A stretch of DNA of 64,000 bases, from assembly GCA_022729735.1 (NCBI GenBank), contig DZAY01000003.1, positions 1 to 64,000 on the forward strand, written 5' to 3'. How positions within the stretch are numbered: position 1 is the first letter of the stretch; each line of letters opens with the position of its first letter. The notes beneath the pieces were generated by a model. It saw only the letters and a list, made by a program, of their open reading frames with translations, was not told the DNA's origin and made no database searches. A program made the translations under genes and the position numbers. Shown here in pieces: positions 1-64,000 of the stretch. Source of the DNA: Helicobacter cetorum. Lineage in GTDB: Bacteria; Campylobacterota; Campylobacteria; Campylobacterales; DZAY01.

Positions 1-1197
1 ACAAGTTCAACAGATATTTTAATTAAAAAAGAAAAGCTTTTTAGCTTATTGTCAAATAGTGGTATTTTTGAAGAAAATATGGAAGATATTTATAAAACAG
101 AAAATCATAAGTTTAATATTACGACAAGTGAATTATATGATAAATATCAAGAAGTTGATGATATTGAAGATATTACTAAAAAATTGAATTATATAAGCAT
201 TAAAAGAGGAGAACGAGAACAAAATAATTTTGAAAATATAGGTTATATTCTTTTAACAGAATCTCGACATATTAATTTAGTTGCTTGGGATGAAACCATA
301 AAAGAACAAGGACAAGTTCCATTAGCTACAAATATGCAATTTCTAACAAATAAGTTTTGGTTTAAATTAAATAAAGGTTTTGGGAAAAAAGATTGTCCAA
401 TTTCTTTTAAAATAACTACAAAAGCACAAATTTTATTATCATCACATCTAACAGAAAAGATTAGAAATAGTTATTTAGAACTTCAACAACAAATAAATAA
501 TGGTTCAATTACGGAAGATATAGCTTTAAAAGTTTTATGTGAATTAAAAACTCGTTCTAAATTGCCAGAAGAACTACAAGATGCAAATATGAATGATATT
601 TTGTCATCTTTAGACTCGACTTTAGATGATTATATATTAGAACATGAAAATGTAAAAAAACTTGCCATTGAATCTGGTAATAAAAATATTGAACTTGAAG
701 AAGTTTTGCAAAATACAGTATTAGAAAAAAAACAATTAGAACTTGAACATGAAAATATCACTCAAAAGAATGCACAGCTACAAGAAAACTTGCTTAATAA
801 AGAAAATGAAGCGAAAAACTATAAAGAAAAATATTTATTACAACAACAAGAGAAATTATCTATTCTTAGTCAGAAAAAAGAAAAAAGTGAAAAAAAACTT
901 GACTTCGTTTGCTCTTTATTAAAATTTGTTTTTGTTGTTTTAGTTTTAGTGATTTTTTTAAAAACTACTATTAGTTTAGAATGGGATAACACTACACAAA
1001 AAATTATTTGGATAATTTCTGTAGTCATAACAATTTTGAGCTATTTCTATGGAAATAAAATAGAATTTATAAAAGAAATTATCTTAAAAGTTAGAAAATT
1101 AATACAGTCAGTATTATATAAATACTATGAATTTAAAGAAGATGTTTATAAAAAATTAGAACTTGAAATAAAATCTATTCTTGATTCACAAGAATAA
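1..1197 (+). CDS. Hypothetical protein, truncated by left window edge; N-terminal globular (possibly PIN-like) domain, central coiled coil, two predicted C-terminal TM helices
   Basis: Frame is open upstream of the listed start to base 1 (TSSTDILIKKEKLFSLLSNSGIFEE...). Coiled coil ~aa 200-280 (LEEVLQNTVLEKKQLELEHENITQKNAQLQENL); hydrophobic segments FVCSLLKFVFVVLVLVIFL and IIWIISVVITILSYFYG. Confidence 0.6.
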   Translation, partial: TSSTDILIKKEKLFSLLSNSGIFEENMEDIYKTENHKFNITTSELYDKYQEVDDIEDITKKLNYISIKRGEREQNNFENIGYILLTESRHINLVAWDETIKEQGQVPLATNMQFLTNKFWFKLNKGFGKKDCPISFKITTKAQILLSSHLTEKIRNSYLELQQQINNGSITEDIALKVLCELKTRSKLPEELQDANMNDILSSLDSTLDDYILEHENVKKLAIESGNKNIELEEVLQNTVLEKKQLELEHENITQKNAQLQENLLNKENEAKNYKEKYLLQQQEKLSILSQKKEKSEKKLDFVCSLLKFVFVVLVLVIFLKTTISLEWDNTTQKIIWIISVVITILSYFYGNKIEFIKEIILKVRKLIQSVLYKYYEFKEDVYKKLELEIKSILDSQE

Positions 1198-1254
1198 AAT
1201 TTTTTAATAATTTGAATACTAATGATCTGATTAAATATCGAGGAAGTAAAAAAA

Positions 1255-2010
1255 GTGCTGGCATTTTGTCAAATCTATAGAGATAAAATCATGAAAATAA
1301 ATAGCAAAATTATAAACAAAATCGATACTACAAATTTAAATATTTTTGTGCCAAATAAAAAACTATCATTTAACTTAGCTAAAAAAGACAAGATAGATTT
1401 CATTTATAACACTTCTGCATTAGAAGGTAATGCGATGACTTTTCCAGAAGTTCAAACACTTTTAGAAGGTATTACAGTTGGCGGACATAAGCTAAGTGAT
1501 GAGCAACAAATACTTAACCAAAATAGAAGTGTAAATCTACTTTTTGAACTAATAGAAAAAAGTGAGTTTCATATAGATAAATCCACATTTTTAAAGCTTC
1601 ATAACAAAGTAGCACAAGAAGAAGCTATTGTTTTGGGAGAGTTTAGGACAAGTGGAGTTAATATTGGTGGGACAGATTATATCCCTCCAAAAGCAGATGA
1701 GTTAAACACTGTTTTTGAAGATGGTGTAAAAGAGATAAAAAAGATTAATCATCCAATAATAAGAGCTATAACATATTTTCTATTTGGTGCTAAGAGCCAA
1801 TTTTTCTTTGATGGAAATAAACGAACATCAAGACTTATGATGAATGGAATACTTTTGGATAATGGTTATCCAATTTTGAATATAAAAGTAAAAGATAAAT
1901 TGGAGTTTAACAAAGTTATGATTGAGTTTTATGATACAGATGACATCAAAAAAGTAATAGAATATTTGGCAAATTACTATATCAAACAAAATACTCATTT
2001 AATGGCTTAA
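1255..2010 (+). CDS. Fic/DOC family protein, N-terminal inhibitory-motif type, degenerate catalytic motif (ATG at 1291 is an alternative start)
   Basis: Fic core QFFFDGNKRTSR (canonical HxFx[D/E]GNxRxxR) and inhibitory-like motif TSALEGN. Confidence 0.85.
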   Translation: MLAFCQIYRDKIMKINSKIINKIDTTNLNIFVPNKKLSFNLAKKDKIDFIYNTSALEGNAMTFPEVQTLLEGITVGGHKLSDEQQILNQNRSVNLLFELIEKSEFHIDKSTFLKLHNKVAQEEAIVLGEFRTSGVNIGGTDYIPPKADELNTVFEDGVKEIKKINHPIIRAITYFLFGAKSQFFFDGNKRTSRLMMNGILLDNGYPILNIKVKDKLEFNKVMIEFYDTDDIKKVIEYLANYYIKQNTHLMA

Positions 2011-2217
2011 TTATTTCATCCCTTTGGCTTTTGCTATATTTCCTATTGCTTCAAGTAACTCTCATCACTATCTTCATCTTCAATCACTTAAAAGTTTTTT
2101 TAGCTTTTTGTATATTTGCACCCTTTTAATGTTTATCTGATTAGATACAAAATTGTCAATTTCTTAATTTAATATTATTTAAATATAATTTCAAATTAAA
2201 AACAATGAAGGTTTGTT

Positions 2218-3138
2218 TTGGGATTTGTAAAAGAAAAATTTTATACAGAAAAAGTTAGAAGTTTTATTTTTTTGATGAAAAATTTAAATATTTCACAAAA
2301 AGAGGCTCAAAAAATTATTGATAAAGGCAGACTGTTTGTAAATGGTGAGCCTTTTATGGATAAATCAGGATATGTTTTTGGAAATGTTGAAGTTATGGTT
2401 TTTAAACCAGAGCCAAAAGGTTTAATGCCAATTTTTAAAACTCATAATTTTGCAATTTTTAATAAACCAAGTGGATTATTAATTCATCCTAAAAATAGAT
2501 TGACCAAAAATTCTCTGCTTGATGAAGCAAGAGGACTTTTTGGAAATAGCACAAATATTGTTCATAGATTGGATTATGAGACGAGTGGAATAGTTATTGC
2601 AAGTTTTAATTTAGAAAGTGAAGTTGAGCTAAAGCTAAAATTTGAAAAAAAAGAGGTTAAAAAGAGTTATTTAGCTCTTGTAAAAGGAAAAATTCAGAAT
2701 GATTTTATAATAAATAAACCAATTTTGAAAAATAGAGAATTTGGAGATTTAAGACTTAAGGTTTTGATTGATGAAAGAGGTAAAAATGCAGAAACAGAAT
2801 TTAAGGTTATTAAATATTTTGATAAAGTTAATATGAGTTTGCTTAGAGCTTTTCCAAAGACAGGAAGGCAACACCAAATAAGGGCTCATCTAAATTTTTC
2901 AGGTTTTCCAATAGTTGGCGATACTATTTATGGTGTTGATAGAGATGTAAGTGCTAAATATTTAGATGGGGTTTTGAGTGATGAAGAGAGACTTGTAAAA
3001 TGTGGGGCATTGCGATTAATGCTACACTCAGAAAGTGTGGAGTTTAGTCTCAATTATCTTAATTATAAGTTTGTGTCAAATAGTGGTTTCTTAAATTTTA
3101 TAGAAAATTTTGTTTCTAAATATTACAATAACATTTAA
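2218..3138 (+). CDS. RluA-family pseudouridine synthase with S4-like N-terminus
   Basis: [12 protein letters not shown] catalytic motif, [11 protein letters not shown]4-like N-terminus; TTG start. Confidence 0.9.
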
Positions 3139-3158
3139 ATTATAAAAACGGAGTAGTC

Positions 3159-5102
3159 ATGGGAAGAGATTTAAAAATGTCGCAAAAGTTTCTAATACCA
3201 GTTGTTGTTGCAATTATTTCAATAGGTATTGTTGGATTTTTCTATATTAGATATGTTACGGAAGATTTAAAAGATGCAAAAATTGTAGAAACAACAGAAA
3301 TGTTAAAAGGTGCTTTGAAAGCTACACTTGAAACAAAAATGAGTACAGGTATTTCAAATGCAGTTGCCATCTCAAGCAATGGAGATATTATTCAAGCATT
3401 ATCGTTAAATGATAGAACACTTGCTACATATGCAGTTGGAAAACTTGGAGTAAAATATAAGGAATGGACAGAGTATCAAAATATTCAATTAATGGTGCAT
3501 ACTGCTGATTTAAAACTGTTTCTTACATCTCAAGATTTAAATAAATTTGGTGATGATTTGAGTAAAAGAGATATAATAAAAATTGTAAATCAGACTCAAA
3601 AACCTCAAATAAAGTTTGAGCCAAATAACTTATCACCTTTAAAAGCTGTTGTTCCTATATTCGATTTTGATAAAAAGTTTCTCGGTTCAGTAGAGTTCAA
3701 TCAAGGTTTAAACTCTGTGCAAAGAAGTTTAATTGTTGATAAAATAGAGTATGTACTGCTTATAGAATCAAATAAATATACAGGGGCAAAAGATAAGTTA
3801 ATTCCAGTTGGAAACTACTATGTAACTCAAAAAGATATAAATGAACCTTTTATAAAAGATAGTGCTGGAGTGGATTTTGGTAAGTTATTAAAAAATGGTT
3901 ACTATATGAGTGGAAAATATTTATACACATTTACTGATGTATTAGATGTGAATAATAATAAAATTGGTATTCATTTAGTTGCTCAAGATTTAACAATTGT
4001 TATGGAGCATATTGAACAAGCTAAAAATGCTATTTTACAACTTGTTGGAATTATTACTATTTTTATTGTTATTTTGATTGTAATGATTTTTGTAATTGTA
4101 AAACTTGCTATTTTAAAACCTATTGATAAATTTAGTGAAATAGTTTATGATTTATCAAGTGGCGAAGGGGATTTAACTAAACGAATTAATCTTCAAACAA
4201 AAGATGAGCTTGGAATAGTTGCAGGATATATTGATACATTTATTGGAAAAATTGAAACTACAATAAATCTTATCAAAAAAGCATCAAATGAGAATGCAAC
4301 AGTTTCAGCAGAGCTTAGTCATACATCTATGTGTATTGGAAAAAGTGCAGAAAAAGCTGTTGAAGTTGTAAATACTGCTATAAAAGAGACAGAGCTTATA
4401 AAAAATAAAATACAAGTTACAGCAAATGATATTTTATCTACAAAAAGTGAAATTAATAGTGCTCATAAGAGATTAACTGAAGCAAAAGAGCAGATAATTC
4501 AAATGAGCGATTCTGTAAGAGATAGTTCAGAATTAGAAATGGAATTAGCAGGAAGACTTAACCATTTAAGCCAAGATGCAGAACAGGTAAAATCAATTTT
4601 AACTGTAATTTCTGATATTGCAGACCAAACAAATTTATTAGCATTAAATGCAGCAATTGAGGCAGCAAGAGCTGGAGAACACGGAAGAGGATTTGCCGTA
4701 GTTGCAGATGAAGTTAGAAAGTTAGCAGAGCGAACTCAAAAATCTTTAACAGAAATTAATGCAACAATTAATGTAATAGTTCAAGCGATTGTTGATGCAA
4801 GTGAATCTATGAATAAAAATTCAGATTCAATTCAAAATTTAGTAAATATTGCAAATATTGTGAGAGATTCTATTACAGAGTCTGCTAAAATTATGGAAAA
4901 TGCTATGAGTGTTGTAAATCATAGTGTTGAAAGTTCAATGGCAGTATCAAAAGAGACAGAAAATATTGTAGCACTTGTTACAGATATTAATAATATTTCA
5001 AACTCAAATGCAAGAAGTGTAGAAGAGATTGCAAGTGCATCTGAACATTTATATAAAATGACAGAAGCTTTAAATAATAAACTTGCAGAGTTTAAAAGTT
5101 AA
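3159..5102 (+). CDS. Methyl-accepting chemotaxis protein with periplasmic (Cache-like) sensor and HAMP
   Basis: Two TM segments flanking ~270 aa periplasmic domain; signalling hairpin [39 protein letters not shown]. Confidence 0.93.
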
Positions 5103-5111
5103 GGTTTAGTT

Positions 5112-6641
5112 ATGTTTGTTGATGTATTAGTAATTGGAAGTGGTGGAGCAGGACTAACCTCTGCAATAGAAGCTAAAAGGTGTGGTGTAAGTGTTGCATT
5201 AATTTCTAAAAATGCAACTACTTCATCTCAAACTTCAATGGCTCAAGGTGGTATTAATGCCGTGATTGATAGTTTTGATGATAGTATAACTTCTCACATA
5301 CAAGATACTATTAAATCTTCTCATGAATTAGCAAATTTTGAAAACATTAAATATTTATGTGAAAATGGTGAAAAAGCTATTAAATTTTTAGATAGTTGTG
5401 GAGTTGCTTTTAGTAGAGAAAATGGTAATTTTGCAAAACGAAAATTGGGTGGAGCTTCTAATAAGAGAGCTTTATATGCACAAGATTATACAGGACTCAA
5501 AATAACTCAAACTCTTTATGATGTTGCCATTAAAGAAGGTGTTACTTTTTTTGAAGATAGGTTTTTATTATCACTAATTCACAAAGACAAAGAGGTTTTT
5601 GGTGGAGTTTTTTTTAATATTAAAAGTGGAGAAATAGAAAAAATTTATTCTAAAGCTACAATATTAGCAACTGGTGGATATGCAAAAATTTATGGAAAAT
5701 TTAGCACGAACTCATATTCAGCTACTGGTGATGGATTGGTTTGTGCATTAAAATCTGGTGCAACTTTATCAAATTTGGAGTTTATTCAATTTCACCCAAC
5801 AGGATTAAAAAATAGCTCTATCTTAATAAGTGAGAGTGCAAGAGGTGAAGGTGGATATTTACTTTGTAATGAAGAAAGATTTATAGATGAACTACTTCCA
5901 CGAGATGTAATTTCAGTTGCGATGGCAGAAAAAATCAAAGATGGAAAAGAGCTATTTTTGGATATTAGACATTTAGGAGACAAGATTGATGAATTGCTTC
6001 CACAAGAAAAAGAGTTATGTAAAATTTATGCAAACTTAGACCCAAAAGAGAGTTTAATACCAATTACACCCGTAGCTCACTATACAATGGGTGGAGTAAA
6101 AACTAATATTGATACCTCAACAGAGTTAAAAAGATTTTTTTGTGTAGGTGAAGTTAGTGATAGTTTTATACACGGAGCAAATAGACTTGGAGGAAATTCA
6201 CTATTAGAAATTATTGTTTTTGGATTAAAAGCTGGTGAAATGTCTGCAAAATTATCAAAAGAGAGTGAAATTATTAATTTAGATTTTGATTACTTAATAG
6301 AAGAGTTAAATTATGAGTGTAAATACAACTTTTATGAGCATAAAAACTATTTAGCAGAACTTTTTTATAAACATGTTGGAATTCTTAGAGATAAAAGTGG
6401 ATTAGAATTTGCTCTAAAAGAGATAGAAAAGTTACAATTACTTCTTCCACTTTCTGGAGTTAAAGATAAAAGTTTAGTTTATAATCGCGAACTTGTAGAT
6501 TTTTTAGAGTATAAAAATATGTTAATATTAGCTAGAGAGATTATAAAAGTTTCACTTAATCGAGAAGAGAGTAGAGGAGCTTTTAGAAGAATTGATTTTA
6601 ATAGTTTAAAAGAGCCATTTTGTAGCAGTGTGAGGTTATAG
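5112..6641 (+). CDS. FAD-dependent fumarate reductase/succinate dehydrogenase-type flavoprotein (SdhA/FrdA/NadB superfamily)
   Basis: GSGGAGLTSAIEA, SMAQGGINAV, HPTGL, ESARGEGGYL, GANRLGGNSLLE, ESRGAFRR; followed directly by an FeS subunit. Confidence 0.88.
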   Translation: MFVDVLVIGSGGAGLTSAIEAKRCGVSVALISKNATTSSQTSMAQGGINAVIDSFDDSITSHIQDTIKSSHELANFENIKYLCENGEKAIKFLDSCGVAFSRENGNFAKRKLGGASNKRALYAQDYTGLKITQTLYDVAIKEGVTFFEDRFLLSLIHKDKEVFGGVFFNIKSGEIEKIYSKATILATGGYAKIYGKFSTNSYSATGDGLVCALKSGATLSNLEFIQFHPTGLKNSSILISESARGEGGYLLCNEERFIDELLPRDVISVAMAEKIKDGKELFLDIRHLGDKIDELLPQEKELCKIYANLDPKESLIPITPVAHYTMGGVKTNIDTSTELKRFFCVGEVSDSFIHGANRLGGNSLLEIIVFGLKAGEMSAKLSKESEIINLDFDYLIEELNYECKYNFYEHKNYLAELFYKHVGILRDKSGLEFALKEIEKLQLLLPLSGVKDKSLVYNRELVDFLEYKNMLILAREIIKVSLNREESRGAFRRIDFNSLKEPFCSSVRL

Positions 6642-7319
6642 ATGAAAATTTTTATAGAGCGAAATGGAAATTTAGTAGAGTTTGATAATATAGGAGGCAC
6701 AACTCTTTTAGAAGCATTAATGTATATAAAAGAGAATATCGATAGTAGTTTAACTTTTAGAAAAGATTGCAGAAGTGGTGTTTGTGGAAGTTGTGGAGTT
6801 TTTGTAAATGATAAAGAGGTTCTGGCTTGTAAATATAAATTAAGTCATGAAGATGTAATAAAACCTCTTAGAAATCATAAAATTATTAGAGATTTAGTAG
6901 TTGAGAGTAACTCAAAAGTTTTATTAGAGAGAGCAAAAACATATTTAAATCCAAAAGAAAACTTTAGTGTAACTTATGAAGATGAGAAGAGATATAGAGT
7001 AGAAAGTGAGTGTATATTGTGTGGAAGCTGTTATAGTAGATGTCCTGTAATTGCTTACAAAAATGATTTTTTAGGACCATTTGCACTAATGCGAAACTAT
7101 CGATATGTAGTTGATAATAGAGAAGAGAATAAAAAAGAAAAAATTGATAGTGTGCAAAATAGTGGAATTTGGGATTGCACTTTATGTGGAGAGTGTTCAT
7201 ATATTTGCCCACAACATATAGATATAAAAGGTGATATATCACTACTTAGGTCAATATCTTTTAATTATGGATATTCTGACCCAAATATGTTTAATAGCTT
7301 TGGTTTAGATTTTTTATAA
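6642..7319 (+). CDS. SdhB/FrdB-like iron-sulfur protein (2Fe-2S plus two 4Fe-4S motifs)
   Basis: CRSGVCGSCGVFVNDKEVLAC; CILCGSCYSRCP; CTLCGECSYICP; starts 1 nt after the stop of the flavoprotein gene. Confidence 0.88.
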   Translation: MKIFIERNGNLVEFDNIGGTTLLEALMYIKENIDSSLTFRKDCRSGVCGSCGVFVNDKEVLACKYKLSHEDVIKPLRNHKIIRDLVVESNSKVLLERAKTYLNPKENFSVTYEDEKRYRVESECILCGSCYSRCPVIAYKNDFLGPFALMRNYRYVVDNREENKKEKIDSVQNSGIWDCTLCGECSYICPQHIDIKGDISLLRSISFNYGYSDPNMFNSFGLDFL

Positions 7320-7328
7320 AGGGTAGTC

Positions 7329-7967
7329 ATGAAAACTTTTTTAGTTTCAATAATATTTGCTTTAACTCTATTTGGAGCTAATTCAAAAGATACTGTTTTG
7401 CAAGAGACTGTAATGGAGTTACACAAAGCAGAAACTATTAACAGAGAGTGTTATAGAGGGCAAAGAGTTGCATTTCCAAATACATCTTTAGGACATTTTG
7501 AAAGAGTTATGAGTAATTTAGCAGAGCAATTACAAAAAAATATTTCAATTATGTATGAAGATAAAATTATAGCCGTTACATCATTTACATTTATAGATAG
7601 TAGTGAAGATGATAAAAGAGCGAATGCTTTGGGAAATATAATTGCTGAATATCTAATAAACCATTTGCAAGTTAGATGTTTTAATATTGTAGATACAAGA
7701 AATATAAAAGTAGCTATAAATAGTGCTAACTCTACATTTGTATTTGATGATAACTTTAAAAAAAGAATGAATGAGTATAATTCTAAACTTGTAGTGATTG
7801 GAAGTGTAGCTCAATATGGTGGTGGAATGGTGATTAATGCAAGAATTGTGGATTTAAGCACTTCACTTATTGCTTCAACTGCCAAAATTATTTTAAGTGA
7901 AGAGCAAGTAAGACGAATACTTTTAGAACCTATGAAGTTAAATAGAGATAATTTTATACATAATTAA
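7329..7967 (+). CDS. FlgO-family-like outer membrane/periplasmic protein
   Basis: Signal peptide MKTFLVSIIFALTLFGANS; FlgO-like body (VTSFTFID...LGNIIAEYLINHLQ...VVIGSVAQYGGGMVINARIVDL). Confidence 0.65.
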   Translation: MKTFLVSIIFALTLFGANSKDTVLQETVMELHKAETINRECYRGQRVAFPNTSLGHFERVMSNLAEQLQKNISIMYEDKIIAVTSFTFIDSSEDDKRANALGNIIAEYLINHLQVRCFNIVDTRNIKVAINSANSTFVFDDNFKKRMNEYNSKLVVIGSVAQYGGGMVINARIVDLSTSLIASTAKIILSEEQVRRILLEPMKLNRDNFIHN

Positions 7968-7978
7968 AGGATTTAAAG

Positions 7979-8479
7979 ATGGCTGTAAAAGAGTTTAGCT
8001 TTGATATAAGTGCAGAACTTGATATGCAAGAATTGAAAAATGCGATTGAACAGACAAAAAAAGAGATAGTTAATAGATTTGATTTTAAAGATATTTTAAA
8101 AGAGATAGATTTTAATGAGAAAGAAAAAAATATTACAATTCTTTCAACTGGTGAAAAGAGAGTTGAAGCGATTTTTGATGTATTACAAAGCAAAGCAATT
8201 AAACGAAATATCTCTTTAAAATCTCTGAAACTTGATAAGTTTGAGAGTGCAAGTGGTGGAAATACAAAAGGCACTATTAAAATTATTGATGCGATTGATA
8301 AAGATAGTGCAAAAAAGATAGTTCAAAAAATAAAAGATTTAAAGCTTAAAGTTCAAGCTTCAATTAATGGTGATATTGTGCGAGTTAGTGGAAAAGATAA
8401 AGATGAACTTCAAAAAGTTATTCAAACTATTAAAAATGAAGAGTTTGAATTAGCACTTAATTTTATAAATTTTAGATAA
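7979..8479 (+). CDS. YajQ-family nucleotide-binding protein (UPF0234)
   Basis: FSFDISAELDMQELKNAIEQTKKEI..RFDFK; characteristic C-terminus VRVSGKDKDELQKVIQ. Confidence 0.9.
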   Translation: MAVKEFSFDISAELDMQELKNAIEQTKKEIVNRFDFKDILKEIDFNEKEKNITILSTGEKRVEAIFDVLQSKAIKRNISLKSLKLDKFESASGGNTKGTIKIIDAIDKDSAKKIVQKIKDLKLKVQASINGDIVRVSGKDKDELQKVIQTIKNEEFELALNFINFR

Positions 8480-8487
8480 GAGTTATA

Positions 8488-9408
8488 GTGAAATTAGCAG
8501 TAGTAGTTCCTTGTTATAATGAAGAAGAGGTTTTAGAAGAAACGGCTAATAGGTTATTAAAACTATTAGATGAAATGAAAAATGAGTGTAGTGGAGATAT
8601 ATATTTTATAGATGATGGAAGTCGTGATAAGACATTTGCAATAATTGAGCGATTATCATATGAGTATTCAAATATTCATGGAATTAAATTGGCTAAAAAT
8701 GCAGGTCATCAAAATGCACTTTTGGCTGGACTTTTTAGTGTTGAAGCAGATGCAATTATTAGCATTGATGCAGATTTGCAAGATGATATAAATTGCATAA
8801 AAGATATGGTAAAAGAGTTTAAGAGTGGCTCGGAAGTTGTTTATGGAGTGAGAAAAGAGCGAAAAACTGATACAAAATTTAAAAGAGTTACTGCTGAATG
8901 TTTTTATAAACTTATGAAAATTATGGGAGTTGATATTATTTATAATCATGCTGATTATAGATTATTAAGTCAAAGAGCTATTAACATGCTTAAAGATTTT
9001 AGAGAAGTTAATCTATTTTTAAGAGGAATTGTTCCATTAATTGGACTTAAATCATCAATTGTATATTATGACAGATTAGAGAGATTTGCTGGAGAGTCAA
9101 AATATCCACTCAAAAAAATGCTCTCATTTGCTTGGGATGGAATTACATCTTTTTCAATTGTGCCTCTTAGATTTATAACCATGATAGGATTTATAATTTT
9201 TATACTCTCTATTATTGTTAGTTTTTGGGTTATTCTTATTAAACTTTTTACATCAAATGCTGTTCCAGGGTGGGCTTCGACAGTATTACCAATCTATTTT
9301 ATTGGTGGAATTCAACTATTTGCAATAGGAATAATTGGAGAGTATATTGGCAAAATTTACAAAGAGGTAAAATCAAGACCTCGATATTTTATTGAAAGAG
9401 TAGTGTGA
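8488..9408 (+). CDS. Glycosyltransferase family 2 (DPM/GtrB-like) with two C-terminal TM helices
   Basis: VVVPCYNEEEVLEET, DDGSRDKT, SIDADLQDD, HADYRLLSQRA; two TM segments. Confidence 0.9.
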   Translation: MKLAVVVPCYNEEEVLEETANRLLKLLDEMKNECSGDIYFIDDGSRDKTFAIIERLSYEYSNIHGIKLAKNAGHQNALLAGLFSVEADAIISIDADLQDDINCIKDMVKEFKSGSEVVYGVRKERKTDTKFKRVTAECFYKLMKIMGVDIIYNHADYRLLSQRAINMLKDFREVNLFLRGIVPLIGLKSSIVYYDRLERFAGESKYPLKKMLSFAWDGITSFSIVPLRFITMIGFIIFILSIIVSFWVILIKLFTSNAVPGWASTVLPIYFIGGIQLFAIGIIGEYIGKIYKEVKSRPRYFIERVV

Positions 9409-9935
9409 AAAGAGCCTTTACACTATTTGAGTTGCTAATTGTTATTTTTATAATTTCAATTGTATATTCAGTAATATTTTCAAACTTTTTTATGAAAAAA
9501 GATGAAGTAAAACTGAAAGTTGATGGCTTAAAAGAGTATTTAATTTCATTAAATATTCCAAATAGTGGAATTAAATGTTTTAGAAATGATGAAGATTGTA
9601 ATGAGTGTTATCTATTTGTAGATGGAAATATTACAAAACAGAAAATAAAATTGAATTTAACTGATGTCAAAGTCTATAATTTTGATATTGAAGGAAATGA
9701 GTTAGAAGTCAAGTTTGGAAAATATAGAACAGATGTTATGAGTTTTGAAAAAGAGATATGTTTGGATTTTAGACTATTTAAAAATTTTTCATCATCAAAC
9801 TATATTTTAGAAAATGGTGGGGAATATATACTTTTTTTCTCAAGTTATCATAAACCATTTATTACAAAAGATTTTGAAGAAGCAAAAGAGCTATTTTTAG
9901 AGCAAGAAATTTTAGAAAAGTTGAGAAATTTATGA
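9405..9935 (+). CDS. Type II secretion/type IV pilus-like pseudopilin
   Basis: Prepilin N-terminus KRAFTLFELLIVIFIISIVYSVI; GTG start overlapping the preceding gene. Confidence 0.75.
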   Translation: MKRAFTLFELLIVIFIISIVYSVIFSNFFMKKDEVKLKVDGLKEYLISLNIPNSGIKCFRNDEDCNECYLFVDGNITKQKIKLNLTDVKVYNFDIEGNELEVKFGKYRTDVMSFEKEICLDFRLFKNFSSSNYILENGGEYILFFSSYHKPFITKDFEEAKELFLEQEILEKLRNL

Positions 9936-10885
9936 AAAAAGGAATTGCACTTTTAGCCACTTTGGCAATTCTTGTATTAATATCTGTAATAGTTTCTCTA
10001 TCAGTTGAAAGGTCAAATGAGTTTGCTAAAAAAGATTATGCAAAATATATAATTCAACACAATACTCTTTTAAAAAATTTCATAGATACATTTGGACAAT
10101 TTGCAAAAGATATAAATGGTAGTGAAGCTCTATTTGAACTTACACTAATTCCAATTATATTAACTGATGAAAAAACAAATTTAACATTTAGTGCAAAAAT
10201 TGGCTCTAATTCAAATCTTTTAAATATTAATTGGCTTGTAAAAAAGTTAGATAACAATGAGAGTAATACATCTACTCAAAATCCATTTAACAAAAAAGAG
10301 TTTGAAATAAATAGTGATTTTTATACTATTTTAGAAAAAATTTTAAAAGATTATGATGTAGATAATATAACTCTGTTTATGAATTTACTACTTGATACTT
10401 TGGATAATAATCTGTTTGAGTTAGAGTATAGAAGTGAATTAGCACTATATGAGCGAAATTTTTTAAATGGAGAAATCAAAGGATTTAATCAATTTTCTAA
10501 AATTATTGATAGTTATATTTTAATAACTGGTGATTTAAATATAAATAGAGTTCCATGGGATAAATTAATATCATTTTCAAATAAAAAACTTGATTTTAAC
10601 TTTATAACTCCTGAACTTTTGAAATATTTAGTTACTGATTTGAGTAGTGTTGAGCTTTTTGAGCTAACAAATGAAAAGCTTATGAGTTATGATGAAGAAA
10701 GTATTAAAGAGTATTTGAGCGAAGAGCAGATAGAATTTTTGAAAAAATTTAATGTCTCATTTTTTGAACCAACTATAAAAATAGAATTTGAATATAGCAT
10801 AAATGATTTAAATGGTGATGCTATTTTGGAATATGGATTAAAAGATAAAAAAGTTACAATTTTAGAAACAAGGTTTCAACTATAA
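9932..10885 (+). CDS. GspK-like minor pseudopilin/type II secretion protein
   Basis: MKKGIALLATLAILVLISVIVSLSVERSNE hydrophobic N-terminus; SAM-like central region; follows a pseudopilin. Confidence 0.65.
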   Translation: MKKGIALLATLAILVLISVIVSLSVERSNEFAKKDYAKYIIQHNTLLKNFIDTFGQFAKDINGSEALFELTLIPIILTDEKTNLTFSAKIGSNSNLLNINWLVKKLDNNESNTSTQNPFNKKEFEINSDFYTILEKILKDYDVDNITLFMNLLLDTLDNNLFELEYRSELALYERNFLNGEIKGFNQFSKIIDSYILITGDLNINRVPWDKLISFSNKKLDFNFITPELLKYLVTDLSSVELFELTNEKLMSYDEESIKEYLSEEQIEFLKKFNVSFFEPTIKIEFEYSINDLNGDAILEYGLKDKKVTILETRFQL

Positions 10886-11042
10886 ATTTAAAGTTACTAA
10901 ATGATTTCAAAATAGAAGATTTAAATTTTTATAAAGAAAACTCTATGTATAATCTTCAAAATTTATTTATAAAGGAAATTTAATTGGACTCGTACGAACG
11001 GTATTTTTCTGCTACTCTTAACTCTTTTAATGGAGAGTCTAT

Positions 11043-12068
11043 ATGTCTATGATGCTTTTTTACCTCTTTTTATCTTTGGCTTTATCTTTTTTGTGTTCTA
11101 TTTTAGAAGCTGTTTTACTATCTACAACTTCAACATTTATTGAGTTGAAGTCAAAAGAGAGTGAAGCTGGTGAAGTTTTGAAATTTGTAAAAAAAGATTT
11201 GGATAAATCTATTTCTGCAATTTTAACTATCAATACTTTTGCTCATACAATTGGTGCTGCTGGTGTTGGTGCTGAAGCTACAAAACTTTTTGGTGAAGCT
11301 TATATGGTAGCAATATCGATAATTTTAACTCTTTTAATTTTATATCTTTCAGAGATTTTACCAAAAACAATTGGTGCAACTCATTGGAGAAAATTAGCTA
11401 TTCCTTCAGCTTATGTAATTCGTGCAATGGTTTATGTTACATATCCTCTTATTTTTATATCTCTATATATTACGAAGCTTTTTTCAAAAAATAGAAAAGA
11501 GAATGAGATTACAAGAGAAGAGATTTTGGCTTTAAGTGAATTAGGTGAGCGAAATGGAGCAATTAGAGAAAAAGAGTTGGATTTAATTGAAAATCTACTG
11601 AATTTAAAAGATTACAAAGTTAGAGATATTTTAACTCCAAGAAGTGTGATTTTTGCTTTGCAAAAAGATATAACCATAAAAGAAGCTATAGATATACCAG
11701 ATTTAAATTCCCACTCAAGATTGCCAGTTTATGATAAAAATTTAGATGATTCTATTGGATTTGTATTTAGTCATAAAATATTAGAGAGCAAAATCAGAGG
11801 TGAAGATGATTTAAAAATAGAGAGTTTAGTTGTACCTATTTTTAAAATTTCAGAAAACATTCCTGTTGCAAAAGTGCTTGATATGTTTATACAACGAAAA
11901 GAGCATATGTTTTTAGTTGTAGATAAGTTTGGTCAAACAGAAGGTGTTGTCACTTTAGAAGATGCTATTGAGACACTTTTAGGAGTTGAGATAATGGATG
12001 AATTTGACAAAGTTGAAGATATGCAAACTTTTGCAAAAATGAAAATGAGAAGCCAACTTAAAGATTGA
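11043..12068 (+). CDS. CNNM/CorC-HlyC family transporter (DUF21 + CBS pair)
   Basis: TM-rich DUF21, SEILPKTIGA, DILTPRSVIFAL, SRLPVYDKNLDDSIGFV, EGVVTLEDAIETLLG. Confidence 0.9.
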   Translation: MSMMLFYLFLSLALSFLCSILEAVLLSTTSTFIELKSKESEAGEVLKFVKKDLDKSISAILTINTFAHTIGAAGVGAEATKLFGEAYMVAISIILTLLILYLSEILPKTIGATHWRKLAIPSAYVIRAMVYVTYPLIFISLYITKLFSKNRKENEITREEILALSELGERNGAIREKELDLIENLLNLKDYKVRDILTPRSVIFALQKDITIKEAIDIPDLNSHSRLPVYDKNLDDSIGFVFSHKILESKIRGEDDLKIESLVVPIFKISENIPVAKVLDMFIQRKEHMFLVVDKFGQTEGVVTLEDAIETLLGVEIMDEFDKVEDMQTFAKMKMRSQLKD

Positions 12069-12855
12069 AATTTATCAAACTCATTGGGTCAATTCTCTTT
12101 TTATTCCACTCTAATCCAAAGTGCAGATGAGCTCCCGTAGCTCTTCCACTTTTGCCAACCTCACCAATCTTTTCTCCAGCTTTTACAATATCCCCTTCTT
12201 TTACATCAATGCTATTTAAGTGCATATAAATACTCATAACTAAAGAACCATTATCTACTAAGATAGTTTTGCCACCAAAATATAAATCTCCAACTAAGAT
12301 AACTTTTCCACTACTGAAACTATAAATAGGAGTTCCAATTGGTGATGCTATATCTACTCCATTATGAGGAGCTTTTTTTACTCCATTCAAAACTCTTTGA
12401 CTTCCAAAAACACCACTTATTCTACCACTTTTAATTGGAGAACTGATATCAAACTTAAAAATTTGATTTGAAGAGTTTAAACTATCTTTTTTAGCTAAAA
12501 TCAAATCTCGCTCTTGCTTAATTCGCTCCATTGATGTTTTATCTGGATTTACTTTTTTATCATCTAAATTATTAATCACTTGAATATCATACTCTCTCGG
12601 TTTAACATCTAATATTTTTTCAAAAGTTCCACTTTTAGTATCAATTTTAAGCTTAAACTCTCCAACATCATCTCTATCAAATCCAAAAACAAAAGCACCA
12701 CTATTTAACTTTAATTCTCTACTATTTAGAGTTACTTTTGTAGCCCCCTTGCAATGCCCAATTATCATAGAGCCAGATTTAAGTTCCCCAACTAACTCCA
12801 ATTTACAGTTTGCAAATAGATTTATTGCAAAGAATAGTAAAATTAAAACTCTCAT
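12058..12855 (-). CDS. M23-family metallopeptidase (LytM domain)
   Basis: HNGVDIASPIGTPIYSFSSGKV, GRATGAHLHFGLEWN. Confidence 0.93.
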   Translation of the reverse strand: MRVLILLFFAINLFANCKLELVGELKSGSMIIGHCKGATKVTLNSRELKLNSGAFVFGFDRDDVGEFKLKIDTKSGTFEKILDVKPREYDIQVINNLDDKKVNPDKTSMERIKQERDLILAKKDSLNSSNQIFKFDISSPIKSGRISGVFGSQRVLNGVKKAPHNGVDIASPIGTPIYSFSSGKVILVGDLYFGGKTILVDNGSLVMSIYMHLNSIDVKEGDIVKAGEKIGEVGKSGRATGAHLHFGLEWNKKRIDPMSLINFNL

Positions 12856-13868
12856 TGAATTTCTAACATTCGCTCAAGTGCAATATTTGCCCATTTTGCA
12901 ACTTCATTATCTACAAAAATTTCTCCAATATATTTACCACTTTCGATAGATTTCAAACTGTTATATAAATCTTTTATCGTTGTTTCATTCATAGTTGGGC
13001 ATTCTGGTTTTGTAGAAGAGAGTATAAAACAATTCTCTTTTCGTAACCTATTTACTAAATTAAACTCTGTTCCAACTGCAATTTTTTGACTATTTGGAAT
13101 AGTTTTTACAAAATTTAAAATTTGACTTGTAGAGCCAACAAAATCAGCCATTTTAACTACATCAGGAGAACATTCAGGATGAACTACTATTAAAATATCA
13201 CTATATTTTTCTCTAAAAAATTCAACATCTTCTACACTAAATAGTTGATGAATTGAGCAAAATCCATCATAACATATTACATCTACAGTTTTTGGATTAA
13301 TTCCATCACCAACTACACATGAAGTTAAATTTAATGAATTTGCAATATTTATACCTAAACATCTATCAGGCATAAAAAATATCTTTTTTCCACTATCCAA
13401 TGCTTTTTGTGTAACTTTTTTAGCATTTGAACTCGTGCAAATCATACCGCCAAGCTTTGCAACTTCAGCTTTTATATCAGCATTTGAATTTATATATGTG
13501 ATTGGAAATAGCTCTTCTTTTACTAATCCAAAACTTTCAATATAAGATATGGCTTTTTTAAAACCATCTAAATCTATCATTTTTGCCATTGCACAACAAG
13601 CAATTTTAGGCATTAAAACTCTTTTTGTAGGATTTAAAATCTTTACACTTTGTCCCATAAAACCAACACCACAAAAAACTATATTATCTTTTGCTTCATT
13701 AATGGCTTTTCTACTAAGCTCTAAAGAGTCTCCAACAATATCAGCTAAATAAAAAACCTCATCTCTTTGATAATAGTGAGCCAAAACTGTAACATCTAAA
13801 TTCCGCTTTAATTTCTCTATTTCTTTTCTTAACTCTATCAAGCTAAAAACCCCTTTTTTTAAAGACAT
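12852..13868 (-). CDS. nadA: Quinolinate synthase
   Basis: VLAHYYQRDEVFYLADIVGDSLELSRKA, FCGVGFMGQSVKILNP, PDRCLGINIA, VHPECSPDVV, GTEFNLVNRL. Confidence 0.96.
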   Translation of the reverse strand: MSLKKGVFSLIELRKEIEKLKRNLDVTVLAHYYQRDEVFYLADIVGDSLELSRKAINEAKDNIVFCGVGFMGQSVKILNPTKRVLMPKIACCAMAKMIDLDGFKKAISYIESFGLVKEELFPITYINSNADIKAEVAKLGGMICTSSNAKKVTQKALDSGKKIFFMPDRCLGINIANSLNLTSCVVGDGINPKTVDVICYDGFCSIHQLFSVEDVEFFREKYSDILIVVHPECSPDVVKMADFVGSTSQILNFVKTIPNSQKIAVGTEFNLVNRLRKENCFILSSTKPECPTMNETTIKDLYNSLKSIESGKYIGEIFVDNEVAKWANIALERMLEIQ

Positions 13869-13922
13869 TATAACAAAGTTTGAGATAAACTACAAAAATA
13901 AAACTGAAAATTAGGGGTTTTT

Positions 13923-14546
13923 GTGGAGCTATTATCAAATATAAATATGGTTTTTTATTTGAGTGCATATTTAGCTGGAGGTATTCCATTTGGCTATATA
14001 CTTGCAAAACAGTTTGCAAATGTAAATATCAAAGAAGCTGGAAGTGGAAATATTGGTGCTACAAATGTATTACGAGTTGTGAAAGAAAAAGACCCAAAAT
14101 TAGCTAAAAAGTTAAGTATTGCAACACTTGCTCTTGATGCACTAAAAGGTTTTTTAGTTCTTTTAATTGGATACTTCTTAAATATTCCAATTGAAACTAT
14201 GTGGGGAGTTGCTATTTTAGCAGTAGTTGGGCATTGCTTTAGTCCATTTCTATTTTTTGAAGGTGGAAAAGGTGTTGCAACTGGAGTTGGAGTATTAGCT
14301 TTTATGTTACCAATTCATACTTTAATTGCTTTTATCATTTGGGCAGTTTTTGCAAAACTATTTAAAATATCATCATTAGCTTCTCTTTTTGGACTTTTAT
14401 CTGTGCTTATATCTATCCATTTTATAGATAGCTCACTAAATAGCATTGATAGTTTTGCTCCAATTTATATAATTGCTTTTATAATATTTTATAAACATAT
14501 TCCAAATATTATTCGTTTGTTTTCAAAAAAAGAGGGAGCTGTGTGA
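13923..14546 (+). CDS. plsY: Glycerol-3-phosphate acyltransferase PlsY
   Basis: GGIPFGYILAK, GSGNIGATNVLR, GHCFSPFLFFEGGKGVATGVG. Confidence 0.96.
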   Translation: MELLSNINMVFYLSAYLAGGIPFGYILAKQFANVNIKEAGSGNIGATNVLRVVKEKDPKLAKKLSIATLALDALKGFLVLLIGYFLNIPIETMWGVAILAVVGHCFSPFLFFEGGKGVATGVGVLAFMLPIHTLIAFIIWAVFAKLFKISSLASLFGLLSVLISIHFIDSSLNSIDSFAPIYIIAFIIFYKHIPNIIRLFSKKEGAV

Positions 14547-14872
14547 GACTATCTATTACTATAAATGATTTGGAATTAAGAACTATTATTGGTGTTTTGG
14601 ATTTTGAGAGGAAAAATGCACAAAGAGTTATTTTAAATATAAAACTCTCTTACTACTATACAAATGAGTATATAAATTATGTAGATATAAAAGAGCTTGT
14701 AAAAAGTGCAATGACAGAAAATAGATACTATTTATTAGAAGAAGCTTTAATAGATATATCAAATCTATTAAAATTAGAATTTCCAAATATTGAAACAGTT
14801 TATATATCTATTAAAAAACCTGATATTTTAGATGATTGTAATGTTGGAGTTGAAATAGATAGGGAGTTTTAA
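14543..14872 (+). CDS. folB: Dihydroneopterin aldolase-like protein
   Basis: LRTIIGVLDFERKNAQRVILNIKL, LLEEALIDISNLL, VYISIKKPDIL; GTG start. Confidence 0.8.
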   Translation: MRLSITINDLELRTIIGVLDFERKNAQRVILNIKLSYYYTNEYINYVDIKELVKSAMTENRYYLLEEALIDISNLLKLEFPNIETVYISIKKPDILDDCNVGVEIDREF

Positions 14873-14973
14873 AAAAAATTTTATATATCTGAAAAAAAAT
14901 TTAAAAAAAACTACTTTAAAACTTAAAATGTGTGATATAATTTCCCTCAAATTTAAGAATAAGAGGGAGATGT

Positions 14974-15645
14974 ATGAGGATACTAATTATTGAAGATGAA
15001 TTAACTCTTAATAGAACTTTGGCAGAAGGTTTAAATGAGTATGGGTATCAAACTGATGTTGCAGAAAGCTTAAAAGATGGTGAATATTATATCAGCATTA
15101 GAAACTATGATTTAGTAATAGCTGATTGGATGTTGCCAGATGGCGATGGAATTGATATTATTTCTCAAATAAAATCAAAATCTCCACGAACAGCTGTTTT
15201 AATTCTTTCAGCAAGAGATGATAAAGAGAGTGAAATAGAAGCATTAAAAGCTGGAGCAGATGATTATATCAAAAAACCTTTTGATTTTGATGTATTAGTT
15301 GCAAGAGCAGAAGCAAGACTTAGATTTGGTGGTTCTAATGTTTTAGAAATTGGTGATTTAGTTATAAATCCAGATGAAGAAAAAATCACTCACAAAGGTA
15401 TCGAAATTGAGCTAAAAGGAAAACCATTTGAAGTTTTAACACATTTAGCAAGACACAGAGACCAAATAGTTTCAAAAGAGCAGTTATTAGATGCAATTTG
15501 GGAAGAGCCAGAGCTTGTAACTCCAAATGTAATTGAAGTTGCAATTAATCAAATTAGACAAAAAATGGATAAACCACTAAATATTTCAACAATTGAGACA
15601 GTTAGAAGAAGAGGTTATAGATTTTGCTATCCGAAAGGAGCATAA
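14974..15645 (+). CDS. OmpR/PhoB-family response regulator
   Basis: Receiver DWMLPDGDG, KPFDFDVL; winged-helix VIEVAINQIRQKMDK...TVRRRGYRF. Confidence 0.95.
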   Translation: MRILIIEDELTLNRTLAEGLNEYGYQTDVAESLKDGEYYISIRNYDLVIADWMLPDGDGIDIISQIKSKSPRTAVLILSARDDKESEIEALKAGADDYIKKPFDFDVLVARAEARLRFGGSNVLEIGDLVINPDEEKITHKGIEIELKGKPFEVLTHLARHRDQIVSKEQLLDAIWEEPELVTPNVIEVAINQIRQKMDKPLNISTIETVRRRGYRFCYPKGA

Positions 15646-16913
15646 GAGGGGAATTTATAAAGCAATTGGTTGTAGCTTCGGTTGCACTAATTGCCATATT
15701 TTCTCTTATTTTATATGGCTATATCAAAAGCTCATTTCTTCAAGAGATTGAAGTTGCTTTATTAGAACAAGCCAAAACTATATCAATATCTAATAAAAAC
15801 TATACAGAAGGAACTGTGATAGATGTAACTGATATAAACTCTATCATAAGTAGCACACTGTCTATAAAAATTCAAAAAATTGATAATTTAAAAAAATTTG
15901 TAACTGTATCTACTTATAAAATGAATAAAAAAGATTTTTTTCAACTTATCTATCCTTATAATTTAAATGATGGACTATATTTAGTTATAATAAAAGATAT
16001 AACGAGTGTAAATAAATTTTTAAATAGAATTTTAAACAGTATATTAATTATCAATATAGCATTTTTAATTCTCATTATAATTTATGCAATAATGCTCTCA
16101 AATACACTTCTCAAACCAATAACTTCACTAACTAAAAAACTTACAAAAATGAATGAGAAAATGTTAAAATCAATAGAAATTCCAAATTTGCCAATAGAAT
16201 TTGTTGGACTTGCAAACTCTATCAATAGATTAATTATGAGACTTGATACATTTATAAAATATCAAAAAGAGCTTTTTATTGGATTAGCACATGAGCTAAA
16301 AACACCTTTAGCTGTTATGAAACTTAAGAATGAAGTAACTTTAATAAAAAAAAGAGAAGAAGATAAATATATTGAAGCCATAAAGTTAAATATAAGTAGT
16401 ATTAATGATATGAATAAGATGATAGGAAATATTTTAGAAATTGGAAGACAAGAAAGTGACCAATTTGAAGAACATGTTGAGATAGATTTAATCTCATTTC
16501 TTCAAAAAAAAGGTGAAGATTTTAAACTTTTAGCAAAAAGTGAAAATAAAAACTTAACAATAAACTTATCACCTCAAAAGCTAAATATCTCAATTCAACC
16601 AACTTTATTAACTCATATAATCCAAAATTTTCTTCAAAATGCGATTAAATTTACACCAGAAGGTAAAAATATAACTTTAGATGGTAAAGTAGATGGTAAA
16701 TCATATATTATAAGTGTAATTGATGAAGGTTGTGGAATTAAAGATGGATTAGATATATTTGCACCATTTAAGAGAGCTGGAGAAAAAAGTGGAACAGGAC
16801 TTGGACTATTTTTGGCAAAAAATGCTTCGGAAGCTATGAATGCAGAAATAAGTGTAAAAAATAGAGATGATGGAGTTAGTGGAGCTATTGCAAAAGTTAC
16901 ACTAAAATTGTAA
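15624..16913 (+). CDS. Sensor histidine kinase
   Basis: Two TM; H-box GLAHELKTPLAVMKLKNE; N-box NFLQNAIKFTP; DEGCGI; GTGLGLFLAK. Confidence 0.95.
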   Translation: MLSERSIRGEFIKQLVVASVALIAIFSLILYGYIKSSFLQEIEVALLEQAKTISISNKNYTEGTVIDVTDINSIISSTLSIKIQKIDNLKKFVTVSTYKMNKKDFFQLIYPYNLNDGLYLVIIKDITSVNKFLNRILNSILIINIAFLILIIIYAIMLSNTLLKPITSLTKKLTKMNEKMLKSIEIPNLPIEFVGLANSINRLIMRLDTFIKYQKELFIGLAHELKTPLAVMKLKNEVTLIKKREEDKYIEAIKLNISSINDMNKMIGNILEIGRQESDQFEEHVEIDLISFLQKKGEDFKLLAKSENKNLTINLSPQKLNISIQPTLLTHIIQNFLQNAIKFTPEGKNITLDGKVDGKSYIISVIDEGCGIKDGLDIFAPFKRAGEKSGTGLGLFLAKNASEAMNAEISVKNRDDGVSGAIAKVTLKL

Positions 16914-16978
16914 TTTAAATAAAAAATAAGTTAATTTAGGATAAAAATTGTTGATTAAATTTATAAAAAGGAGAGTTT

Positions 16979-17230
16979 ATGTCTTTAATGATAATTGAGG
17001 ATTGTATTGCATGTGATGCTTGTAGAGAAGAGTGTCCTAATGAAGCTATTGAAGAAGGAGAGCCAATTTATATTATTGACCCAGATAGATGCACAGAGTG
17101 TTATGGGCATTATGATGAGCCAGCATGTATTGGAGTTTGTCCAGTTGATTGTATTGTTCCAGACCCAAATAATGTTGAAACAATTGAGGAGTTAAAACTA
17201 AAATTTGAACAGTTACAAAGTGATGAATAG
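16979..17230 (+). CDS. YfhL-type 2x[4Fe-4S] ferredoxin
   Basis: CIACDACREECPNEAI, CTECYGHYDEPACIGVCPVDCI. Confidence 0.93.
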   Translation: MSLMIIEDCIACDACREECPNEAIEEGEPIYIIDPDRCTECYGHYDEPACIGVCPVDCIVPDPNNVETIEELKLKFEQLQSDE

Positions 17231-17232
17231 TT

Positions 17233-18702
17233 ATGGCAAAAATCACAGCTGTTATTGACATTGGCTCAAACTCTGCAAGAATGGCAGTTTTTGAGAAAAC
17301 TAGTCGGTTTGGGTTTCATTTAGTCAAAGAGGTAAAAAGCAAAGTTAGACTTTCGGAGGGGACTTATGAAAATATGGGGTACATTCAACCAACCCCTATT
17401 CATAGAGCAGAACTTGCTATTTTGGAGTTTTCAAGCATTATTAAAAGTTTAAAAGTCAGGAAAGTTCTATGTGTTGCAACTTCAGCTTTACGAGATGCAC
17501 CAAATAGGGCTATTTTAATCAATTCAATAAAAGAAAAAACAGGAATTCATATCTCTATTATCGATGGAGAAAAAGAAGCACTATTTGGAGCTATTGCTAC
17601 AATTAATTTACTTCCTATTAAAAATGGAATTACAGTTGATATTGGTGGTGGCTCAACGGAGTGTGTCAAAATCGTAAATGGAAAAATTGAATCTATGGTT
17701 TCATTAAATCTTGGAACAATTCGATTAAAAGAGCTATTTTTTGATAAAAAAGTTGCAATAAAAGATGCCGTTGATTTTATAGAAAATGAGTTCCAAAGAT
17801 TGCCAAATGAGTTTTTTAGCGATACAGTAATTGGAATTGGTGGTACAATTAGGGCATTATCAAAATCTATTATGAAATCAAATAGTTATCCAATAGATAC
17901 AATTCATGGATTTGAATATTTCGTAAATGATGAAATTGAGCGACTTAGAGATATATATAAATCAAAAGTGTTAGATTTGAAAAAATTTAGCATAAAAGAT
18001 GAACGATTTGATACAATTCGTGGTGGAACACTTATTTTTGCTATGATTTTAGATAGAGTAAAAGCAGAGCGAGTTATTACAAGTGGAGCTGGTGTTAGAG
18101 AAGGTGCATTTTTAATGGATATTTTAAGAGATAATAATTCAAAGTTTCCAGATAATTTCAATCCAAGTTTGAGAGCTTTGCTTGATAGATTTGAGCCAAA
18201 TATCGAAGTTGCAAATTATAATCAAATGATTGCTTCTAAACTTTTTGATATATTAGCTCCAAAACATAATTTAAATGAGAGTTTTAGAGAACCACTGAAA
18301 TATGCTACAAAACTTAGTAATATTGGAAATTATCTAAATTATTATAATCAAAATGAGCATACATTTTATTTTATTTTAAACTCTTTGACTTACAAAATCT
18401 CACACAAAGATAAGCTATTAGTAGCATTTTTGACTAAATTTAATAATAAACGACTGCCAGAGCGAGAAGATATTTTAAGTTATGAAAAACTCCTTCCAAA
18501 TTTAGAGAGTTTAAGATGGCTTAGCTTTATAGTAACTTTAGTTAATCAACTAAATAGTGATTTATCTAATCCAAAAGTAGAGATAAGTCTAAAAAATAAC
18601 ACTCTTTATATATTCTCAAATAGTGAGCTATATTTAGCAAGAGAAAAGATAAAAAAAATTCAAAAACCAGCTGTTTTAGCAATTATTTTTGAAAAAAATT
18701 GA
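17233..18702 (+). CDS. Ppx/GppA family exopolyphosphatase
   Basis: AVIDIGSNSARMAVFE, VATSALRDAPN, TVDIGGGSTECV, LGTIRLKE, GIGGTIRAL. Confidence 0.93.
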   Translation: MAKITAVIDIGSNSARMAVFEKTSRFGFHLVKEVKSKVRLSEGTYENMGYIQPTPIHRAELAILEFSSIIKSLKVRKVLCVATSALRDAPNRAILINSIKEKTGIHISIIDGEKEALFGAIATINLLPIKNGITVDIGGGSTECVKIVNGKIESMVSLNLGTIRLKELFFDKKVAIKDAVDFIENEFQRLPNEFFSDTVIGIGGTIRALSKSIMKSNSYPIDTIHGFEYFVNDEIERLRDIYKSKVLDLKKFSIKDERFDTIRGGTLIFAMILDRVKAERVITSGAGVREGAFLMDILRDNNSKFPDNFNPSLRALLDRFEPNIEVANYNQMIASKLFDILAPKHNLNESFREPLKYATKLSNIGNYLNYYNQNEHTFYFILNSLTYKISHKDKLLVAFLTKFNNKRLPEREDILSYEKLLPNLESLRWLSFIVTLVNQLNSDLSNPKVEISLKNNTLYIFSNSELYLAREKIKKIQKPAVLAIIFEKN

Positions 18703-18705
18703 TTT

Positions 18706-19827
18706 ATGTTAAATCTATTTTCGTTTTTAGAAGAAGAAGGTTTTGAACTCAAAGGCTCTTTTTGGACTTCAAAACAGAGACAATCAAATAGCATTCACGA
18801 AATATCTTACAGAGGATGTTTTAAAGCAGAACTTCCTAACTATTTTATTAACAAATATAGTAAAGAATGTGATAAGATTTTAGACCCATTTAGTGGTAGA
18901 GGAACAACTGTTATTGAAGCCGGATTGCTAAATCGAAATATAGTGGCAAATGATATAAATCCATTATCAAAAATTTTGGCAGAACCAAGGTTAAATCCTC
19001 CAACTATGAAAGAGATAGAAAATAGATTAAAAGAGATAAAATTTAATTATGATTTAAAATCTGATATTGATTTATCAATGTTTTATCATAAAGAGACTTT
19101 ACAAGAGATACTAACTTACAGAGAGGTTTTGGGAGATAGTAAAGTTGATAAATGGATAAGAATGGTGGTTACAAATAGATTAACAGGTCATTCTGTCGGT
19201 TTTTTTTCTATTTATACACTTCCACCAAATCAGACTATTACAGCAGAGCGACAACTAAAATTAAATCAAAAGAGTGGAATAATTGCAGAATATAGAGATA
19301 CTAAAGCTTTAATTTTGAAAAAATCTAAACAGTTATTAAAAGATATTGATAATAGATTAAGAGATAGATTAAACAGTATTAACAAAGAGTTTTTGATTGG
19401 TTTAGCATCTAATTTGGCAATAGAAAGCAATAGCATTGATTTAACTATTACTTCCCCTCCATTTTTAGATGTAATAGATTATAATGGCGATAATTGGCTT
19501 AGAAATTGGTTTAATAAAATAGAAAATCCAAATATTTCTAATTTCAAAAAGTTAGAAGATTGGAAGTATTTTATGTTAGATGTTATGAAAGAGATTTATA
19601 GAGTAACTAAATCTAATGGTTATTTTGTATTTGAAGTTGGAGAAGTTAAAAGTGGTAAGATTAAGTTAGATGAAGAGTCTATAATTATTGGTGAAAAGGC
19701 TGGATTTCAATGTGAAAAAATTATGATTAATGAGCAAACTTTTACAAAAACAGCAAATATTTGGGGAGTTGATAATAACTCTAAAGGTACAAATTCAAAT
19801 AGAATTTTAATATTTAAGAAAGGATAA
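18706..19827 (+). CDS. Type II DNA methyltransferase, amino-MTase with DPFSGRGTT motif I and TSPPF motif IV
   Basis: DPFSGRGTTVIEA N-terminal, TSPPFLDVIDY C-terminal; central GHSVGFFSIYTLPPNQ region resembles BglI/MwoI-type MTases from memory. Confidence 0.88.
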   Translation: MLNLFSFLEEEGFELKGSFWTSKQRQSNSIHEISYRGCFKAELPNYFINKYSKECDKILDPFSGRGTTVIEAGLLNRNIVANDINPLSKILAEPRLNPPTMKEIENRLKEIKFNYDLKSDIDLSMFYHKETLQEILTYREVLGDSKVDKWIRMVVTNRLTGHSVGFFSIYTLPPNQTITAERQLKLNQKSGIIAEYRDTKALILKKSKQLLKDIDNRLRDRLNSINKEFLIGLASNLAIESNSIDLTITSPPFLDVIDYNGDNWLRNWFNKIENPNISNFKKLEDWKYFMLDVMKEIYRVTKSNGYFVFEVGEVKSGKIKLDEESIIIGEKAGFQCEKIMINEQTFTKTANIWGVDNNSKGTNSNRILIFKKG

Positions 19828-19829
19828 AT

Positions 19830-20456
19830 TTGCAAATTTCTAACGAACTTCAAGGAGTTATTACTCAAATGTTAAAGCCTCTCAAAGATTTATCTATGAA
19901 AATAGTTATTGAAGGCTTATCAAATCATAAAGTTATTCCATTTAATAAAAATAGTGTTGATGATTTAGAAGTTTTAGAAAAACTTAAAGAAGTTGCTGAA
20001 AATGTTAAAAAATATGTTTCCCAAAATCATATATTTTCAAAAAGAGTTAATGAAGTTGGAAATAAAATTGAACCTATTGTAAAGAGTGAATTAATAAAAA
20101 TTGGTTTTATTGCAAAAACTCCAAATGGTAAATCAACAGGCTATCCAGATATAGAATTTATGGATAGTAAAAATAGACTACACTATTTGGAGTGCAAAAC
20201 ATATAATATCAAAAATATAGATACAACTCAAAGAAGTTTTTATTTATCTCCATCAGAAAATTTTAAAGTTAAACAAGATGCTATTCATTTTGGAATATCT
20301 TTTGAAGTTGAAGCTATTGAAAATAAAAAATATAAAATTAATAGTTGGAAAATTTTAGATTTTTCAGAATTAAAATTAGATGTCAAGTATGAGTTTAATT
20401 CAAATAATAAAGAGATGTATAAAAAAGATTTAATTATTGCAGAAAGTGATAATTGA
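19830..20456 (+). CDS. Type II restriction endonuclease, PD-(D/E)xK-like
   Basis: GYPDIEFMDSKNRLHYLECKTYN (D...ExK core); 2 nt downstream of the MTase; TTG start. Confidence 0.8.
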   Translation: MQISNELQGVITQMLKPLKDLSMKIVIEGLSNHKVIPFNKNSVDDLEVLEKLKEVAENVKKYVSQNHIFSKRVNEVGNKIEPIVKSELIKIGFIAKTPNGKSTGYPDIEFMDSKNRLHYLECKTYNIKNIDTTQRSFYLSPSENFKVKQDAIHFGISFEVEAIENKKYKINSWKILDFSELKLDVKYEFNSNNKEMYKKDLIIAESDN

Positions 20457-20459
20457 TTT

Positions 20460-21428
20460 ATGAAAATTGCTATTATCAAGCTTTCTGCAATGGGAGATAT
20501 TATATTTGCTATGGCGGTTTTGCAATCAATTAGAGCAAATTTTAAAACAATTCAAATTGATTGGTTTTGTGATGAATTTTTTGCCCCAATTTTGGAAGAG
20601 TCAAAAGAGATAGACAATATTTATAAAATTCCTATTAAAAAGATTAAAAAAGATAGAGATTTAAAAGAGTTAATCCGACAAATCAGATTTTTAAAATCTC
20701 TAAAATATGATTTGATAATAGATTTACAAGGGCTTATAAAATCTGCAATTGTTGCAAAACTACTAAATGGAAAAACCATTGGATTTTGTAAAGATTCTAT
20801 AAAAGAGTCATTTGCATCAAAATTTTATGATGAGTGTTACTCTATCTCATATTCTGAAAATATTTTGCTAAGAAATCAGTTTTTAGTATCAAATGCTTTA
20901 AATTTTAAAATAGATAGTTCAAATTTAGAAAAGTTTATATTTTTTAAAGAGTGTGATTTTGATTTTATAACTGAAAAATTTTTGCTTCTTACAGTTGGTG
21001 CTTCATTTCCAAGCAAAATATATCCAAAAGAGAAGTTTTTGGAAGTTGTAGAATATTTAAAAATGGATACAGTTATTGTTTGGGGAAGTGAAAGTGAGAG
21101 AAAGTTTGGAGAGTTTATTGTGCAAAACTCTAAATTTGCAAAACTTGCTCCAAAACTAAATTTAAACGAACTTAAAGCTTTAGTATCAAAAGCATCTTTG
21201 GTAATAGGAAATGATAGTGGTCCAACACATTTGACTTTTGGATTAAAAGTTCCCTCAATCACACTTTTTGGAAATACTCCATCATATAGAAATACAGTCA
21301 AAACGGCTATTAATAAAAGCTTACAAGCAGATACTAAAATAGAACCAAAAAAGATAAATAAGAGTGATTTTTCTATTAAAAATATAGAGCCAAAAGAGAT
21401 TGTAAAATTGGCTATGGAACTTTTATGA
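20460..21428 (+). CDS. waaC: Lipopolysaccharide heptosyltransferase I
   Basis: IIKLSAMGDIIFAMAVLQSIR, DLIIDLQGLIKSA, GNDSGPTHLTFGLKVPSITLFG. Confidence 0.9.
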   Translation: MKIAIIKLSAMGDIIFAMAVLQSIRANFKTIQIDWFCDEFFAPILEESKEIDNIYKIPIKKIKKDRDLKELIRQIRFLKSLKYDLIIDLQGLIKSAIVAKLLNGKTIGFCKDSIKESFASKFYDECYSISYSENILLRNQFLVSNALNFKIDSSNLEKFIFFKECDFDFITEKFLLLTVGASFPSKIYPKEKFLEVVEYLKMDTVIVWGSESERKFGEFIVQNSKFAKLAPKLNLNELKALVSKASLVIGNDSGPTHLTFGLKVPSITLFGNTPSYRNTVKTAINKSLQADTKIEPKKINKSDFSIKNIEPKEIVKLAMELL

Positions 21429-22306
21429 GTGATTTTTTATATTTAAATGGTTTTAAATTTTTGAAATTTATTATAAAAAAAACTCCTACATGGTTTAAAA
21501 ATAGTGTTTTAAATTTTTTAGTTTCATTTTTATATTTGATTGATAAAAAACATAGAACTATTATAGAAACAAATTTAAAATTTGCTTTTGGTGAAGATTT
21601 TAGAGAAATTAAGCAAATTACAAAAAATTGTTATAAAAATTTAGTCTATTTTTTGGCAGATTTTATAGATAATCAAGATAGGAGTTTGGATTACATAAAT
21701 TCAAAAATAAATATTATAAATCAAGATATTGTGCAAAATGCAATTGCTACTAATAGAGCTATAATTTTTATAACGGCACACTACTCAAATTGGGAAATTT
21801 TACCACTTGTTATTGGTGGAAATATTGCACCTATGACAGTTGTTGGGAGAAGTTTAGACTCTAAAGTTATGAATACCATTTTAAAGAGTGAGCGAGAAAG
21901 ATTTAATATAACTATGGTAGATAAAAAAGGAGCAAGTAAAGAGCTTGTAAAAGCCTTAAAAGCTAAAAGAGCTGTTGGAGTTTTAATTGACCAAAGTATC
22001 TCATTGAACCACGGAATTGAAGTTAGCTTTTTTGGCAAAAGGGCAACTCAAACATCTATTACATCGATTTTAGCAAAAAAGTTTGATGCTTTAATTATTC
22101 CAACTTTTGTATTTAGCCAAGATGAAAAATATGATTTGAAATTTTATGAGCCAATAGAAGCTGATAAAAATTTAGATTATGATACAGATATTCAGAGATT
22201 ATCACAAATGCAATCAGATATTATAGAAAAAGTAATAAGAGAAAAACCAAATGAGTGGTTTTGGTTTCATAAAAGATGGAAAGTCTTTTATCCAGAACTT
22301 TATTAA
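21425..22306 (+). CDS. Lipid A biosynthesis acyltransferase (LpxL/HtrB family)
   Basis: FITAHYSNWEILPL (HxxxxE/D), KGASKELVKALKAKRAVGVLIDQS. Confidence 0.9.
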   Translation: MSDFLYLNGFKFLKFIIKKTPTWFKNSVLNFLVSFLYLIDKKHRTIIETNLKFAFGEDFREIKQITKNCYKNLVYFLADFIDNQDRSLDYINSKINIINQDIVQNAIATNRAIIFITAHYSNWEILPLVIGGNIAPMTVVGRSLDSKVMNTILKSERERFNITMVDKKGASKELVKALKAKRAVGVLIDQSISLNHGIEVSFFGKRATQTSITSILAKKFDALIIPTFVFSQDEKYDLKFYEPIEADKNLDYDTDIQRLSQMQSDIIEKVIREKPNEWFWFHKRWKVFYPELY

Positions 22307-22315
22307 GAAGAGCAA

Positions 22316-23074
22316 ATGGAAAAAATATCTGTAACAATACTTACAAAAAATAGTGAAAAATATCTATTTGAAGTTTTAAATAGTTTAATCTCTTTTGATG
22401 AGGTTATAATTTTAGATAATGGTTCAACTGATAAAACTATTGAGATATTAAAAGAGTTTTCAAATACAAAACTATTTGTTTCAGAATTTATTGGGTTTGG
22501 AAATTTAAAAAATCTTGCTTCAACTTATGCTACAAATGAGTGGATTTTATCTATTGATAGTGATGAGGTGGTATCAAAAGAGTTAGCAAATGAGATACTA
22601 AATTTAGAGCTTAAAAAAGATACAATTTACTCTATTAAAAGATTAAACCATTATAATAAAAAGCCAATTAAGTGTTGTGGTTGGTATCCAGATAGAGTTA
22701 AGCGGTTATATAATAAATCTTCAACAAAATTCAATAGTTTAAAAGTTCATGAATCATTAATTAGTGAAGGTTTTAAAAATATAACTTTACAAAATGATTT
22801 AATTCACTATACAACAGATGGTATTGAGCAGATGTTATCAAAAATGGCTCTATATAGTAGTTATGGAGCAGAAAATATTATTTCAAAAAATTGTAAAATA
22901 TCATCTTTTACACCAATTTTACACTTTATTAGTGCATTTTTGAAAAACTATTTCTTAAAAAAAGGTATATTTTATGGTAGAGTTGGGTTTAATATTTCAC
23001 TTTTAAATAGTTTAGGTTCATTTTTTAAATATGCTAAAGCTTATGAACTTCAAAATAGGAAATCAGATGAGTAG
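22316..23074 (+). CDS. Family 2 glycosyltransferase (WaaE/KdtX-like)
   Basis: ISVTILTKNSEKYLFEVLNSL, LDNGSTDKT, SIDSDEVVSKEL; LPS gene context. Confidence 0.88.
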   Translation: MEKISVTILTKNSEKYLFEVLNSLISFDEVIILDNGSTDKTIEILKEFSNTKLFVSEFIGFGNLKNLASTYATNEWILSIDSDEVVSKELANEILNLELKKDTIYSIKRLNHYNKKPIKCCGWYPDRVKRLYNKSSTKFNSLKVHESLISEGFKNITLQNDLIHYTTDGIEQMLSKMALYSSYGAENIISKNCKISSFTPILHFISAFLKNYFLKKGIFYGRVGFNISLLNSLGSFFKYAKAYELQNRKSDE

Positions 23075-23534
23075 AGTCTTAATGTCTATTTTTATACTCC
23101 TTTTTATTGGTTGTGCTACAAAAGAAGAGATTAAAAAAAGTTATCTTATAACTTTTAAAACACCAAATTTACAATATCATGATATGGGATTTATAAAATT
23201 TTCTAATAGTATTAATTTATCTATTTTTAGTTTTGGTCAAGTAATTTTAAATTTAGAAATAGGTGCTAATTTAATATGTTTAAATTCGCAATGTTTATTA
23301 AAAGAGCAGTTTAATTCCAAATTTCTATCATCAAATTATGATAAAGATATTTTAGAGCAAATTATTAATTGCAAAGAAATTTTAAATGGAGTTGGTAAAA
23401 AAGAGACAAAAGATGGATTTACTCAAGAGATACAAAATAGCAATTTTGATATAATCTATCAATGTTTTGATGATGTTATCAGCTTTAAAGATAAAAAAAA
23501 TGGTGTCTTTATAAAGCTAAAGGAGATTAAATGA
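23067..23534 (+). CDS. Hypothetical lipoprotein
   Basis: [21 protein letters not shown] lipobox; start at 23067 preferred over 23031 because it yields a clean signal peptide. Confidence 0.6.
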
Positions 23535-24373
23535 AATATGTTGGAGCTCATGTTAGTATTTCTGGAGGAGTTTTTAATGCTCCAATAAATGCTAAAAAAA
23601 TTGGTGCAAAAGCTTTTGCACTTTTTACAAAAAACCAAAGACAATGGGATTCAAAAGAGTTATCACAAAATGATATTGATAAATTTAATAAGAATTTAGA
23701 TATTGCAGAAATTGATAAAAATTATATTTTACCTCATGATAGTTATTTGATAAATTTAGGAAGTAGTAATTTAGAAAAAAGAGAAAAATCATTAAATGCT
23801 TTTATTGATGAGTTACAAAGATGTAAATTATTAGGATTAAATAAACTAAACTTTCATGCAGGTAGTCATTTAAAGGAGATAAGCGAAGAAGAATCTTTAG
23901 AACTTATTAGTAGTTGTATGAATATTGCATTAAAATCTGTTGATGATGTATGTTTAGTAATAGAAAATACAGCTGGACAAGGTAGTAATTTAGGTTATAA
24001 ATTTGAACATCTTGCATATTTAATAGAAAATTCTATTGATAAAAATAGAGTTGGTGTATGTATTGATACGGCTCACACTTTTGCTTCTGGATATGATATT
24101 AGAACAGAAGATAGTTATCAAAATACCATGAATTTATTTGATAAAATTGTTGGATTTAAATATTTAAAAGCTATGCACTTAAATGATTCCAAAGCAAAAC
24201 TTGGTTCAAAAGTTGATAGACATCACTCACTTGGAATGGGCGAAATTGGATTAGATACATTTAAATTTATTATGAATGATAAACGAATGGAAAATATTCC
24301 ACTTATTTTAGAAACAATTGATGAAACTATTTGGGACAAAGAGATAGCCATGTTATATAGTTTTGTAAATTAA
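23531..24373 (+). CDS. nfo: Deoxyribonuclease IV (AP endonuclease IV)
   Basis: [78 protein letters not shown]. Confidence 0.97.
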
Positions 24374-24400
24374 AAAAAGAATTAATTTAGGAGTAAAAAT

Positions 24401-26128
24401 TTGACAAACATTATAAATTTTTTGGATAGTAAGGATATAAAAAAGACAAAGCTCTTTTCACAATTTAGATGTTCTATTGAAGAAGCTTTGGTTTTAAGAG
24501 TATTGACAAAAGAGTATTTAGACGGAAATGAAGAGGTTGTTGTAAATGAGTTGCTTAAATCTTTATTTACAAATAATGGTTATGAGTTTTTAAAAAAGTT
24601 GCCAATTATTAGAAATCTTTTAGAACTTGGTTGGATTGTGCAAAATAGTTTTTTGCAATTAAAATTGGAAGATATTTCAAATTTAGAGTTTTTAAATAGC
24701 TCAATTTCACTCTCACCTGCATTTTTGAAACTTTTAGAAAGTGGTAGTTTAGATTTGGCACTACCAGAAGTAAAACCATATAATGACCATTTAGAGTATC
24801 TTCAAGACCAATTTTTTAGAATTGGTTTATATCAAAAATTAAGTGCTATTAAGCAAAATTTTACTCAAAACTCTCCAAATTTAAGTAGACTAAAAAGTAA
24901 GTTAAAACTATTAGAAAAAAGAGTTGAAGAAAAAATTAAAGTTACAGAAATAGAAATTGCTTTAGAAAAGTTTTTTGTAGATAACCATTTAGATGAGCGA
25001 GAGCAAATTCTCTTTTTAGCACTTTTAAAAGAAGAGTATTCAGCAGGAGATGAAAATTTAAGGGATATGAATGCTTTAATTGATTTAATTAGCTTTGATG
25101 ATTATGAGAGAATAAAAAATCGAGAACTTTTAGATGAAGGAGCTAACTTAATTGAAAAAGAGTTAATCGATTATGATGAAATAATTAACCCATTTGGTGG
25201 AATTTCAAGGAGTTTTTTTATTCCAGAACCAGTGTTACACAAAATTATTCACCCTCATAAAAAGAAAAAATCTCAAAAAATAAAACTTGATACACTTATA
25301 AAAGAGCAAGATATTTTTGAATTTATTGAGCCAAAAAGCTCATTAGAAAATGTTGTATTACATAAACAGACAAGAGATACATTAGAAAATCTACTCAAAC
25401 AAGTTGAGCCAAAAGTATCAAATCTACTCAAAGAGTGGGGAATTAAAGATAAAAAAAAGGGAATTGAAGCAAAAATAATATTTTATGGACCAGCAGGAAC
25501 AGGTAAAACTTTAACAGCTTTATCATTTGCAAAATCTATAAAAAGACAAGTTTTAAGCTTTGATTGTTCCAAAATTTTATCAATGTATGTTGGTGAAAGT
25601 GAAAAAAATGTGCGAAAAATTTTTGATACATATAAAGATTTGAGTGCAAAAACTAAAAGTGAGCCAGTTTTATTACTAAATGAAGCAGACCAATTTTTAA
25701 GTGCAAGAAGTAGTGCATCTTCTTCAGCTGATAAAATGCACAATCAAATGCAAAATATATTTTTAGAACAGATTGAAAGATATGAAGGAATATTAATTGC
25801 AACTACAAATCTACTTGACTCTATTGATAGTGCATTTTCCAGAAGATTTAACTATAAAATTGAATTTAAAAAACCAGATTTTACTCAAAGAGTTGAACTT
25901 TGGAAATTGAATTTACCAAAAAATGCAGATTATGATAGCAATTTTAATATTGAAGAGTTAGCTAAAACTAAACTTACAGGTGGTCAGATACACATTATTG
26001 TAAAAAATACAGCTTACAAAGTTGCAACAAGAGAAAATCCAAAATTTTTTATGCAAGATTTTGTTACAGAAATACAAAAAGAGATTTCAGGAAGCTTTGA
26101 GGGGGAGAAAATGATGGGCTTTGTTTAA
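24401..26128 (+). CDS. AAA+ family ATPase
   Basis: Walker A GPAGTGKTLTA; Walker B-like VLLLNEADQFL; sensor-1 IATTN; TTG start. Confidence 0.88.
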   Translation: MTNIINFLDSKDIKKTKLFSQFRCSIEEALVLRVLTKEYLDGNEEVVVNELLKSLFTNNGYEFLKKLPIIRNLLELGWIVQNSFLQLKLEDISNLEFLNSSISLSPAFLKLLESGSLDLALPEVKPYNDHLEYLQDQFFRIGLYQKLSAIKQNFTQNSPNLSRLKSKLKLLEKRVEEKIKVTEIEIALEKFFVDNHLDEREQILFLALLKEEYSAGDENLRDMNALIDLISFDDYERIKNRELLDEGANLIEKELIDYDEIINPFGGISRSFFIPEPVLHKIIHPHKKKKSQKIKLDTLIKEQDIFEFIEPKSSLENVVLHKQTRDTLENLLKQVEPKVSNLLKEWGIKDKKKGIEAKIIFYGPAGTGKTLTALSFAKSIKRQVLSFDCSKILSMYVGESEKNVRKIFDTYKDLSAKTKSEPVLLLNEADQFLSARSSASSSADKMHNQMQNIFLEQIERYEGILIATTNLLDSIDSAFSRRFNYKIEFKKPDFTQRVELWKLNLPKNADYDSNFNIEELAKTKLTGGQIHIIVKNTAYKVATRENPKFFMQDFVTEIQKEISGSFEGEKMMGFV

Positions 26129-26135
26129 TATAAAA

Positions 26136-26152
26136 TGTAACTTATAGTTACA
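26136..26152. promoter_or_regulatory. Palindrome TGTAACT-TAT-AGTTACA upstream of nuoA; candidate operator
   Basis: Perfect 7-bp inverted repeat with 3-nt spacer in the AT-rich gap before nuoA. Confidence 0.4.
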
Positions 26153-26260
26153 ATATAAAAAATAGTAGTGTGTAGTTTCGTAAATCAAAATTTTTTTAAA
26201 TATTTTTTGATATAGTTGTAAAAGTTAAAATTATTCATAAATCTTATATAAGGGGACTCT

Positions 26261-26650
26261 ATGAGCCATATGGATTTTGCACATCCTTATTTTGGTGTGT
26301 TTATTATGTTTATTACTACAATGCTATCGTTTGCTGGAACTCTATTTTTGGCAAGACTTGTTAGTAGAAAATTAGCTAAACTCGATAATGAGAAGCTAAA
26401 ATTAAGTATTTATGAGTGTGGGCCAGAAGTTACAAAACAGCCAAACAAAATATCTGCTCAATTCTATCTATTTGCAGTTCTTTTTATCGTATTTGATATA
26501 GAAATTATATTTCTATTTCCATGGGCTGTAGATTTTAAACCTCTTGGTTGGTTTGGATTTATTTCTATCATGGTATTTTTAACAATTCTTACAATTGGAT
26601 TTATCTATGAGTGGAGAAAGGGAGCATTAGAATGGCACAGCATAAAGTAA
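26261..26650 (+). CDS. nuoA: NADH-quinone oxidoreductase subunit A
   Basis: YECGPE motif, three TM, first of the nuo operon. Confidence 0.96.
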
Positions 26651-27141
26651 ATTATGTTCAAAATGGTGGTTTGCCAGTTGTTTTAACAACTGTTGATAAA
26701 CTTATAAATTGGGGTAGAAGTAACTCTCTTTGGGCTTTAACTTATGGTTTGGCTTGTTGTGCTATTGAAATGATGGCAAGTGGAGCAGGAAGATTTGATT
26801 TCGATAGATTTGGAACAATTTTTAGAGCAAGTCCAAGACAAGCAGAAGTTATGGTGGTTGCTGGAACTCTAACTAAAAAACATGCTGAATTTATTAGAAG
26901 ACTTTATGACCAAATGGCAGAACCAAAATGGGTAATATCTATGGGAAGTTGTGCAAATACAGGTGGAATGTTTAACACTTATGCAACAGTTCAAGGTGCA
27001 GATAGAGTAATTCCTGTGGATATATATCTTCCTGGATGTGCTCCAAGACCAGAAACTTTGCAATATGCAGTTATGATGTTGCAACAAAAAATTAGAAGAG
27101 AGTCAGCTTTTTCAAGACTAAAACCAAAAAGGCTTGTGTAA
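26632..27141 (+). CDS. nuoB: NADH-quinone oxidoreductase subunit B
   Basis: [45 protein letters not shown]; start MAQHK at 26632 preferred over 26611. Confidence 0.97.
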
Positions 27142-27941
27142 TGAGAGAGTATAAACCAAAAGATAATGTTCAAGCAAAAGCTTACTACACAGATAGATTT
27201 TGGGTACCAGAAAAGTTTCCAAAAATAGCAGTTGAAAGTGATGAAATTTTTTTAGCAGATTTAGAAGCTCTAAAATCAAATTTTGAAGTTTTAGATTCAT
27301 ATATTCAAGGTGAGAATTTATTAGTTACAATAAATGCAAAAGATAATAAACAGGTTGTAGAGTTTTTGAAAAATCGCTCTTATGACTGTTTGAGCGAAAT
27401 TAGTGCCGTTGATTGGTTAGCTCAAAGTGGGCAGTTTGAAGTCTTTTATCAAATGTTATCTATTTCCAAAGTAAAACGAATTAGAGTTAAATGTTTTATT
27501 AGAGAAAATGAAGCAATTGAGAGTGTTGAGCCTATCTTTAAATCTGCTAATTTTGCAGAGCGAGAAATGTTTGATATGTTTGGAATTGTTGCAAATAACC
27601 ATCCATATATGAAACGAATATTAATGCCAGATGATTGGAGTGGTTATCCACTTAGAAAAACTTATCCTCTTCAAGGCGATGAAGCTGCTCAATGGTATGA
27701 AGTTGATAAAATTTTTGGTAAAGAGTATAGAGATATTATTGGACCAGAAAATAGAGACCCAGCAAGAGTTGATAGATATGATACAGAACGATTTGCAAGA
27801 ATTGGTAAAGAGGTGCCATTTGGTAGCGAACCATTAGCAGATGACAAAACAACAGCTATCAAATATCAAGAAGAGAGTGGTGTTCTATTAATTGAAAAAT
27901 TTGACCCAAAAACTTCTAAACAGTTAGAAGAAAGAAAGTAA
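27141..27941 (+). CDS. nuoC: NADH-quinone oxidoreductase subunit C
   Basis: FAEREMFDMFGI, HPYMKRILMPDDWSGYPLRKTYPL. Confidence 0.96.
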   Translation: MREYKPKDNVQAKAYYTDRFWVPEKFPKIAVESDEIFLADLEALKSNFEVLDSYIQGENLLVTINAKDNKQVVEFLKNRSYDCLSEISAVDWLAQSGQFEVFYQMLSISKVKRIRVKCFIRENEAIESVEPIFKSANFAEREMFDMFGIVANNHPYMKRILMPDDWSGYPLRKTYPLQGDEAAQWYEVDKIFGKEYRDIIGPENRDPARVDRYDTERFARIGKEVPFGSEPLADDKTTAIKYQEESGVLLIEKFDPKTSKQLEERK

Positions 27942-27954
27942 AAGGTAGTTTAAT

Positions 27955-29181
27955 ATGCAAACAAAAAATAGATTAAACCCGTTTTTTGAAAATATCTCTT
28001 TTGATAGAGTTGATAACCATATGATTGTAAATTTTGGTCCTCAACATCCATCAGCTCACGGACAGTTGAGATTAGTATTGCAACTTGATGGTGAAAAAGT
28101 TGTAAAAGCACTTCCAGATATTGGATATCTTCATAGAGGTATGGAGAAGATGGCAGAAAATATGATTTATAATGAGTTTTTGCCAACAACAGATAGAATG
28201 GATTATATTGCAGCAACTTCAAATAATTATGCTTTTGCATTAGCAGTTGAAAAGTTAATAGGAGTTGAAGCTCCACGAAGAGCAAAAGTAATTAGAACAA
28301 TGCTTTTAGAGCTTAATCGAATAATTTCTCACCTCTTTTTCTTAGCAACTCATGCTTTAGATGTTGGAGCTATGAGTGTATTTTTATACTGCTTTAGAGA
28401 GAGAGAGTTTGCTATGGATTTAATGGAAGATTATTGTGGAGCAAGACTTACACATTCAGCGGTTAGAATTGGTGGAGTTCCTCTTGATTTACCAGATGGT
28501 TGGCTTGCAAAACTAAAAAAATTCTTAGATGATATGCCAGCTCAAATAGATATTTATGAAGGGCTACTTACAGAAAATAGAATTTGGAGAATGCGACTTG
28601 AAGGAGTTGGAGTATTACCACCTGAAGAAGCAAAGAGTTGGGGTTGTAGTGGAGTAATGGTTAGAGGTAGTGGCATTGCTTGGGATATTCGAAAAGAAGA
28701 GCCTTATGAGCTTTATGATGAACTTCAGTTTGATGTTCCTATTTCAAATCTATGTGATAGTTATGGTAGATATTTACTCTATATTGAAGAGATGCGACAA
28801 AGTGTAAATATAATTCATCAACTATTTAAAATGTATGAAGAGAGTTCGCCAGAAATAATGGCACACTCACCAAAATATATATCAGCACCAAAAGAGCAAA
28901 TGATGACTCAAAACTACTCATTGATGCAACATTTTGTGCTTGTTACTCAAGGAATGAGACCGCCAGTTGGTGAAATTTATGTTCCAACAGAGTCTCCAAA
29001 AGGGGAGTTAGGATTTTATATAAACTCTATTGGAGAACCATATCCATATAGATTAAAGGTTAGAGCACCAAGTTTTTATCATACAGGTATTTTACAACAT
29101 ATGTTAGTTGGGCAATATTTAGCAGATGTTGTTACAATTATTGGTAGCACAAATATTGTTTTTGGTGAAGTTGATAGATAG
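27955..29181 (+). CDS. nuoD: NADH-quinone oxidoreductase subunit D
   Basis: [45 protein letters not shown]. Confidence 0.97.
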
Positions 29182-29189
29182 GAGTTTAT

Positions 29190-29423
29190 ATGCAAAGATT
29201 TGATTTAAGACATCTAAAAGATAATTTTTATAATAGAATGGTTGAGCTTTTAGAAAAAGATACAAAACCAAATGAGGTTGCGATTTTTCTATTTGAAATA
29301 GGCGATTTTTCACCAGTTCAAAAGAGTGCTGATATTATAAAAGAGAATAGACATGAGTTAATGAACTCTCTTAAATATAATGAAGTTGATTGGACAGTAG
29401 TAGTTAAGAGGAGAGCAGATTGA
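29190..29423 (+). CDS. Short Campylobacterota-type protein at the nuoE position (77 aa; not a canonical NuoE)
   Basis: Position between nuoD and the NuoF-like fusion; no 2Fe-2S Cys motif. Confidence 0.75.
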   Translation: MQRFDLRHLKDNFYNRMVELLEKDTKPNEVAIFLFEIGDFSPVQKSADIIKENRHELMNSLKYNEVDWTVVVKRRAD

Positions 29424-31426
29424 GTAGAGTCTATTTTTCCACTTGGCAGGGTGAGTTAATTGATAATAGAGGTAAAAAAGAGGATGAATTTGTAAAATCT
29501 GCTTTCCATTTTCCATTTGATTACTCTAAAAATCAAAGCTCATTGGCATTTATTGGGTGGAATGGCTTTGCTATTTTTAGTGAAGATATTGATATTGTAA
29601 AACTTGCTTTAGAGTATGCTAAGCAATATCAAATCTACTCTGAAGCTTGTGGAAGATGTGCTCCAGGGAGATGGGGTGGTAGAATTTTATTTGATATACT
29701 TGATAAAATTGCAAGAGGTGAAGGTGATTTAGCTGATTTAAAACAGTTAAAAGAGACATCGCAAACTATGCAACTCACAAGTAAATGTGAAATAGGTAAA
29801 AGTGTGCCGACACCTATTTTATCAATGTTAGAATATTTTGAAGATAGATTTTTAGAGTTAATCAATAACAAAAAAAGCTCACCACAATATAATAGTGATA
29901 TAAATTATATTGCAAAAGTAACTGCTCCATGTATGGATGTTTGTCCAGCACATGTTGATATTCCAGCATATATTGAAGGTGTTAGAGATTTAAGATTTGA
30001 TGACTCACTAAAATCTACAAGACAAACTATGCCACTATCTCATACTTGTGGTAGAGTCTGTCCTCATCCTTGTGAAAATGCTTGTAGAAGAGCAAATTTA
30101 GATTCTCCAATTGCAATTATGGAGCTAAAGCGAATTGGAGCTGATTATGAGAGTGATCATAATTTAGAGTGGTTTCATCCAATTGAGCCAAAACCTAAAA
30201 ATGCAAAAAGAGTGGCAATTATTGGAGCAGGTCCAGCAGGACTTACAGGTGCTTATTACCTTGGAGTTGAGGGAGTGAGTTGTGATGTTTATGAAGAGCT
30301 ACCAGTTTTAGGTGGTGAAGTCACTGTTGGAGTTCCAGAATATAGAATGCCATTTGATAAATATAGTAGAGATATAGAGTTAGTTAGAAGTGTTGGAACA
30401 AATTTTATAACTAATACAAAAGTAACTGCTGATATGATGAGAGAGTTTGAAAAAAATTATGATGCAATTTTAGTAGCAACAGGCACAAGGCTTTCTAAAA
30501 AAATTAGAGCAAAAAATGAGCGAAAAGAGATAAAAGGTTATTGGCCAGCTATCCCATATTTAGATGAGATAAATCTATATGTAAAATTTGGAATTGGAAA
30601 ACCAGTTGATTTAAGTGGTAAAACTTTAGTTTGTGTTGGTGGTGGATTTACTTCAATGGATGTTGTTAGATGTGCAATTAGAGCTAATGCAAAAAAAGTG
30701 GTAATGTTATATCGAAGAGATGAAAAAACTATCATTGGAAATACATCTTATGAAGAGTATCACGAAGCAGTTGAAGAAGGAGTTGAGTTTATATTCCATT
30801 CGGCAGTAGAAGAGATTATTACAGATGAAGCAGATAATTTAATATCACTAAAAGTTAATAGATTTGAACTTCAAGCAGACCCAAATGGTGGAAAACCTCA
30901 ATTAGTTCAAGTTGCTGATGGAGACTTTTTTATTGAATGCGACTATTTAGTTCCAGCAGTATCACAAGATGCTGACCTTTCACTACTACCAAGTGAGTGG
31001 AGTATTGAAATGACAAGTTGGAACACAATCAAAACAGATGGTAAAACATATATGACAAATAGACATGGAATTTTTGCTGCTGGTGATTGTGAATATGGAC
31101 CTATGACAATTGTAAATGCTGTTGGACAAGCAAAAAGAGCTGCTTCTGTAATTAGTAGATATGTGCATACAAAAGAGATTAGTTTAACTCATGATGAAAT
31201 CATGGAAGACCATTTAAGAAAATTAAAAGTTTATGATAAAAAAGAGAACATCAGTGGTTGGATGAAAGGTTTAGAGCGAGAAGTGAGTGAAAAACTTGAT
31301 GTTGATATTAGAAAGTTTAATAACGAAGAGGTAAATTTTGGCTTTACTCAAGAACAAGCAATAGCAGAAGCTGAAAGATGTATGAGATGCTACTATATCG
31401 CAATGGTTGCTACAAAGGATGCATAA
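29420..31426 (+). CDS. NuoF-like / GltD-like fusion flavoprotein of the Nuo operon
   Basis: N-terminal EACGRCAPGRWGGR (NuoF N3-type motif), then PCMDVCPAHVDIPAYIEGV...CGRVCPHPCENACRR, FAD GAGPAGLTGAYYL, GGGFTSMDVVRCAIRANAKKVVMLYRRDE, GIFAAGDCEYGPMTIVNAVGQAKRAA. Confidence 0.9.
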   Translation: MSRVYFSTWQGELIDNRGKKEDEFVKSAFHFPFDYSKNQSSLAFIGWNGFAIFSEDIDIVKLALEYAKQYQIYSEACGRCAPGRWGGRILFDILDKIARGEGDLADLKQLKETSQTMQLTSKCEIGKSVPTPILSMLEYFEDRFLELINNKKSSPQYNSDINYIAKVTAPCMDVCPAHVDIPAYIEGVRDLRFDDSLKSTRQTMPLSHTCGRVCPHPCENACRRANLDSPIAIMELKRIGADYESDHNLEWFHPIEPKPKNAKRVAIIGAGPAGLTGAYYLGVEGVSCDVYEELPVLGGEVTVGVPEYRMPFDKYSRDIELVRSVGTNFITNTKVTADMMREFEKNYDAILVATGTRLSKKIRAKNERKEIKGYWPAIPYLDEINLYVKFGIGKPVDLSGKTLVCVGGGFTSMDVVRCAIRANAKKVVMLYRRDEKTIIGNTSYEEYHEAVEEGVEFIFHSAVEEIITDEADNLISLKVNRFELQADPNGGKPQLVQVADGDFFIECDYLVPAVSQDADLSLLPSEWSIEMTSWNTIKTDGKTYMTNRHGIFAAGDCEYGPMTIVNAVGQAKRAASVISRYVHTKEISLTHDEIMEDHLRKLKVYDKKENISGWMKGLEREVSEKLDVDIRKFNNEEVNFGFTQEQAIAEAERCMRCYYIAMVATKDA

Positions 31427-33682
31427 ATGGTAACTTATTTTATTGATGGAATAGAGGTTAAAGCTCAAAAAAGTGAGACAATATTACAAGTAGCAAGAAG
31501 ATATGGTATTTATATTCCAACAATGTGTTATCTAACTAAAACAAAACCGATAGCATCTTGTAGATTATGTGTTGTTGAAATTGAAGGAAGTAGCGGTTTT
31601 GTGCTTAGTTGCCAAACACCAGCAGTTAATGGAACAAAAGTTATAACAAACTCCATTGAATTAAAACGACATAGAACAAACATTATGAAACTTTATAATG
31701 TAAATCACCCTTTAGAGTGTGGAGTTTGTGATAAAAGTGGATATTGTGATTTGCAAAATAAAACTTTGGAGTTTGAGCTATCTTCTCAAGAGTTTAGTGC
31801 AAAAGAGCAAAAAAGAGATATTAAAAAGTATCAATTTTTAAACTACGACCCAAATTTATGTATATTATGTGAAAAGTGTGTCCATACTTGTAATGAAATT
31901 ATTGGAGATGATGCAATTACTATTAGTTATGGTGGATATAAGTCTGCTATTGTCCCAAAAAATTCTGATGAACTTGATTGCACAAATTGTGGTGAATGTA
32001 TATCAGTTTGTCCAGTTGGTGCATTAGTAAGTAGCGATTTTCAATACAAATCAAATGCTTGGGAGCTTAATAAAATACCAGCGAGTTGTTCTCATTGTAG
32101 CTCTTTGTGTGCTATAAATTATGATGTTAAAACTATAACTCAAAATGGAAAATCGCTGAAAAAAATATTTAGAGTAACAAATGAGTATGAGTATAATAGT
32201 ATATGTGGAGCAGGTAGATTTGGATTTGATTTTGAAAATAGAGCTGGATATAAAGAAGAAGATTTAAAAAAAGTTATAAGCGAGTTTCAAAAAGCTGACA
32301 CGATTAAATTTAGTTCATATATCACAAATGAAGAAGCTCTTATTCTTCAAAATTTAAAAAAACTTTATGGTTATAGATTGATAAATTCCGAAGCTAAAAG
32401 ATATCAAGAGTTTTTAAATAATTACTCTAAAATTAGTGGAAAATCACTATATAGTGCGAGTTTAGATGATATTAAAGAGAGTGATTTTATTATAGTTGTA
32501 GGTTCTATGATAAAGAGTGATAATCCCGTAGCAAGATATGCTTTGACTGTTGCTTCTAAGCAAAAAAGAGCAGAAATTATCTATATGCATCCAATTGATG
32601 ATGAGTTGCTTAAAAATGTATATACAAAACATATCAAATATGAGGTTGGAACTGAAGAGGGAGTAGTTGCTATGGTTGCTAACTCTTTTATTGGTAGTGT
32701 AGATAGTGAAGCTATAAAAAAATATTTAAGTGGTTTAGATATTGGATATATTTCGGCTGAATCTAATGTTGGCGAAGAAGAAATTTTAGACTTGGTTAAA
32801 CGATTTAAGCGAAAGAAAAAGCCAACTATAATTATTGGTGAAGATATTATATCTCATAAAAGAGCTAATAATATAGCAAAATTAGTAGCTCTTTTGGAGC
32901 GATATGCTAACTTTAAGACTTTAATAGTTCCACCAAAAACAAACTCACTTGGAGTTGCTCTGATTTGTGATTTAGATAATGAGTGTGGAAATTACACTAT
33001 TGGATACAATAGTGATGGCAACTTTACACTTAGTAGCTTAGGTGATGGAGATTTTAATATTCCTGCTCTCAATCAACAAGAAGGGACTTTTGTAAATATT
33101 AATAAAAGAGTAGTTCCTACAAATGTTGCAATAAGTCATAATGGATATTCTCTAAATGATATAGCAAATCTACTTGGATTAGATAAAAAATATACTATTG
33201 ATTACACAAAAGAGCTACCTTTAGCAAAAGGGTTTAAAAGTGAAGAGTTTGATAATTTAAAAAATAGAATTGACTCTTTGGTTGATGAGCGAGGTTATGA
33301 GTTAAGCTCTTTGACAATCGAATTAGAAGATATATTAGAAGAAATTGAGGATTTACCAACATTCAATGGTTTGGTTGTATATAACTCTAATCCAATATTG
33401 CAATTTAATAGTTTTACAAATAAGACTAAGCAGTTAAATGCAAAACCTATTTTAGAAGGTTCAAAACAGTTTGCAATAGGTGCAAAAATTGGAGATGGTG
33501 ATAAGGTAGAACTATTAATTGATGGAAGATTATTTAAGCGAGTGTTTAAAATTGATACAAAATTAAAAGGTATGATAGGTATAAATCCAACCTTTGATAT
33601 GAGCTTAAGTGACGATTTGGTATCCTCAACCTATAAGTATAAACAAGTAAAAATCCAAAAAGTGGTAGAGGGAAATGAATAA
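31427..33682 (+). CDS. nuoG: NuoG paralogue 1
   Basis: CRLCVVEIEG, HPLECGVCDKSGYCDLQN, CILCEKCVHTC, CTNCGECISVCPVGAL, CSHCSSLC. Confidence 0.93.
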   Translation: MVTYFIDGIEVKAQKSETILQVARRYGIYIPTMCYLTKTKPIASCRLCVVEIEGSSGFVLSCQTPAVNGTKVITNSIELKRHRTNIMKLYNVNHPLECGVCDKSGYCDLQNKTLEFELSSQEFSAKEQKRDIKKYQFLNYDPNLCILCEKCVHTCNEIIGDDAITISYGGYKSAIVPKNSDELDCTNCGECISVCPVGALVSSDFQYKSNAWELNKIPASCSHCSSLCAINYDVKTITQNGKSLKKIFRVTNEYEYNSICGAGRFGFDFENRAGYKEEDLKKVISEFQKADTIKFSSYITNEEALILQNLKKLYGYRLINSEAKRYQEFLNNYSKISGKSLYSASLDDIKESDFIIVVGSMIKSDNPVARYALTVASKQKRAEIIYMHPIDDELLKNVYTKHIKYEVGTEEGVVAMVANSFIGSVDSEAIKKYLSGLDIGYISAESNVGEEEILDLVKRFKRKKKPTIIIGEDIISHKRANNIAKLVALLERYANFKTLIVPPKTNSLGVALICDLDNECGNYTIGYNSDGNFTLSSLGDGDFNIPALNQQEGTFVNINKRVVPTNVAISHNGYSLNDIANLLGLDKKYTIDYTKELPLAKGFKSEEFDNLKNRIDSLVDERGYELSSLTIELEDILEEIEDLPTFNGLVVYNSNPILQFNSFTNKTKQLNAKPILEGSKQFAIGAKIGDGDKVELLIDGRLFKRVFKIDTKLKGMIGINPTFDMSLSDDLVSSTYKYKQVKIQKVVEGNE

Positions 33683-36119
33683 AATAAGTATAACTATTGA
33701 TGGACAGAGTGTAGAAGCAATAGAAGGAGAGTATATATTAGATGTTGCAAGAGCTAATAATATTTTTATTCCCGCTATTTGTTACTTAACAAGGTGTTCG
33801 CCAACTTTGGCTTGTAGATTGTGTTTAATTGATGTAGATGGAAAACAAGCTTATGCTTGTAATGCAAAAGCAAAAGCTGGACAAACTGTTTTAACGGTTA
33901 CAGAAAATATTTTAAAAGAGCGAAGAGCTATAATGGAGGTTTATGATATAAATCATCCATTAGAGTGTGGTGTTTGTGACCAAAGTGGAGAGTGTGAATT
34001 GCAAAACTACACATTAGAAATTGGTGTTGATTCTCAAACCTACTCTATAAAAGATACACATAAAGTGGCAAAGGATTGGGGATTAATCCATTATGACCCA
34101 TCTTTATGTATTGTGTGTGAGAGATGTATTACTGTTTGTAAAGATATGATAGGTGATAGTGCATTAAAAACTATGCCACGAGGTGGAGTTGAATTAGATG
34201 CTTCACTAAAAGAGACTATGCCAAAAGATGCATATTCTATGTGGAATAAGCTGAATAAATCAATCATTGGACTTAGCTCGGGTGGCGATAAACTTGATTG
34301 CACAAGTTGTGGTGAGTGTATTGCAGTTTGTCCTGTTGGGGCTTTAGTTAGTAGTGACTTTCAGTATAAATCAAATGCTTGGGAACTTAAATCAATTCCA
34401 GCATCGTGTAGCCATTGTAGTTCAGCTTGTCACCTGTATTATGATGTTAAACACACAAGTATCGATAATATTGATAAAAAAATTTATCGTGTAAAAAATG
34501 AGTTTCACTACTCAACTCTTTGTGGAGCTGGAAGATTTGGATTTGATTATGAAAATAGAGTAGCTTCAAAAGATGATAACTTAAATCAAGCAGTGGATGC
34601 TTTTAGAAATGCTGATACAATTAAATTTGACTCATTTATTACAAATGAAGAAGCACTAATTCTTCAAAAACTAAAAGAAAAATTTGGTTATAAATTAATA
34701 AATCATGAAGCTTTACGATTTAAAAACTTTTTGAACTCATACTCAAAAACTTCTGGAAATAGCCTTTATAGTGGAGATTTAAAGAGCATACATAGTAGTA
34801 ATTTTATAGTTTCGCTTGGCTCTATGATAACGACAGATAATCCAAGAGTAAGATATGCCATAAATAATTCATTAACTGTAAATAAAGGTGCATTGCTATA
34901 TTTTCATCCTATTAAAAATAGTTTAGTTGAGGGAATGAGTAAAAATATAGCTACAATTTATCATACTCCAAACTCTGAAGAAGCAGTGCTTTATCTACTA
35001 TTAGAGCTATTTGCTAAAAAAGAGAGTTTGCCAAAAGAGATTAATAGCTATTTAGACTCTCTAAAATATACAAAAGTTAAAAAAGTTGTAGAGAATATTA
35101 GAGAAAAAGTTATTACAAAAACTGTTGATGAAAATGGTGTAGAAAAAGAGGTAGAGAGTTTTGTTCCTAAAAAGATAGAAAAAGATGTAGAAGTTAGTTA
35201 TAGCAAACTATATGATATGCTAAATTTAAAAGATAGCTTTTTAGATGATTTAGAAAAGCTTTTAGCTAAAAAAGATAGCTTTGCTTTAGTTGTTGGAGAA
35301 GATTTAATAACTCATAAAAATTCTGCAAATTTAGCGAAATTAGTTGGAATTTTGGAAAGATGTTCAAATTTTAAAGTTTTAATAATTCCACCAAAAACTA
35401 ACTCTTTGGGTGTATCACTTATTTGTGATTTGGATAGTAAAGGTGGTAAATATAGTATAGGTTATAATGTAGATGCTGACTATAAATTAAGTAGTTTGGG
35501 TGATGGAGATTTTAATATTCCAGCACTGAATCAGCAAGAAGGAACTTTTGTAAATATTGATAAAAGAGTTGTTCCTACAAATGTAGCACTTCCACATAGT
35601 GGTTATACATTAAATGATATTGCTAAAGCTTTAGATATTGATAGAGAATTCACGATAAGCTATACAAAAGAGCTACCTTTAGCAAAAGGGTTTAGAGAAG
35701 TTGAATTTGATATGTTACAAAATAGTTTTGATAATTCTCAAAATGAGAATAGAGGTTATTTGTTAGAAAATTTCAAAACTAATATAGATGATAGTTTAGA
35801 AAATTTTGAAATAACAGATTTAAAAGGGGTTATACTTTATAGCTGTAATCCAATTTTACAATTTAATGAATTTACATATAACTCTAGCCAATTAAAAGAG
35901 GTTTTAAGCTTAGAAGCATCAGAAGAATTTTTAACTAAAAATAGTCTAAGTGAAGGTGATTTGTGTGAGATAAAAATCGAGCAAAATAGTATAACTCTTC
36001 CTATTAGATTAAACAGTAAAATAGGAGGTAATATTGCACTTTTACCAAATTATCACTCAAAAGTAGTTAATCTTATTGATGGTTATAGATTTACAACAGC
36101 AATAATCAAAAAGGTGTAG
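33675..36119 (+). CDS. nuoG: NuoG paralogue 2
   Basis: Same cluster motifs as the preceding gene plus long near-identical blocks (VCPVGALVSSDFQYKSNAWEL, SLGDGDFNIPALNQQEGTFVNI.KRVVPTNVA). Confidence 0.93.
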   Translation: MNKISITIDGQSVEAIEGEYILDVARANNIFIPAICYLTRCSPTLACRLCLIDVDGKQAYACNAKAKAGQTVLTVTENILKERRAIMEVYDINHPLECGVCDQSGECELQNYTLEIGVDSQTYSIKDTHKVAKDWGLIHYDPSLCIVCERCITVCKDMIGDSALKTMPRGGVELDASLKETMPKDAYSMWNKLNKSIIGLSSGGDKLDCTSCGECIAVCPVGALVSSDFQYKSNAWELKSIPASCSHCSSACHLYYDVKHTSIDNIDKKIYRVKNEFHYSTLCGAGRFGFDYENRVASKDDNLNQAVDAFRNADTIKFDSFITNEEALILQKLKEKFGYKLINHEALRFKNFLNSYSKTSGNSLYSGDLKSIHSSNFIVSLGSMITTDNPRVRYAINNSLTVNKGALLYFHPIKNSLVEGMSKNIATIYHTPNSEEAVLYLLLELFAKKESLPKEINSYLDSLKYTKVKKVVENIREKVITKTVDENGVEKEVESFVPKKIEKDVEVSYSKLYDMLNLKDSFLDDLEKLLAKKDSFALVVGEDLITHKNSANLAKLVGILERCSNFKVLIIPPKTNSLGVSLICDLDSKGGKYSIGYNVDADYKLSSLGDGDFNIPALNQQEGTFVNIDKRVVPTNVALPHSGYTLNDIAKALDIDREFTISYTKELPLAKGFREVEFDMLQNSFDNSQNENRGYLLENFKTNIDDSLENFEITDLKGVILYSCNPILQFNEFTYNSSQLKEVLSLEASEEFLTKNSLSEGDLCEIKIEQNSITLPIRLNSKIGGNIALLPNYHSKVVNLIDGYRFTTAIIKKV

Positions 36120-36121
36120 GC

Positions 36122-37117
36122 ATGGATATTGGAATTTATGTAATTGAAACAATCATTAAGATTGTAGTAGTTTTAACGGTTTTTTCAGCATTAGGTGGTT
36201 TTACAACTTATATTGAAAGAAAAGTTTTAGCATTTATGCAGAGACGACTTGGTCCTATGCATGTTGGTCCTTATGGACTTTTGCAAGTTTTAGCAGATGG
36301 TATAAAGCTTTTTACAAAAGAGGATATTATTCCTCAAAATGCAGTAAAGCCAATTTTTGCAATAGCTCCAGTTATTTCAGCAGCGACAGCTTTTATTGCA
36401 ATGGCTTCAATACCATTTTTACCAGAGTTTTCTATTGGAGACCATGTTGTTAGACCAATTATTGCAGATATAAATATTGGTATTCTATTTGTATTGGGTG
36501 TTATGGCAATTGGAATGTATGGACCACTTTTAGCAGGTCTTGCATCTTCAAATAAATGGTCTATGCTTGGAGCTGCTCGAGTTGTAGTTCAACTTTTATC
36601 ATTTGAGTTAATTACAGGACTTGCTATTATTGCTCCAATTATGCTTGTTGGCTCAATGTCTTTAATAGATATAAATAACTATCAAAGTGGAGGTATTTCT
36701 GATTGGTTAATTTGGCTTCAACCAATAGCATTTATACTATTTATGATAGCAGGGTTTGCTGAAACAAATAGAACTCCTTTTGACTTATTAGAGCATGAAG
36801 CAGAAGTTGTTTCAGGATTTGCAACAGAGTATTCAGGAATGAAATGGGGTATGTTTTTTATAGGTGAGTATGCAAACATGTTTACAATCGCATTTTTAGG
36901 TGCAATTGTATTTTGTGGTGGTTTTAATGATTTATGGTTTATTCCAGGTGGAATTGCAATTATCCTAAAGGTATTTTTCTTTATTTTCTTATTCTTATGG
37001 ACAAGAGCAGCTTGGCCACACATTAGACCAGACCAATTAATGTGGTTATGTTGGAAAGTTTTGATGCCTTTAGCACTAATAAACATTGCTGTTACTGGCT
37101 TTGTAGCACTGATATAG
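36122..37117 (+). CDS. nuoH: NADH-quinone oxidoreductase subunit H
   Basis: YIERKVLAFMQRRLGPMHVGPYGLLQVLADGIKL, ETNRTPFDLLEHEAEVVSGFATEYSGMKW. Confidence 0.97.
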   Translation: MDIGIYVIETIIKIVVVLTVFSALGGFTTYIERKVLAFMQRRLGPMHVGPYGLLQVLADGIKLFTKEDIIPQNAVKPIFAIAPVISAATAFIAMASIPFLPEFSIGDHVVRPIIADINIGILFVLGVMAIGMYGPLLAGLASSNKWSMLGAARVVVQLLSFELITGLAIIAPIMLVGSMSLIDINNYQSGGISDWLIWLQPIAFILFMIAGFAETNRTPFDLLEHEAEVVSGFATEYSGMKWGMFFIGEYANMFTIAFLGAIVFCGGFNDLWFIPGGIAIILKVFFFIFLFLWTRAAWPHIRPDQLMWLCWKVLMPLALINIAVTGFVALI

Positions 37118-37126
37118 GAGAGAGAT

Positions 37127-37711
37127 ATGGAGAAAAAAGGGTATAAGCTAATAGATACAGAGCCAATGCCATCAGGCTTTGCTGTATTTAAAAGATTTTT
37201 AGGAAGAGCCGTTAAATTTGAACTCTTTAAAGGTTTAGGTATAGTTTTTAAAGAGATGGTAGATTTCAAAATTCATACAACACAATATCCAAAAGAGAAA
37301 CTTCCTATAAGCCCACGATATAGAGCAATTCATAAACTATTGAGACTTTTAGAGAGTGGGAATGAGAGATGTATTGGTTGTGGTTTATGTGAAAAAATTT
37401 GTATCTCAAAATGTATTAGAATGGATACAAGGATTGATGAAAATAGTAGAAAAGAGGTTTCAGAATATACTATTAACTTTGGCAGATGTATCTTTTGTGG
37501 ATATTGTGCAGAAGTATGTCCAGAATTGGCAATTGTTCATGGAGATTTATATGAAAATTCAAGTGAGCAAAGAGCCCATTTTGCACTAAAGAATGATATG
37601 CTAACACCAATTGATTGGATAAAAGCAAAAAAACAGGAAGAGTTTTCAGGTTTTGGCGCTCCAAGCAAAGATGCTGATAAGTTTATCAAAAAAACACCAC
37701 TTGCTTATTAA
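37127..37711 (+). CDS. nuoI: NADH-quinone oxidoreductase subunit I
   Basis: CIGCGLCEKICISKCI, CIFCGYCAEVCPELAI. Confidence 0.96.
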   Translation: MEKKGYKLIDTEPMPSGFAVFKRFLGRAVKFELFKGLGIVFKEMVDFKIHTTQYPKEKLPISPRYRAIHKLLRLLESGNERCIGCGLCEKICISKCIRMDTRIDENSRKEVSEYTINFGRCIFCGYCAEVCPELAIVHGDLYENSSEQRAHFALKNDMLTPIDWIKAKKQEEFSGFGAPSKDADKFIKKTPLAY

Positions 37712-37722
37712 AAGGATTTAAG

Positions 37723-38289
37723 ATGCTTGAAGCAGTAGCTTTTTACTTATTTGCAGGACTTACAGCTGCAATGTTTTTGATTGTTGCATTTACAAAGAAT
37801 GTGCTATATGCTATGAGTGCAATGGCAGCAGGTACAATATTTATATCTGCTTTTTTCTTTTTATTAGATGCCGAATTTTTAGGGGTTGTGCAAATTATAG
37901 TTTATACGGGAGCTATTATGGCTCTTTATGCTTTTGGAATGATGTTTTTTGACTCTACAAAAGATGTTAAAGAGAAAGTTGCAAATCAAAAAATTCTATT
38001 TTTATTAAGTGGTGGTATAGCACTACTTCTTGTAGTACTTTTAGTTGCACCAATTGCTGGTGAAAATATTTTAGTTGAAGCTCCTATTGATTCTGATATT
38101 GGTAATGTTCAAGCTATTGGTATGGTGCTTTTTACAAAATATCTAATCCCATTTGAGCTAACTGGAATTATGCTACTTGTTGCAATGGTTGCTGGAATTA
38201 TTTTGGCAGGTAAAAAGATGGATAAGAGTTTAACATTGATGGATGAAGCAGATATAGAGCGAGAATTTAATTCAAAAGGACAAGAATGA
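37723..38289 (+). CDS. nuoJ: NADH-quinone oxidoreductase subunit J
   Basis: EFLGVVQIIVYTGAIMALYAFGMM; operon position. Confidence 0.95.
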   Translation: MLEAVAFYLFAGLTAAMFLIVAFTKNVLYAMSAMAAGTIFISAFFFLLDAEFLGVVQIIVYTGAIMALYAFGMMFFDSTKDVKEKVANQKILFLLSGGIALLLVVLLVAPIAGENILVEAPIDSDIGNVQAIGMVLFTKYLIPFELTGIMLLVAMVAGIILAGKKMDKSLTLMDEADIEREFNSKGQE

Positions 38290-38588
38290 TAACTCTAAAT
38301 CACTACTTAATATTATCAACTCTCCTTTTTATAATAGGCATGATAGGTGTTATGAGAAGAAAAAATTTACTTATGTTATTTTTTTCAACAGAAATTCTAT
38401 TAAATGCTATCAACATAGGTTTTGCAGCAATTTCAAAATTTTATGCTGATTTAAATGGACAAATGTTTGCATTTTTTATAATTGCAATTGCTGCTTCAGA
38501 GGTTGCTGTTGGACTTGGTCTTTTAATTCTTTGGTATAAGAAAAAAGGGACACTCAATATTGACAATCTTCAAACAATGCATGGTTAA
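38286..38588 (+). CDS. nuoK: NADH-quinone oxidoreductase subunit K
   Basis: GVMRRKNLLMLFFSTEILLNAINIGF, AASEVAVGLGLLI. Confidence 0.96.
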   Translation: MITLNHYLILSTLLFIIGMIGVMRRKNLLMLFFSTEILLNAINIGFAAISKFYADLNGQMFAFFIIAIAASEVAVGLGLLILWYKKKGTLNIDNLQTMHG

Positions 38589-38597
38589 AGGTTTAAT

Positions 38598-40454
38598 ATG
38601 GAAAAAATTGTTTATATAGCACTTTTTGCACCACTTGTTGGCTCATTATTTGCTGCTATTTTTGGAAATAGTCCAAAAAAACTTATTACAGGAGTAGTTA
38701 CATCGGCACTACTTGCAACATCTATGGTTGCATCAATTGCACTATTTATTTATACATTTGATGGACCAAAAGTTGAAGTGAAAATGTTAGATTGGATTAG
38801 TGCAGGTAATATATCTATACCGTTTGGTTTTTTAGTAGATCAAGTTTCTGCTACTATGATGATAGTTGTTACAATTGTTTCAACTTTTGTGCATATATAC
38901 TCTATTGGTTATATGAAACATGAAAAAGGTTTTAATAGATATTTTTCTTACCTTTCAGCTTTCGTATTTTCAATGATGATACTTGTTATGAGTGATAATT
39001 TTGCAGGACTGTTTATTGGTTGGGAAGGAGTAGGTCTTTGTTCTTGGCTTTTAATTGGTTATTGGTATCATAAAGAGAGTGCTTCTTGGGCTGCTAATGA
39101 AGCATTTATTATGAATAGAATTGCCGACCTTGGTATGCTTGTTGGACTATTTTATATATATTGGAATGTCGGCTCACTTCAATATTCTGACTTTTTTGCG
39201 AAAGTTGGAGATTTAAATAGTGGTGTATTAGTTTTAGTTGGAATATTCTTGTTTATTGGTGCAATGGGAAAATCGGCACAATTCCCACTTCATACTTGGC
39301 TTGCTGATGCAATGGAAGGTCCAACTCCTGTTTCGGCATTAATTCATGCTGCTACAATGGTTACTGCTGGAGTTTATCTTGTAATTAGAGCAAATGAGTT
39401 ATTTACACTTATACCAAATGTAGGGCTATTTATCGCTTGTCTAGGTGCATTTGTTGCAATATTTGCAGCTACAATGGCACTTGTAAATGAAGATTTAAAG
39501 CGAATTATTGCTTATTCTACATTATCTCAACTTGGATATATGTTTGTTGCAGCTGGACTTGGAGCTTATTGGATAGCACTTTTCCACTTAATGACACATG
39601 CTTTCTTTAAATCTCTTCTATTCTTAGGTGCTGGTAATGTTATGCATGCTATGCATGATGAATTAAATATTAAAAAAATGGGTGGATTATATAAAAGTAT
39701 GAAATTGACAGCTATTATGATGATAATAGCTTCAGTAGCATTAGCTGGAATATATCCATTTGCAGGATTCTTTTCAAAAGATAAAATATTAGAAGTAGCA
39801 TTTGCAGAAGGACAATATATATTGTGGGCAATGCTATTTATTGGTGCAGGTTTGACAGCATTTTATAGCTTTAGATTGATTATGATGGTTTTCTTTGGAA
39901 AAGAAAATTATAAAGAACTTGGAATTCATCCACATGAGGCATATAACTATATGTTGGCTTCAATGGCTCCATTAACACTTTTAGCGGTTATTGGTGGTAT
40001 GTTTGGTGGAGCATTTTATTCTTATGTTACAATGACTCTTCCAGAGTATCATATGGACTTAAATCATTCAATTGCGATTGGTTTGATAATTGCCACATCT
40101 ATTGTTGCAATAGGTGGAATTACAGTAGCAGTATTTAAATACAAAGCTGGTGGATTTAGTAAATCTTGGGAGAATACATTTATATATAAACTTCTATTTA
40201 ATCAATACTATATCCCAAAACTTTATGAGATTGTTATTACAACACCATATCTTCAACTATCAAAAATAGCTTGGAAAGAGATAGATATGAAAATTGTGGA
40301 TGCAACAGTTGATATGATAGCAAAAACAATATATTGGTTGGGTGGAGAGTTAAGATTTATTCAGAGTGGAAACCTATCTATTATGCTTAGATGGATGAGT
40401 GCTGGTTTATTGATACTTTTAGCTTTAGCTATTATTTGTAGTGCATTTATTTAA
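38598..40454 (+). CDS. nuoL: NADH-quinone oxidoreductase subunit L
   Basis: GWEGVGLCSWLLIGYWY, HTWLADAMEGPTPVSALIHAATMVTAGVYL, KRIIAYSTLSQLGYM. Confidence 0.97.
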   Translation: MEKIVYIALFAPLVGSLFAAIFGNSPKKLITGVVTSALLATSMVASIALFIYTFDGPKVEVKMLDWISAGNISIPFGFLVDQVSATMMIVVTIVSTFVHIYSIGYMKHEKGFNRYFSYLSAFVFSMMILVMSDNFAGLFIGWEGVGLCSWLLIGYWYHKESASWAANEAFIMNRIADLGMLVGLFYIYWNVGSLQYSDFFAKVGDLNSGVLVLVGIFLFIGAMGKSAQFPLHTWLADAMEGPTPVSALIHAATMVTAGVYLVIRANELFTLIPNVGLFIACLGAFVAIFAATMALVNEDLKRIIAYSTLSQLGYMFVAAGLGAYWIALFHLMTHAFFKSLLFLGAGNVMHAMHDELNIKKMGGLYKSMKLTAIMMIIASVALAGIYPFAGFFSKDKILEVAFAEGQYILWAMLFIGAGLTAFYSFRLIMMVFFGKENYKELGIHPHEAYNYMLASMAPLTLLAVIGGMFGGAFYSYVTMTLPEYHMDLNHSIAIGLIIATSIVAIGGITVAVFKYKAGGFSKSWENTFIYKLLFNQYYIPKLYEIVITTPYLQLSKIAWKEIDMKIVDATVDMIAKTIYWLGGELRFIQSGNLSIMLRWMSAGLLILLALAIICSAFI

Positions 40455-40467
40455 GGAGTGAAAGCAG

Positions 40468-41994
40468 ATGGATGGAATATTAACGATACTTGTCTTTTTT
40501 CCAGCAATAGCAGGACTATTAGGGTTCATAGTATCAAAAGATAGTATAAGAGTTTATGGATTGACTGTAACTTTTATAGAGTTTGCACTATCTTTATGGT
40601 TATGGTTTGCATTTGATTCAACAAATGCTGGTATGCAGTTTGTAGAGCATTATGCCTTAATTCCTATATATGGTATTAACTATATTTTAGGAGTGGATGG
40701 AATATCTCTATTTTTAGTAATAATGACAACATTTATAACTTTTATAGGTTTGATAAGTCTATCTATAAAAGAAGACATTAAAAATTTAATTATTACTATA
40801 TTATTTTTAGAAATGACTATGGTTGGTGTATTTGTTGCACTTGATGCGATAGTTTTCTATCTATTCTGGGAGCTTTCACTTATTCCTATGCTCTATATAA
40901 TTGGTGCTTGGGGTGGAAATTTAAGAGTTTATGCAGCTATTAAGTTTTTCTTATACACATTCTTAGCATCTCTAATTATGTTAGTTGGTATGTTATATCT
41001 TGGACTTACACATTATGAAATGACAGGTATTTGGAGTTTCGCTATTTTAGATTGGCAACTACTTGATTTACCATTTAATTTACAACTATGGCTCTTTGTT
41101 GCTTTTTTTATCGGATTTGCTGTCAAAGTTCCAATGTTTCCTTTTCATACTTGGTTGCCATATGCACACGGTCAAGCACCAACAATTGGTTCAGTAATAT
41201 TAGCTGCTGTTCTACTAAAAATGGGAACTTATGGATTTGTTAGATTTTCGCTTCCGATTTTTCCAGATGCTTCAGTATATTTTATCACTCCAATTGCAAT
41301 CATTGCAATAATTATGATTATTTATACAGCTATGATAGCTTATGCTCAAGATGATATAAAACAAGTTATTGCTTATAGCTCTGTTTCACATATGGGTGTA
41401 ATTGTTATTGGAACATTTGCAATGAGTGCAGAAGGAATTGGTGGTTCAATATTTTTGATGTTATCACACGGTATTGTAAGTGGTGCTTTGTTTATGTTGG
41501 TTGGTGTAATTTATGATAGGCGACATACCAAGATGTTAGATGAGTTTGGAGGACTTGCAAAAGTTATGCCAAATTATGCAACAATTTTTGGAATAATGCT
41601 TATGGCTTCAGTTGGATTACCTCTAACAATAGGTTTTGTTGGTGAGTTTTTATCACTAATTGGATTTTTTCACTATTCACCAACTATGACACTTTTAGCT
41701 GGTTTCACGATTATTTTAGGTTCAGTTTATATGCTTACAGTTTATAAAAAGACATTTTTTGGAGAAGTTACAAATAGTAAAAATTTAAGTTTAAAAGATT
41801 TAGATGCAAAAGAGCTATCAGCACTAATTCCTCTAACACTGATTGTGGTTTGGCTTGGTGTTTATCCAAAACCTGTTCTTGCCCCAATTGATAATAGTGT
41901 TAAGAGTATGCTTGAGTTAATGAGAGATAAAGCTGTAACAAAAGAGGCTAAAGAGCTTATAATCTCTGCTAATAAATTGGTAGAGGAGAAGTAA
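40468..41994 (+). CDS. nuoM: NADH-quinone oxidoreductase subunit M
   Basis: [49 protein letters not shown]. Confidence 0.97.
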
Positions 41995-41995
41995 T

Positions 41996-43474
41996 ATGTT
42001 AGATATTAGTTTTGATAGTTTAAATTTTGCAAGTATTGTTCCAATGTTAATTATTATCATTGGTGGTTTGACAATACTTACAGTTGATTTATTCAAAAAA
42101 GGTTTATCAAAAAGTTTTTATACAATAATTAGTGTTCTATTTATATCAATAGACCTTTTGGCAGTTATTAGTTATAGTAGTGGAGAGAGAGCTTTTTTTG
42201 ATGTAATATTAGTTGATGGTATCTCTTTATTATCACAAATGTTGATACTATTAGCATCTGCACTATTTATTCCTTTGGCTTTAACATCAAAAAGGTTTCA
42301 TGAGTTCTCTTATCCAGAATTTTTTGCACTCTTTTTATTTATGATTGCAGGTTTCCAATTTATGGTTTCATCAGATAATTTAATTCTGATTTTTATAGGT
42401 TTAGAAACAGCAGGTTTAGCACTATACACATTAATTGCTCTGCATAATAGAGATAAATCTATTGAAGCAGCAATTAAATATTTTACAATGGGTGCAATGG
42501 CAGCAGGATTTTTTGCATTTGGTTCTATGATTTTATATGGTTTGACAGGCAGTGTAGAGATTTACAAAATTGCAGAGATTTTAGTTATGAATGAGTTTCA
42601 ACCACTACCATTTATATTAACAGCTATTGTATTTATTTTGGCAGCACTTGGATTTAAACTCTCATTGGTTCCATTTCATACTTGGACTCCAGATGTGTAT
42701 GAAGGAACTTCAGCAGCATTAGCAGGTTATATGTCGATTGTTCCAAAAATTGCTGGTTTTGTTGTAGCTATGCGATTTTTTGAATTTTTTGTGCTTTCAG
42801 ATATTCCTATTGTTAATAATATTTTATTTGGAATAATTGTAATTACAATGACTTTGGCAAATATATTAGCACTTGTTCAAGAAGATGTTAAACGAATGTT
42901 AGCATTTAGTTCTATTTCACATGCTGCATTTGGATTTGTTGCAATTTATCTTGGAACTACTCAAGCAAATAGTGCTTTGTTTTTATATTGGACAATGTTC
43001 TTATTTGCAAACTTAGGAGCATTTACAATGCTTTGGGTTTCAAGACACAAAAGTCAAGTATGGCATGAGAGATATGACCATCCATATACAAAGTTTTCTG
43101 GTATGATAAAAATGATGCCAATGGGTGCTGTAATTATGGCAATATTTATGTTTGCACTTGCAGGTATGCCACCATTTTCTCTATTTTGGGGAAAAATGTA
43201 TATGATTAGTTCTGCTCTTAATGCTGGAGAGATAGCTTTGGCTATAATTATGGCATTAAATAGTGCAATAGCTGCATATTATTATATTAAGCTTGTTGTA
43301 TTTATGTTTTTTAAAGACCCAACAACAAACGATGGAACGGTTTATGTCAGAAATGCTTCTCATTCACTAAAAACAATTATAGGCTTTTCTGTAATTGTTA
43401 CAATCTTTTCATCACTTTTAGTAAATCCTTTATTAGAAATAATTGGTTATTATGTTACAATTAGCGGATTTTAA
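41996..43474 (+). CDS. nuoN: NADH-quinone oxidoreductase subunit N
   Basis: [50 protein letters not shown]. Confidence 0.96.
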
Positions 43475-43484
43475 ATTCCGCTAA
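43461..43484 (+). other. Stem-loop overlapping the nuoN stop codon (TTAGCGGA...TCCGCTAA, 8-bp arms)
   Basis: Perfect 8-bp inverted repeat, 8-nt loop; no following U tract, so a processing/stability element is as likely as a terminator. Confidence 0.45.
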
Positions 43485-43496
43485 GAGTAATAAGAG

Positions 43497-45863
43497 ATGA
43501 AAAGATTTTTACTTCCATTAATAATTTCTACCAAAATTTTTGCACTTAATCTAATTATGACGGGTGCTAAAGAAGATAATAAAAACTATTCAACTATAAA
43601 TTTGATTTATGATGAACCTTTTATATGCAGAGATAATAGAGATAGCAATGGCTATACAATAGATTATCTTTGTGAATTCAATAAAAAACCAAAAGAACAA
43701 ATCATTAGAAGTGAAAATAGATTTTTTAAAGTTACAAGTTTTTTAAAAGATGATAAATTTTATTTACTTATAACTCCTAAACAGAAATCAACTATAATAG
43801 CAAACAATTTAAATCTCAAAAATGAGCTAAATATATCTACTTTTAGAAATAATATATCAAAACATTGGTCTCTTATTGGTTATGAAAGTGAGAATATCCC
43901 TCTTTTGCAAAATTTACAAAAAAAAGATGGTCTCAAATTTCCAATTAATATACAAAATATTGAAACACCATATATTGGAAGTTTAGATATAAATAAAATA
44001 CCTATCGAATATGAAGATAATGGAGATATTGGATTTTATTTAGATATTAAAAAAAGTATAAAAAATGGTGATTATAACTCTGTGCTAAGTTCATTAGATG
44101 GTTTTGAAGAGAGGTATCCTGATTCTATTTTTCAAAGTGAATTTATTTTATTTAAAATAAAAGCATTAAATGAAGTTGGCAAAGATAAAGAGAGTGATAT
44201 TATCGAACTTGCAAAAGCTTGGATGAAAAAATATCCATCAGATGAAAACTTACCAGAAGTTTTAACAATTTTAGCAAGAAATTACTCTAAAATAGGAATG
44301 TCAACTGATGCAAATTACTATTTTGAGAGGGTTATAAATGACCACTATTATAGTAAATTTTCAGATTTAGCAAAAGTTTATTATGCTGACCACAAATTAT
44401 CATCTGGTTCAAAAAATGCTGAAGCTATCAAGCTATATCAAGAAGCCCTTTATAATACAAAAGATTTAGAAATAGCATCTTTATCAGCTGTTAAACTTGG
44501 AAATTTATATTTAGAATTGGGAGAGTTAGATAAAGGTTTAGCACTTTATGAAAAAATATTTAGTTCAAATATGGATTTCTTTTTTAAAGATTTAAATAAA
44601 GCAAGAGAATTTATAAGTAGAGTAGCAGAAAAAGGTGGAATTGCATTTAGTGCAAAAGTTGGAAATGAGCTTTTAAATAGAGTTAATAAATTGGAAAGTA
44701 TATATGAAGTAACTTTAAAAGATGTTGGTATTTGGCTTGACGATTCAAAAAATGCAGATAGTGCAATAGCAAAATATAAACAATATTTAGAAGAGTTACC
44801 ATTTGGATTATATGCTCAAGAGATACAAAAAAGATATGATAAACTACTATTTGAAACAAATAGTGATAGTTTTGAAGCTCAAATAAAATATTTTGATGAG
44901 TTAATAGAAAAATATGCAACTCAAGATATAGCTCATGAAGCACTTTATAAAAAAGCAAAACTTTTATTTGATAATAAAAAATTCAAAGATGTGCTGGATT
45001 TAGAAAATGAATTAAAATCAGCACCAAATTATGAAGCCAAAAATTCAAAAGAGTTAATAGAGCTTTCAGCAAAAGAGTTAGCACAAAATTCTTTGCAAAA
45101 TAGAGATTGCAAACAAGCTGTATCTACAATCAAAAAATATAGTGTAAAAGTTGATACAATGGATAAAGAGCTGTTTTATTGCTTTTTGGATAGTGGAGAG
45201 TTAAAAATGGCACAAGATATAGTAACTCCACACATAAAAGATAGTGATTTAAATGAAAGACTATTTTGGCTATATAATTCATCAAAGCTTTTATTAAAAA
45301 ATGGGGATTACAAAAATGCAATGCAATCTTCAAAAGATGTCTTGGCACTTGCACAAAATTTAAAACAAGATAAATATAGCGATGTAATATATACTATGTT
45401 TGATGCTTATAAAGGATTAAAAGATAGTCAAAATATGTTGGAAACTGCTGTTGAGATTAAAAAAAACTTTGCTAAAAATATTGATAGTTTAGCAGTTTAT
45501 CGTGAAGTTACAAAAATAGGAATTGAGCGAAAAGATGATATTTTAACAAATAGTTATGCTAAAAAGATTATAGATTTACAAAATAGTAGTGGTGTATATT
45601 TAGAGAGTCCATTTGCAGAGTTTTCATTTATGCAATCGGCACTGAATTTAAAAAAAGAAGCTGAAGCAATAGATGTTGGTGAAGCGATGCTGAAAAAAGG
45701 GATTGATAATAAAGATAAAGTTAGAGTATTGTATATGCTTGGTTTAGCTCATCAAAAGAGCAATAGTATAGTTTCAAAAGAGAAATTTAGCGAGTGTGTA
45801 GATATGAATGTTACATCATCTTGGGGAAATTTGTGTAAAGAGGCTTTAAAATTGGTAGAATAG
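43497..45863 (+). CDS. pflA: PflA-like TPR-rich periplasmic flagellar motor-associated protein
   Basis: 788 aa, N-terminal signal peptide, repetitive TPR/SEL-like helices, position directly after nuoN as in Campylobacter jejuni (nuoN-pflA). Confidence 0.8.
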   Translation: MKRFLLPLIISTKIFALNLIMTGAKEDNKNYSTINLIYDEPFICRDNRDSNGYTIDYLCEFNKKPKEQIIRSENRFFKVTSFLKDDKFYLLITPKQKSTIIANNLNLKNELNISTFRNNISKHWSLIGYESENIPLLQNLQKKDGLKFPINIQNIETPYIGSLDINKIPIEYEDNGDIGFYLDIKKSIKNGDYNSVLSSLDGFEERYPDSIFQSEFILFKIKALNEVGKDKESDIIELAKAWMKKYPSDENLPEVLTILARNYSKIGMSTDANYYFERVINDHYYSKFSDLAKVYYADHKLSSGSKNAEAIKLYQEALYNTKDLEIASLSAVKLGNLYLELGELDKGLALYEKIFSSNMDFFFKDLNKAREFISRVAEKGGIAFSAKVGNELLNRVNKLESIYEVTLKDVGIWLDDSKNADSAIAKYKQYLEELPFGLYAQEIQKRYDKLLFETNSDSFEAQIKYFDELIEKYATQDIAHEALYKKAKLLFDNKKFKDVLDLENELKSAPNYEAKNSKELIELSAKELAQNSLQNRDCKQAVSTIKKYSVKVDTMDKELFYCFLDSGELKMAQDIVTPHIKDSDLNERLFWLYNSSKLLLKNGDYKNAMQSSKDVLALAQNLKQDKYSDVIYTMFDAYKGLKDSQNMLETAVEIKKNFAKNIDSLAVYREVTKIGIERKDDILTNSYAKKIIDLQNSSGVYLESPFAEFSFMQSALNLKKEAEAIDVGEAMLKKGIDNKDKVRVLYMLGLAHQKSNSIVSKEKFSECVDMNVTSSWGNLCKEALKLVE

Positions 45864-45880
45864 CTAAGGTTTTACCTTAA

Positions 45881-46387
45881 CTATCTCTTAAATTGTTCAA
45901 TAAACTCCAAAATATCATCATATAAAGCACTTAAATCTTCTTCGTGAGTTACCTCATCAGTTAAAATTTGATTTACAATATTATAGGTTACAATATCTCT
46001 ATCTTTAACAATTTCTGAAATTTCTGAATAAATTGAAATTGCACACTGCTCACCTTTAATTGCATCTTTTAATACATCTAATACATCTGGCTTTGTAGGT
46101 GCATCATATCCACAATTTGCATATTTAAACCAATCTTGTGGATGTAATATAGGAGTTCCACCTAATTGAATAATTCTATCTGCAACTAAATTGGCATGAT
46201 TTAACTCTTCAGTTGCATGTTGAGTTAGTTCTGCAATAACAGCATCTTTCATGATACCTTTTGTAACTTTTGCTTCTATAAAATATTGATAATATGCTAA
46301 CCACTCATCACAATAAGCTCTATTTAATAGCTCTATAACCTTTTCTGCTTCAATCCCTTTTAGAATGGATATTCCCTTTTTTGCCAT
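45881..46387 (-). CDS. Ferritin-like / Dps-like (bacterioferritin-type) diiron protein
   Basis: DEWLAYYQYFIEAK, ELTQHATEELNHANLVADRI, GEQCAISIYSEI, ILTDEVTHEEDL. Confidence 0.85.
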   Translation of the reverse strand: MAKKGISILKGIEAEKVIELLNRAYCDEWLAYYQYFIEAKVTKGIMKDAVIAELTQHATEELNHANLVADRIIQLGGTPILHPQDWFKYANCGYDAPTKPDVLDVLKDAIKGEQCAISIYSEISEIVKDRDIVTYNIVNQILTDEVTHEEDLSALYDDILEFIEQFKR

Positions 46388-46397
46388 TTTTCACTCC

Positions 46398-47045
46398 TTA
46401 ATATAAACACTCTTTTTTGAAATGTTCTTGTGGAACTTTACATAATGGACAAGCTTTTGGAGCCTTTTTACCTCTATGAACATGCCCACAGACTTCACAA
46501 ACCCAAACCTCTTCTTCATCACTATTTAAAAATCCATCAGCTTTTAGTGCATCTTGCAACTCTCTATACTCTCGCTCATGTTCTACTTCAACTTTTGCAA
46601 TCATTTCAAATAGTTTTGCAATGTTGTTAAATCCTTCATCTTTTGCAATTTTTGCAAACTCTGGATACATAACCATATATTCATAATTTTCACCAGCCAT
46701 ACCTGTATCAAGATTTTTGAGAGTAATTTCGCTCTCACTCCCATCTATCATCATATGATATGCCTTAAATTCTGCTCTTGCATGATACATTTCATTAATC
46801 GCAGCTTCTCTAAAATGTTCTGCTACTCTTAAATATCCCTCTTTTTCTGCAATATCAGCAAATAAATCATACTTATTTCTTGCCATAGATTCACCAGCAA
46901 AAGCTTTCATCAAATTTACAGCTGTTAAATTTTCTGTTATAAGTTGCATATTTTCCCCACAACAGTTAAGTGTTCCACCACCTACATGTTGAACTTCAAC
47001 CTCATTTCCACATTTGTTACACTTATATGTTTCATATTTTTTCAC
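46398..47045 (-). CDS. Rubrerythrin with N-terminal desulforedoxin-like and C-terminal rubredoxin domains (desulforubrerythrin)
   Basis: YKCNKCGNEVEV...LNCCGENM; ferritin-like ExxH pairs; WVCEVCGHVHRGKKAPKACPLC. Confidence 0.93.
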   Translation of the reverse strand: MKKYETYKCNKCGNEVEVQHVGGGTLNCCGENMQLITENLTAVNLMKAFAGESMARNKYDLFADIAEKEGYLRVAEHFREAAINEMYHARAEFKAYHMMIDGSESEITLKNLDTGMAGENYEYMVMYPEFAKIAKDEGFNNIAKLFEMIAKVEVEHEREYRELQDALKADGFLNSDEEEVWVCEVCGHVHRGKKAPKACPLCKVPQEHFKKECLY

Positions 47046-47088
47046 ACTTCCCTCCTTTTTTTAATTGATAAATTTTATCATTTAGAGC

Positions 47089-49278
47089 TTAAAATTTATT
47101 AAACCCAATTTGCCCCAAAGCTATTCCACCATCATTTACAGGCACTCTCTCATTTATATAAAACTCTATTTTGTGAGCTTTTAATTTTTTAAACAGAATA
47201 TTACAAAGTGTGCTATTTTGAAAAACTCCACCACTTAAAACTAATGGAAGAGCCTCTTTTTTTGCAATAGTCAATATCATCTCTACAACTGTATTAAAAA
47301 ATTTAGATATACCTTCTGTTTTATCTTCATGTATCATCTCTTTAAAGATTTCTTTAAATTTAATAACTTCTCCATCTATACTAAAATTATAACTATCGCT
47401 AATATTTTCATCATAAAAACTCTCCAATATCAATCCACTTTCACCCTCATAGTCTAAAACTTGCACAATATTATAAAGTGATGCAACTCCATCAAAAACT
47501 CTTCCCATTGAGCTTGTAAATGGTGAGTTAATCCCTTTTTGATAAATTTTATAAAGTATATCTATCTCATTTTCGCTAAAATAGTCTATATTTATATCTC
47601 TTCCAAAAATATCAAATAGAAGTGATAATAAAATTCGTTTTGGCTCTTTGATTGCAACTTCACCTCCAAGTAGTCTAAATTTCTCTAAATGGTAAGCTCT
47701 TTTATATTTATTATAATTTCCAATTATAAACTCTCCTCCCCAAATAGTTCCATCATCTCCCAATCCACTCCCATCAAAAATAACTCCTAAATAGTCTCTA
47801 TTTTCCAATTTATGTTCAATCAAAACTGATAGGAAATGTGCATAATGGTGCTGAATTGCAACTCCATTTTGTGCAAATTTAGAAGAGTAATAAGATTGGT
47901 TTTTATCTTTAACAATCAAATCTTCACTAAAATCATAAATTAATTTCAATCGATTTATTGAATTTTTGAAATGTTTCATCGTTTCAAATGAGTTTAAATC
48001 TCCAATATGTGGAGAAAGTATCGCGATGTTTTTAAAAGCTATTGCCACTACACTTTTTTGATTTGCTCCAACAGATAAGATATTTTGATTTAAGCTAAAT
48101 GGAAGTTTTATATCAATAGGAGCAAAACCTCTGCCTCGCCTTAAAGTCATAACTTTATCATCTACTACTTGCAAAATTGAGTCATCAACTATATTTATGA
48201 TATTTCTATTGTAATCTAAAACATAATCATATTTAATTTTTACTAACTCATCACTATTACTAACAATTGGCTCATCTGAAATATTTGCACTTGTGCAAAC
48301 TATGGGAGAGTTTAATAGCTCTAATAGCAGATGATATATTGGATTAGATGGTAACATAACTCCTATTTTATTGATACTTGGAGCTATGTTTTTTGATAAT
48401 TTCGCACCATCTTTTAAATTAAGTAAAACTATTGGTCGCTCTAAAGAGTTTAAACAGCTCTCTTCTAAACTATTCACATAAGCTATATTTTGCACCATTT
48501 CTATATCTTTTGCAACTATTGCAAACGGTTTTCTTGCTCTTTTTTTTATTTCTCTAAGCCGTTTCACAGTTTCAAAGTTCAAAGCATCACAAACTAAATG
48601 AAATCCACCAACACCTTTTATTGCGACAATATAACCATCTTTTATAATATTAGAAAGTTTAACTATTGCTTCATAATTTTTATCAATTAAATTCCAATTT
48701 TTATCTTTTAAAGCTAACTCTGGCCCACATTTAAAACAGCTAATTGGCTGGGCATGGTATCTTCTATTATTTGGATTTATATACTCATCTTCGCACTCAC
48801 TACACATTTCAAACTCATTCATAGATGTATTTGCTCTATCATAAGGAAGAGATTTTATAATGCTAAATCTAACTCCACAATTTATACAGTTTATAAATGG
48901 ATAGTTAAATCTTCTATTAGTTTTATCTTTCAACTCTTTTAAACACTCTTCACACACTCCAATATCTGAAGGAATTATTGCAACTTTTGATTTTTCATCT
49001 ACACTTTCTAAAATCGAAAAATCAACTCTTCCCAAAGGTTTTAAAAACTCTATTTTCATATCATCAATTACAGCTCTATTTGGTTTATTACTATTTAATA
49101 ACTTTATAAATTCTAAGAGTTTATGCCATTCTCCTTCAATATCAATCAAAACTCCAGCACTGCTATTTATAACAGTTCCATTAAGTTTTAGTTTTGTAGC
49201 TTCTTTATACACAAAAGGTCTAAATCCAACACCTTGAACAATCCCAAACAGAGCTATTTTCATCCGTTTTATCATCAA
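47089..49278 (-). CDS. hypF: Carbamoyltransferase HypF ([NiFe]-hydrogenase maturation)
   Basis: Acylphosphatase GIVQGVGFRPFVYKEA; zinc fingers CEECLKEL..CINCGVRFS, CSECEDEY..CFKCGP; YrdC region; HHYAHFLSVLIEH; LSGGVFQNSTL. Confidence 0.96.
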   Translation of the reverse strand: MMIKRMKIALFGIVQGVGFRPFVYKEATKLKLNGTVINSSAGVLIDIEGEWHKLLEFIKLLNSNKPNRAVIDDMKIEFLKPLGRVDFSILESVDEKSKVAIIPSDIGVCEECLKELKDKTNRRFNYPFINCINCGVRFSIIKSLPYDRANTSMNEFEMCSECEDEYINPNNRRYHAQPISCFKCGPELALKDKNWNLIDKNYEAIVKLSNIIKDGYIVAIKGVGGFHLVCDALNFETVKRLREIKKRARKPFAIVAKDIEMVQNIAYVNSLEESCLNSLERPIVLLNLKDGAKLSKNIAPSINKIGVMLPSNPIYHLLLELLNSPIVCTSANISDEPIVSNSDELVKIKYDYVLDYNRNIINIVDDSILQVVDDKVMTLRRGRGFAPIDIKLPFSLNQNILSVGANQKSVVAIAFKNIAILSPHIGDLNSFETMKHFKNSINRLKLIYDFSEDLIVKDKNQSYYSSKFAQNGVAIQHHYAHFLSVLIEHKLENRDYLGVIFDGSGLGDDGTIWGGEFIIGNYNKYKRAYHLEKFRLLGGEVAIKEPKRILLSLLFDIFGRDINIDYFSENEIDILYKIYQKGINSPFTSSMGRVFDGVASLYNIVQVLDYEGESGLILESFYDENISDSYNFSIDGEVIKFKEIFKEMIHEDKTEGISKFFNTVVEMILTIAKKEALPLVLSGGVFQNSTLCNILFKKLKAHKIEFYINERVPVNDGGIALGQIGFNKF

Positions 49279-49322
49279 TCTACCTAACTTTTATACTATA
49301 TTTTATATAATTTTAGCAGAGT

Positions 49323-50468
49323 TTGTTTTCAAAAGGAGACACTTTGAAAAAGCACAAAATTTTAATAGTAGATGATAACTTAAAAAATGTTCAAATATTA
49401 GCAAATTTCTTGAGAGATTTTTATTCAATAATCTTTGCAACTAATGGTAAAAATGCAATATCAATTGTCCAAAATAAAAAAGAAGGAATTGATTTAATTT
49501 TGCTTGATGTAATGATGCCAGAAATTGATGGTTTTGAAGTTTGCAGAATTTTAAAAGCTAATGATGATACAAAATCTATTCCAATAATATTTGTAACAGC
49601 TAAAAGCGACCAAGATAGTATAAGAATGGGATTTGAGTTAGGAAGTGTAGATTATATTACAAAGCCATTTAACTCTCAAGAACTATTAGCAAGAGTAAAT
49701 ACACATTTAACATTGCGAGATTACCAAAAAGATTTAGAAGAGAGAGTTCAAAGAGAGATTGAAGAGCGATTAAAACAGCAATCAATACTAATTCAACAAA
49801 GCAAAATGGCAGAGCTTGGAAATTTAATAGGTATTATTTCTCATCAATGGAAGCAACCAATTACAGTGCTTGGAATGTTGATTGATATACTTGATTTGGA
49901 CTTTAAAAATGATGAACTTACAAGCGAATCTTTGAGCGATTTTTGCAATCAAGCAAAAGAGCAGATACAGTTTATTAGTCATACAATTGATGATTTTAAA
50001 GAGTTTTTTAAACCATCACAAAAAAAAGCAGAATTTGATGTAAAAGATGCAATTGGTGAAATTTTGAGACTATTTAAGAAAATGTTTGAAAAGTTTGGAA
50101 TTACAATTGAAATTATTGAGCGAGAACCAATCAAATTATTTGGATTTAAAAATTACTTTAAACAGGTTGTATTAAATCTATTAAATAATGCAAAAGATGC
50201 AATTATAGAAAATGGTAGAAGAGTTGGAAGAATTGTAATAGAAATAGAAAATAAAACTATAAAGTTTAAAGATAATGGTGGTGGAATAAAAGAAGATGTA
50301 ATTGATTTACTATTTAATAATTTCGTATCCACTAAAGGTGAAAATGGGACAGGAATTGGACTTAGTATGAGTAAAAAGATTTTAGTAGATGAGTTTAATG
50401 CTTCTATTTATGCTAAAAATTGGGAAAGTGGAGCTGTATTTATAATAAATTTTAAAGAGAGTAGCTGA
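49323..50468 (+). CDS. Receiver-domain / histidine kinase hybrid (REC-HisKA-HATPase), soluble
   Basis: ILLDVMMPEIDGFEV, KPFNSQELLARV; GIISHQWKQPI; NLLNNAKDAI; GTGIGLSMSKKI. Confidence 0.93.
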   Translation: MFSKGDTLKKHKILIVDDNLKNVQILANFLRDFYSIIFATNGKNAISIVQNKKEGIDLILLDVMMPEIDGFEVCRILKANDDTKSIPIIFVTAKSDQDSIRMGFELGSVDYITKPFNSQELLARVNTHLTLRDYQKDLEERVQREIEERLKQQSILIQQSKMAELGNLIGIISHQWKQPITVLGMLIDILDLDFKNDELTSESLSDFCNQAKEQIQFISHTIDDFKEFFKPSQKKAEFDVKDAIGEILRLFKKMFEKFGITIEIIEREPIKLFGFKNYFKQVVLNLLNNAKDAIIENGRRVGRIVIEIENKTIKFKDNGGGIKEDVIDLLFNNFVSTKGENGTGIGLSMSKKILVDEFNASIYAKNWESGAVFIINFKESS

Positions 50469-51877
50469 TGAAAAAAATTATCCTTATTTTAGATGGAGAG
50501 ATAGCAAAACATTTTTTAAATAGATTAATAACTTCTTATGTTTCTCACAATGAGTATCTTGTAATTTACTCCAAAAAATCGCTACTTCCAGAAATTCGTC
50601 CAGAAAATTTCACATTTTATAAATTTGACCCAACAAGTGCTTTAAAATTAGCAGGAGTTATTAGAGGAAATATATCCTCTGTATATATTATTATGCGAAA
50701 TAGATTAGAAGTTGAAAGTATATATAAAACTATTCGATTACATAAACCAGAATTACAAATTTTTATGCTTGATATGTGGGATTTAGAAGAGTTTAATGAT
50801 AAAAATTTGATACAGATAAACTCAAATACAATATTAGCAGGTAGAATATTTGACCATTTACCAGATGTGCCTTTAACATCTCATGATGTTGGACTTGGAA
50901 TTGGTGAAATTATGGAAGTTTTAGTTCCATTTGGTAGCTCTTATGTATATAGAAACATTGGCTCAATTGAGCAAGTGAATTGGAAAATAGTTGCACTTTA
51001 TAGAAATAATACATTAATTCTTCCACGACCAACACTGATACTTTCTCCAAATGATGTGTTAATAATAATTGGTGAGCCTCGAGTTTTAAAAAATGTTTAT
51101 AGTGCTATAAAAAAAGAGTTAGGACAATTTCCTTCGCCTTTTGGCACAAATATATATTTATATATAGATTTTAAATCTCAACAAGAGTTTATGATAAAAA
51201 AAGCTTTTGATGAAGCGATATTTTTGCATCAAAAACTAAAAAATAAGAAATTAATTATTAGAATATTAAATCCATCAAATCCAGAATTAATGCAAATAAT
51301 AAAAGAGAGTGAAGCAAAAGATATTGTTGTAATAATTGATTATAAAGATAGTAATGCAACAACTGTATTAAGAGATGATGTGCGATTTTATAATATTGGA
51401 CTAATTATCATTCCAAATTGTAGTTTTATAAAAAAAGCTAATAGAGAACTGCTATTTAATTTAAATATTCCTGTCTTAAAAATTGGAATAAAGACTCTTA
51501 TTGATATAAAAGAGTCATTAGTAATATTATCAGATACAGTAGGAGGAGAAAAAATATCACCCGTTGTATTTGATATATCATCACAACTAAATCTAAAAAT
51601 AAAACTCTCAAACATCGACCCAGAGGGCGATAGTAAGGATAAATTAATAGAACATTACAAGACATTATCAAAAATATTTTCAAAAGATATTCATGTAATA
51701 TCAATGCAAAAAAATCCATTAAAAGAAGCAAAATCGATGGACAACTTTTTGCAATTTATGCCTTTTACTAAAAATATTGCAACAAGAAGATTTTTATCTA
51801 TATTTTCTACAAATATTGAACAGCTATTTTTTAAATTGAGTGAGTATAATCAGCTATTTATACCAATAGCACTTTAG
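50468..51877 (+). CDS. TrkA-C/RCK-like domain protein
   Basis: TrkA-N-like start, RCK_C-like block WKIVALYRNNTLILPRPTLILSPNDVLIIIGEP. Confidence 0.65.
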   Translation: MKKIILILDGEIAKHFLNRLITSYVSHNEYLVIYSKKSLLPEIRPENFTFYKFDPTSALKLAGVIRGNISSVYIIMRNRLEVESIYKTIRLHKPELQIFMLDMWDLEEFNDKNLIQINSNTILAGRIFDHLPDVPLTSHDVGLGIGEIMEVLVPFGSSYVYRNIGSIEQVNWKIVALYRNNTLILPRPTLILSPNDVLIIIGEPRVLKNVYSAIKKELGQFPSPFGTNIYLYIDFKSQQEFMIKKAFDEAIFLHQKLKNKKLIIRILNPSNPELMQIIKESEAKDIVVIIDYKDSNATTVLRDDVRFYNIGLIIIPNCSFIKKANRELLFNLNIPVLKIGIKTLIDIKESLVILSDTVGGEKISPVVFDISSQLNLKIKLSNIDPEGDSKDKLIEHYKTLSKIFSKDIHVISMQKNPLKEAKSMDNFLQFMPFTKNIATRRFLSIFSTNIEQLFFKLSEYNQLFIPIAL

Positions 51878-51969
51878 AAACAATTCATTTCTTAAAAAAA
51901 AAATTAATATCTTTATTAATATTTTTTAAATAGAATTATAAGAAATTTCTAAATAGATATCAAAAGGTT

Positions 51970-52281
51970 ATGAACATGGATATAAAAGTTGAAAAAGATA
52001 GTACTAAATTAGAGCTAATTATCACAGGTTCGGTTAATTCCATTCAAGACTCTATGAGTATAAAATCTACATTATCATCAGTTATAGGAACTAATAAAGG
52101 AGTTGCAATAACTGTAAAGATATTAGATTCATACACTCTACCATCATCAATAATAGGGACATTTCTAAAATATAGAGAAATTGATAAGTTGGACTTAACA
52201 GTAATAGTAAAACAAGACGAGTTATATAATTCTCTTGATAGATTAAACTTAGTATCTATATTAAATGTTAAAAAGTTTTAG
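51970..52281 (+). CDS. Small STAS-like protein (103 aa)
   Basis: LELIITGSVNSIQDSMSIKSTL...AITVKILDSYTLPSSIIGTFLKYRE; alternating beta/alpha pattern. Confidence 0.45.
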   Translation: MNMDIKVEKDSTKLELIITGSVNSIQDSMSIKSTLSSVIGTNKGVAITVKILDSYTLPSSIIGTFLKYREIDKLDLTVIVKQDELYNSLDRLNLVSILNVKKF

Positions 52282-52289
52282 GAGAGTTT

Positions 52290-52793
52290 ATGAATAGAGT
52301 AACTCCTACAATGGTTGAAAAGAATTTTGGTGAAAGTGAAATAATTGTATCAAAAACAGATACAAAAGGTAAAATTACTTATGGAAATGAGCTTTTTATA
52401 CAGTTATCAGGATATAGTGAAGAAGAGCTTTTAAATGCTCCACACAATATAATACGACATCCAGATATGCCAAAAGCTGTATTTAAGTTACTTTGGGAAA
52501 CACTATCTCAAAAAAAAGAGATTTTTGCTTATGTTAAAAATTTAGCAAAAGATGGTAGTTTTTATTGGGTATTAGCAAATGTAACACCATCATTTGATGA
52601 AAATGGTAAAGTTATAGGTTATCACTCTGTAAGAAGGAAACCGACAAAAAGTGCTATTTCAACAGTTGAAACACTATATAAAGAGCTATTAAATAGAGAA
52701 AGAAGTGGTGGAGTGAATGCAAGTGAAGAGAGTTTAAAAGCTCTATTATCAGATAAAAAGGTTAGTTATGAACAATTTATCTTATCTATCTAA
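52290..52793 (+). CDS. Aer/CetB-like PAS-domain energy-taxis protein
   Basis: [35 protein letters not shown]...[20 protein letters not shown]. Confidence 0.85.
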
Positions 52794-54207
52794 AATTAGA
52801 CTATTTGTAATAGTCTCAATAATATTGGTTTTGTCAGGACTTCTTATCGCACTTATTTTAAAAGAGAGCATTCCAATTGTTGTTGTTATTACATCTATTT
52901 TGGGTGAATTGTCATTAATATTTGTATTTTTTTCGATAAAGTCTTTGGAAACTGCTATAAATAGTGCAAGAAAAGTATCAAAAGATATTTCAGAAGGTAT
53001 ATTTGAAACCAGAATTACACATATTAAAGATAGTGGATTATTTGGTAGATTATGTTGGGATATTAATAATTTAATTGACCAATTAGAAGCATTTATGAGA
53101 GAGATTAAAACATCTATTGAATATGCAAATGATGGAAAATTTTTTAGAAAGGCTATGTCAAAAGGGCTTAGAGGTGGATTTGCTAAAAGTATAGAAGATA
53201 TAAATAGTGTCATTAAATCTATGGAGCAAAATGATATATTAAATCAAAAAAATGCACTAATTAGCTCACTTTCAAAGCTTAGCACAAATGCTTTAAATAA
53301 AAATTTATCAACTATGCAAATGGATTTAAAAACAAATACAGATATGATAGAAGTAGTATCAGATGATATTTGTAATATTTCAAAACAAGCATCTGAAGGT
53401 ATGAGAAATATAGAGATTATTACAAAAGATTTTGAAACATTAATTGATACAGTTTCAAAAACCGATGAATCTATTACACTATTTTCAAATAGAATAACAG
53501 AAGTTGTGTCTGTAATAAATATAATAAAAGATATTACAGAACAGACAAACCTACTTGCATTAAATGCAGCAATAGAAGCAGCACGAGCTGGAGAACACGG
53601 TAGAGGATTTGCTGTTGTTGCTGATGAGGTTAGGAAATTATCTGAAAAAACTCAAAAAGCAACTGATGAAATATCTTCAACTATTAGAGTTTTTGAACAA
53701 GAGATGGGACATATTTTAGATGATTCTCATAAAATGAAAGAGATTTCTGAAACTTCAAATGAAAAAATTGAGCAGTTTAAAAATATATTTGTTTTAATAA
53801 ACAAAGAAGCACAAGAGTCATCAAGAAATGCAAAATTGATGGAAGGTCAAATATTTTTAACTCTTGCAAAAATAGAGCATATAATATTTAAATATGATAC
53901 ATATGGTGTTATTATTCAAGGTAATAAACATCATAAATTTCAAGATAGCAATAGTTGTAATTTAGGTAGATGGTATAATAGCCATGGTAGTTCGAGATTT
54001 TCAAATTCAAAAAGCTTTATGGCTCTTAAAAAACCTCACGAAGCATTGCATGCAAGTGTTCATAATGCTCTTGATTGTATCAAAAATGATAAAGAGTGTG
54101 GCGATGCTGAAAAAATTTATGAGTATTATGTGGATATGGAAAGTGCTTCTGATGATATGTTTGTACTTATGGATAAAATTTTGGAAGAAGAGAGAGCTAA
54201 AAATTAG
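52768..54207 (+). CDS. Methyl-accepting chemotaxis protein, CetA-like, C-terminal CZB zinc-binding domain
   Basis: Two close TM segments with no ligand domain; [37 protein letters not shown]-terminal [18 protein letters not shown]...[10 protein letters not shown]. Confidence 0.9.
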
Positions 54208-54216
54208 GAGTTAAAG

Positions 54217-55359
54217 ATGGTAGATTTTTCATATTATAATCCAACAAGAATAGAGTTTGGAATTGGTAAAGAAAAAGATATAGGCAAACAGATAGCTCAA
54301 TTTGGAGTTAAAAAAGTGCTTTTGTGTTATGGAAGTGAGCGAATAAAGCAAAATGGTTTATATGATATAGTAGTTGAAAGTTTGAAGAGTTCTGGTATTG
54401 CATTTATTACACTTGGTGGAATTATTAGCAATCCTACTCTTAGCAAAGTTTATGAAGGAATAGAGTTAGCAAAAGATGTAGATGGAGTTTTAAGTGTTGG
54501 TGGTGGTTCTGTGCTTGATAGTGCAAAAGCTATTGCCGTTGGAGCTACATATGAAGGTGATGTGTGGGACTTTTTTGTTGGCAAAAGTGTAATAAAAGAT
54601 GCACTTTTAATATTTGATATATTAACACTATCTGCAACAGGTAGTGAGATGAATGGATATTCAGTTATAACAAATGAGATAACTCATCAAAAATACTCAA
54701 TCTCTTCAAAACTTATTTATCCAAAAGTTTCGATTATAAATCCTAAACTTATGGAAAGTGTATCAAATGAGTATTTAGCATATTCAGCAGTTGATATTAT
54801 AGCTCATGTTATAGAAGGATATTTTAGTGCTACAATTCAGCCAACTTTTCAATCGATGTTAGTTGAATCAATTATAAAAACTGTAATAGATACAACTGAA
54901 ATTTTATTAGAAAATCCAACAAATTATAGTGCAAGAGCAGAGTTTGCTTGGGCTTCAACTTTAGCACTTAATGGATTAACCACAGCAGGTTGCAAAGGTG
55001 TAATTTTTGCAAATCATATAATAGAGCATTCGCTATCAGCTCTATTTAATATAGCTCACGGTGCTGGACTTGCAATAGTTATTCCAGCTTGGATGAAGTG
55101 GTATCACGAAAAAAATGAAGCTCAATTTGAAAGATTTGCAAAAACTATATTTAATAGTAACTCTACAATAGAAGCGATAGAAGATTTAACTAATTGGTTT
55201 AAAAAGATAAATGCTCCAACCAAACTAAGTGATGTTGGCATTAAAGCAGATAGTATAAAAGCAATAGCACAAAATGCTTCAGAATTTTCAAAGATTTATG
55301 GAACATACTCAATTTATAATGAAGAGAGTATTGAAGAGATATTGAAATTAGCGATTTAA
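54217..55359 (+). CDS. Iron-containing alcohol dehydrogenase
   Basis: RIEFGIGKEKDIGKQI, VLSVGGGSVLDSAKAIAVGA, EHSLSALFNIAHGAGLAIVIPAWM. Confidence 0.93.
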   Translation: MVDFSYYNPTRIEFGIGKEKDIGKQIAQFGVKKVLLCYGSERIKQNGLYDIVVESLKSSGIAFITLGGIISNPTLSKVYEGIELAKDVDGVLSVGGGSVLDSAKAIAVGATYEGDVWDFFVGKSVIKDALLIFDILTLSATGSEMNGYSVITNEITHQKYSISSKLIYPKVSIINPKLMESVSNEYLAYSAVDIIAHVIEGYFSATIQPTFQSMLVESIIKTVIDTTEILLENPTNYSARAEFAWASTLALNGLTTAGCKGVIFANHIIEHSLSALFNIAHGAGLAIVIPAWMKWYHEKNEAQFERFAKTIFNSNSTIEAIEDLTNWFKKINAPTKLSDVGIKADSIKAIAQNASEFSKIYGTYSIYNEESIEEILKLAI

Positions 55360-55392
55360 CACTTTCAAAAAGTTAGAAGAGCTTAAACTCTT

Positions 55393-56043
55393 CTAAATTA
55401 GCTGATATAGACTATTTATAATTTTATCTTCACCAAGCATACAGACTGTATCGCCATTTTGAAATTTATAATTTTTATCTACATCTTTAAAGTTCCATAA
55501 GCTATTAGATTTAATAGATATAACTTTGATACCATATTTTTCTTCTACACTTTTTACCGTATCATCAATTAACGAAGATGTTATTATAAATTTCAAAATT
55601 TTAATTGTATTACTTACATCAATTATTTCAAATAGTGGATTTTTTATAAAATCTTTAACTATCTTTTTTGCAATTTCTCGCTCTGGATACAAAACTTTAA
55701 AAACACCAATTTTGGCTAAAATTTCTCCGTGTGCTGGAGAAATAGCTTTTGCAATTATATTTCTATTTTTTAAATCTCGCAAAGCCATAACACTTAATAT
55801 GCTTGACTCAATACTTGTTCCAATACCAACTAACACCACATCAAGCTCTACAATTCCTGCTTCTTGAAGAGCTTTTTTATCTGTTGAATCAAGTATATAA
55901 GCACTCTCGACAAAATCTTTTATCTCTCTAATTCTCTCTTCATCTTTATCAATAACAATTATTTCAATTCCATTTTGTGCAAGACCTTTGGCTATATGAA
56001 ATCCAAATTTTCCAAGTCCAACTATTGCATACTGCTTTTTCAT
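55393..56043 (-). CDS. TrkA/KtrA-type K+ channel regulatory RCK protein
   Basis: YAIVGLGKFGFHIAKGLAQNGIEIIVIDKDEERI; RCK_C C-terminus. Confidence 0.93.
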   Translation of the reverse strand: MKKQYAIVGLGKFGFHIAKGLAQNGIEIIVIDKDEERIREIKDFVESAYILDSTDKKALQEAGIVELDVVLVGIGTSIESSILSVMALRDLKNRNIIAKAISPAHGEILAKIGVFKVLYPEREIAKKIVKDFIKNPLFEIIDVSNTIKILKFIITSSLIDDTVKSVEEKYGIKVISIKSNSLWNFKDVDKNYKFQNGDTVCMLGEDKIINSLYQLI

Positions 56044-57365
56044 ATTATAATCCTTCCATCTGGATATTTAAATCCTTTATTATCACTATTTCCTATCAAA
56101 CTAAGTGTAAAAATCAAAACCCCAAGTCTTCCTACAAACATTAATATTATAATTATAACTTTGCTAATATCTCCAAAAAGAGCTGAAAAACTTAAAACTC
56201 CACCATTACCCAAAGATAACCCAACTGTTGCAAAAGCTGAAGTTACTTCAAAAAGAATATTTAAAAATGGCAAACTTTCTAACTCTGCAATTATTATTGA
56301 TGAAGTTGTAATATAAATAATACTAATAACTAAAATTGTAAATGATTTATTAATTATATCTTGAGGAATTGACCTTTTAAAAATATATGGAGCTTCATTT
56401 TTCAAACTAAACCAAACACTAATCATTACAACAAAAAATACAGTAACTTTAACTCCTCCAGCAGTACTTCCAGGAGCTCCACCAATTAACATAAACATAT
56501 TTGAAAAGTAGAGAGTAGAATCTTTGAGAGTGCTTAAATCTATTGTATTAAAACCTGCTGTTCTATAATTTATAGATATAAATAGTGATGTTAAAATTTT
56601 ATCAAAAATACCAACTTCGCCAAGAGTTTTTGGATTACTAAATTCAAATGTAAAAACCATTAAAAATCCCAAAACAATTAAAAATATTGTTGTATAAAGC
56701 ACAATTTTTGTGTGAATTGATAAATGAAAAAATCTATTTTTTTTGAAATAATATAACTCAATTATGACAAAATATCCAATACCTCCAATTATAATTAGTG
56801 AGCAAATTGTGAGATTTACTAAAACATCACTTCTATATTTCATTAAATTATCTTCAAATATTGAAAATCCTGCATTATTAAAAGCTGAAATTGAGTGAAA
56901 TATTCCACTCCAAATAGCATTTTCTAAGCTCATATCAGCACTAAATCTAAAGCTTAAAACAATAGCTCCAATTAGTTCTACTAAAATAACTAATATAAAT
57001 ACACCTTTTAAAAATCTAACAACACCATTCATTGTAGGATAATCAAGCGACTCTTTTAGAAATACTCGTTCTTTAAATGAGAGTTTTTTTCTAAGTAGTA
57101 TCAAAAAAAATAGTCCAAAAGCCATATATCCAATACCACCAATTTGTATAAGAGTTGCTATAACTATTTGTCCAATTAGTGTGAAATCGCTTTGAGTGTT
57201 TTGGACAATCAATCCCGTAACACAAGAAGCAGAAGTAGCAGTAAATAGAGCATTTACAAAAGATATATTTACATTTGAAGAGAAAGGTGCCATTAATAAA
57301 AATGCTCCAAATAGAGTAAATAGAGCATAACCCAAAACGATATTTTTTATGATATGATTGCTCAT
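56040..57365 (-). CDS. TrkH/KtrB family potassium transporter
   Basis: TSASCVTGLIVQNTQSDFT, NAGFSIFEDN, YRTAGFNTIDLS, GGAPGSTAGGVKVTVFFV. Confidence 0.95.
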   Translation of the reverse strand: MSNHIIKNIVLGYALFTLFGAFLLMAPFSSNVNISFVNALFTATSASCVTGLIVQNTQSDFTLIGQIVIATLIQIGGIGYMAFGLFFLILLRKKLSFKERVFLKESLDYPTMNGVVRFLKGVFILVILVELIGAIVLSFRFSADMSLENAIWSGIFHSISAFNNAGFSIFEDNLMKYRSDVLVNLTICSLIIIGGIGYFVIIELYYFKKNRFFHLSIHTKIVLYTTIFLIVLGFLMVFTFEFSNPKTLGEVGIFDKILTSLFISINYRTAGFNTIDLSTLKDSTLYFSNMFMLIGGAPGSTAGGVKVTVFFVVMISVWFSLKNEAPYIFKRSIPQDIINKSFTILVISIIYITTSSIIIAELESLPFLNILFEVTSAFATVGLSLGNGGVLSFSALFGDISKVIIIILMFVGRLGVLIFTLSLIGNSDNKGFKYPDGRIII

Positions 57366-57391
57366 TTTAATTCTTTCTTAAAGGAAAAAAG

Positions 57392-58213
57392 ATGGGCATG
57401 ATTTTAATTCAAAAACTCTTTAGAAATAATAAAAAGGCTGAAATTCAAAGTAGTGAAAATTACAATTTTATTAAACTTTTGGAAACTCACTCAAAAGAGG
57501 TTAGAGAAAGTGTAGAGTTAGCACTTAAAAGTGATTATTTTAATTTTTTAATTAGTTTTTTAAATTTAAAAATTGAAGATATAAACATAGTTTTTAAAGA
57601 GGGTGATGAGAATTGTAAAATTATAAAGTTTTCTAAAGATTCAAAACTAACACTTATATTTGATGAGGTTGGAAGTGAGTTAAAAAGTATTTGTGTAGAT
57701 ATGATAAAAGATATGAAATTTAGAGAGCCTTATAATTTAAATGAGTTTTTATTGATGCAAGATGAGCTTATAAAACTACAAAGCTTTGATAAAAATTTGG
57801 AAATTGCAAATAGAGATGAGAGATTAGAAGCGATAAATATTTGTGATATAAAAGAAAATTTATCAATTGATATACTAAAAATTGGTTTAAATTACTTAAA
57901 AAATCTACTTCAAAGTGAAATAACTTTAGTGCAAAAAGATGAATATGCACATTTCAACACTATTTTAGATACAAATTCGGTAGAATATAAGATATTTAGA
58001 GCAATAGAAATAGTTGAGCAAGATATTATAGAAGAATTAATACTTTTAGATGAATTTTATATAGAAAAACATGGTAAAGCTTTTTTAAATTTAAAAAAAG
58101 ATAATAACTTTTATGCTTGTATTATTGTTCAAGATACAAAATTCTTTCATTTGAGATTTGATATGATAAAACTACTTTTAAAAACCATCTCAATAGCACT
58201 TTTAAATATTTAG
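57392..58213 (+). CDS. Hypothetical protein (273 aa)
   Basis: Intact ORF on coding strand between trkH and the EF-hand operon; no recognised family. Confidence 0.55.
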   Translation: MGMILIQKLFRNNKKAEIQSSENYNFIKLLETHSKEVRESVELALKSDYFNFLISFLNLKIEDINIVFKEGDENCKIIKFSKDSKLTLIFDEVGSELKSICVDMIKDMKFREPYNLNEFLLMQDELIKLQSFDKNLEIANRDERLEAINICDIKENLSIDILKIGLNYLKNLLQSEITLVQKDEYAHFNTILDTNSVEYKIFRAIEIVEQDIIEELILLDEFYIEKHGKAFLNLKKDNNFYACIIVQDTKFFHLRFDMIKLLLKTISIALLNI

Positions 58214-58217
58214 TTAT

Positions 58218-58266
58218 TTTTCATTTACTTTTCATTTAAACTCTATTTACACTACTACTTTATAAT
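58218..58266 (+). promoter_or_regulatory. Tandem TTTTCATTTA direct repeat (58218-58227 and 58229-58238) plus TATAAT -10-like box (58261-58266)
   Basis: Exact 10-bp repeat with 11-bp phasing ahead of a TATAAT box and an operon encoding an OmpR-type regulator. Confidence 0.5.
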
Positions 58267-58298
58267 TTCATTGCACTTCAAAAGCAAAGGAGAACGAG

Positions 58299-58937
58299 AT
58301 GAGTAGTATTAGTGGTTATAGTAGCTTTGGCTACAATTCATACTCAAGTATTCAGGGACGAATGCAAAATGCAGAAGAGATGGCTCTAAAAAAAGCAGAG
58401 AAATTTTCTAATGCAGACAAAAGCCAAGATGGCAAATTGAGTGTAGAAGAGTTTGAAAATATGGTTAGTGATATGCCTAAACCTAAAAATGGGAATGGCA
58501 TAAACACAGAAGAATTTTTTACAAATGCAGATAGCGACGAAGATGGTCTTTTGACACAAGAAGAGCTTGATGTGCAGATGGAAAAGATACATTCAGAGCT
58601 TCAAGACAAAGGTAGCCGAGTTAAGGAAATGATGGGTTTTGATAGACCACCTCCACCACCTCCACCTCCATCAAATGATACAAAAAGTATTGAAGATATA
58701 TTTGCATCAATGGATAGTGATGGTGATGAGAGTGTTTCAATTGATGAATTAAAAAGTTTTTTGAGTGAAACTTCAACGGAAAATGAGAGTTCGACTATAA
58801 CAGAAACAGAAACTACAACAGAGAGTAGCAATGTTACAAACAGTCAAATTCAAAAAATTCTGTCTCAATATTTATCAAATTTGGTTGAAACATTATCATC
58901 TTCTTCAAATGAGAGCCAGCTATCTTTGAGTGTTTAG
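58299..58937 (+). CDS. EF-hand calcium-binding protein with polyproline linker
   Basis: EF loops DKSQDGKLSVEE, DSDEDGLLTQEE, DSDGDESVSIDE; FDRPPPPPPPPSND. Confidence 0.88.
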   Translation: MSSISGYSSFGYNSYSSIQGRMQNAEEMALKKAEKFSNADKSQDGKLSVEEFENMVSDMPKPKNGNGINTEEFFTNADSDEDGLLTQEELDVQMEKIHSELQDKGSRVKEMMGFDRPPPPPPPPSNDTKSIEDIFASMDSDGDESVSIDELKSFLSETSTENESSTITETETTTESSNVTNSQIQKILSQYLSNLVETLSSSSNESQLSLSV

Positions 58938-58941
58938 TATA

Positions 58942-58966
58942 AGCATATAGATTTTCTCTATATGCT
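58942..58966. other. Perfect 10-bp stem-loop AGCATATAGA-ttttc-TCTATATGCT
   Basis: Directly downstream of the EF-hand gene; no U tract on + strand. Confidence 0.5.
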
Positions 58967-58992
58967 AAAAATAAAAAAACAAAGGAGACAAA

Positions 58993-59427
58993 ATGAAAAA
59001 AGTTATTTTAATTGGATTAAGTGGTTTAATGGTTGGTACTTTATATGCAAATCCTCCTAAATGTGGAAAATCTGATATGAAAGAGCAATTTCCAATGCGA
59101 AATGATTGTTTGAGTGAATTAAATCTTACAACTTCACAAATGAGTGAAATAGAGCAATTAAAGAGCGAATTTAGAACCAATATGATGTATAATTTTGAGA
59201 ATTTAAAAGCAAATTCACCACTTAAAGTTGCAATCAGTAGTGGAGAGTTTGATAAAGATAAATTTATTGAAATAGAGAGAGCAAATTTTGATAAGATGAT
59301 AGAGTTAAAAGCTGATTATAGTGCAAATTTATATAATGTTTTAACTAACGAACAAAAAGTAATTCTTAAAACTAATTTAGAAAACAACATAAGTTGTGGA
59401 TTATTAGATGGTGGGCATAGAAGATAA
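58993..59427 (+). CDS. Spy/CpxP-like periplasmic protein
   Basis: Signal peptide MKKVILIGLSGLMVGTLYA; LTxxQ repeats (LNLTTSQMSEIEQLK, LTNEQKVILKTNL). Confidence 0.75.
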   Translation: MKKVILIGLSGLMVGTLYANPPKCGKSDMKEQFPMRNDCLSELNLTTSQMSEIEQLKSEFRTNMMYNFENLKANSPLKVAISSGEFDKDKFIEIERANFDKMIELKADYSANLYNVLTNEQKVILKTNLENNISCGLLDGGHRR

Positions 59428-59439
59428 TAAGAGGTTTTT

Positions 59440-60108
59440 ATGGGTTTAAATATTTTAATGATAGAAGATGATGGTGATATTGCTGAAATGTTGATTGACT
59501 ATTTTGCGAAATATTCAATCGCTATTACTAATTATGATGACCCTTATTTGGGTGAGAGTGCATTGAGTATAAAAAGATATGATTTACTAATTTTAGACCT
59601 CTCACTCCCAAATATAGACGGATTAGAACTACTACAATCTATTAGAAAAAAGGGAAATAACATCCCAATTATAATATCATCGGCAAGGTCTGATATTGAT
59701 GATAAGATTATGGGACTTAGATTTGGAGCAGATGACTATTTGCCAAAACCATATGACCCAAAAGAGTTATATGCGAGAATTATTAGTGTTATGAGAAGAT
59801 ATAATTATAAAGATGAAAATGATAAATCACTGTTTAGGCATGATGAAATTGGTTGTGATATATATTTTTGTAATCAAAGGTTAAATCTTACAAAAGCAGA
59901 ATATGAAATTTTAAGCTATTTTATAAAACACAAAGATAGAGCAATTGGAAGAGAAGAGTTAATATCAAATATTTTTGCATTAAAAGAAGGAAATCCAAAA
60001 AGTTTAGAAGTAATCATTGGGAGAATTAGACATAAATTAAATGATGATACAAAAAATCCTACATATCTACTCTCACTTAGAGGAATTGGTTATAAATTGG
60101 TTGGTTAA
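59440..60108 (+). CDS. OmpR-family response regulator
   Basis: LILDLSLPNIDGLEL, KPYDPKELYAR, winged helix SLEVIIGRIRHKL...LRGIGYKLV. Confidence 0.95.
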   Translation: MGLNILMIEDDGDIAEMLIDYFAKYSIAITNYDDPYLGESALSIKRYDLLILDLSLPNIDGLELLQSIRKKGNNIPIIISSARSDIDDKIMGLRFGADDYLPKPYDPKELYARIISVMRRYNYKDENDKSLFRHDEIGCDIYFCNQRLNLTKAEYEILSYFIKHKDRAIGREELISNIFALKEGNPKSLEVIIGRIRHKLNDDTKNPTYLLSLRGIGYKLVG

Positions 60109-61385
60109 TGAAATTCATTCACTCTCTATTTTTTAAAATCAGTTTAATTTTTATATTAAGTTTAATATTTTTTATAGTTATATCTATGCTTTTTTATAAA
60201 ATGGAGGTAGAAAAATTATCAAAAGATGCAATTAGAACTTTAATGTTTTCATTAAAACATGATAGAAATTATGAAATTGATGAGATTTTAGAAAAGTTAA
60301 AACTAATTGGTTTTAACAAAATAGATGATAAAAAATTGATAGAAGATATAGAAAAATTTGGAATAAACCATAAAAAAGAGTTTCAAAAACAGCAATTTAA
60401 TGATACATTTCGACCACCTCCACCTCCACATAATCATAAAAGAGAGTTTTTCAAAGAACCATTTGAGATAATTAATTTTAAAAATAGTGAATATTTGAAG
60501 TTAAATAGTGAATATGAAAAACTATTTTTTGTATTTAAAAGTAGTGAAAAGCTTGAACAGTATAAGCTAATTTTTATATTTGTTATTCTATTTTGGATAT
60601 TTATGTATATTTGGGTCATAAAAAATCTTTTACCTCTCAAAAAATTAGAAAATAATATTAAAGAGTTTGCAAATGGAAATTTTGATATTGATTGCAAAAG
60701 CAATTCGCTTGATGAGATTTCACAAATTTCAAATGAGTTTTATAAAGCTGTAAATAGAATAAAAGAGCTTACAGAAAATAGAAGACTATTTATAAGAAAT
60801 ATAATGCATGAGTTCAAAACACCAATTTTAGCAGGGAAAATAGCACTTAGTATGATTGAAGAGACCAAATATAGAGACAAATTAAAATCTGTATTTATGA
60901 GAGAAGAAGCTTTATTAGATGAATTTTATAGAGTCGAAATGATTGTGAGTAATAGTTTAGAGTTAAACTTAAATGAGTTTAATATTGAAGATATTATTGA
61001 CTATGCAAAAGATTTAATTTTAGAAGATTTAGGTGAAGTCAAAATAGATATAGCTCCACTGAATATTATTGTTGATTTTAACTTATTTTCAATTGCTATA
61101 AAAAATATAGTAGAAAATGGATTAAGGTATAGCACAAATTCAAAAGTAACTATTAAACTAATTGATAAAAAATTGTTAATAGAAAATTATGGAAAAGCTC
61201 TACCTTACACTCTTAGAGAATATTCAGAACCATTTGCACTTAAAGATTTAAAAGCAAAAGAGTCCAGAGGACTTGGATTTGGATTATATATTTCATATCA
61301 TATATTCAAAAAACATGGTTTTAAATTTGATTATATTTTTGAAGATGATATTAATAAATTTTATATTGACATGATTAAAAATTAA
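60108..61385 (+). CDS. Sensor histidine kinase (ArsS/CpxA-like) with polyproline in periplasmic loop
   Basis: Two TM; periplasmic TFRPPPPPHNHKREFF; H-box NIMHEFKTPILAGKIAL; GLGFGLYISYHI. Confidence 0.93.
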   Translation: MKFIHSLFFKISLIFILSLIFFIVISMLFYKMEVEKLSKDAIRTLMFSLKHDRNYEIDEILEKLKLIGFNKIDDKKLIEDIEKFGINHKKEFQKQQFNDTFRPPPPPHNHKREFFKEPFEIINFKNSEYLKLNSEYEKLFFVFKSSEKLEQYKLIFIFVILFWIFMYIWVIKNLLPLKKLENNIKEFANGNFDIDCKSNSLDEISQISNEFYKAVNRIKELTENRRLFIRNIMHEFKTPILAGKIALSMIEETKYRDKLKSVFMREEALLDEFYRVEMIVSNSLELNLNEFNIEDIIDYAKDLILEDLGEVKIDIAPLNIIVDFNLFSIAIKNIVENGLRYSTNSKVTIKLIDKKLLIENYGKALPYTLREYSEPFALKDLKAKESRGLGFGLYISYHIFKKHGFKFDYIFEDDINKFYIDMIKN

Positions 61386-61391
61386 ATATAT

Positions 61392-61700
61392 TTATCTCAC
61401 TTTTTTATATTTTTTATTCAAATAACAAAAATCATAAAAATCGCATAACATCATATATTTCACATCAATATCTCTAAATTTATTAACAATTAACTCTTCT
61501 CCACTCAAATATAGCTTCACATCATCTCTAAACTCTTTTGGATAGCTCAATTTTTCTTCTTTTAAACCACTAAAGCAGATTAAAAAATCAGAAAATATTT
61601 CATCTATTAACTCTTTATCTTTGCTACTTTTAGTTATCAAAAAATCTCCAACACTCTCAAATCTTTTTAAAATTTCAACTAAACACTCTCTCATTTTCAC
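61392..61700 (-). CDS. Hypothetical protein (102 aa)
   Basis: 4-bp overlap with upstream minus-strand ORF; no recognised family. Confidence 0.55.
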   Translation of the reverse strand: MKMRECLVEILKRFESVGDFLITKSSKDKELIDEIFSDFLICFSGLKEEKLSYPKEFRDDVKLYLSGEELIVNKFRDIDVKYMMLCDFYDFCYLNKKYKKVR

Positions 61701-62254
61701 TCCATATAAGGTATATCCATTAAAGCATCTCTATCTTTTGCCTTAAAATCAAATGAGTTATCCACATTTTGCAACTCTTTTAAAACCTTTTCAATCGCTT
61801 TTTTTTGCAAAATATGTGCATTTGAATTTGTTAAATTATTCTCTATTTCAGCTTTATAAAATCCCAAAATTATTGGATGTAGTTTTGATTGATTTGAAAT
61901 CAACTCTTCTAAAAACTTTTTGATTTGTGATATATCAAAATCTCGAATTTGATGAAGTTTGCGAACTAAATTTCTAACAAACTGTTTGTGATGATAACCT
62001 TCACTCATAAATAAAAGTTCAGAAGAAGCATAAATATCTGCCACCTGTTCTGAATAGTTATAAAGGTATCTAAAATGGTCGCACACAAACTCTAAATACT
62101 CTGGATAATGTTTTAGCACAAATACAAGCTCTTTTAAATCTTTATCAATCAACACTTGAAAAAGTGTAATTGTTCGCTTTTTTATCTTTTCCCAATGAAG
62201 TCCCTCACCTTTTATCTCTTCGATAAATCGCTCATAATTTTTTATGTCATACAT
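61697..62254 (-). CDS. Hypothetical helical protein (185 aa)
   Basis: Intact ORF 13 bp downstream of the TOPRIM-like gene on the same strand; no recognised family. Confidence 0.6.
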   Translation of the reverse strand: MYDIKNYERFIEEIKGEGLHWEKIKKRTITLFQVLIDKDLKELVFVLKHYPEYLEFVCDHFRYLYNYSEQVADIYASSELLFMSEGYHHKQFVRNLVRKLHQIRDFDISQIKKFLEELISNQSKLHPIILGFYKAEIENNLTNSNAHILQKKAIEKVLKELQNVDNSFDFKAKDRDALMDIPYME

Positions 62255-62267
62255 TTACTACCTTTGG

Positions 62268-62939
62268 TTAATTATTTGAAAGTAGTTTTAAAAAAGTTTT
62301 CAAATCATTTAAAATAGGATTTTCAAAATCCCAAATATCTTTTTTTATTGCAACTTCATTTTTACAATTTTTATCAGCTTGTTTTTGTTCTTTTTTACTA
62401 CAAGTATCAAATCTCAAATAGTTACTCACCCAAAATTTATCAAACTCTTTTTGTGAAATCTCTTTTTTATTTTCTTCTAAACATTTTTTCCAAGCTTCCA
62501 AACAATCAGCATAAATAGATTCTTCTGATTTTATGGCTTTTAATACTGTTTCAAGTTCTCCATTTCCTTTTACATTCATAATATAGCAACCAATTTCTAT
62601 ATCTAACTCTTCAACTCTTATAAATTCATTTATTTTTGTAATTTCAAAATTATCTGATACATCTTCCAAAGATTTAACACATTTATTAATTAAAGCAATT
62701 TGTTTTTCAATACCTTCATTATCAGCATCAATAATAATTCCTATTTTTTTATATTGCTCAAATCTAACCTCTTTAAGAGTTTGTGTTAATTTTTTTTCAG
62801 ATAATCCACCTAAACACTCAAAATCTGTAATATTACAAATAGGCTCATCTACTTTAATATTTGTAAATCCCATAACATCTTTTAATTTTTCGATAAAAAA
62901 TTTATCATTATGACTTTCGACAATAATTAAATTATTCAC
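62268..62939 (-). CDS. DUF3226/TOPRIM-like protein
   Basis: VESHNDKFFIEKL (TOPRIM Glu motif) and GIIIDADNEG (DxD); overlaps upstream ATPase gene by 8 bp. Confidence 0.72.
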   Translation of the reverse strand: MNNLIIVESHNDKFFIEKLKDVMGFTNIKVDEPICNITDFECLGGLSEKKLTQTLKEVRFEQYKKIGIIIDADNEGIEKQIALINKCVKSLEDVSDNFEITKINEFIRVEELDIEIGCYIMNVKGNGELETVLKAIKSEESIYADCLEAWKKCLEENKKEISQKEFDKFWVSNYLRFDTCSKKEQKQADKNCKNEVAIKKDIWDFENPILNDLKTFLKLLSNN

Positions 62940-64000
62940 CTCTTACCTCTCGATTATGAGTTAGAGCATATTCAAGTTGTTCATTATCTCGCTCTTTTAC
63001 TACTATCAAACCATTTTTCTGATTTCTATAAAATTCAAGATAAATTCCCTCATCACTCTCATTTACTTTATTAAATGCTTCTATACACTCTTTTGAGTGA
63101 GTAGTAGCAAAAATTTGACAATTTGCCATTTTTGAAGCTTCAAAGATAATTTTCCAAAGTTTTTCATAATTTGTATAATGTATTCCATTTTCTATTTCAT
63201 CAATAAATAAATAACCATCTTTACTTGCCCAAATTGCACATAAAATAGCGATGTACCTATTAATTCCTTCACCAAAAGAAGATAATAAAACTAATTGTTC
63301 TCTATTTTGTAATCGTAATTTAAAAACAGTTCCACCTTGTATAGGTATAGCTTTTAATAAAATAATATTTTCATCAAATTGCTTAAGAGACTCATTTAAA
63401 TATTCTTCTTTATTTAAATTACTTAAACTGCCATAATACACAGCTAATGATATATCATCTGCAATACATGATGATATAAAATTTACATTATTTGCAATAT
63501 ATTTAATATCTTGTTGAACTGAAAAAATTTTGCTTCTAAACTGTGAAATAGGAATACTTAATTTATCAGAATTAGAAAAGCTTATTTCTACTTCTGAATC
63601 AAGTGTCATTTTATTTATATTTGGATTTTGGAAAAAATCTTGCATTTGTGAATTTTTATTAAAATCAGGTTTATTTACAAGTTCACTAGCATCAATAAAT
63701 TTAAGATTTAAGTTAAAAGCTCCACTATATAAACTTATATCTGATTTTAGTTCATTAAAAAAATCTAACTCAATAAATTGTTGAGGCTGATTTGGATTAT
63801 TCTTTCTATCTTGTCTTCTTCTTGTTATATTAGATACTATTATTAAAACCCCAAATGCAGTTCTTGGTTTCAATAACATCTCCAACCCTTCAAGAAATGA
63901 AGTTTTACCAATATTATTTTTACCACCAATTAAATTAACTCTTTTTAAATTTTTAACTTTTAAATCTTGAAAGCATTTAAAATTTTTAAACTCAACATCT
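62932..64000 (-). CDS. RecF/OLD-like AAA (AAA15/AAA21) ATPase, truncated by right window edge
   Basis: Frame continues past listed start to the edge: DVEFKNFKCFQDLKVKNLKRVNLIGGKNNIGKTSFLEGLEMLLKP (Walker A); Walker B GYLFIDEIENGIHY; ATTHSKECIEAF. Confidence 0.88.
   Translation of the reverse strand, partial: DVEFKNFKCFQDLKVKNLKRVNLIGGKNNIGKTSFLEGLEMLLKPRTAFGVLIIVSNITRRRQDRKNNPNQPQQFIELDFFNELKSDISLYSGAFNLNLKFIDASELVNKPDFNKNSQMQDFFQNPNINKMTLDSEVEISFSNSDKLSIPISQFRSKIFSVQQDIKYIANNVNFISSCIADDISLAVYYGSLSNLNKEEYLNESLKQFDENIILLKAIPIQGGTVFKLRLQNREQLVLLSSFGEGINRYIAILCAIWASKDGYLFIDEIENGIHYTNYEKLWKIIFEASKMANCQIFATTHSKECIEAFNKVNESDEGIYLEFYRNQKNGLIVVKERDNEQLEYALTHNREVRGE

Follow-up and report, generated by a model that had tools for sequence, protein, structure and literature searches.

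Four open reading frames (ORFs) lie packed on the minus strand at positions 61392-64000 of the window, that is, the whole stretch of 64,000 nucleotides analysed here, which corresponds to positions 1-64000 of contig C30 of genome G000 (2.52 Mb, 66 contigs). A preliminary description read them as one candidate defence operon of an undescribed kind, with an ATPase, a TOPRIM-like protein and two further proteins as possible effectors, antitoxins or regulators, and the question raised by the locus is whether the four genes belong to a single system. All four ORFs were confirmed, with the spacings already described (overlaps of 8 and 4 bp on either side of a 13-bp gap), and they are genuine genes and not chance ORFs, since homologues were found for each of them. 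The ATPase gene runs past the window edge, and extension of the contig, as that description had proposed, recovered its N-terminus in the first 20 bases beyond position 64000, giving a protein of 362 aa. Three co-directional genes located past the same edge changed the interpretation of the four ORFs. The features of the locus are as follows:

62932-64000 in the window (full gene, contig 62932-64020), minus strand: ATPase A, a RecF/OLD-type ABC ATPase of 362 aa
62932-62939, minus strand: 8-bp overlap between the ATPase stop and the TOPRIM start
62268-62939, minus strand: TOPRIM protein B (DUF3226/TOPRIM), 223 aa, putative nuclease
62255-62267, minus strand: proposed 3' insertion junction, 13 bp from the TOPRIM stop to the p185 start
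61697-62254, minus strand: p185, 185 aa, a gene of the host MoxR-VWA operon
61392-61700, minus strand: p102, 102 aa, final gene of the host MoxR-VWA operon
Contig 64021-64068, outside the window: proposed 5' insertion junction, 48 bp between p238 and the ATPase
Contig 64069-64785, co-directional, upstream and beyond the window: p238
Contig 64748-65911, co-directional, upstream and beyond the window: VWA/DUF2201 protein
Contig 65874-66884, co-directional, upstream and beyond the window: MoxR-type AAA ATPase

The ORFs of 185 and 102 aa close an operon with the order MoxR-VWA-p238-p185-(ArsC-like)-p102. Genes 64% and 44% identical to p185 directly follow p238 in genomes G020 and G049, where the order without the ATPase-TOPRIM pair is MoxR-VWA-p238-p185-143 aa-p102 and VWA-p238-p185, respectively. 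Likewise, p238 and p185 are neighbours without the pair in G229, G400, G414, G149 and G316 (host-operon loci lacking the pair: L071, L072 and L115-L119), the gap between the two genes ranging from -8 to 106 bp where measured. For p102, identity to the gene that ends the operon is 38% in G020 and 53% in G399. In addition, p185 and p238 are diverged paralogues (30% identity, E 9.4e-15); an AlphaFold model of p185 alone reached a pLDDT of 43. The 143-aa ArsC-like protein encoded in the relatives is nearest to TIGR01616, "nitrogenase-associated protein" (3.9e-29), with a score of 101 bits that falls slightly under the curated cut-off of 109; a search for this protein in G000 did not find it. As a separate observation, a stretch of around 100 bp with palindromic pieces separates p238 from p185 in G020 (L071, 7860-7965), and a gap of about 100 bp is also present in G229, while that of the relative G400 measures 12 bp. 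This stretch is possibly a small repeat-element insertion.

Regarding the other two genes, the Walker A and Walker B motifs pointed out in the preliminary description are present in the ATPase (GGKNNIGKT at residue 32 and LFIDEIEN at residue 271), together with a signature region SSFGEG at residue 247 and TTHS at residue 306. Searches against Pfam returned AAA_15 (4.1e-19, 69.9 bits) and AAA_21 (3.5e-17, 63.9 bits), both above the curated cut-offs. Among PADLOC models the best was AbiLi (PDLC02336, 4.5e-56, full length), followed by PDC-M38A (PDLC04611, 3.6e-54, model positions 5-383 of 383), and the matches to AriA models were weaker than both (1.4e-19). Protein B matched DUF3226 (5.4e-24), Toprim below threshold (0.0027) and the PADLOC model PDC-M38B (PDLC04623, 6.8e-12, model positions 2-212 of 219). 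TOPRIM domains carry a conserved glutamate after the first strand and a DxD motif after a later core strand. The E...DxD motifs noticed earlier in B correspond to IVES (E8) and DADN (D71, D73), and E8, N11, D12, D71 and D73 are invariant in an alignment of 14 B homologues. The AlphaFold model of B (pLDDT 81.7) places E8 directly after the first strand (2-7) and D71xD73 at the end of strand 63-71, which supports a TOPRIM-type topology. Of the two structural checks of the TOPRIM fold, predicted topology agreed with it and Foldseek gave no significant match: nothing in the PDB scored below 0.01, and the weak matches (best E 0.012) included the TOPRIM-bearing topoisomerase I, retron Eco2, RecR and AriB. 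Since these matches are weak, it is the motifs and the modelled topology that support the fold. A profile of B against PDB sequences gave chance matches alone.

The ATPase and TOPRIM genes form a two-gene unit. A scan of species genomes yielded 19 loci, spanning Campylobacterota, cyanobacteria, Thiotrichaceae, Ferruginibacter and others, and wherever both genes are visible the ATPase lies directly upstream of the TOPRIM gene, as expected from their proposed co-occurrence; the remaining loci are cut by a contig end or, in one case, hold a fragment of B. In a draw of 397 genomes from the phylum, B was found in seven, six of them with A adjacent, the seventh being a B fragment. The 8-bp overlap recurs in many homologous pairs (for example, L053 2619/2626, L056 8001/8008 and L074 7670/7677). 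The neighbours of the pair vary from locus to locus, no constant third gene being found, and among 55 of them most are housekeeping genes and few are defence-like. One Thiotrichaceae pair (L066, 7999-8663) carries an in-frame stop at about position 8163 of its TOPRIM gene, corresponding either to a pseudogene or to a sequencing error. Matches to B in phage and plasmid collections (L138, CAKLQH020000003.1, filed as phage; L139, NZ_CP104448.1, filed as a 4.09-Mb plasmid) appear to be misfiled Acinetobacter chromosome and are therefore not evidence of carriage by mobile elements; in L138 the ATPase-DUF3226 pair follows glyS, with glyQ and glyS adjoining.

How these two units came to be side by side was approached through their distribution and base composition. 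Among the 397 genomes, 32 carry p185 and/or p238 and seven carry B, the two sets overlapping only in G000. For the 70 ORFs encoding 150 aa or more over 80 kb, GC3 was 0.157 +/- 0.030, and the genes of the pair were found at the low end (B 1st, 0.103; A 3rd, 0.105), whereas those of the operon ranked at the opposite one (p238 70th, 0.252; p185 69th, 0.232; MoxR 67th, 0.208; VWA 65th, 0.199), so that the base composition of the pair clearly differs from that of the host-operon genes. Given the pair-free p238-p185 arrangement in relatives, the contrast in GC3 and the separate carriage among genomes, the pair is best read as an insertion. No mobile element or target-site repeat was found at the two junctions, where the search for a target-site duplication gave a longest shared word of 7 bp. 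We consider it likely that a self-contained ATPase-TOPRIM pair of the PDC-M38 type was inserted between p238 and p185, genes three and four of the operon, and acts as a sensor-nuclease defence.

The tight co-directional packing had suggested instead that all four ORFs make up one defence module, with p185 and p102 as additional components. We regard this as highly improbable, as relatives lacking the pair have homologues of p185 and p102 after MoxR-VWA-p238, both are absent from all other pair loci seen, and carriage coincides in G000 alone; the paralogy of p185 with p238 and the two-fold difference in GC3 argue in the same direction. The preliminary description had itself held that conservation of the downstream ORFs independently of the ATPase would speak against its four-gene module, and such conservation is what was found; of its defence operon, the ATPase-TOPRIM pair stands as a probable defence cassette and the four-gene system does not. 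A further possibility is that defence genes integrate repeatedly in the p238-p185 gap, which would make it a hotspot with the pair as one of its cargoes. In this regard, two GmrSD-like genes lie between p238 and p185 in G416 (L112, 9448-12560), and a mad3-like ATPase and a GmrSD-like gene directly follow p238 in G394 (L128, 810-4039). However, elsewhere the cargo consists of transporters, SelO, a HAD hydrolase or a second MoxR-VWA pair, so that it is not specifically defensive, and with few independent cases a defence hotspot was not established and appears rather unlikely.

Arrays of three to four ATPase-TOPRIM pairs arranged head to tail were found in genome G011 (L075, 5014-11035; L076, 5677-11959; L077, 7515-12133). 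Eleven of its ATPases showed mean pairwise identities of 82-87% over residues 1-40 and 59-73% around Walker B, but of 5-22% from about residue 80 to 180. Two types of TOPRIM gene are mixed in one array: that at L075 9532-10104 encodes a protein 53% identical to B of the window and around 20% identical to its array neighbours, although the accompanying ATPase shares 41-51% identity with those of the neighbours. This pattern is what a trigger-sensing region combined with an exchangeable effector would be expected to look like. In G000 itself, a second and diverged pair was detected (L004, 5932-10857; contig C53, 20931-25856), with an ATPase matching PDC-M38A at 4.4e-107. The gene that follows this pair encodes a protein of 1116 aa in which NB-ARC, TPR and PtuA-like ATPase domains are combined.

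With its ATPase and TOPRIM motifs intact, its constant adjacency and its patchy distribution, the pair is probably an anti-phage cassette, and the analogy with PARIS and OLD systems suggests a sensor-effector mechanism for it. The RecF/OLD-like ATPase would assemble as a nucleotide-dependent sensor that keeps the TOPRIM protein inactive, and its poorly conserved middle (about residues 60-190) could recognise a phage trigger, an idea for which the hypervariable ATPase middle in the G011 arrays offers a hint. Once freed, the TOPRIM protein would act as a two-metal nuclease (E8, D71, D73) on tRNA or DNA, and this activity might bring growth of infected cells to a halt. The cassette is probably transcribed along with the host operon.

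Another reading of the pair is that of a cellular OLD-like ATPase and nuclease with a housekeeping role, such as DNA repair or cell cycle, and no antiviral one. The mostly housekeeping neighbours noted above are consistent with it, as is the cell-cycle role reported for an OLD-family ATPase, the archaeal Cran1 (PMC12796447). Nevertheless, a very patchy carriage (7/397 genomes), a scatter across distant phyla, a composition that does not resemble that of the host operon and the tandem duplication with a hypervariable ATPase middle in G011 make it unlikely. Membership of the pair in AbiL or PARIS proper seems very unlikely. The ATPase does have AbiLi as its best PADLOC model and also matches AriA, yet B gave no match to AbiLii at E<=1, on which AbiL was rejected, and has no DUF4435, the missing second component on which PARIS was rejected.

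The host operon, on the other hand, tracks with nitrogen-fixation genes. A nifH match above the curated cut-off was present in 30 of the 32 genomes carrying p185/p238 and in 42 of the 365 non-carriers (Fisher 6e-23; p-values of this kind overstate independence, since the genomes share ancestry); the exceptions among the carriers were G388, with a partial match, and G410, with none. Within genus g17, p185/p238 was found in 9/12 nif+ and 0/19 nif- genomes, and within genus g9 in 3/3 and 0/14, respectively. As a control trait, nosZ was not enriched in carriers of p185/p238 (over the cut-off in 5/28 carriers versus 19/33 non-carriers of genera g17 and g9). G000, with 7.44% contamination by its own estimate, has its nifH on a different contig. 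Twelve genomes of family f17 have p185 or p238 on the contig of nifH, at a distance of roughly 22-53 kb, whereas a long distance separates the two in other families. MoxR-VWA pairs insert metal or mature complexes, as in NorQ/NorD and RavA/ViaA, and these maturation roles make a nitrogenase-related role of the host operon a reasonable lead, not a result. Our tentative proposal, to which we give slightly less than an even chance, is that this MoxR-VWA-p238-p185-ArsC-like-p102 set would be an undescribed accessory operon of nitrogen-fixing Campylobacterota that matures or protects nitrogenase or its partners in a NorQ/NorD-like manner. Among the papers searched, none connects MoxR and von Willebrand factor with nitrogen fixation.

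The defence finding is in itself ordinary, a probable PDC-M38 cassette, but the analysis dismisses a four-gene defence system that proved false and sets the probable two-gene cassette apart from its host operon. In addition, the tandem arrays provide a testable lead on how such systems may diversify triggers and effectors, and the MoxR-VWA operon, which tracks nitrogen-fixation genes and includes two unnamed protein families, provides a second one.

In comparison with known systems, the host operon resembles the MoxR-VWA chaperone pairs NorQ/NorD and RavA/ViaA in having a MoxR ATPase and a VWA-like DUF2201 protein at its head, and differs from them by the addition of p238, p185, the ArsC-like protein (in relatives) and p102, and by its association with nifH. 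As for the pair, class 1 and class 2 OLD proteins have the ATPase and TOPRIM domains in one polypeptide, class 2 being accompanied by a UvrD-like helicase gene. The RecF/OLD ATPase and TOPRIM chemistry is common to them, GajA of Gabija included, but here two separate proteins are encoded and no GajB-type or UvrD-like helicase gene adjoins the pair, for which reasons class 1/2 OLD was rejected. The likeness to AbiL is one of the first component, its partner being unlike. PARIS, or AriA/AriB, has been proposed as class 4 OLD and also has split ATPase and TOPRIM genes. In it, sensing is done by the ATPase AriA, and AriB acts as a TOPRIM tRNA nuclease (PMC12409363, PMC9122126), and detection requires AAA_15 at >=32 bits or AAA_21 at >=27 bits, plus DUF4435 at >=27 bits (PMC9122126). 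The AAA_15 and AAA_21 scores obtained here exceed those thresholds, whereas the AriA match is the weaker one and B shows only DUF3226, a weak Toprim and noise matches, in agreement with the earlier view that the pair is related to PARIS but distinct from it. The claim of an undescribed system did not hold, as both proteins match the existing PADLOC candidate PDC-M38, itself only a candidate defence system; none of the papers searched mentions either PDC-M38 or DUF3226. Both components place the pair in PDC-M38 by sequence similarity: the two proteins match over nearly the full length of the models, the genes are adjacent with an 8-bp overlap, and all the features tested agree, the pair being located in this case inside a MoxR-VWA operon.
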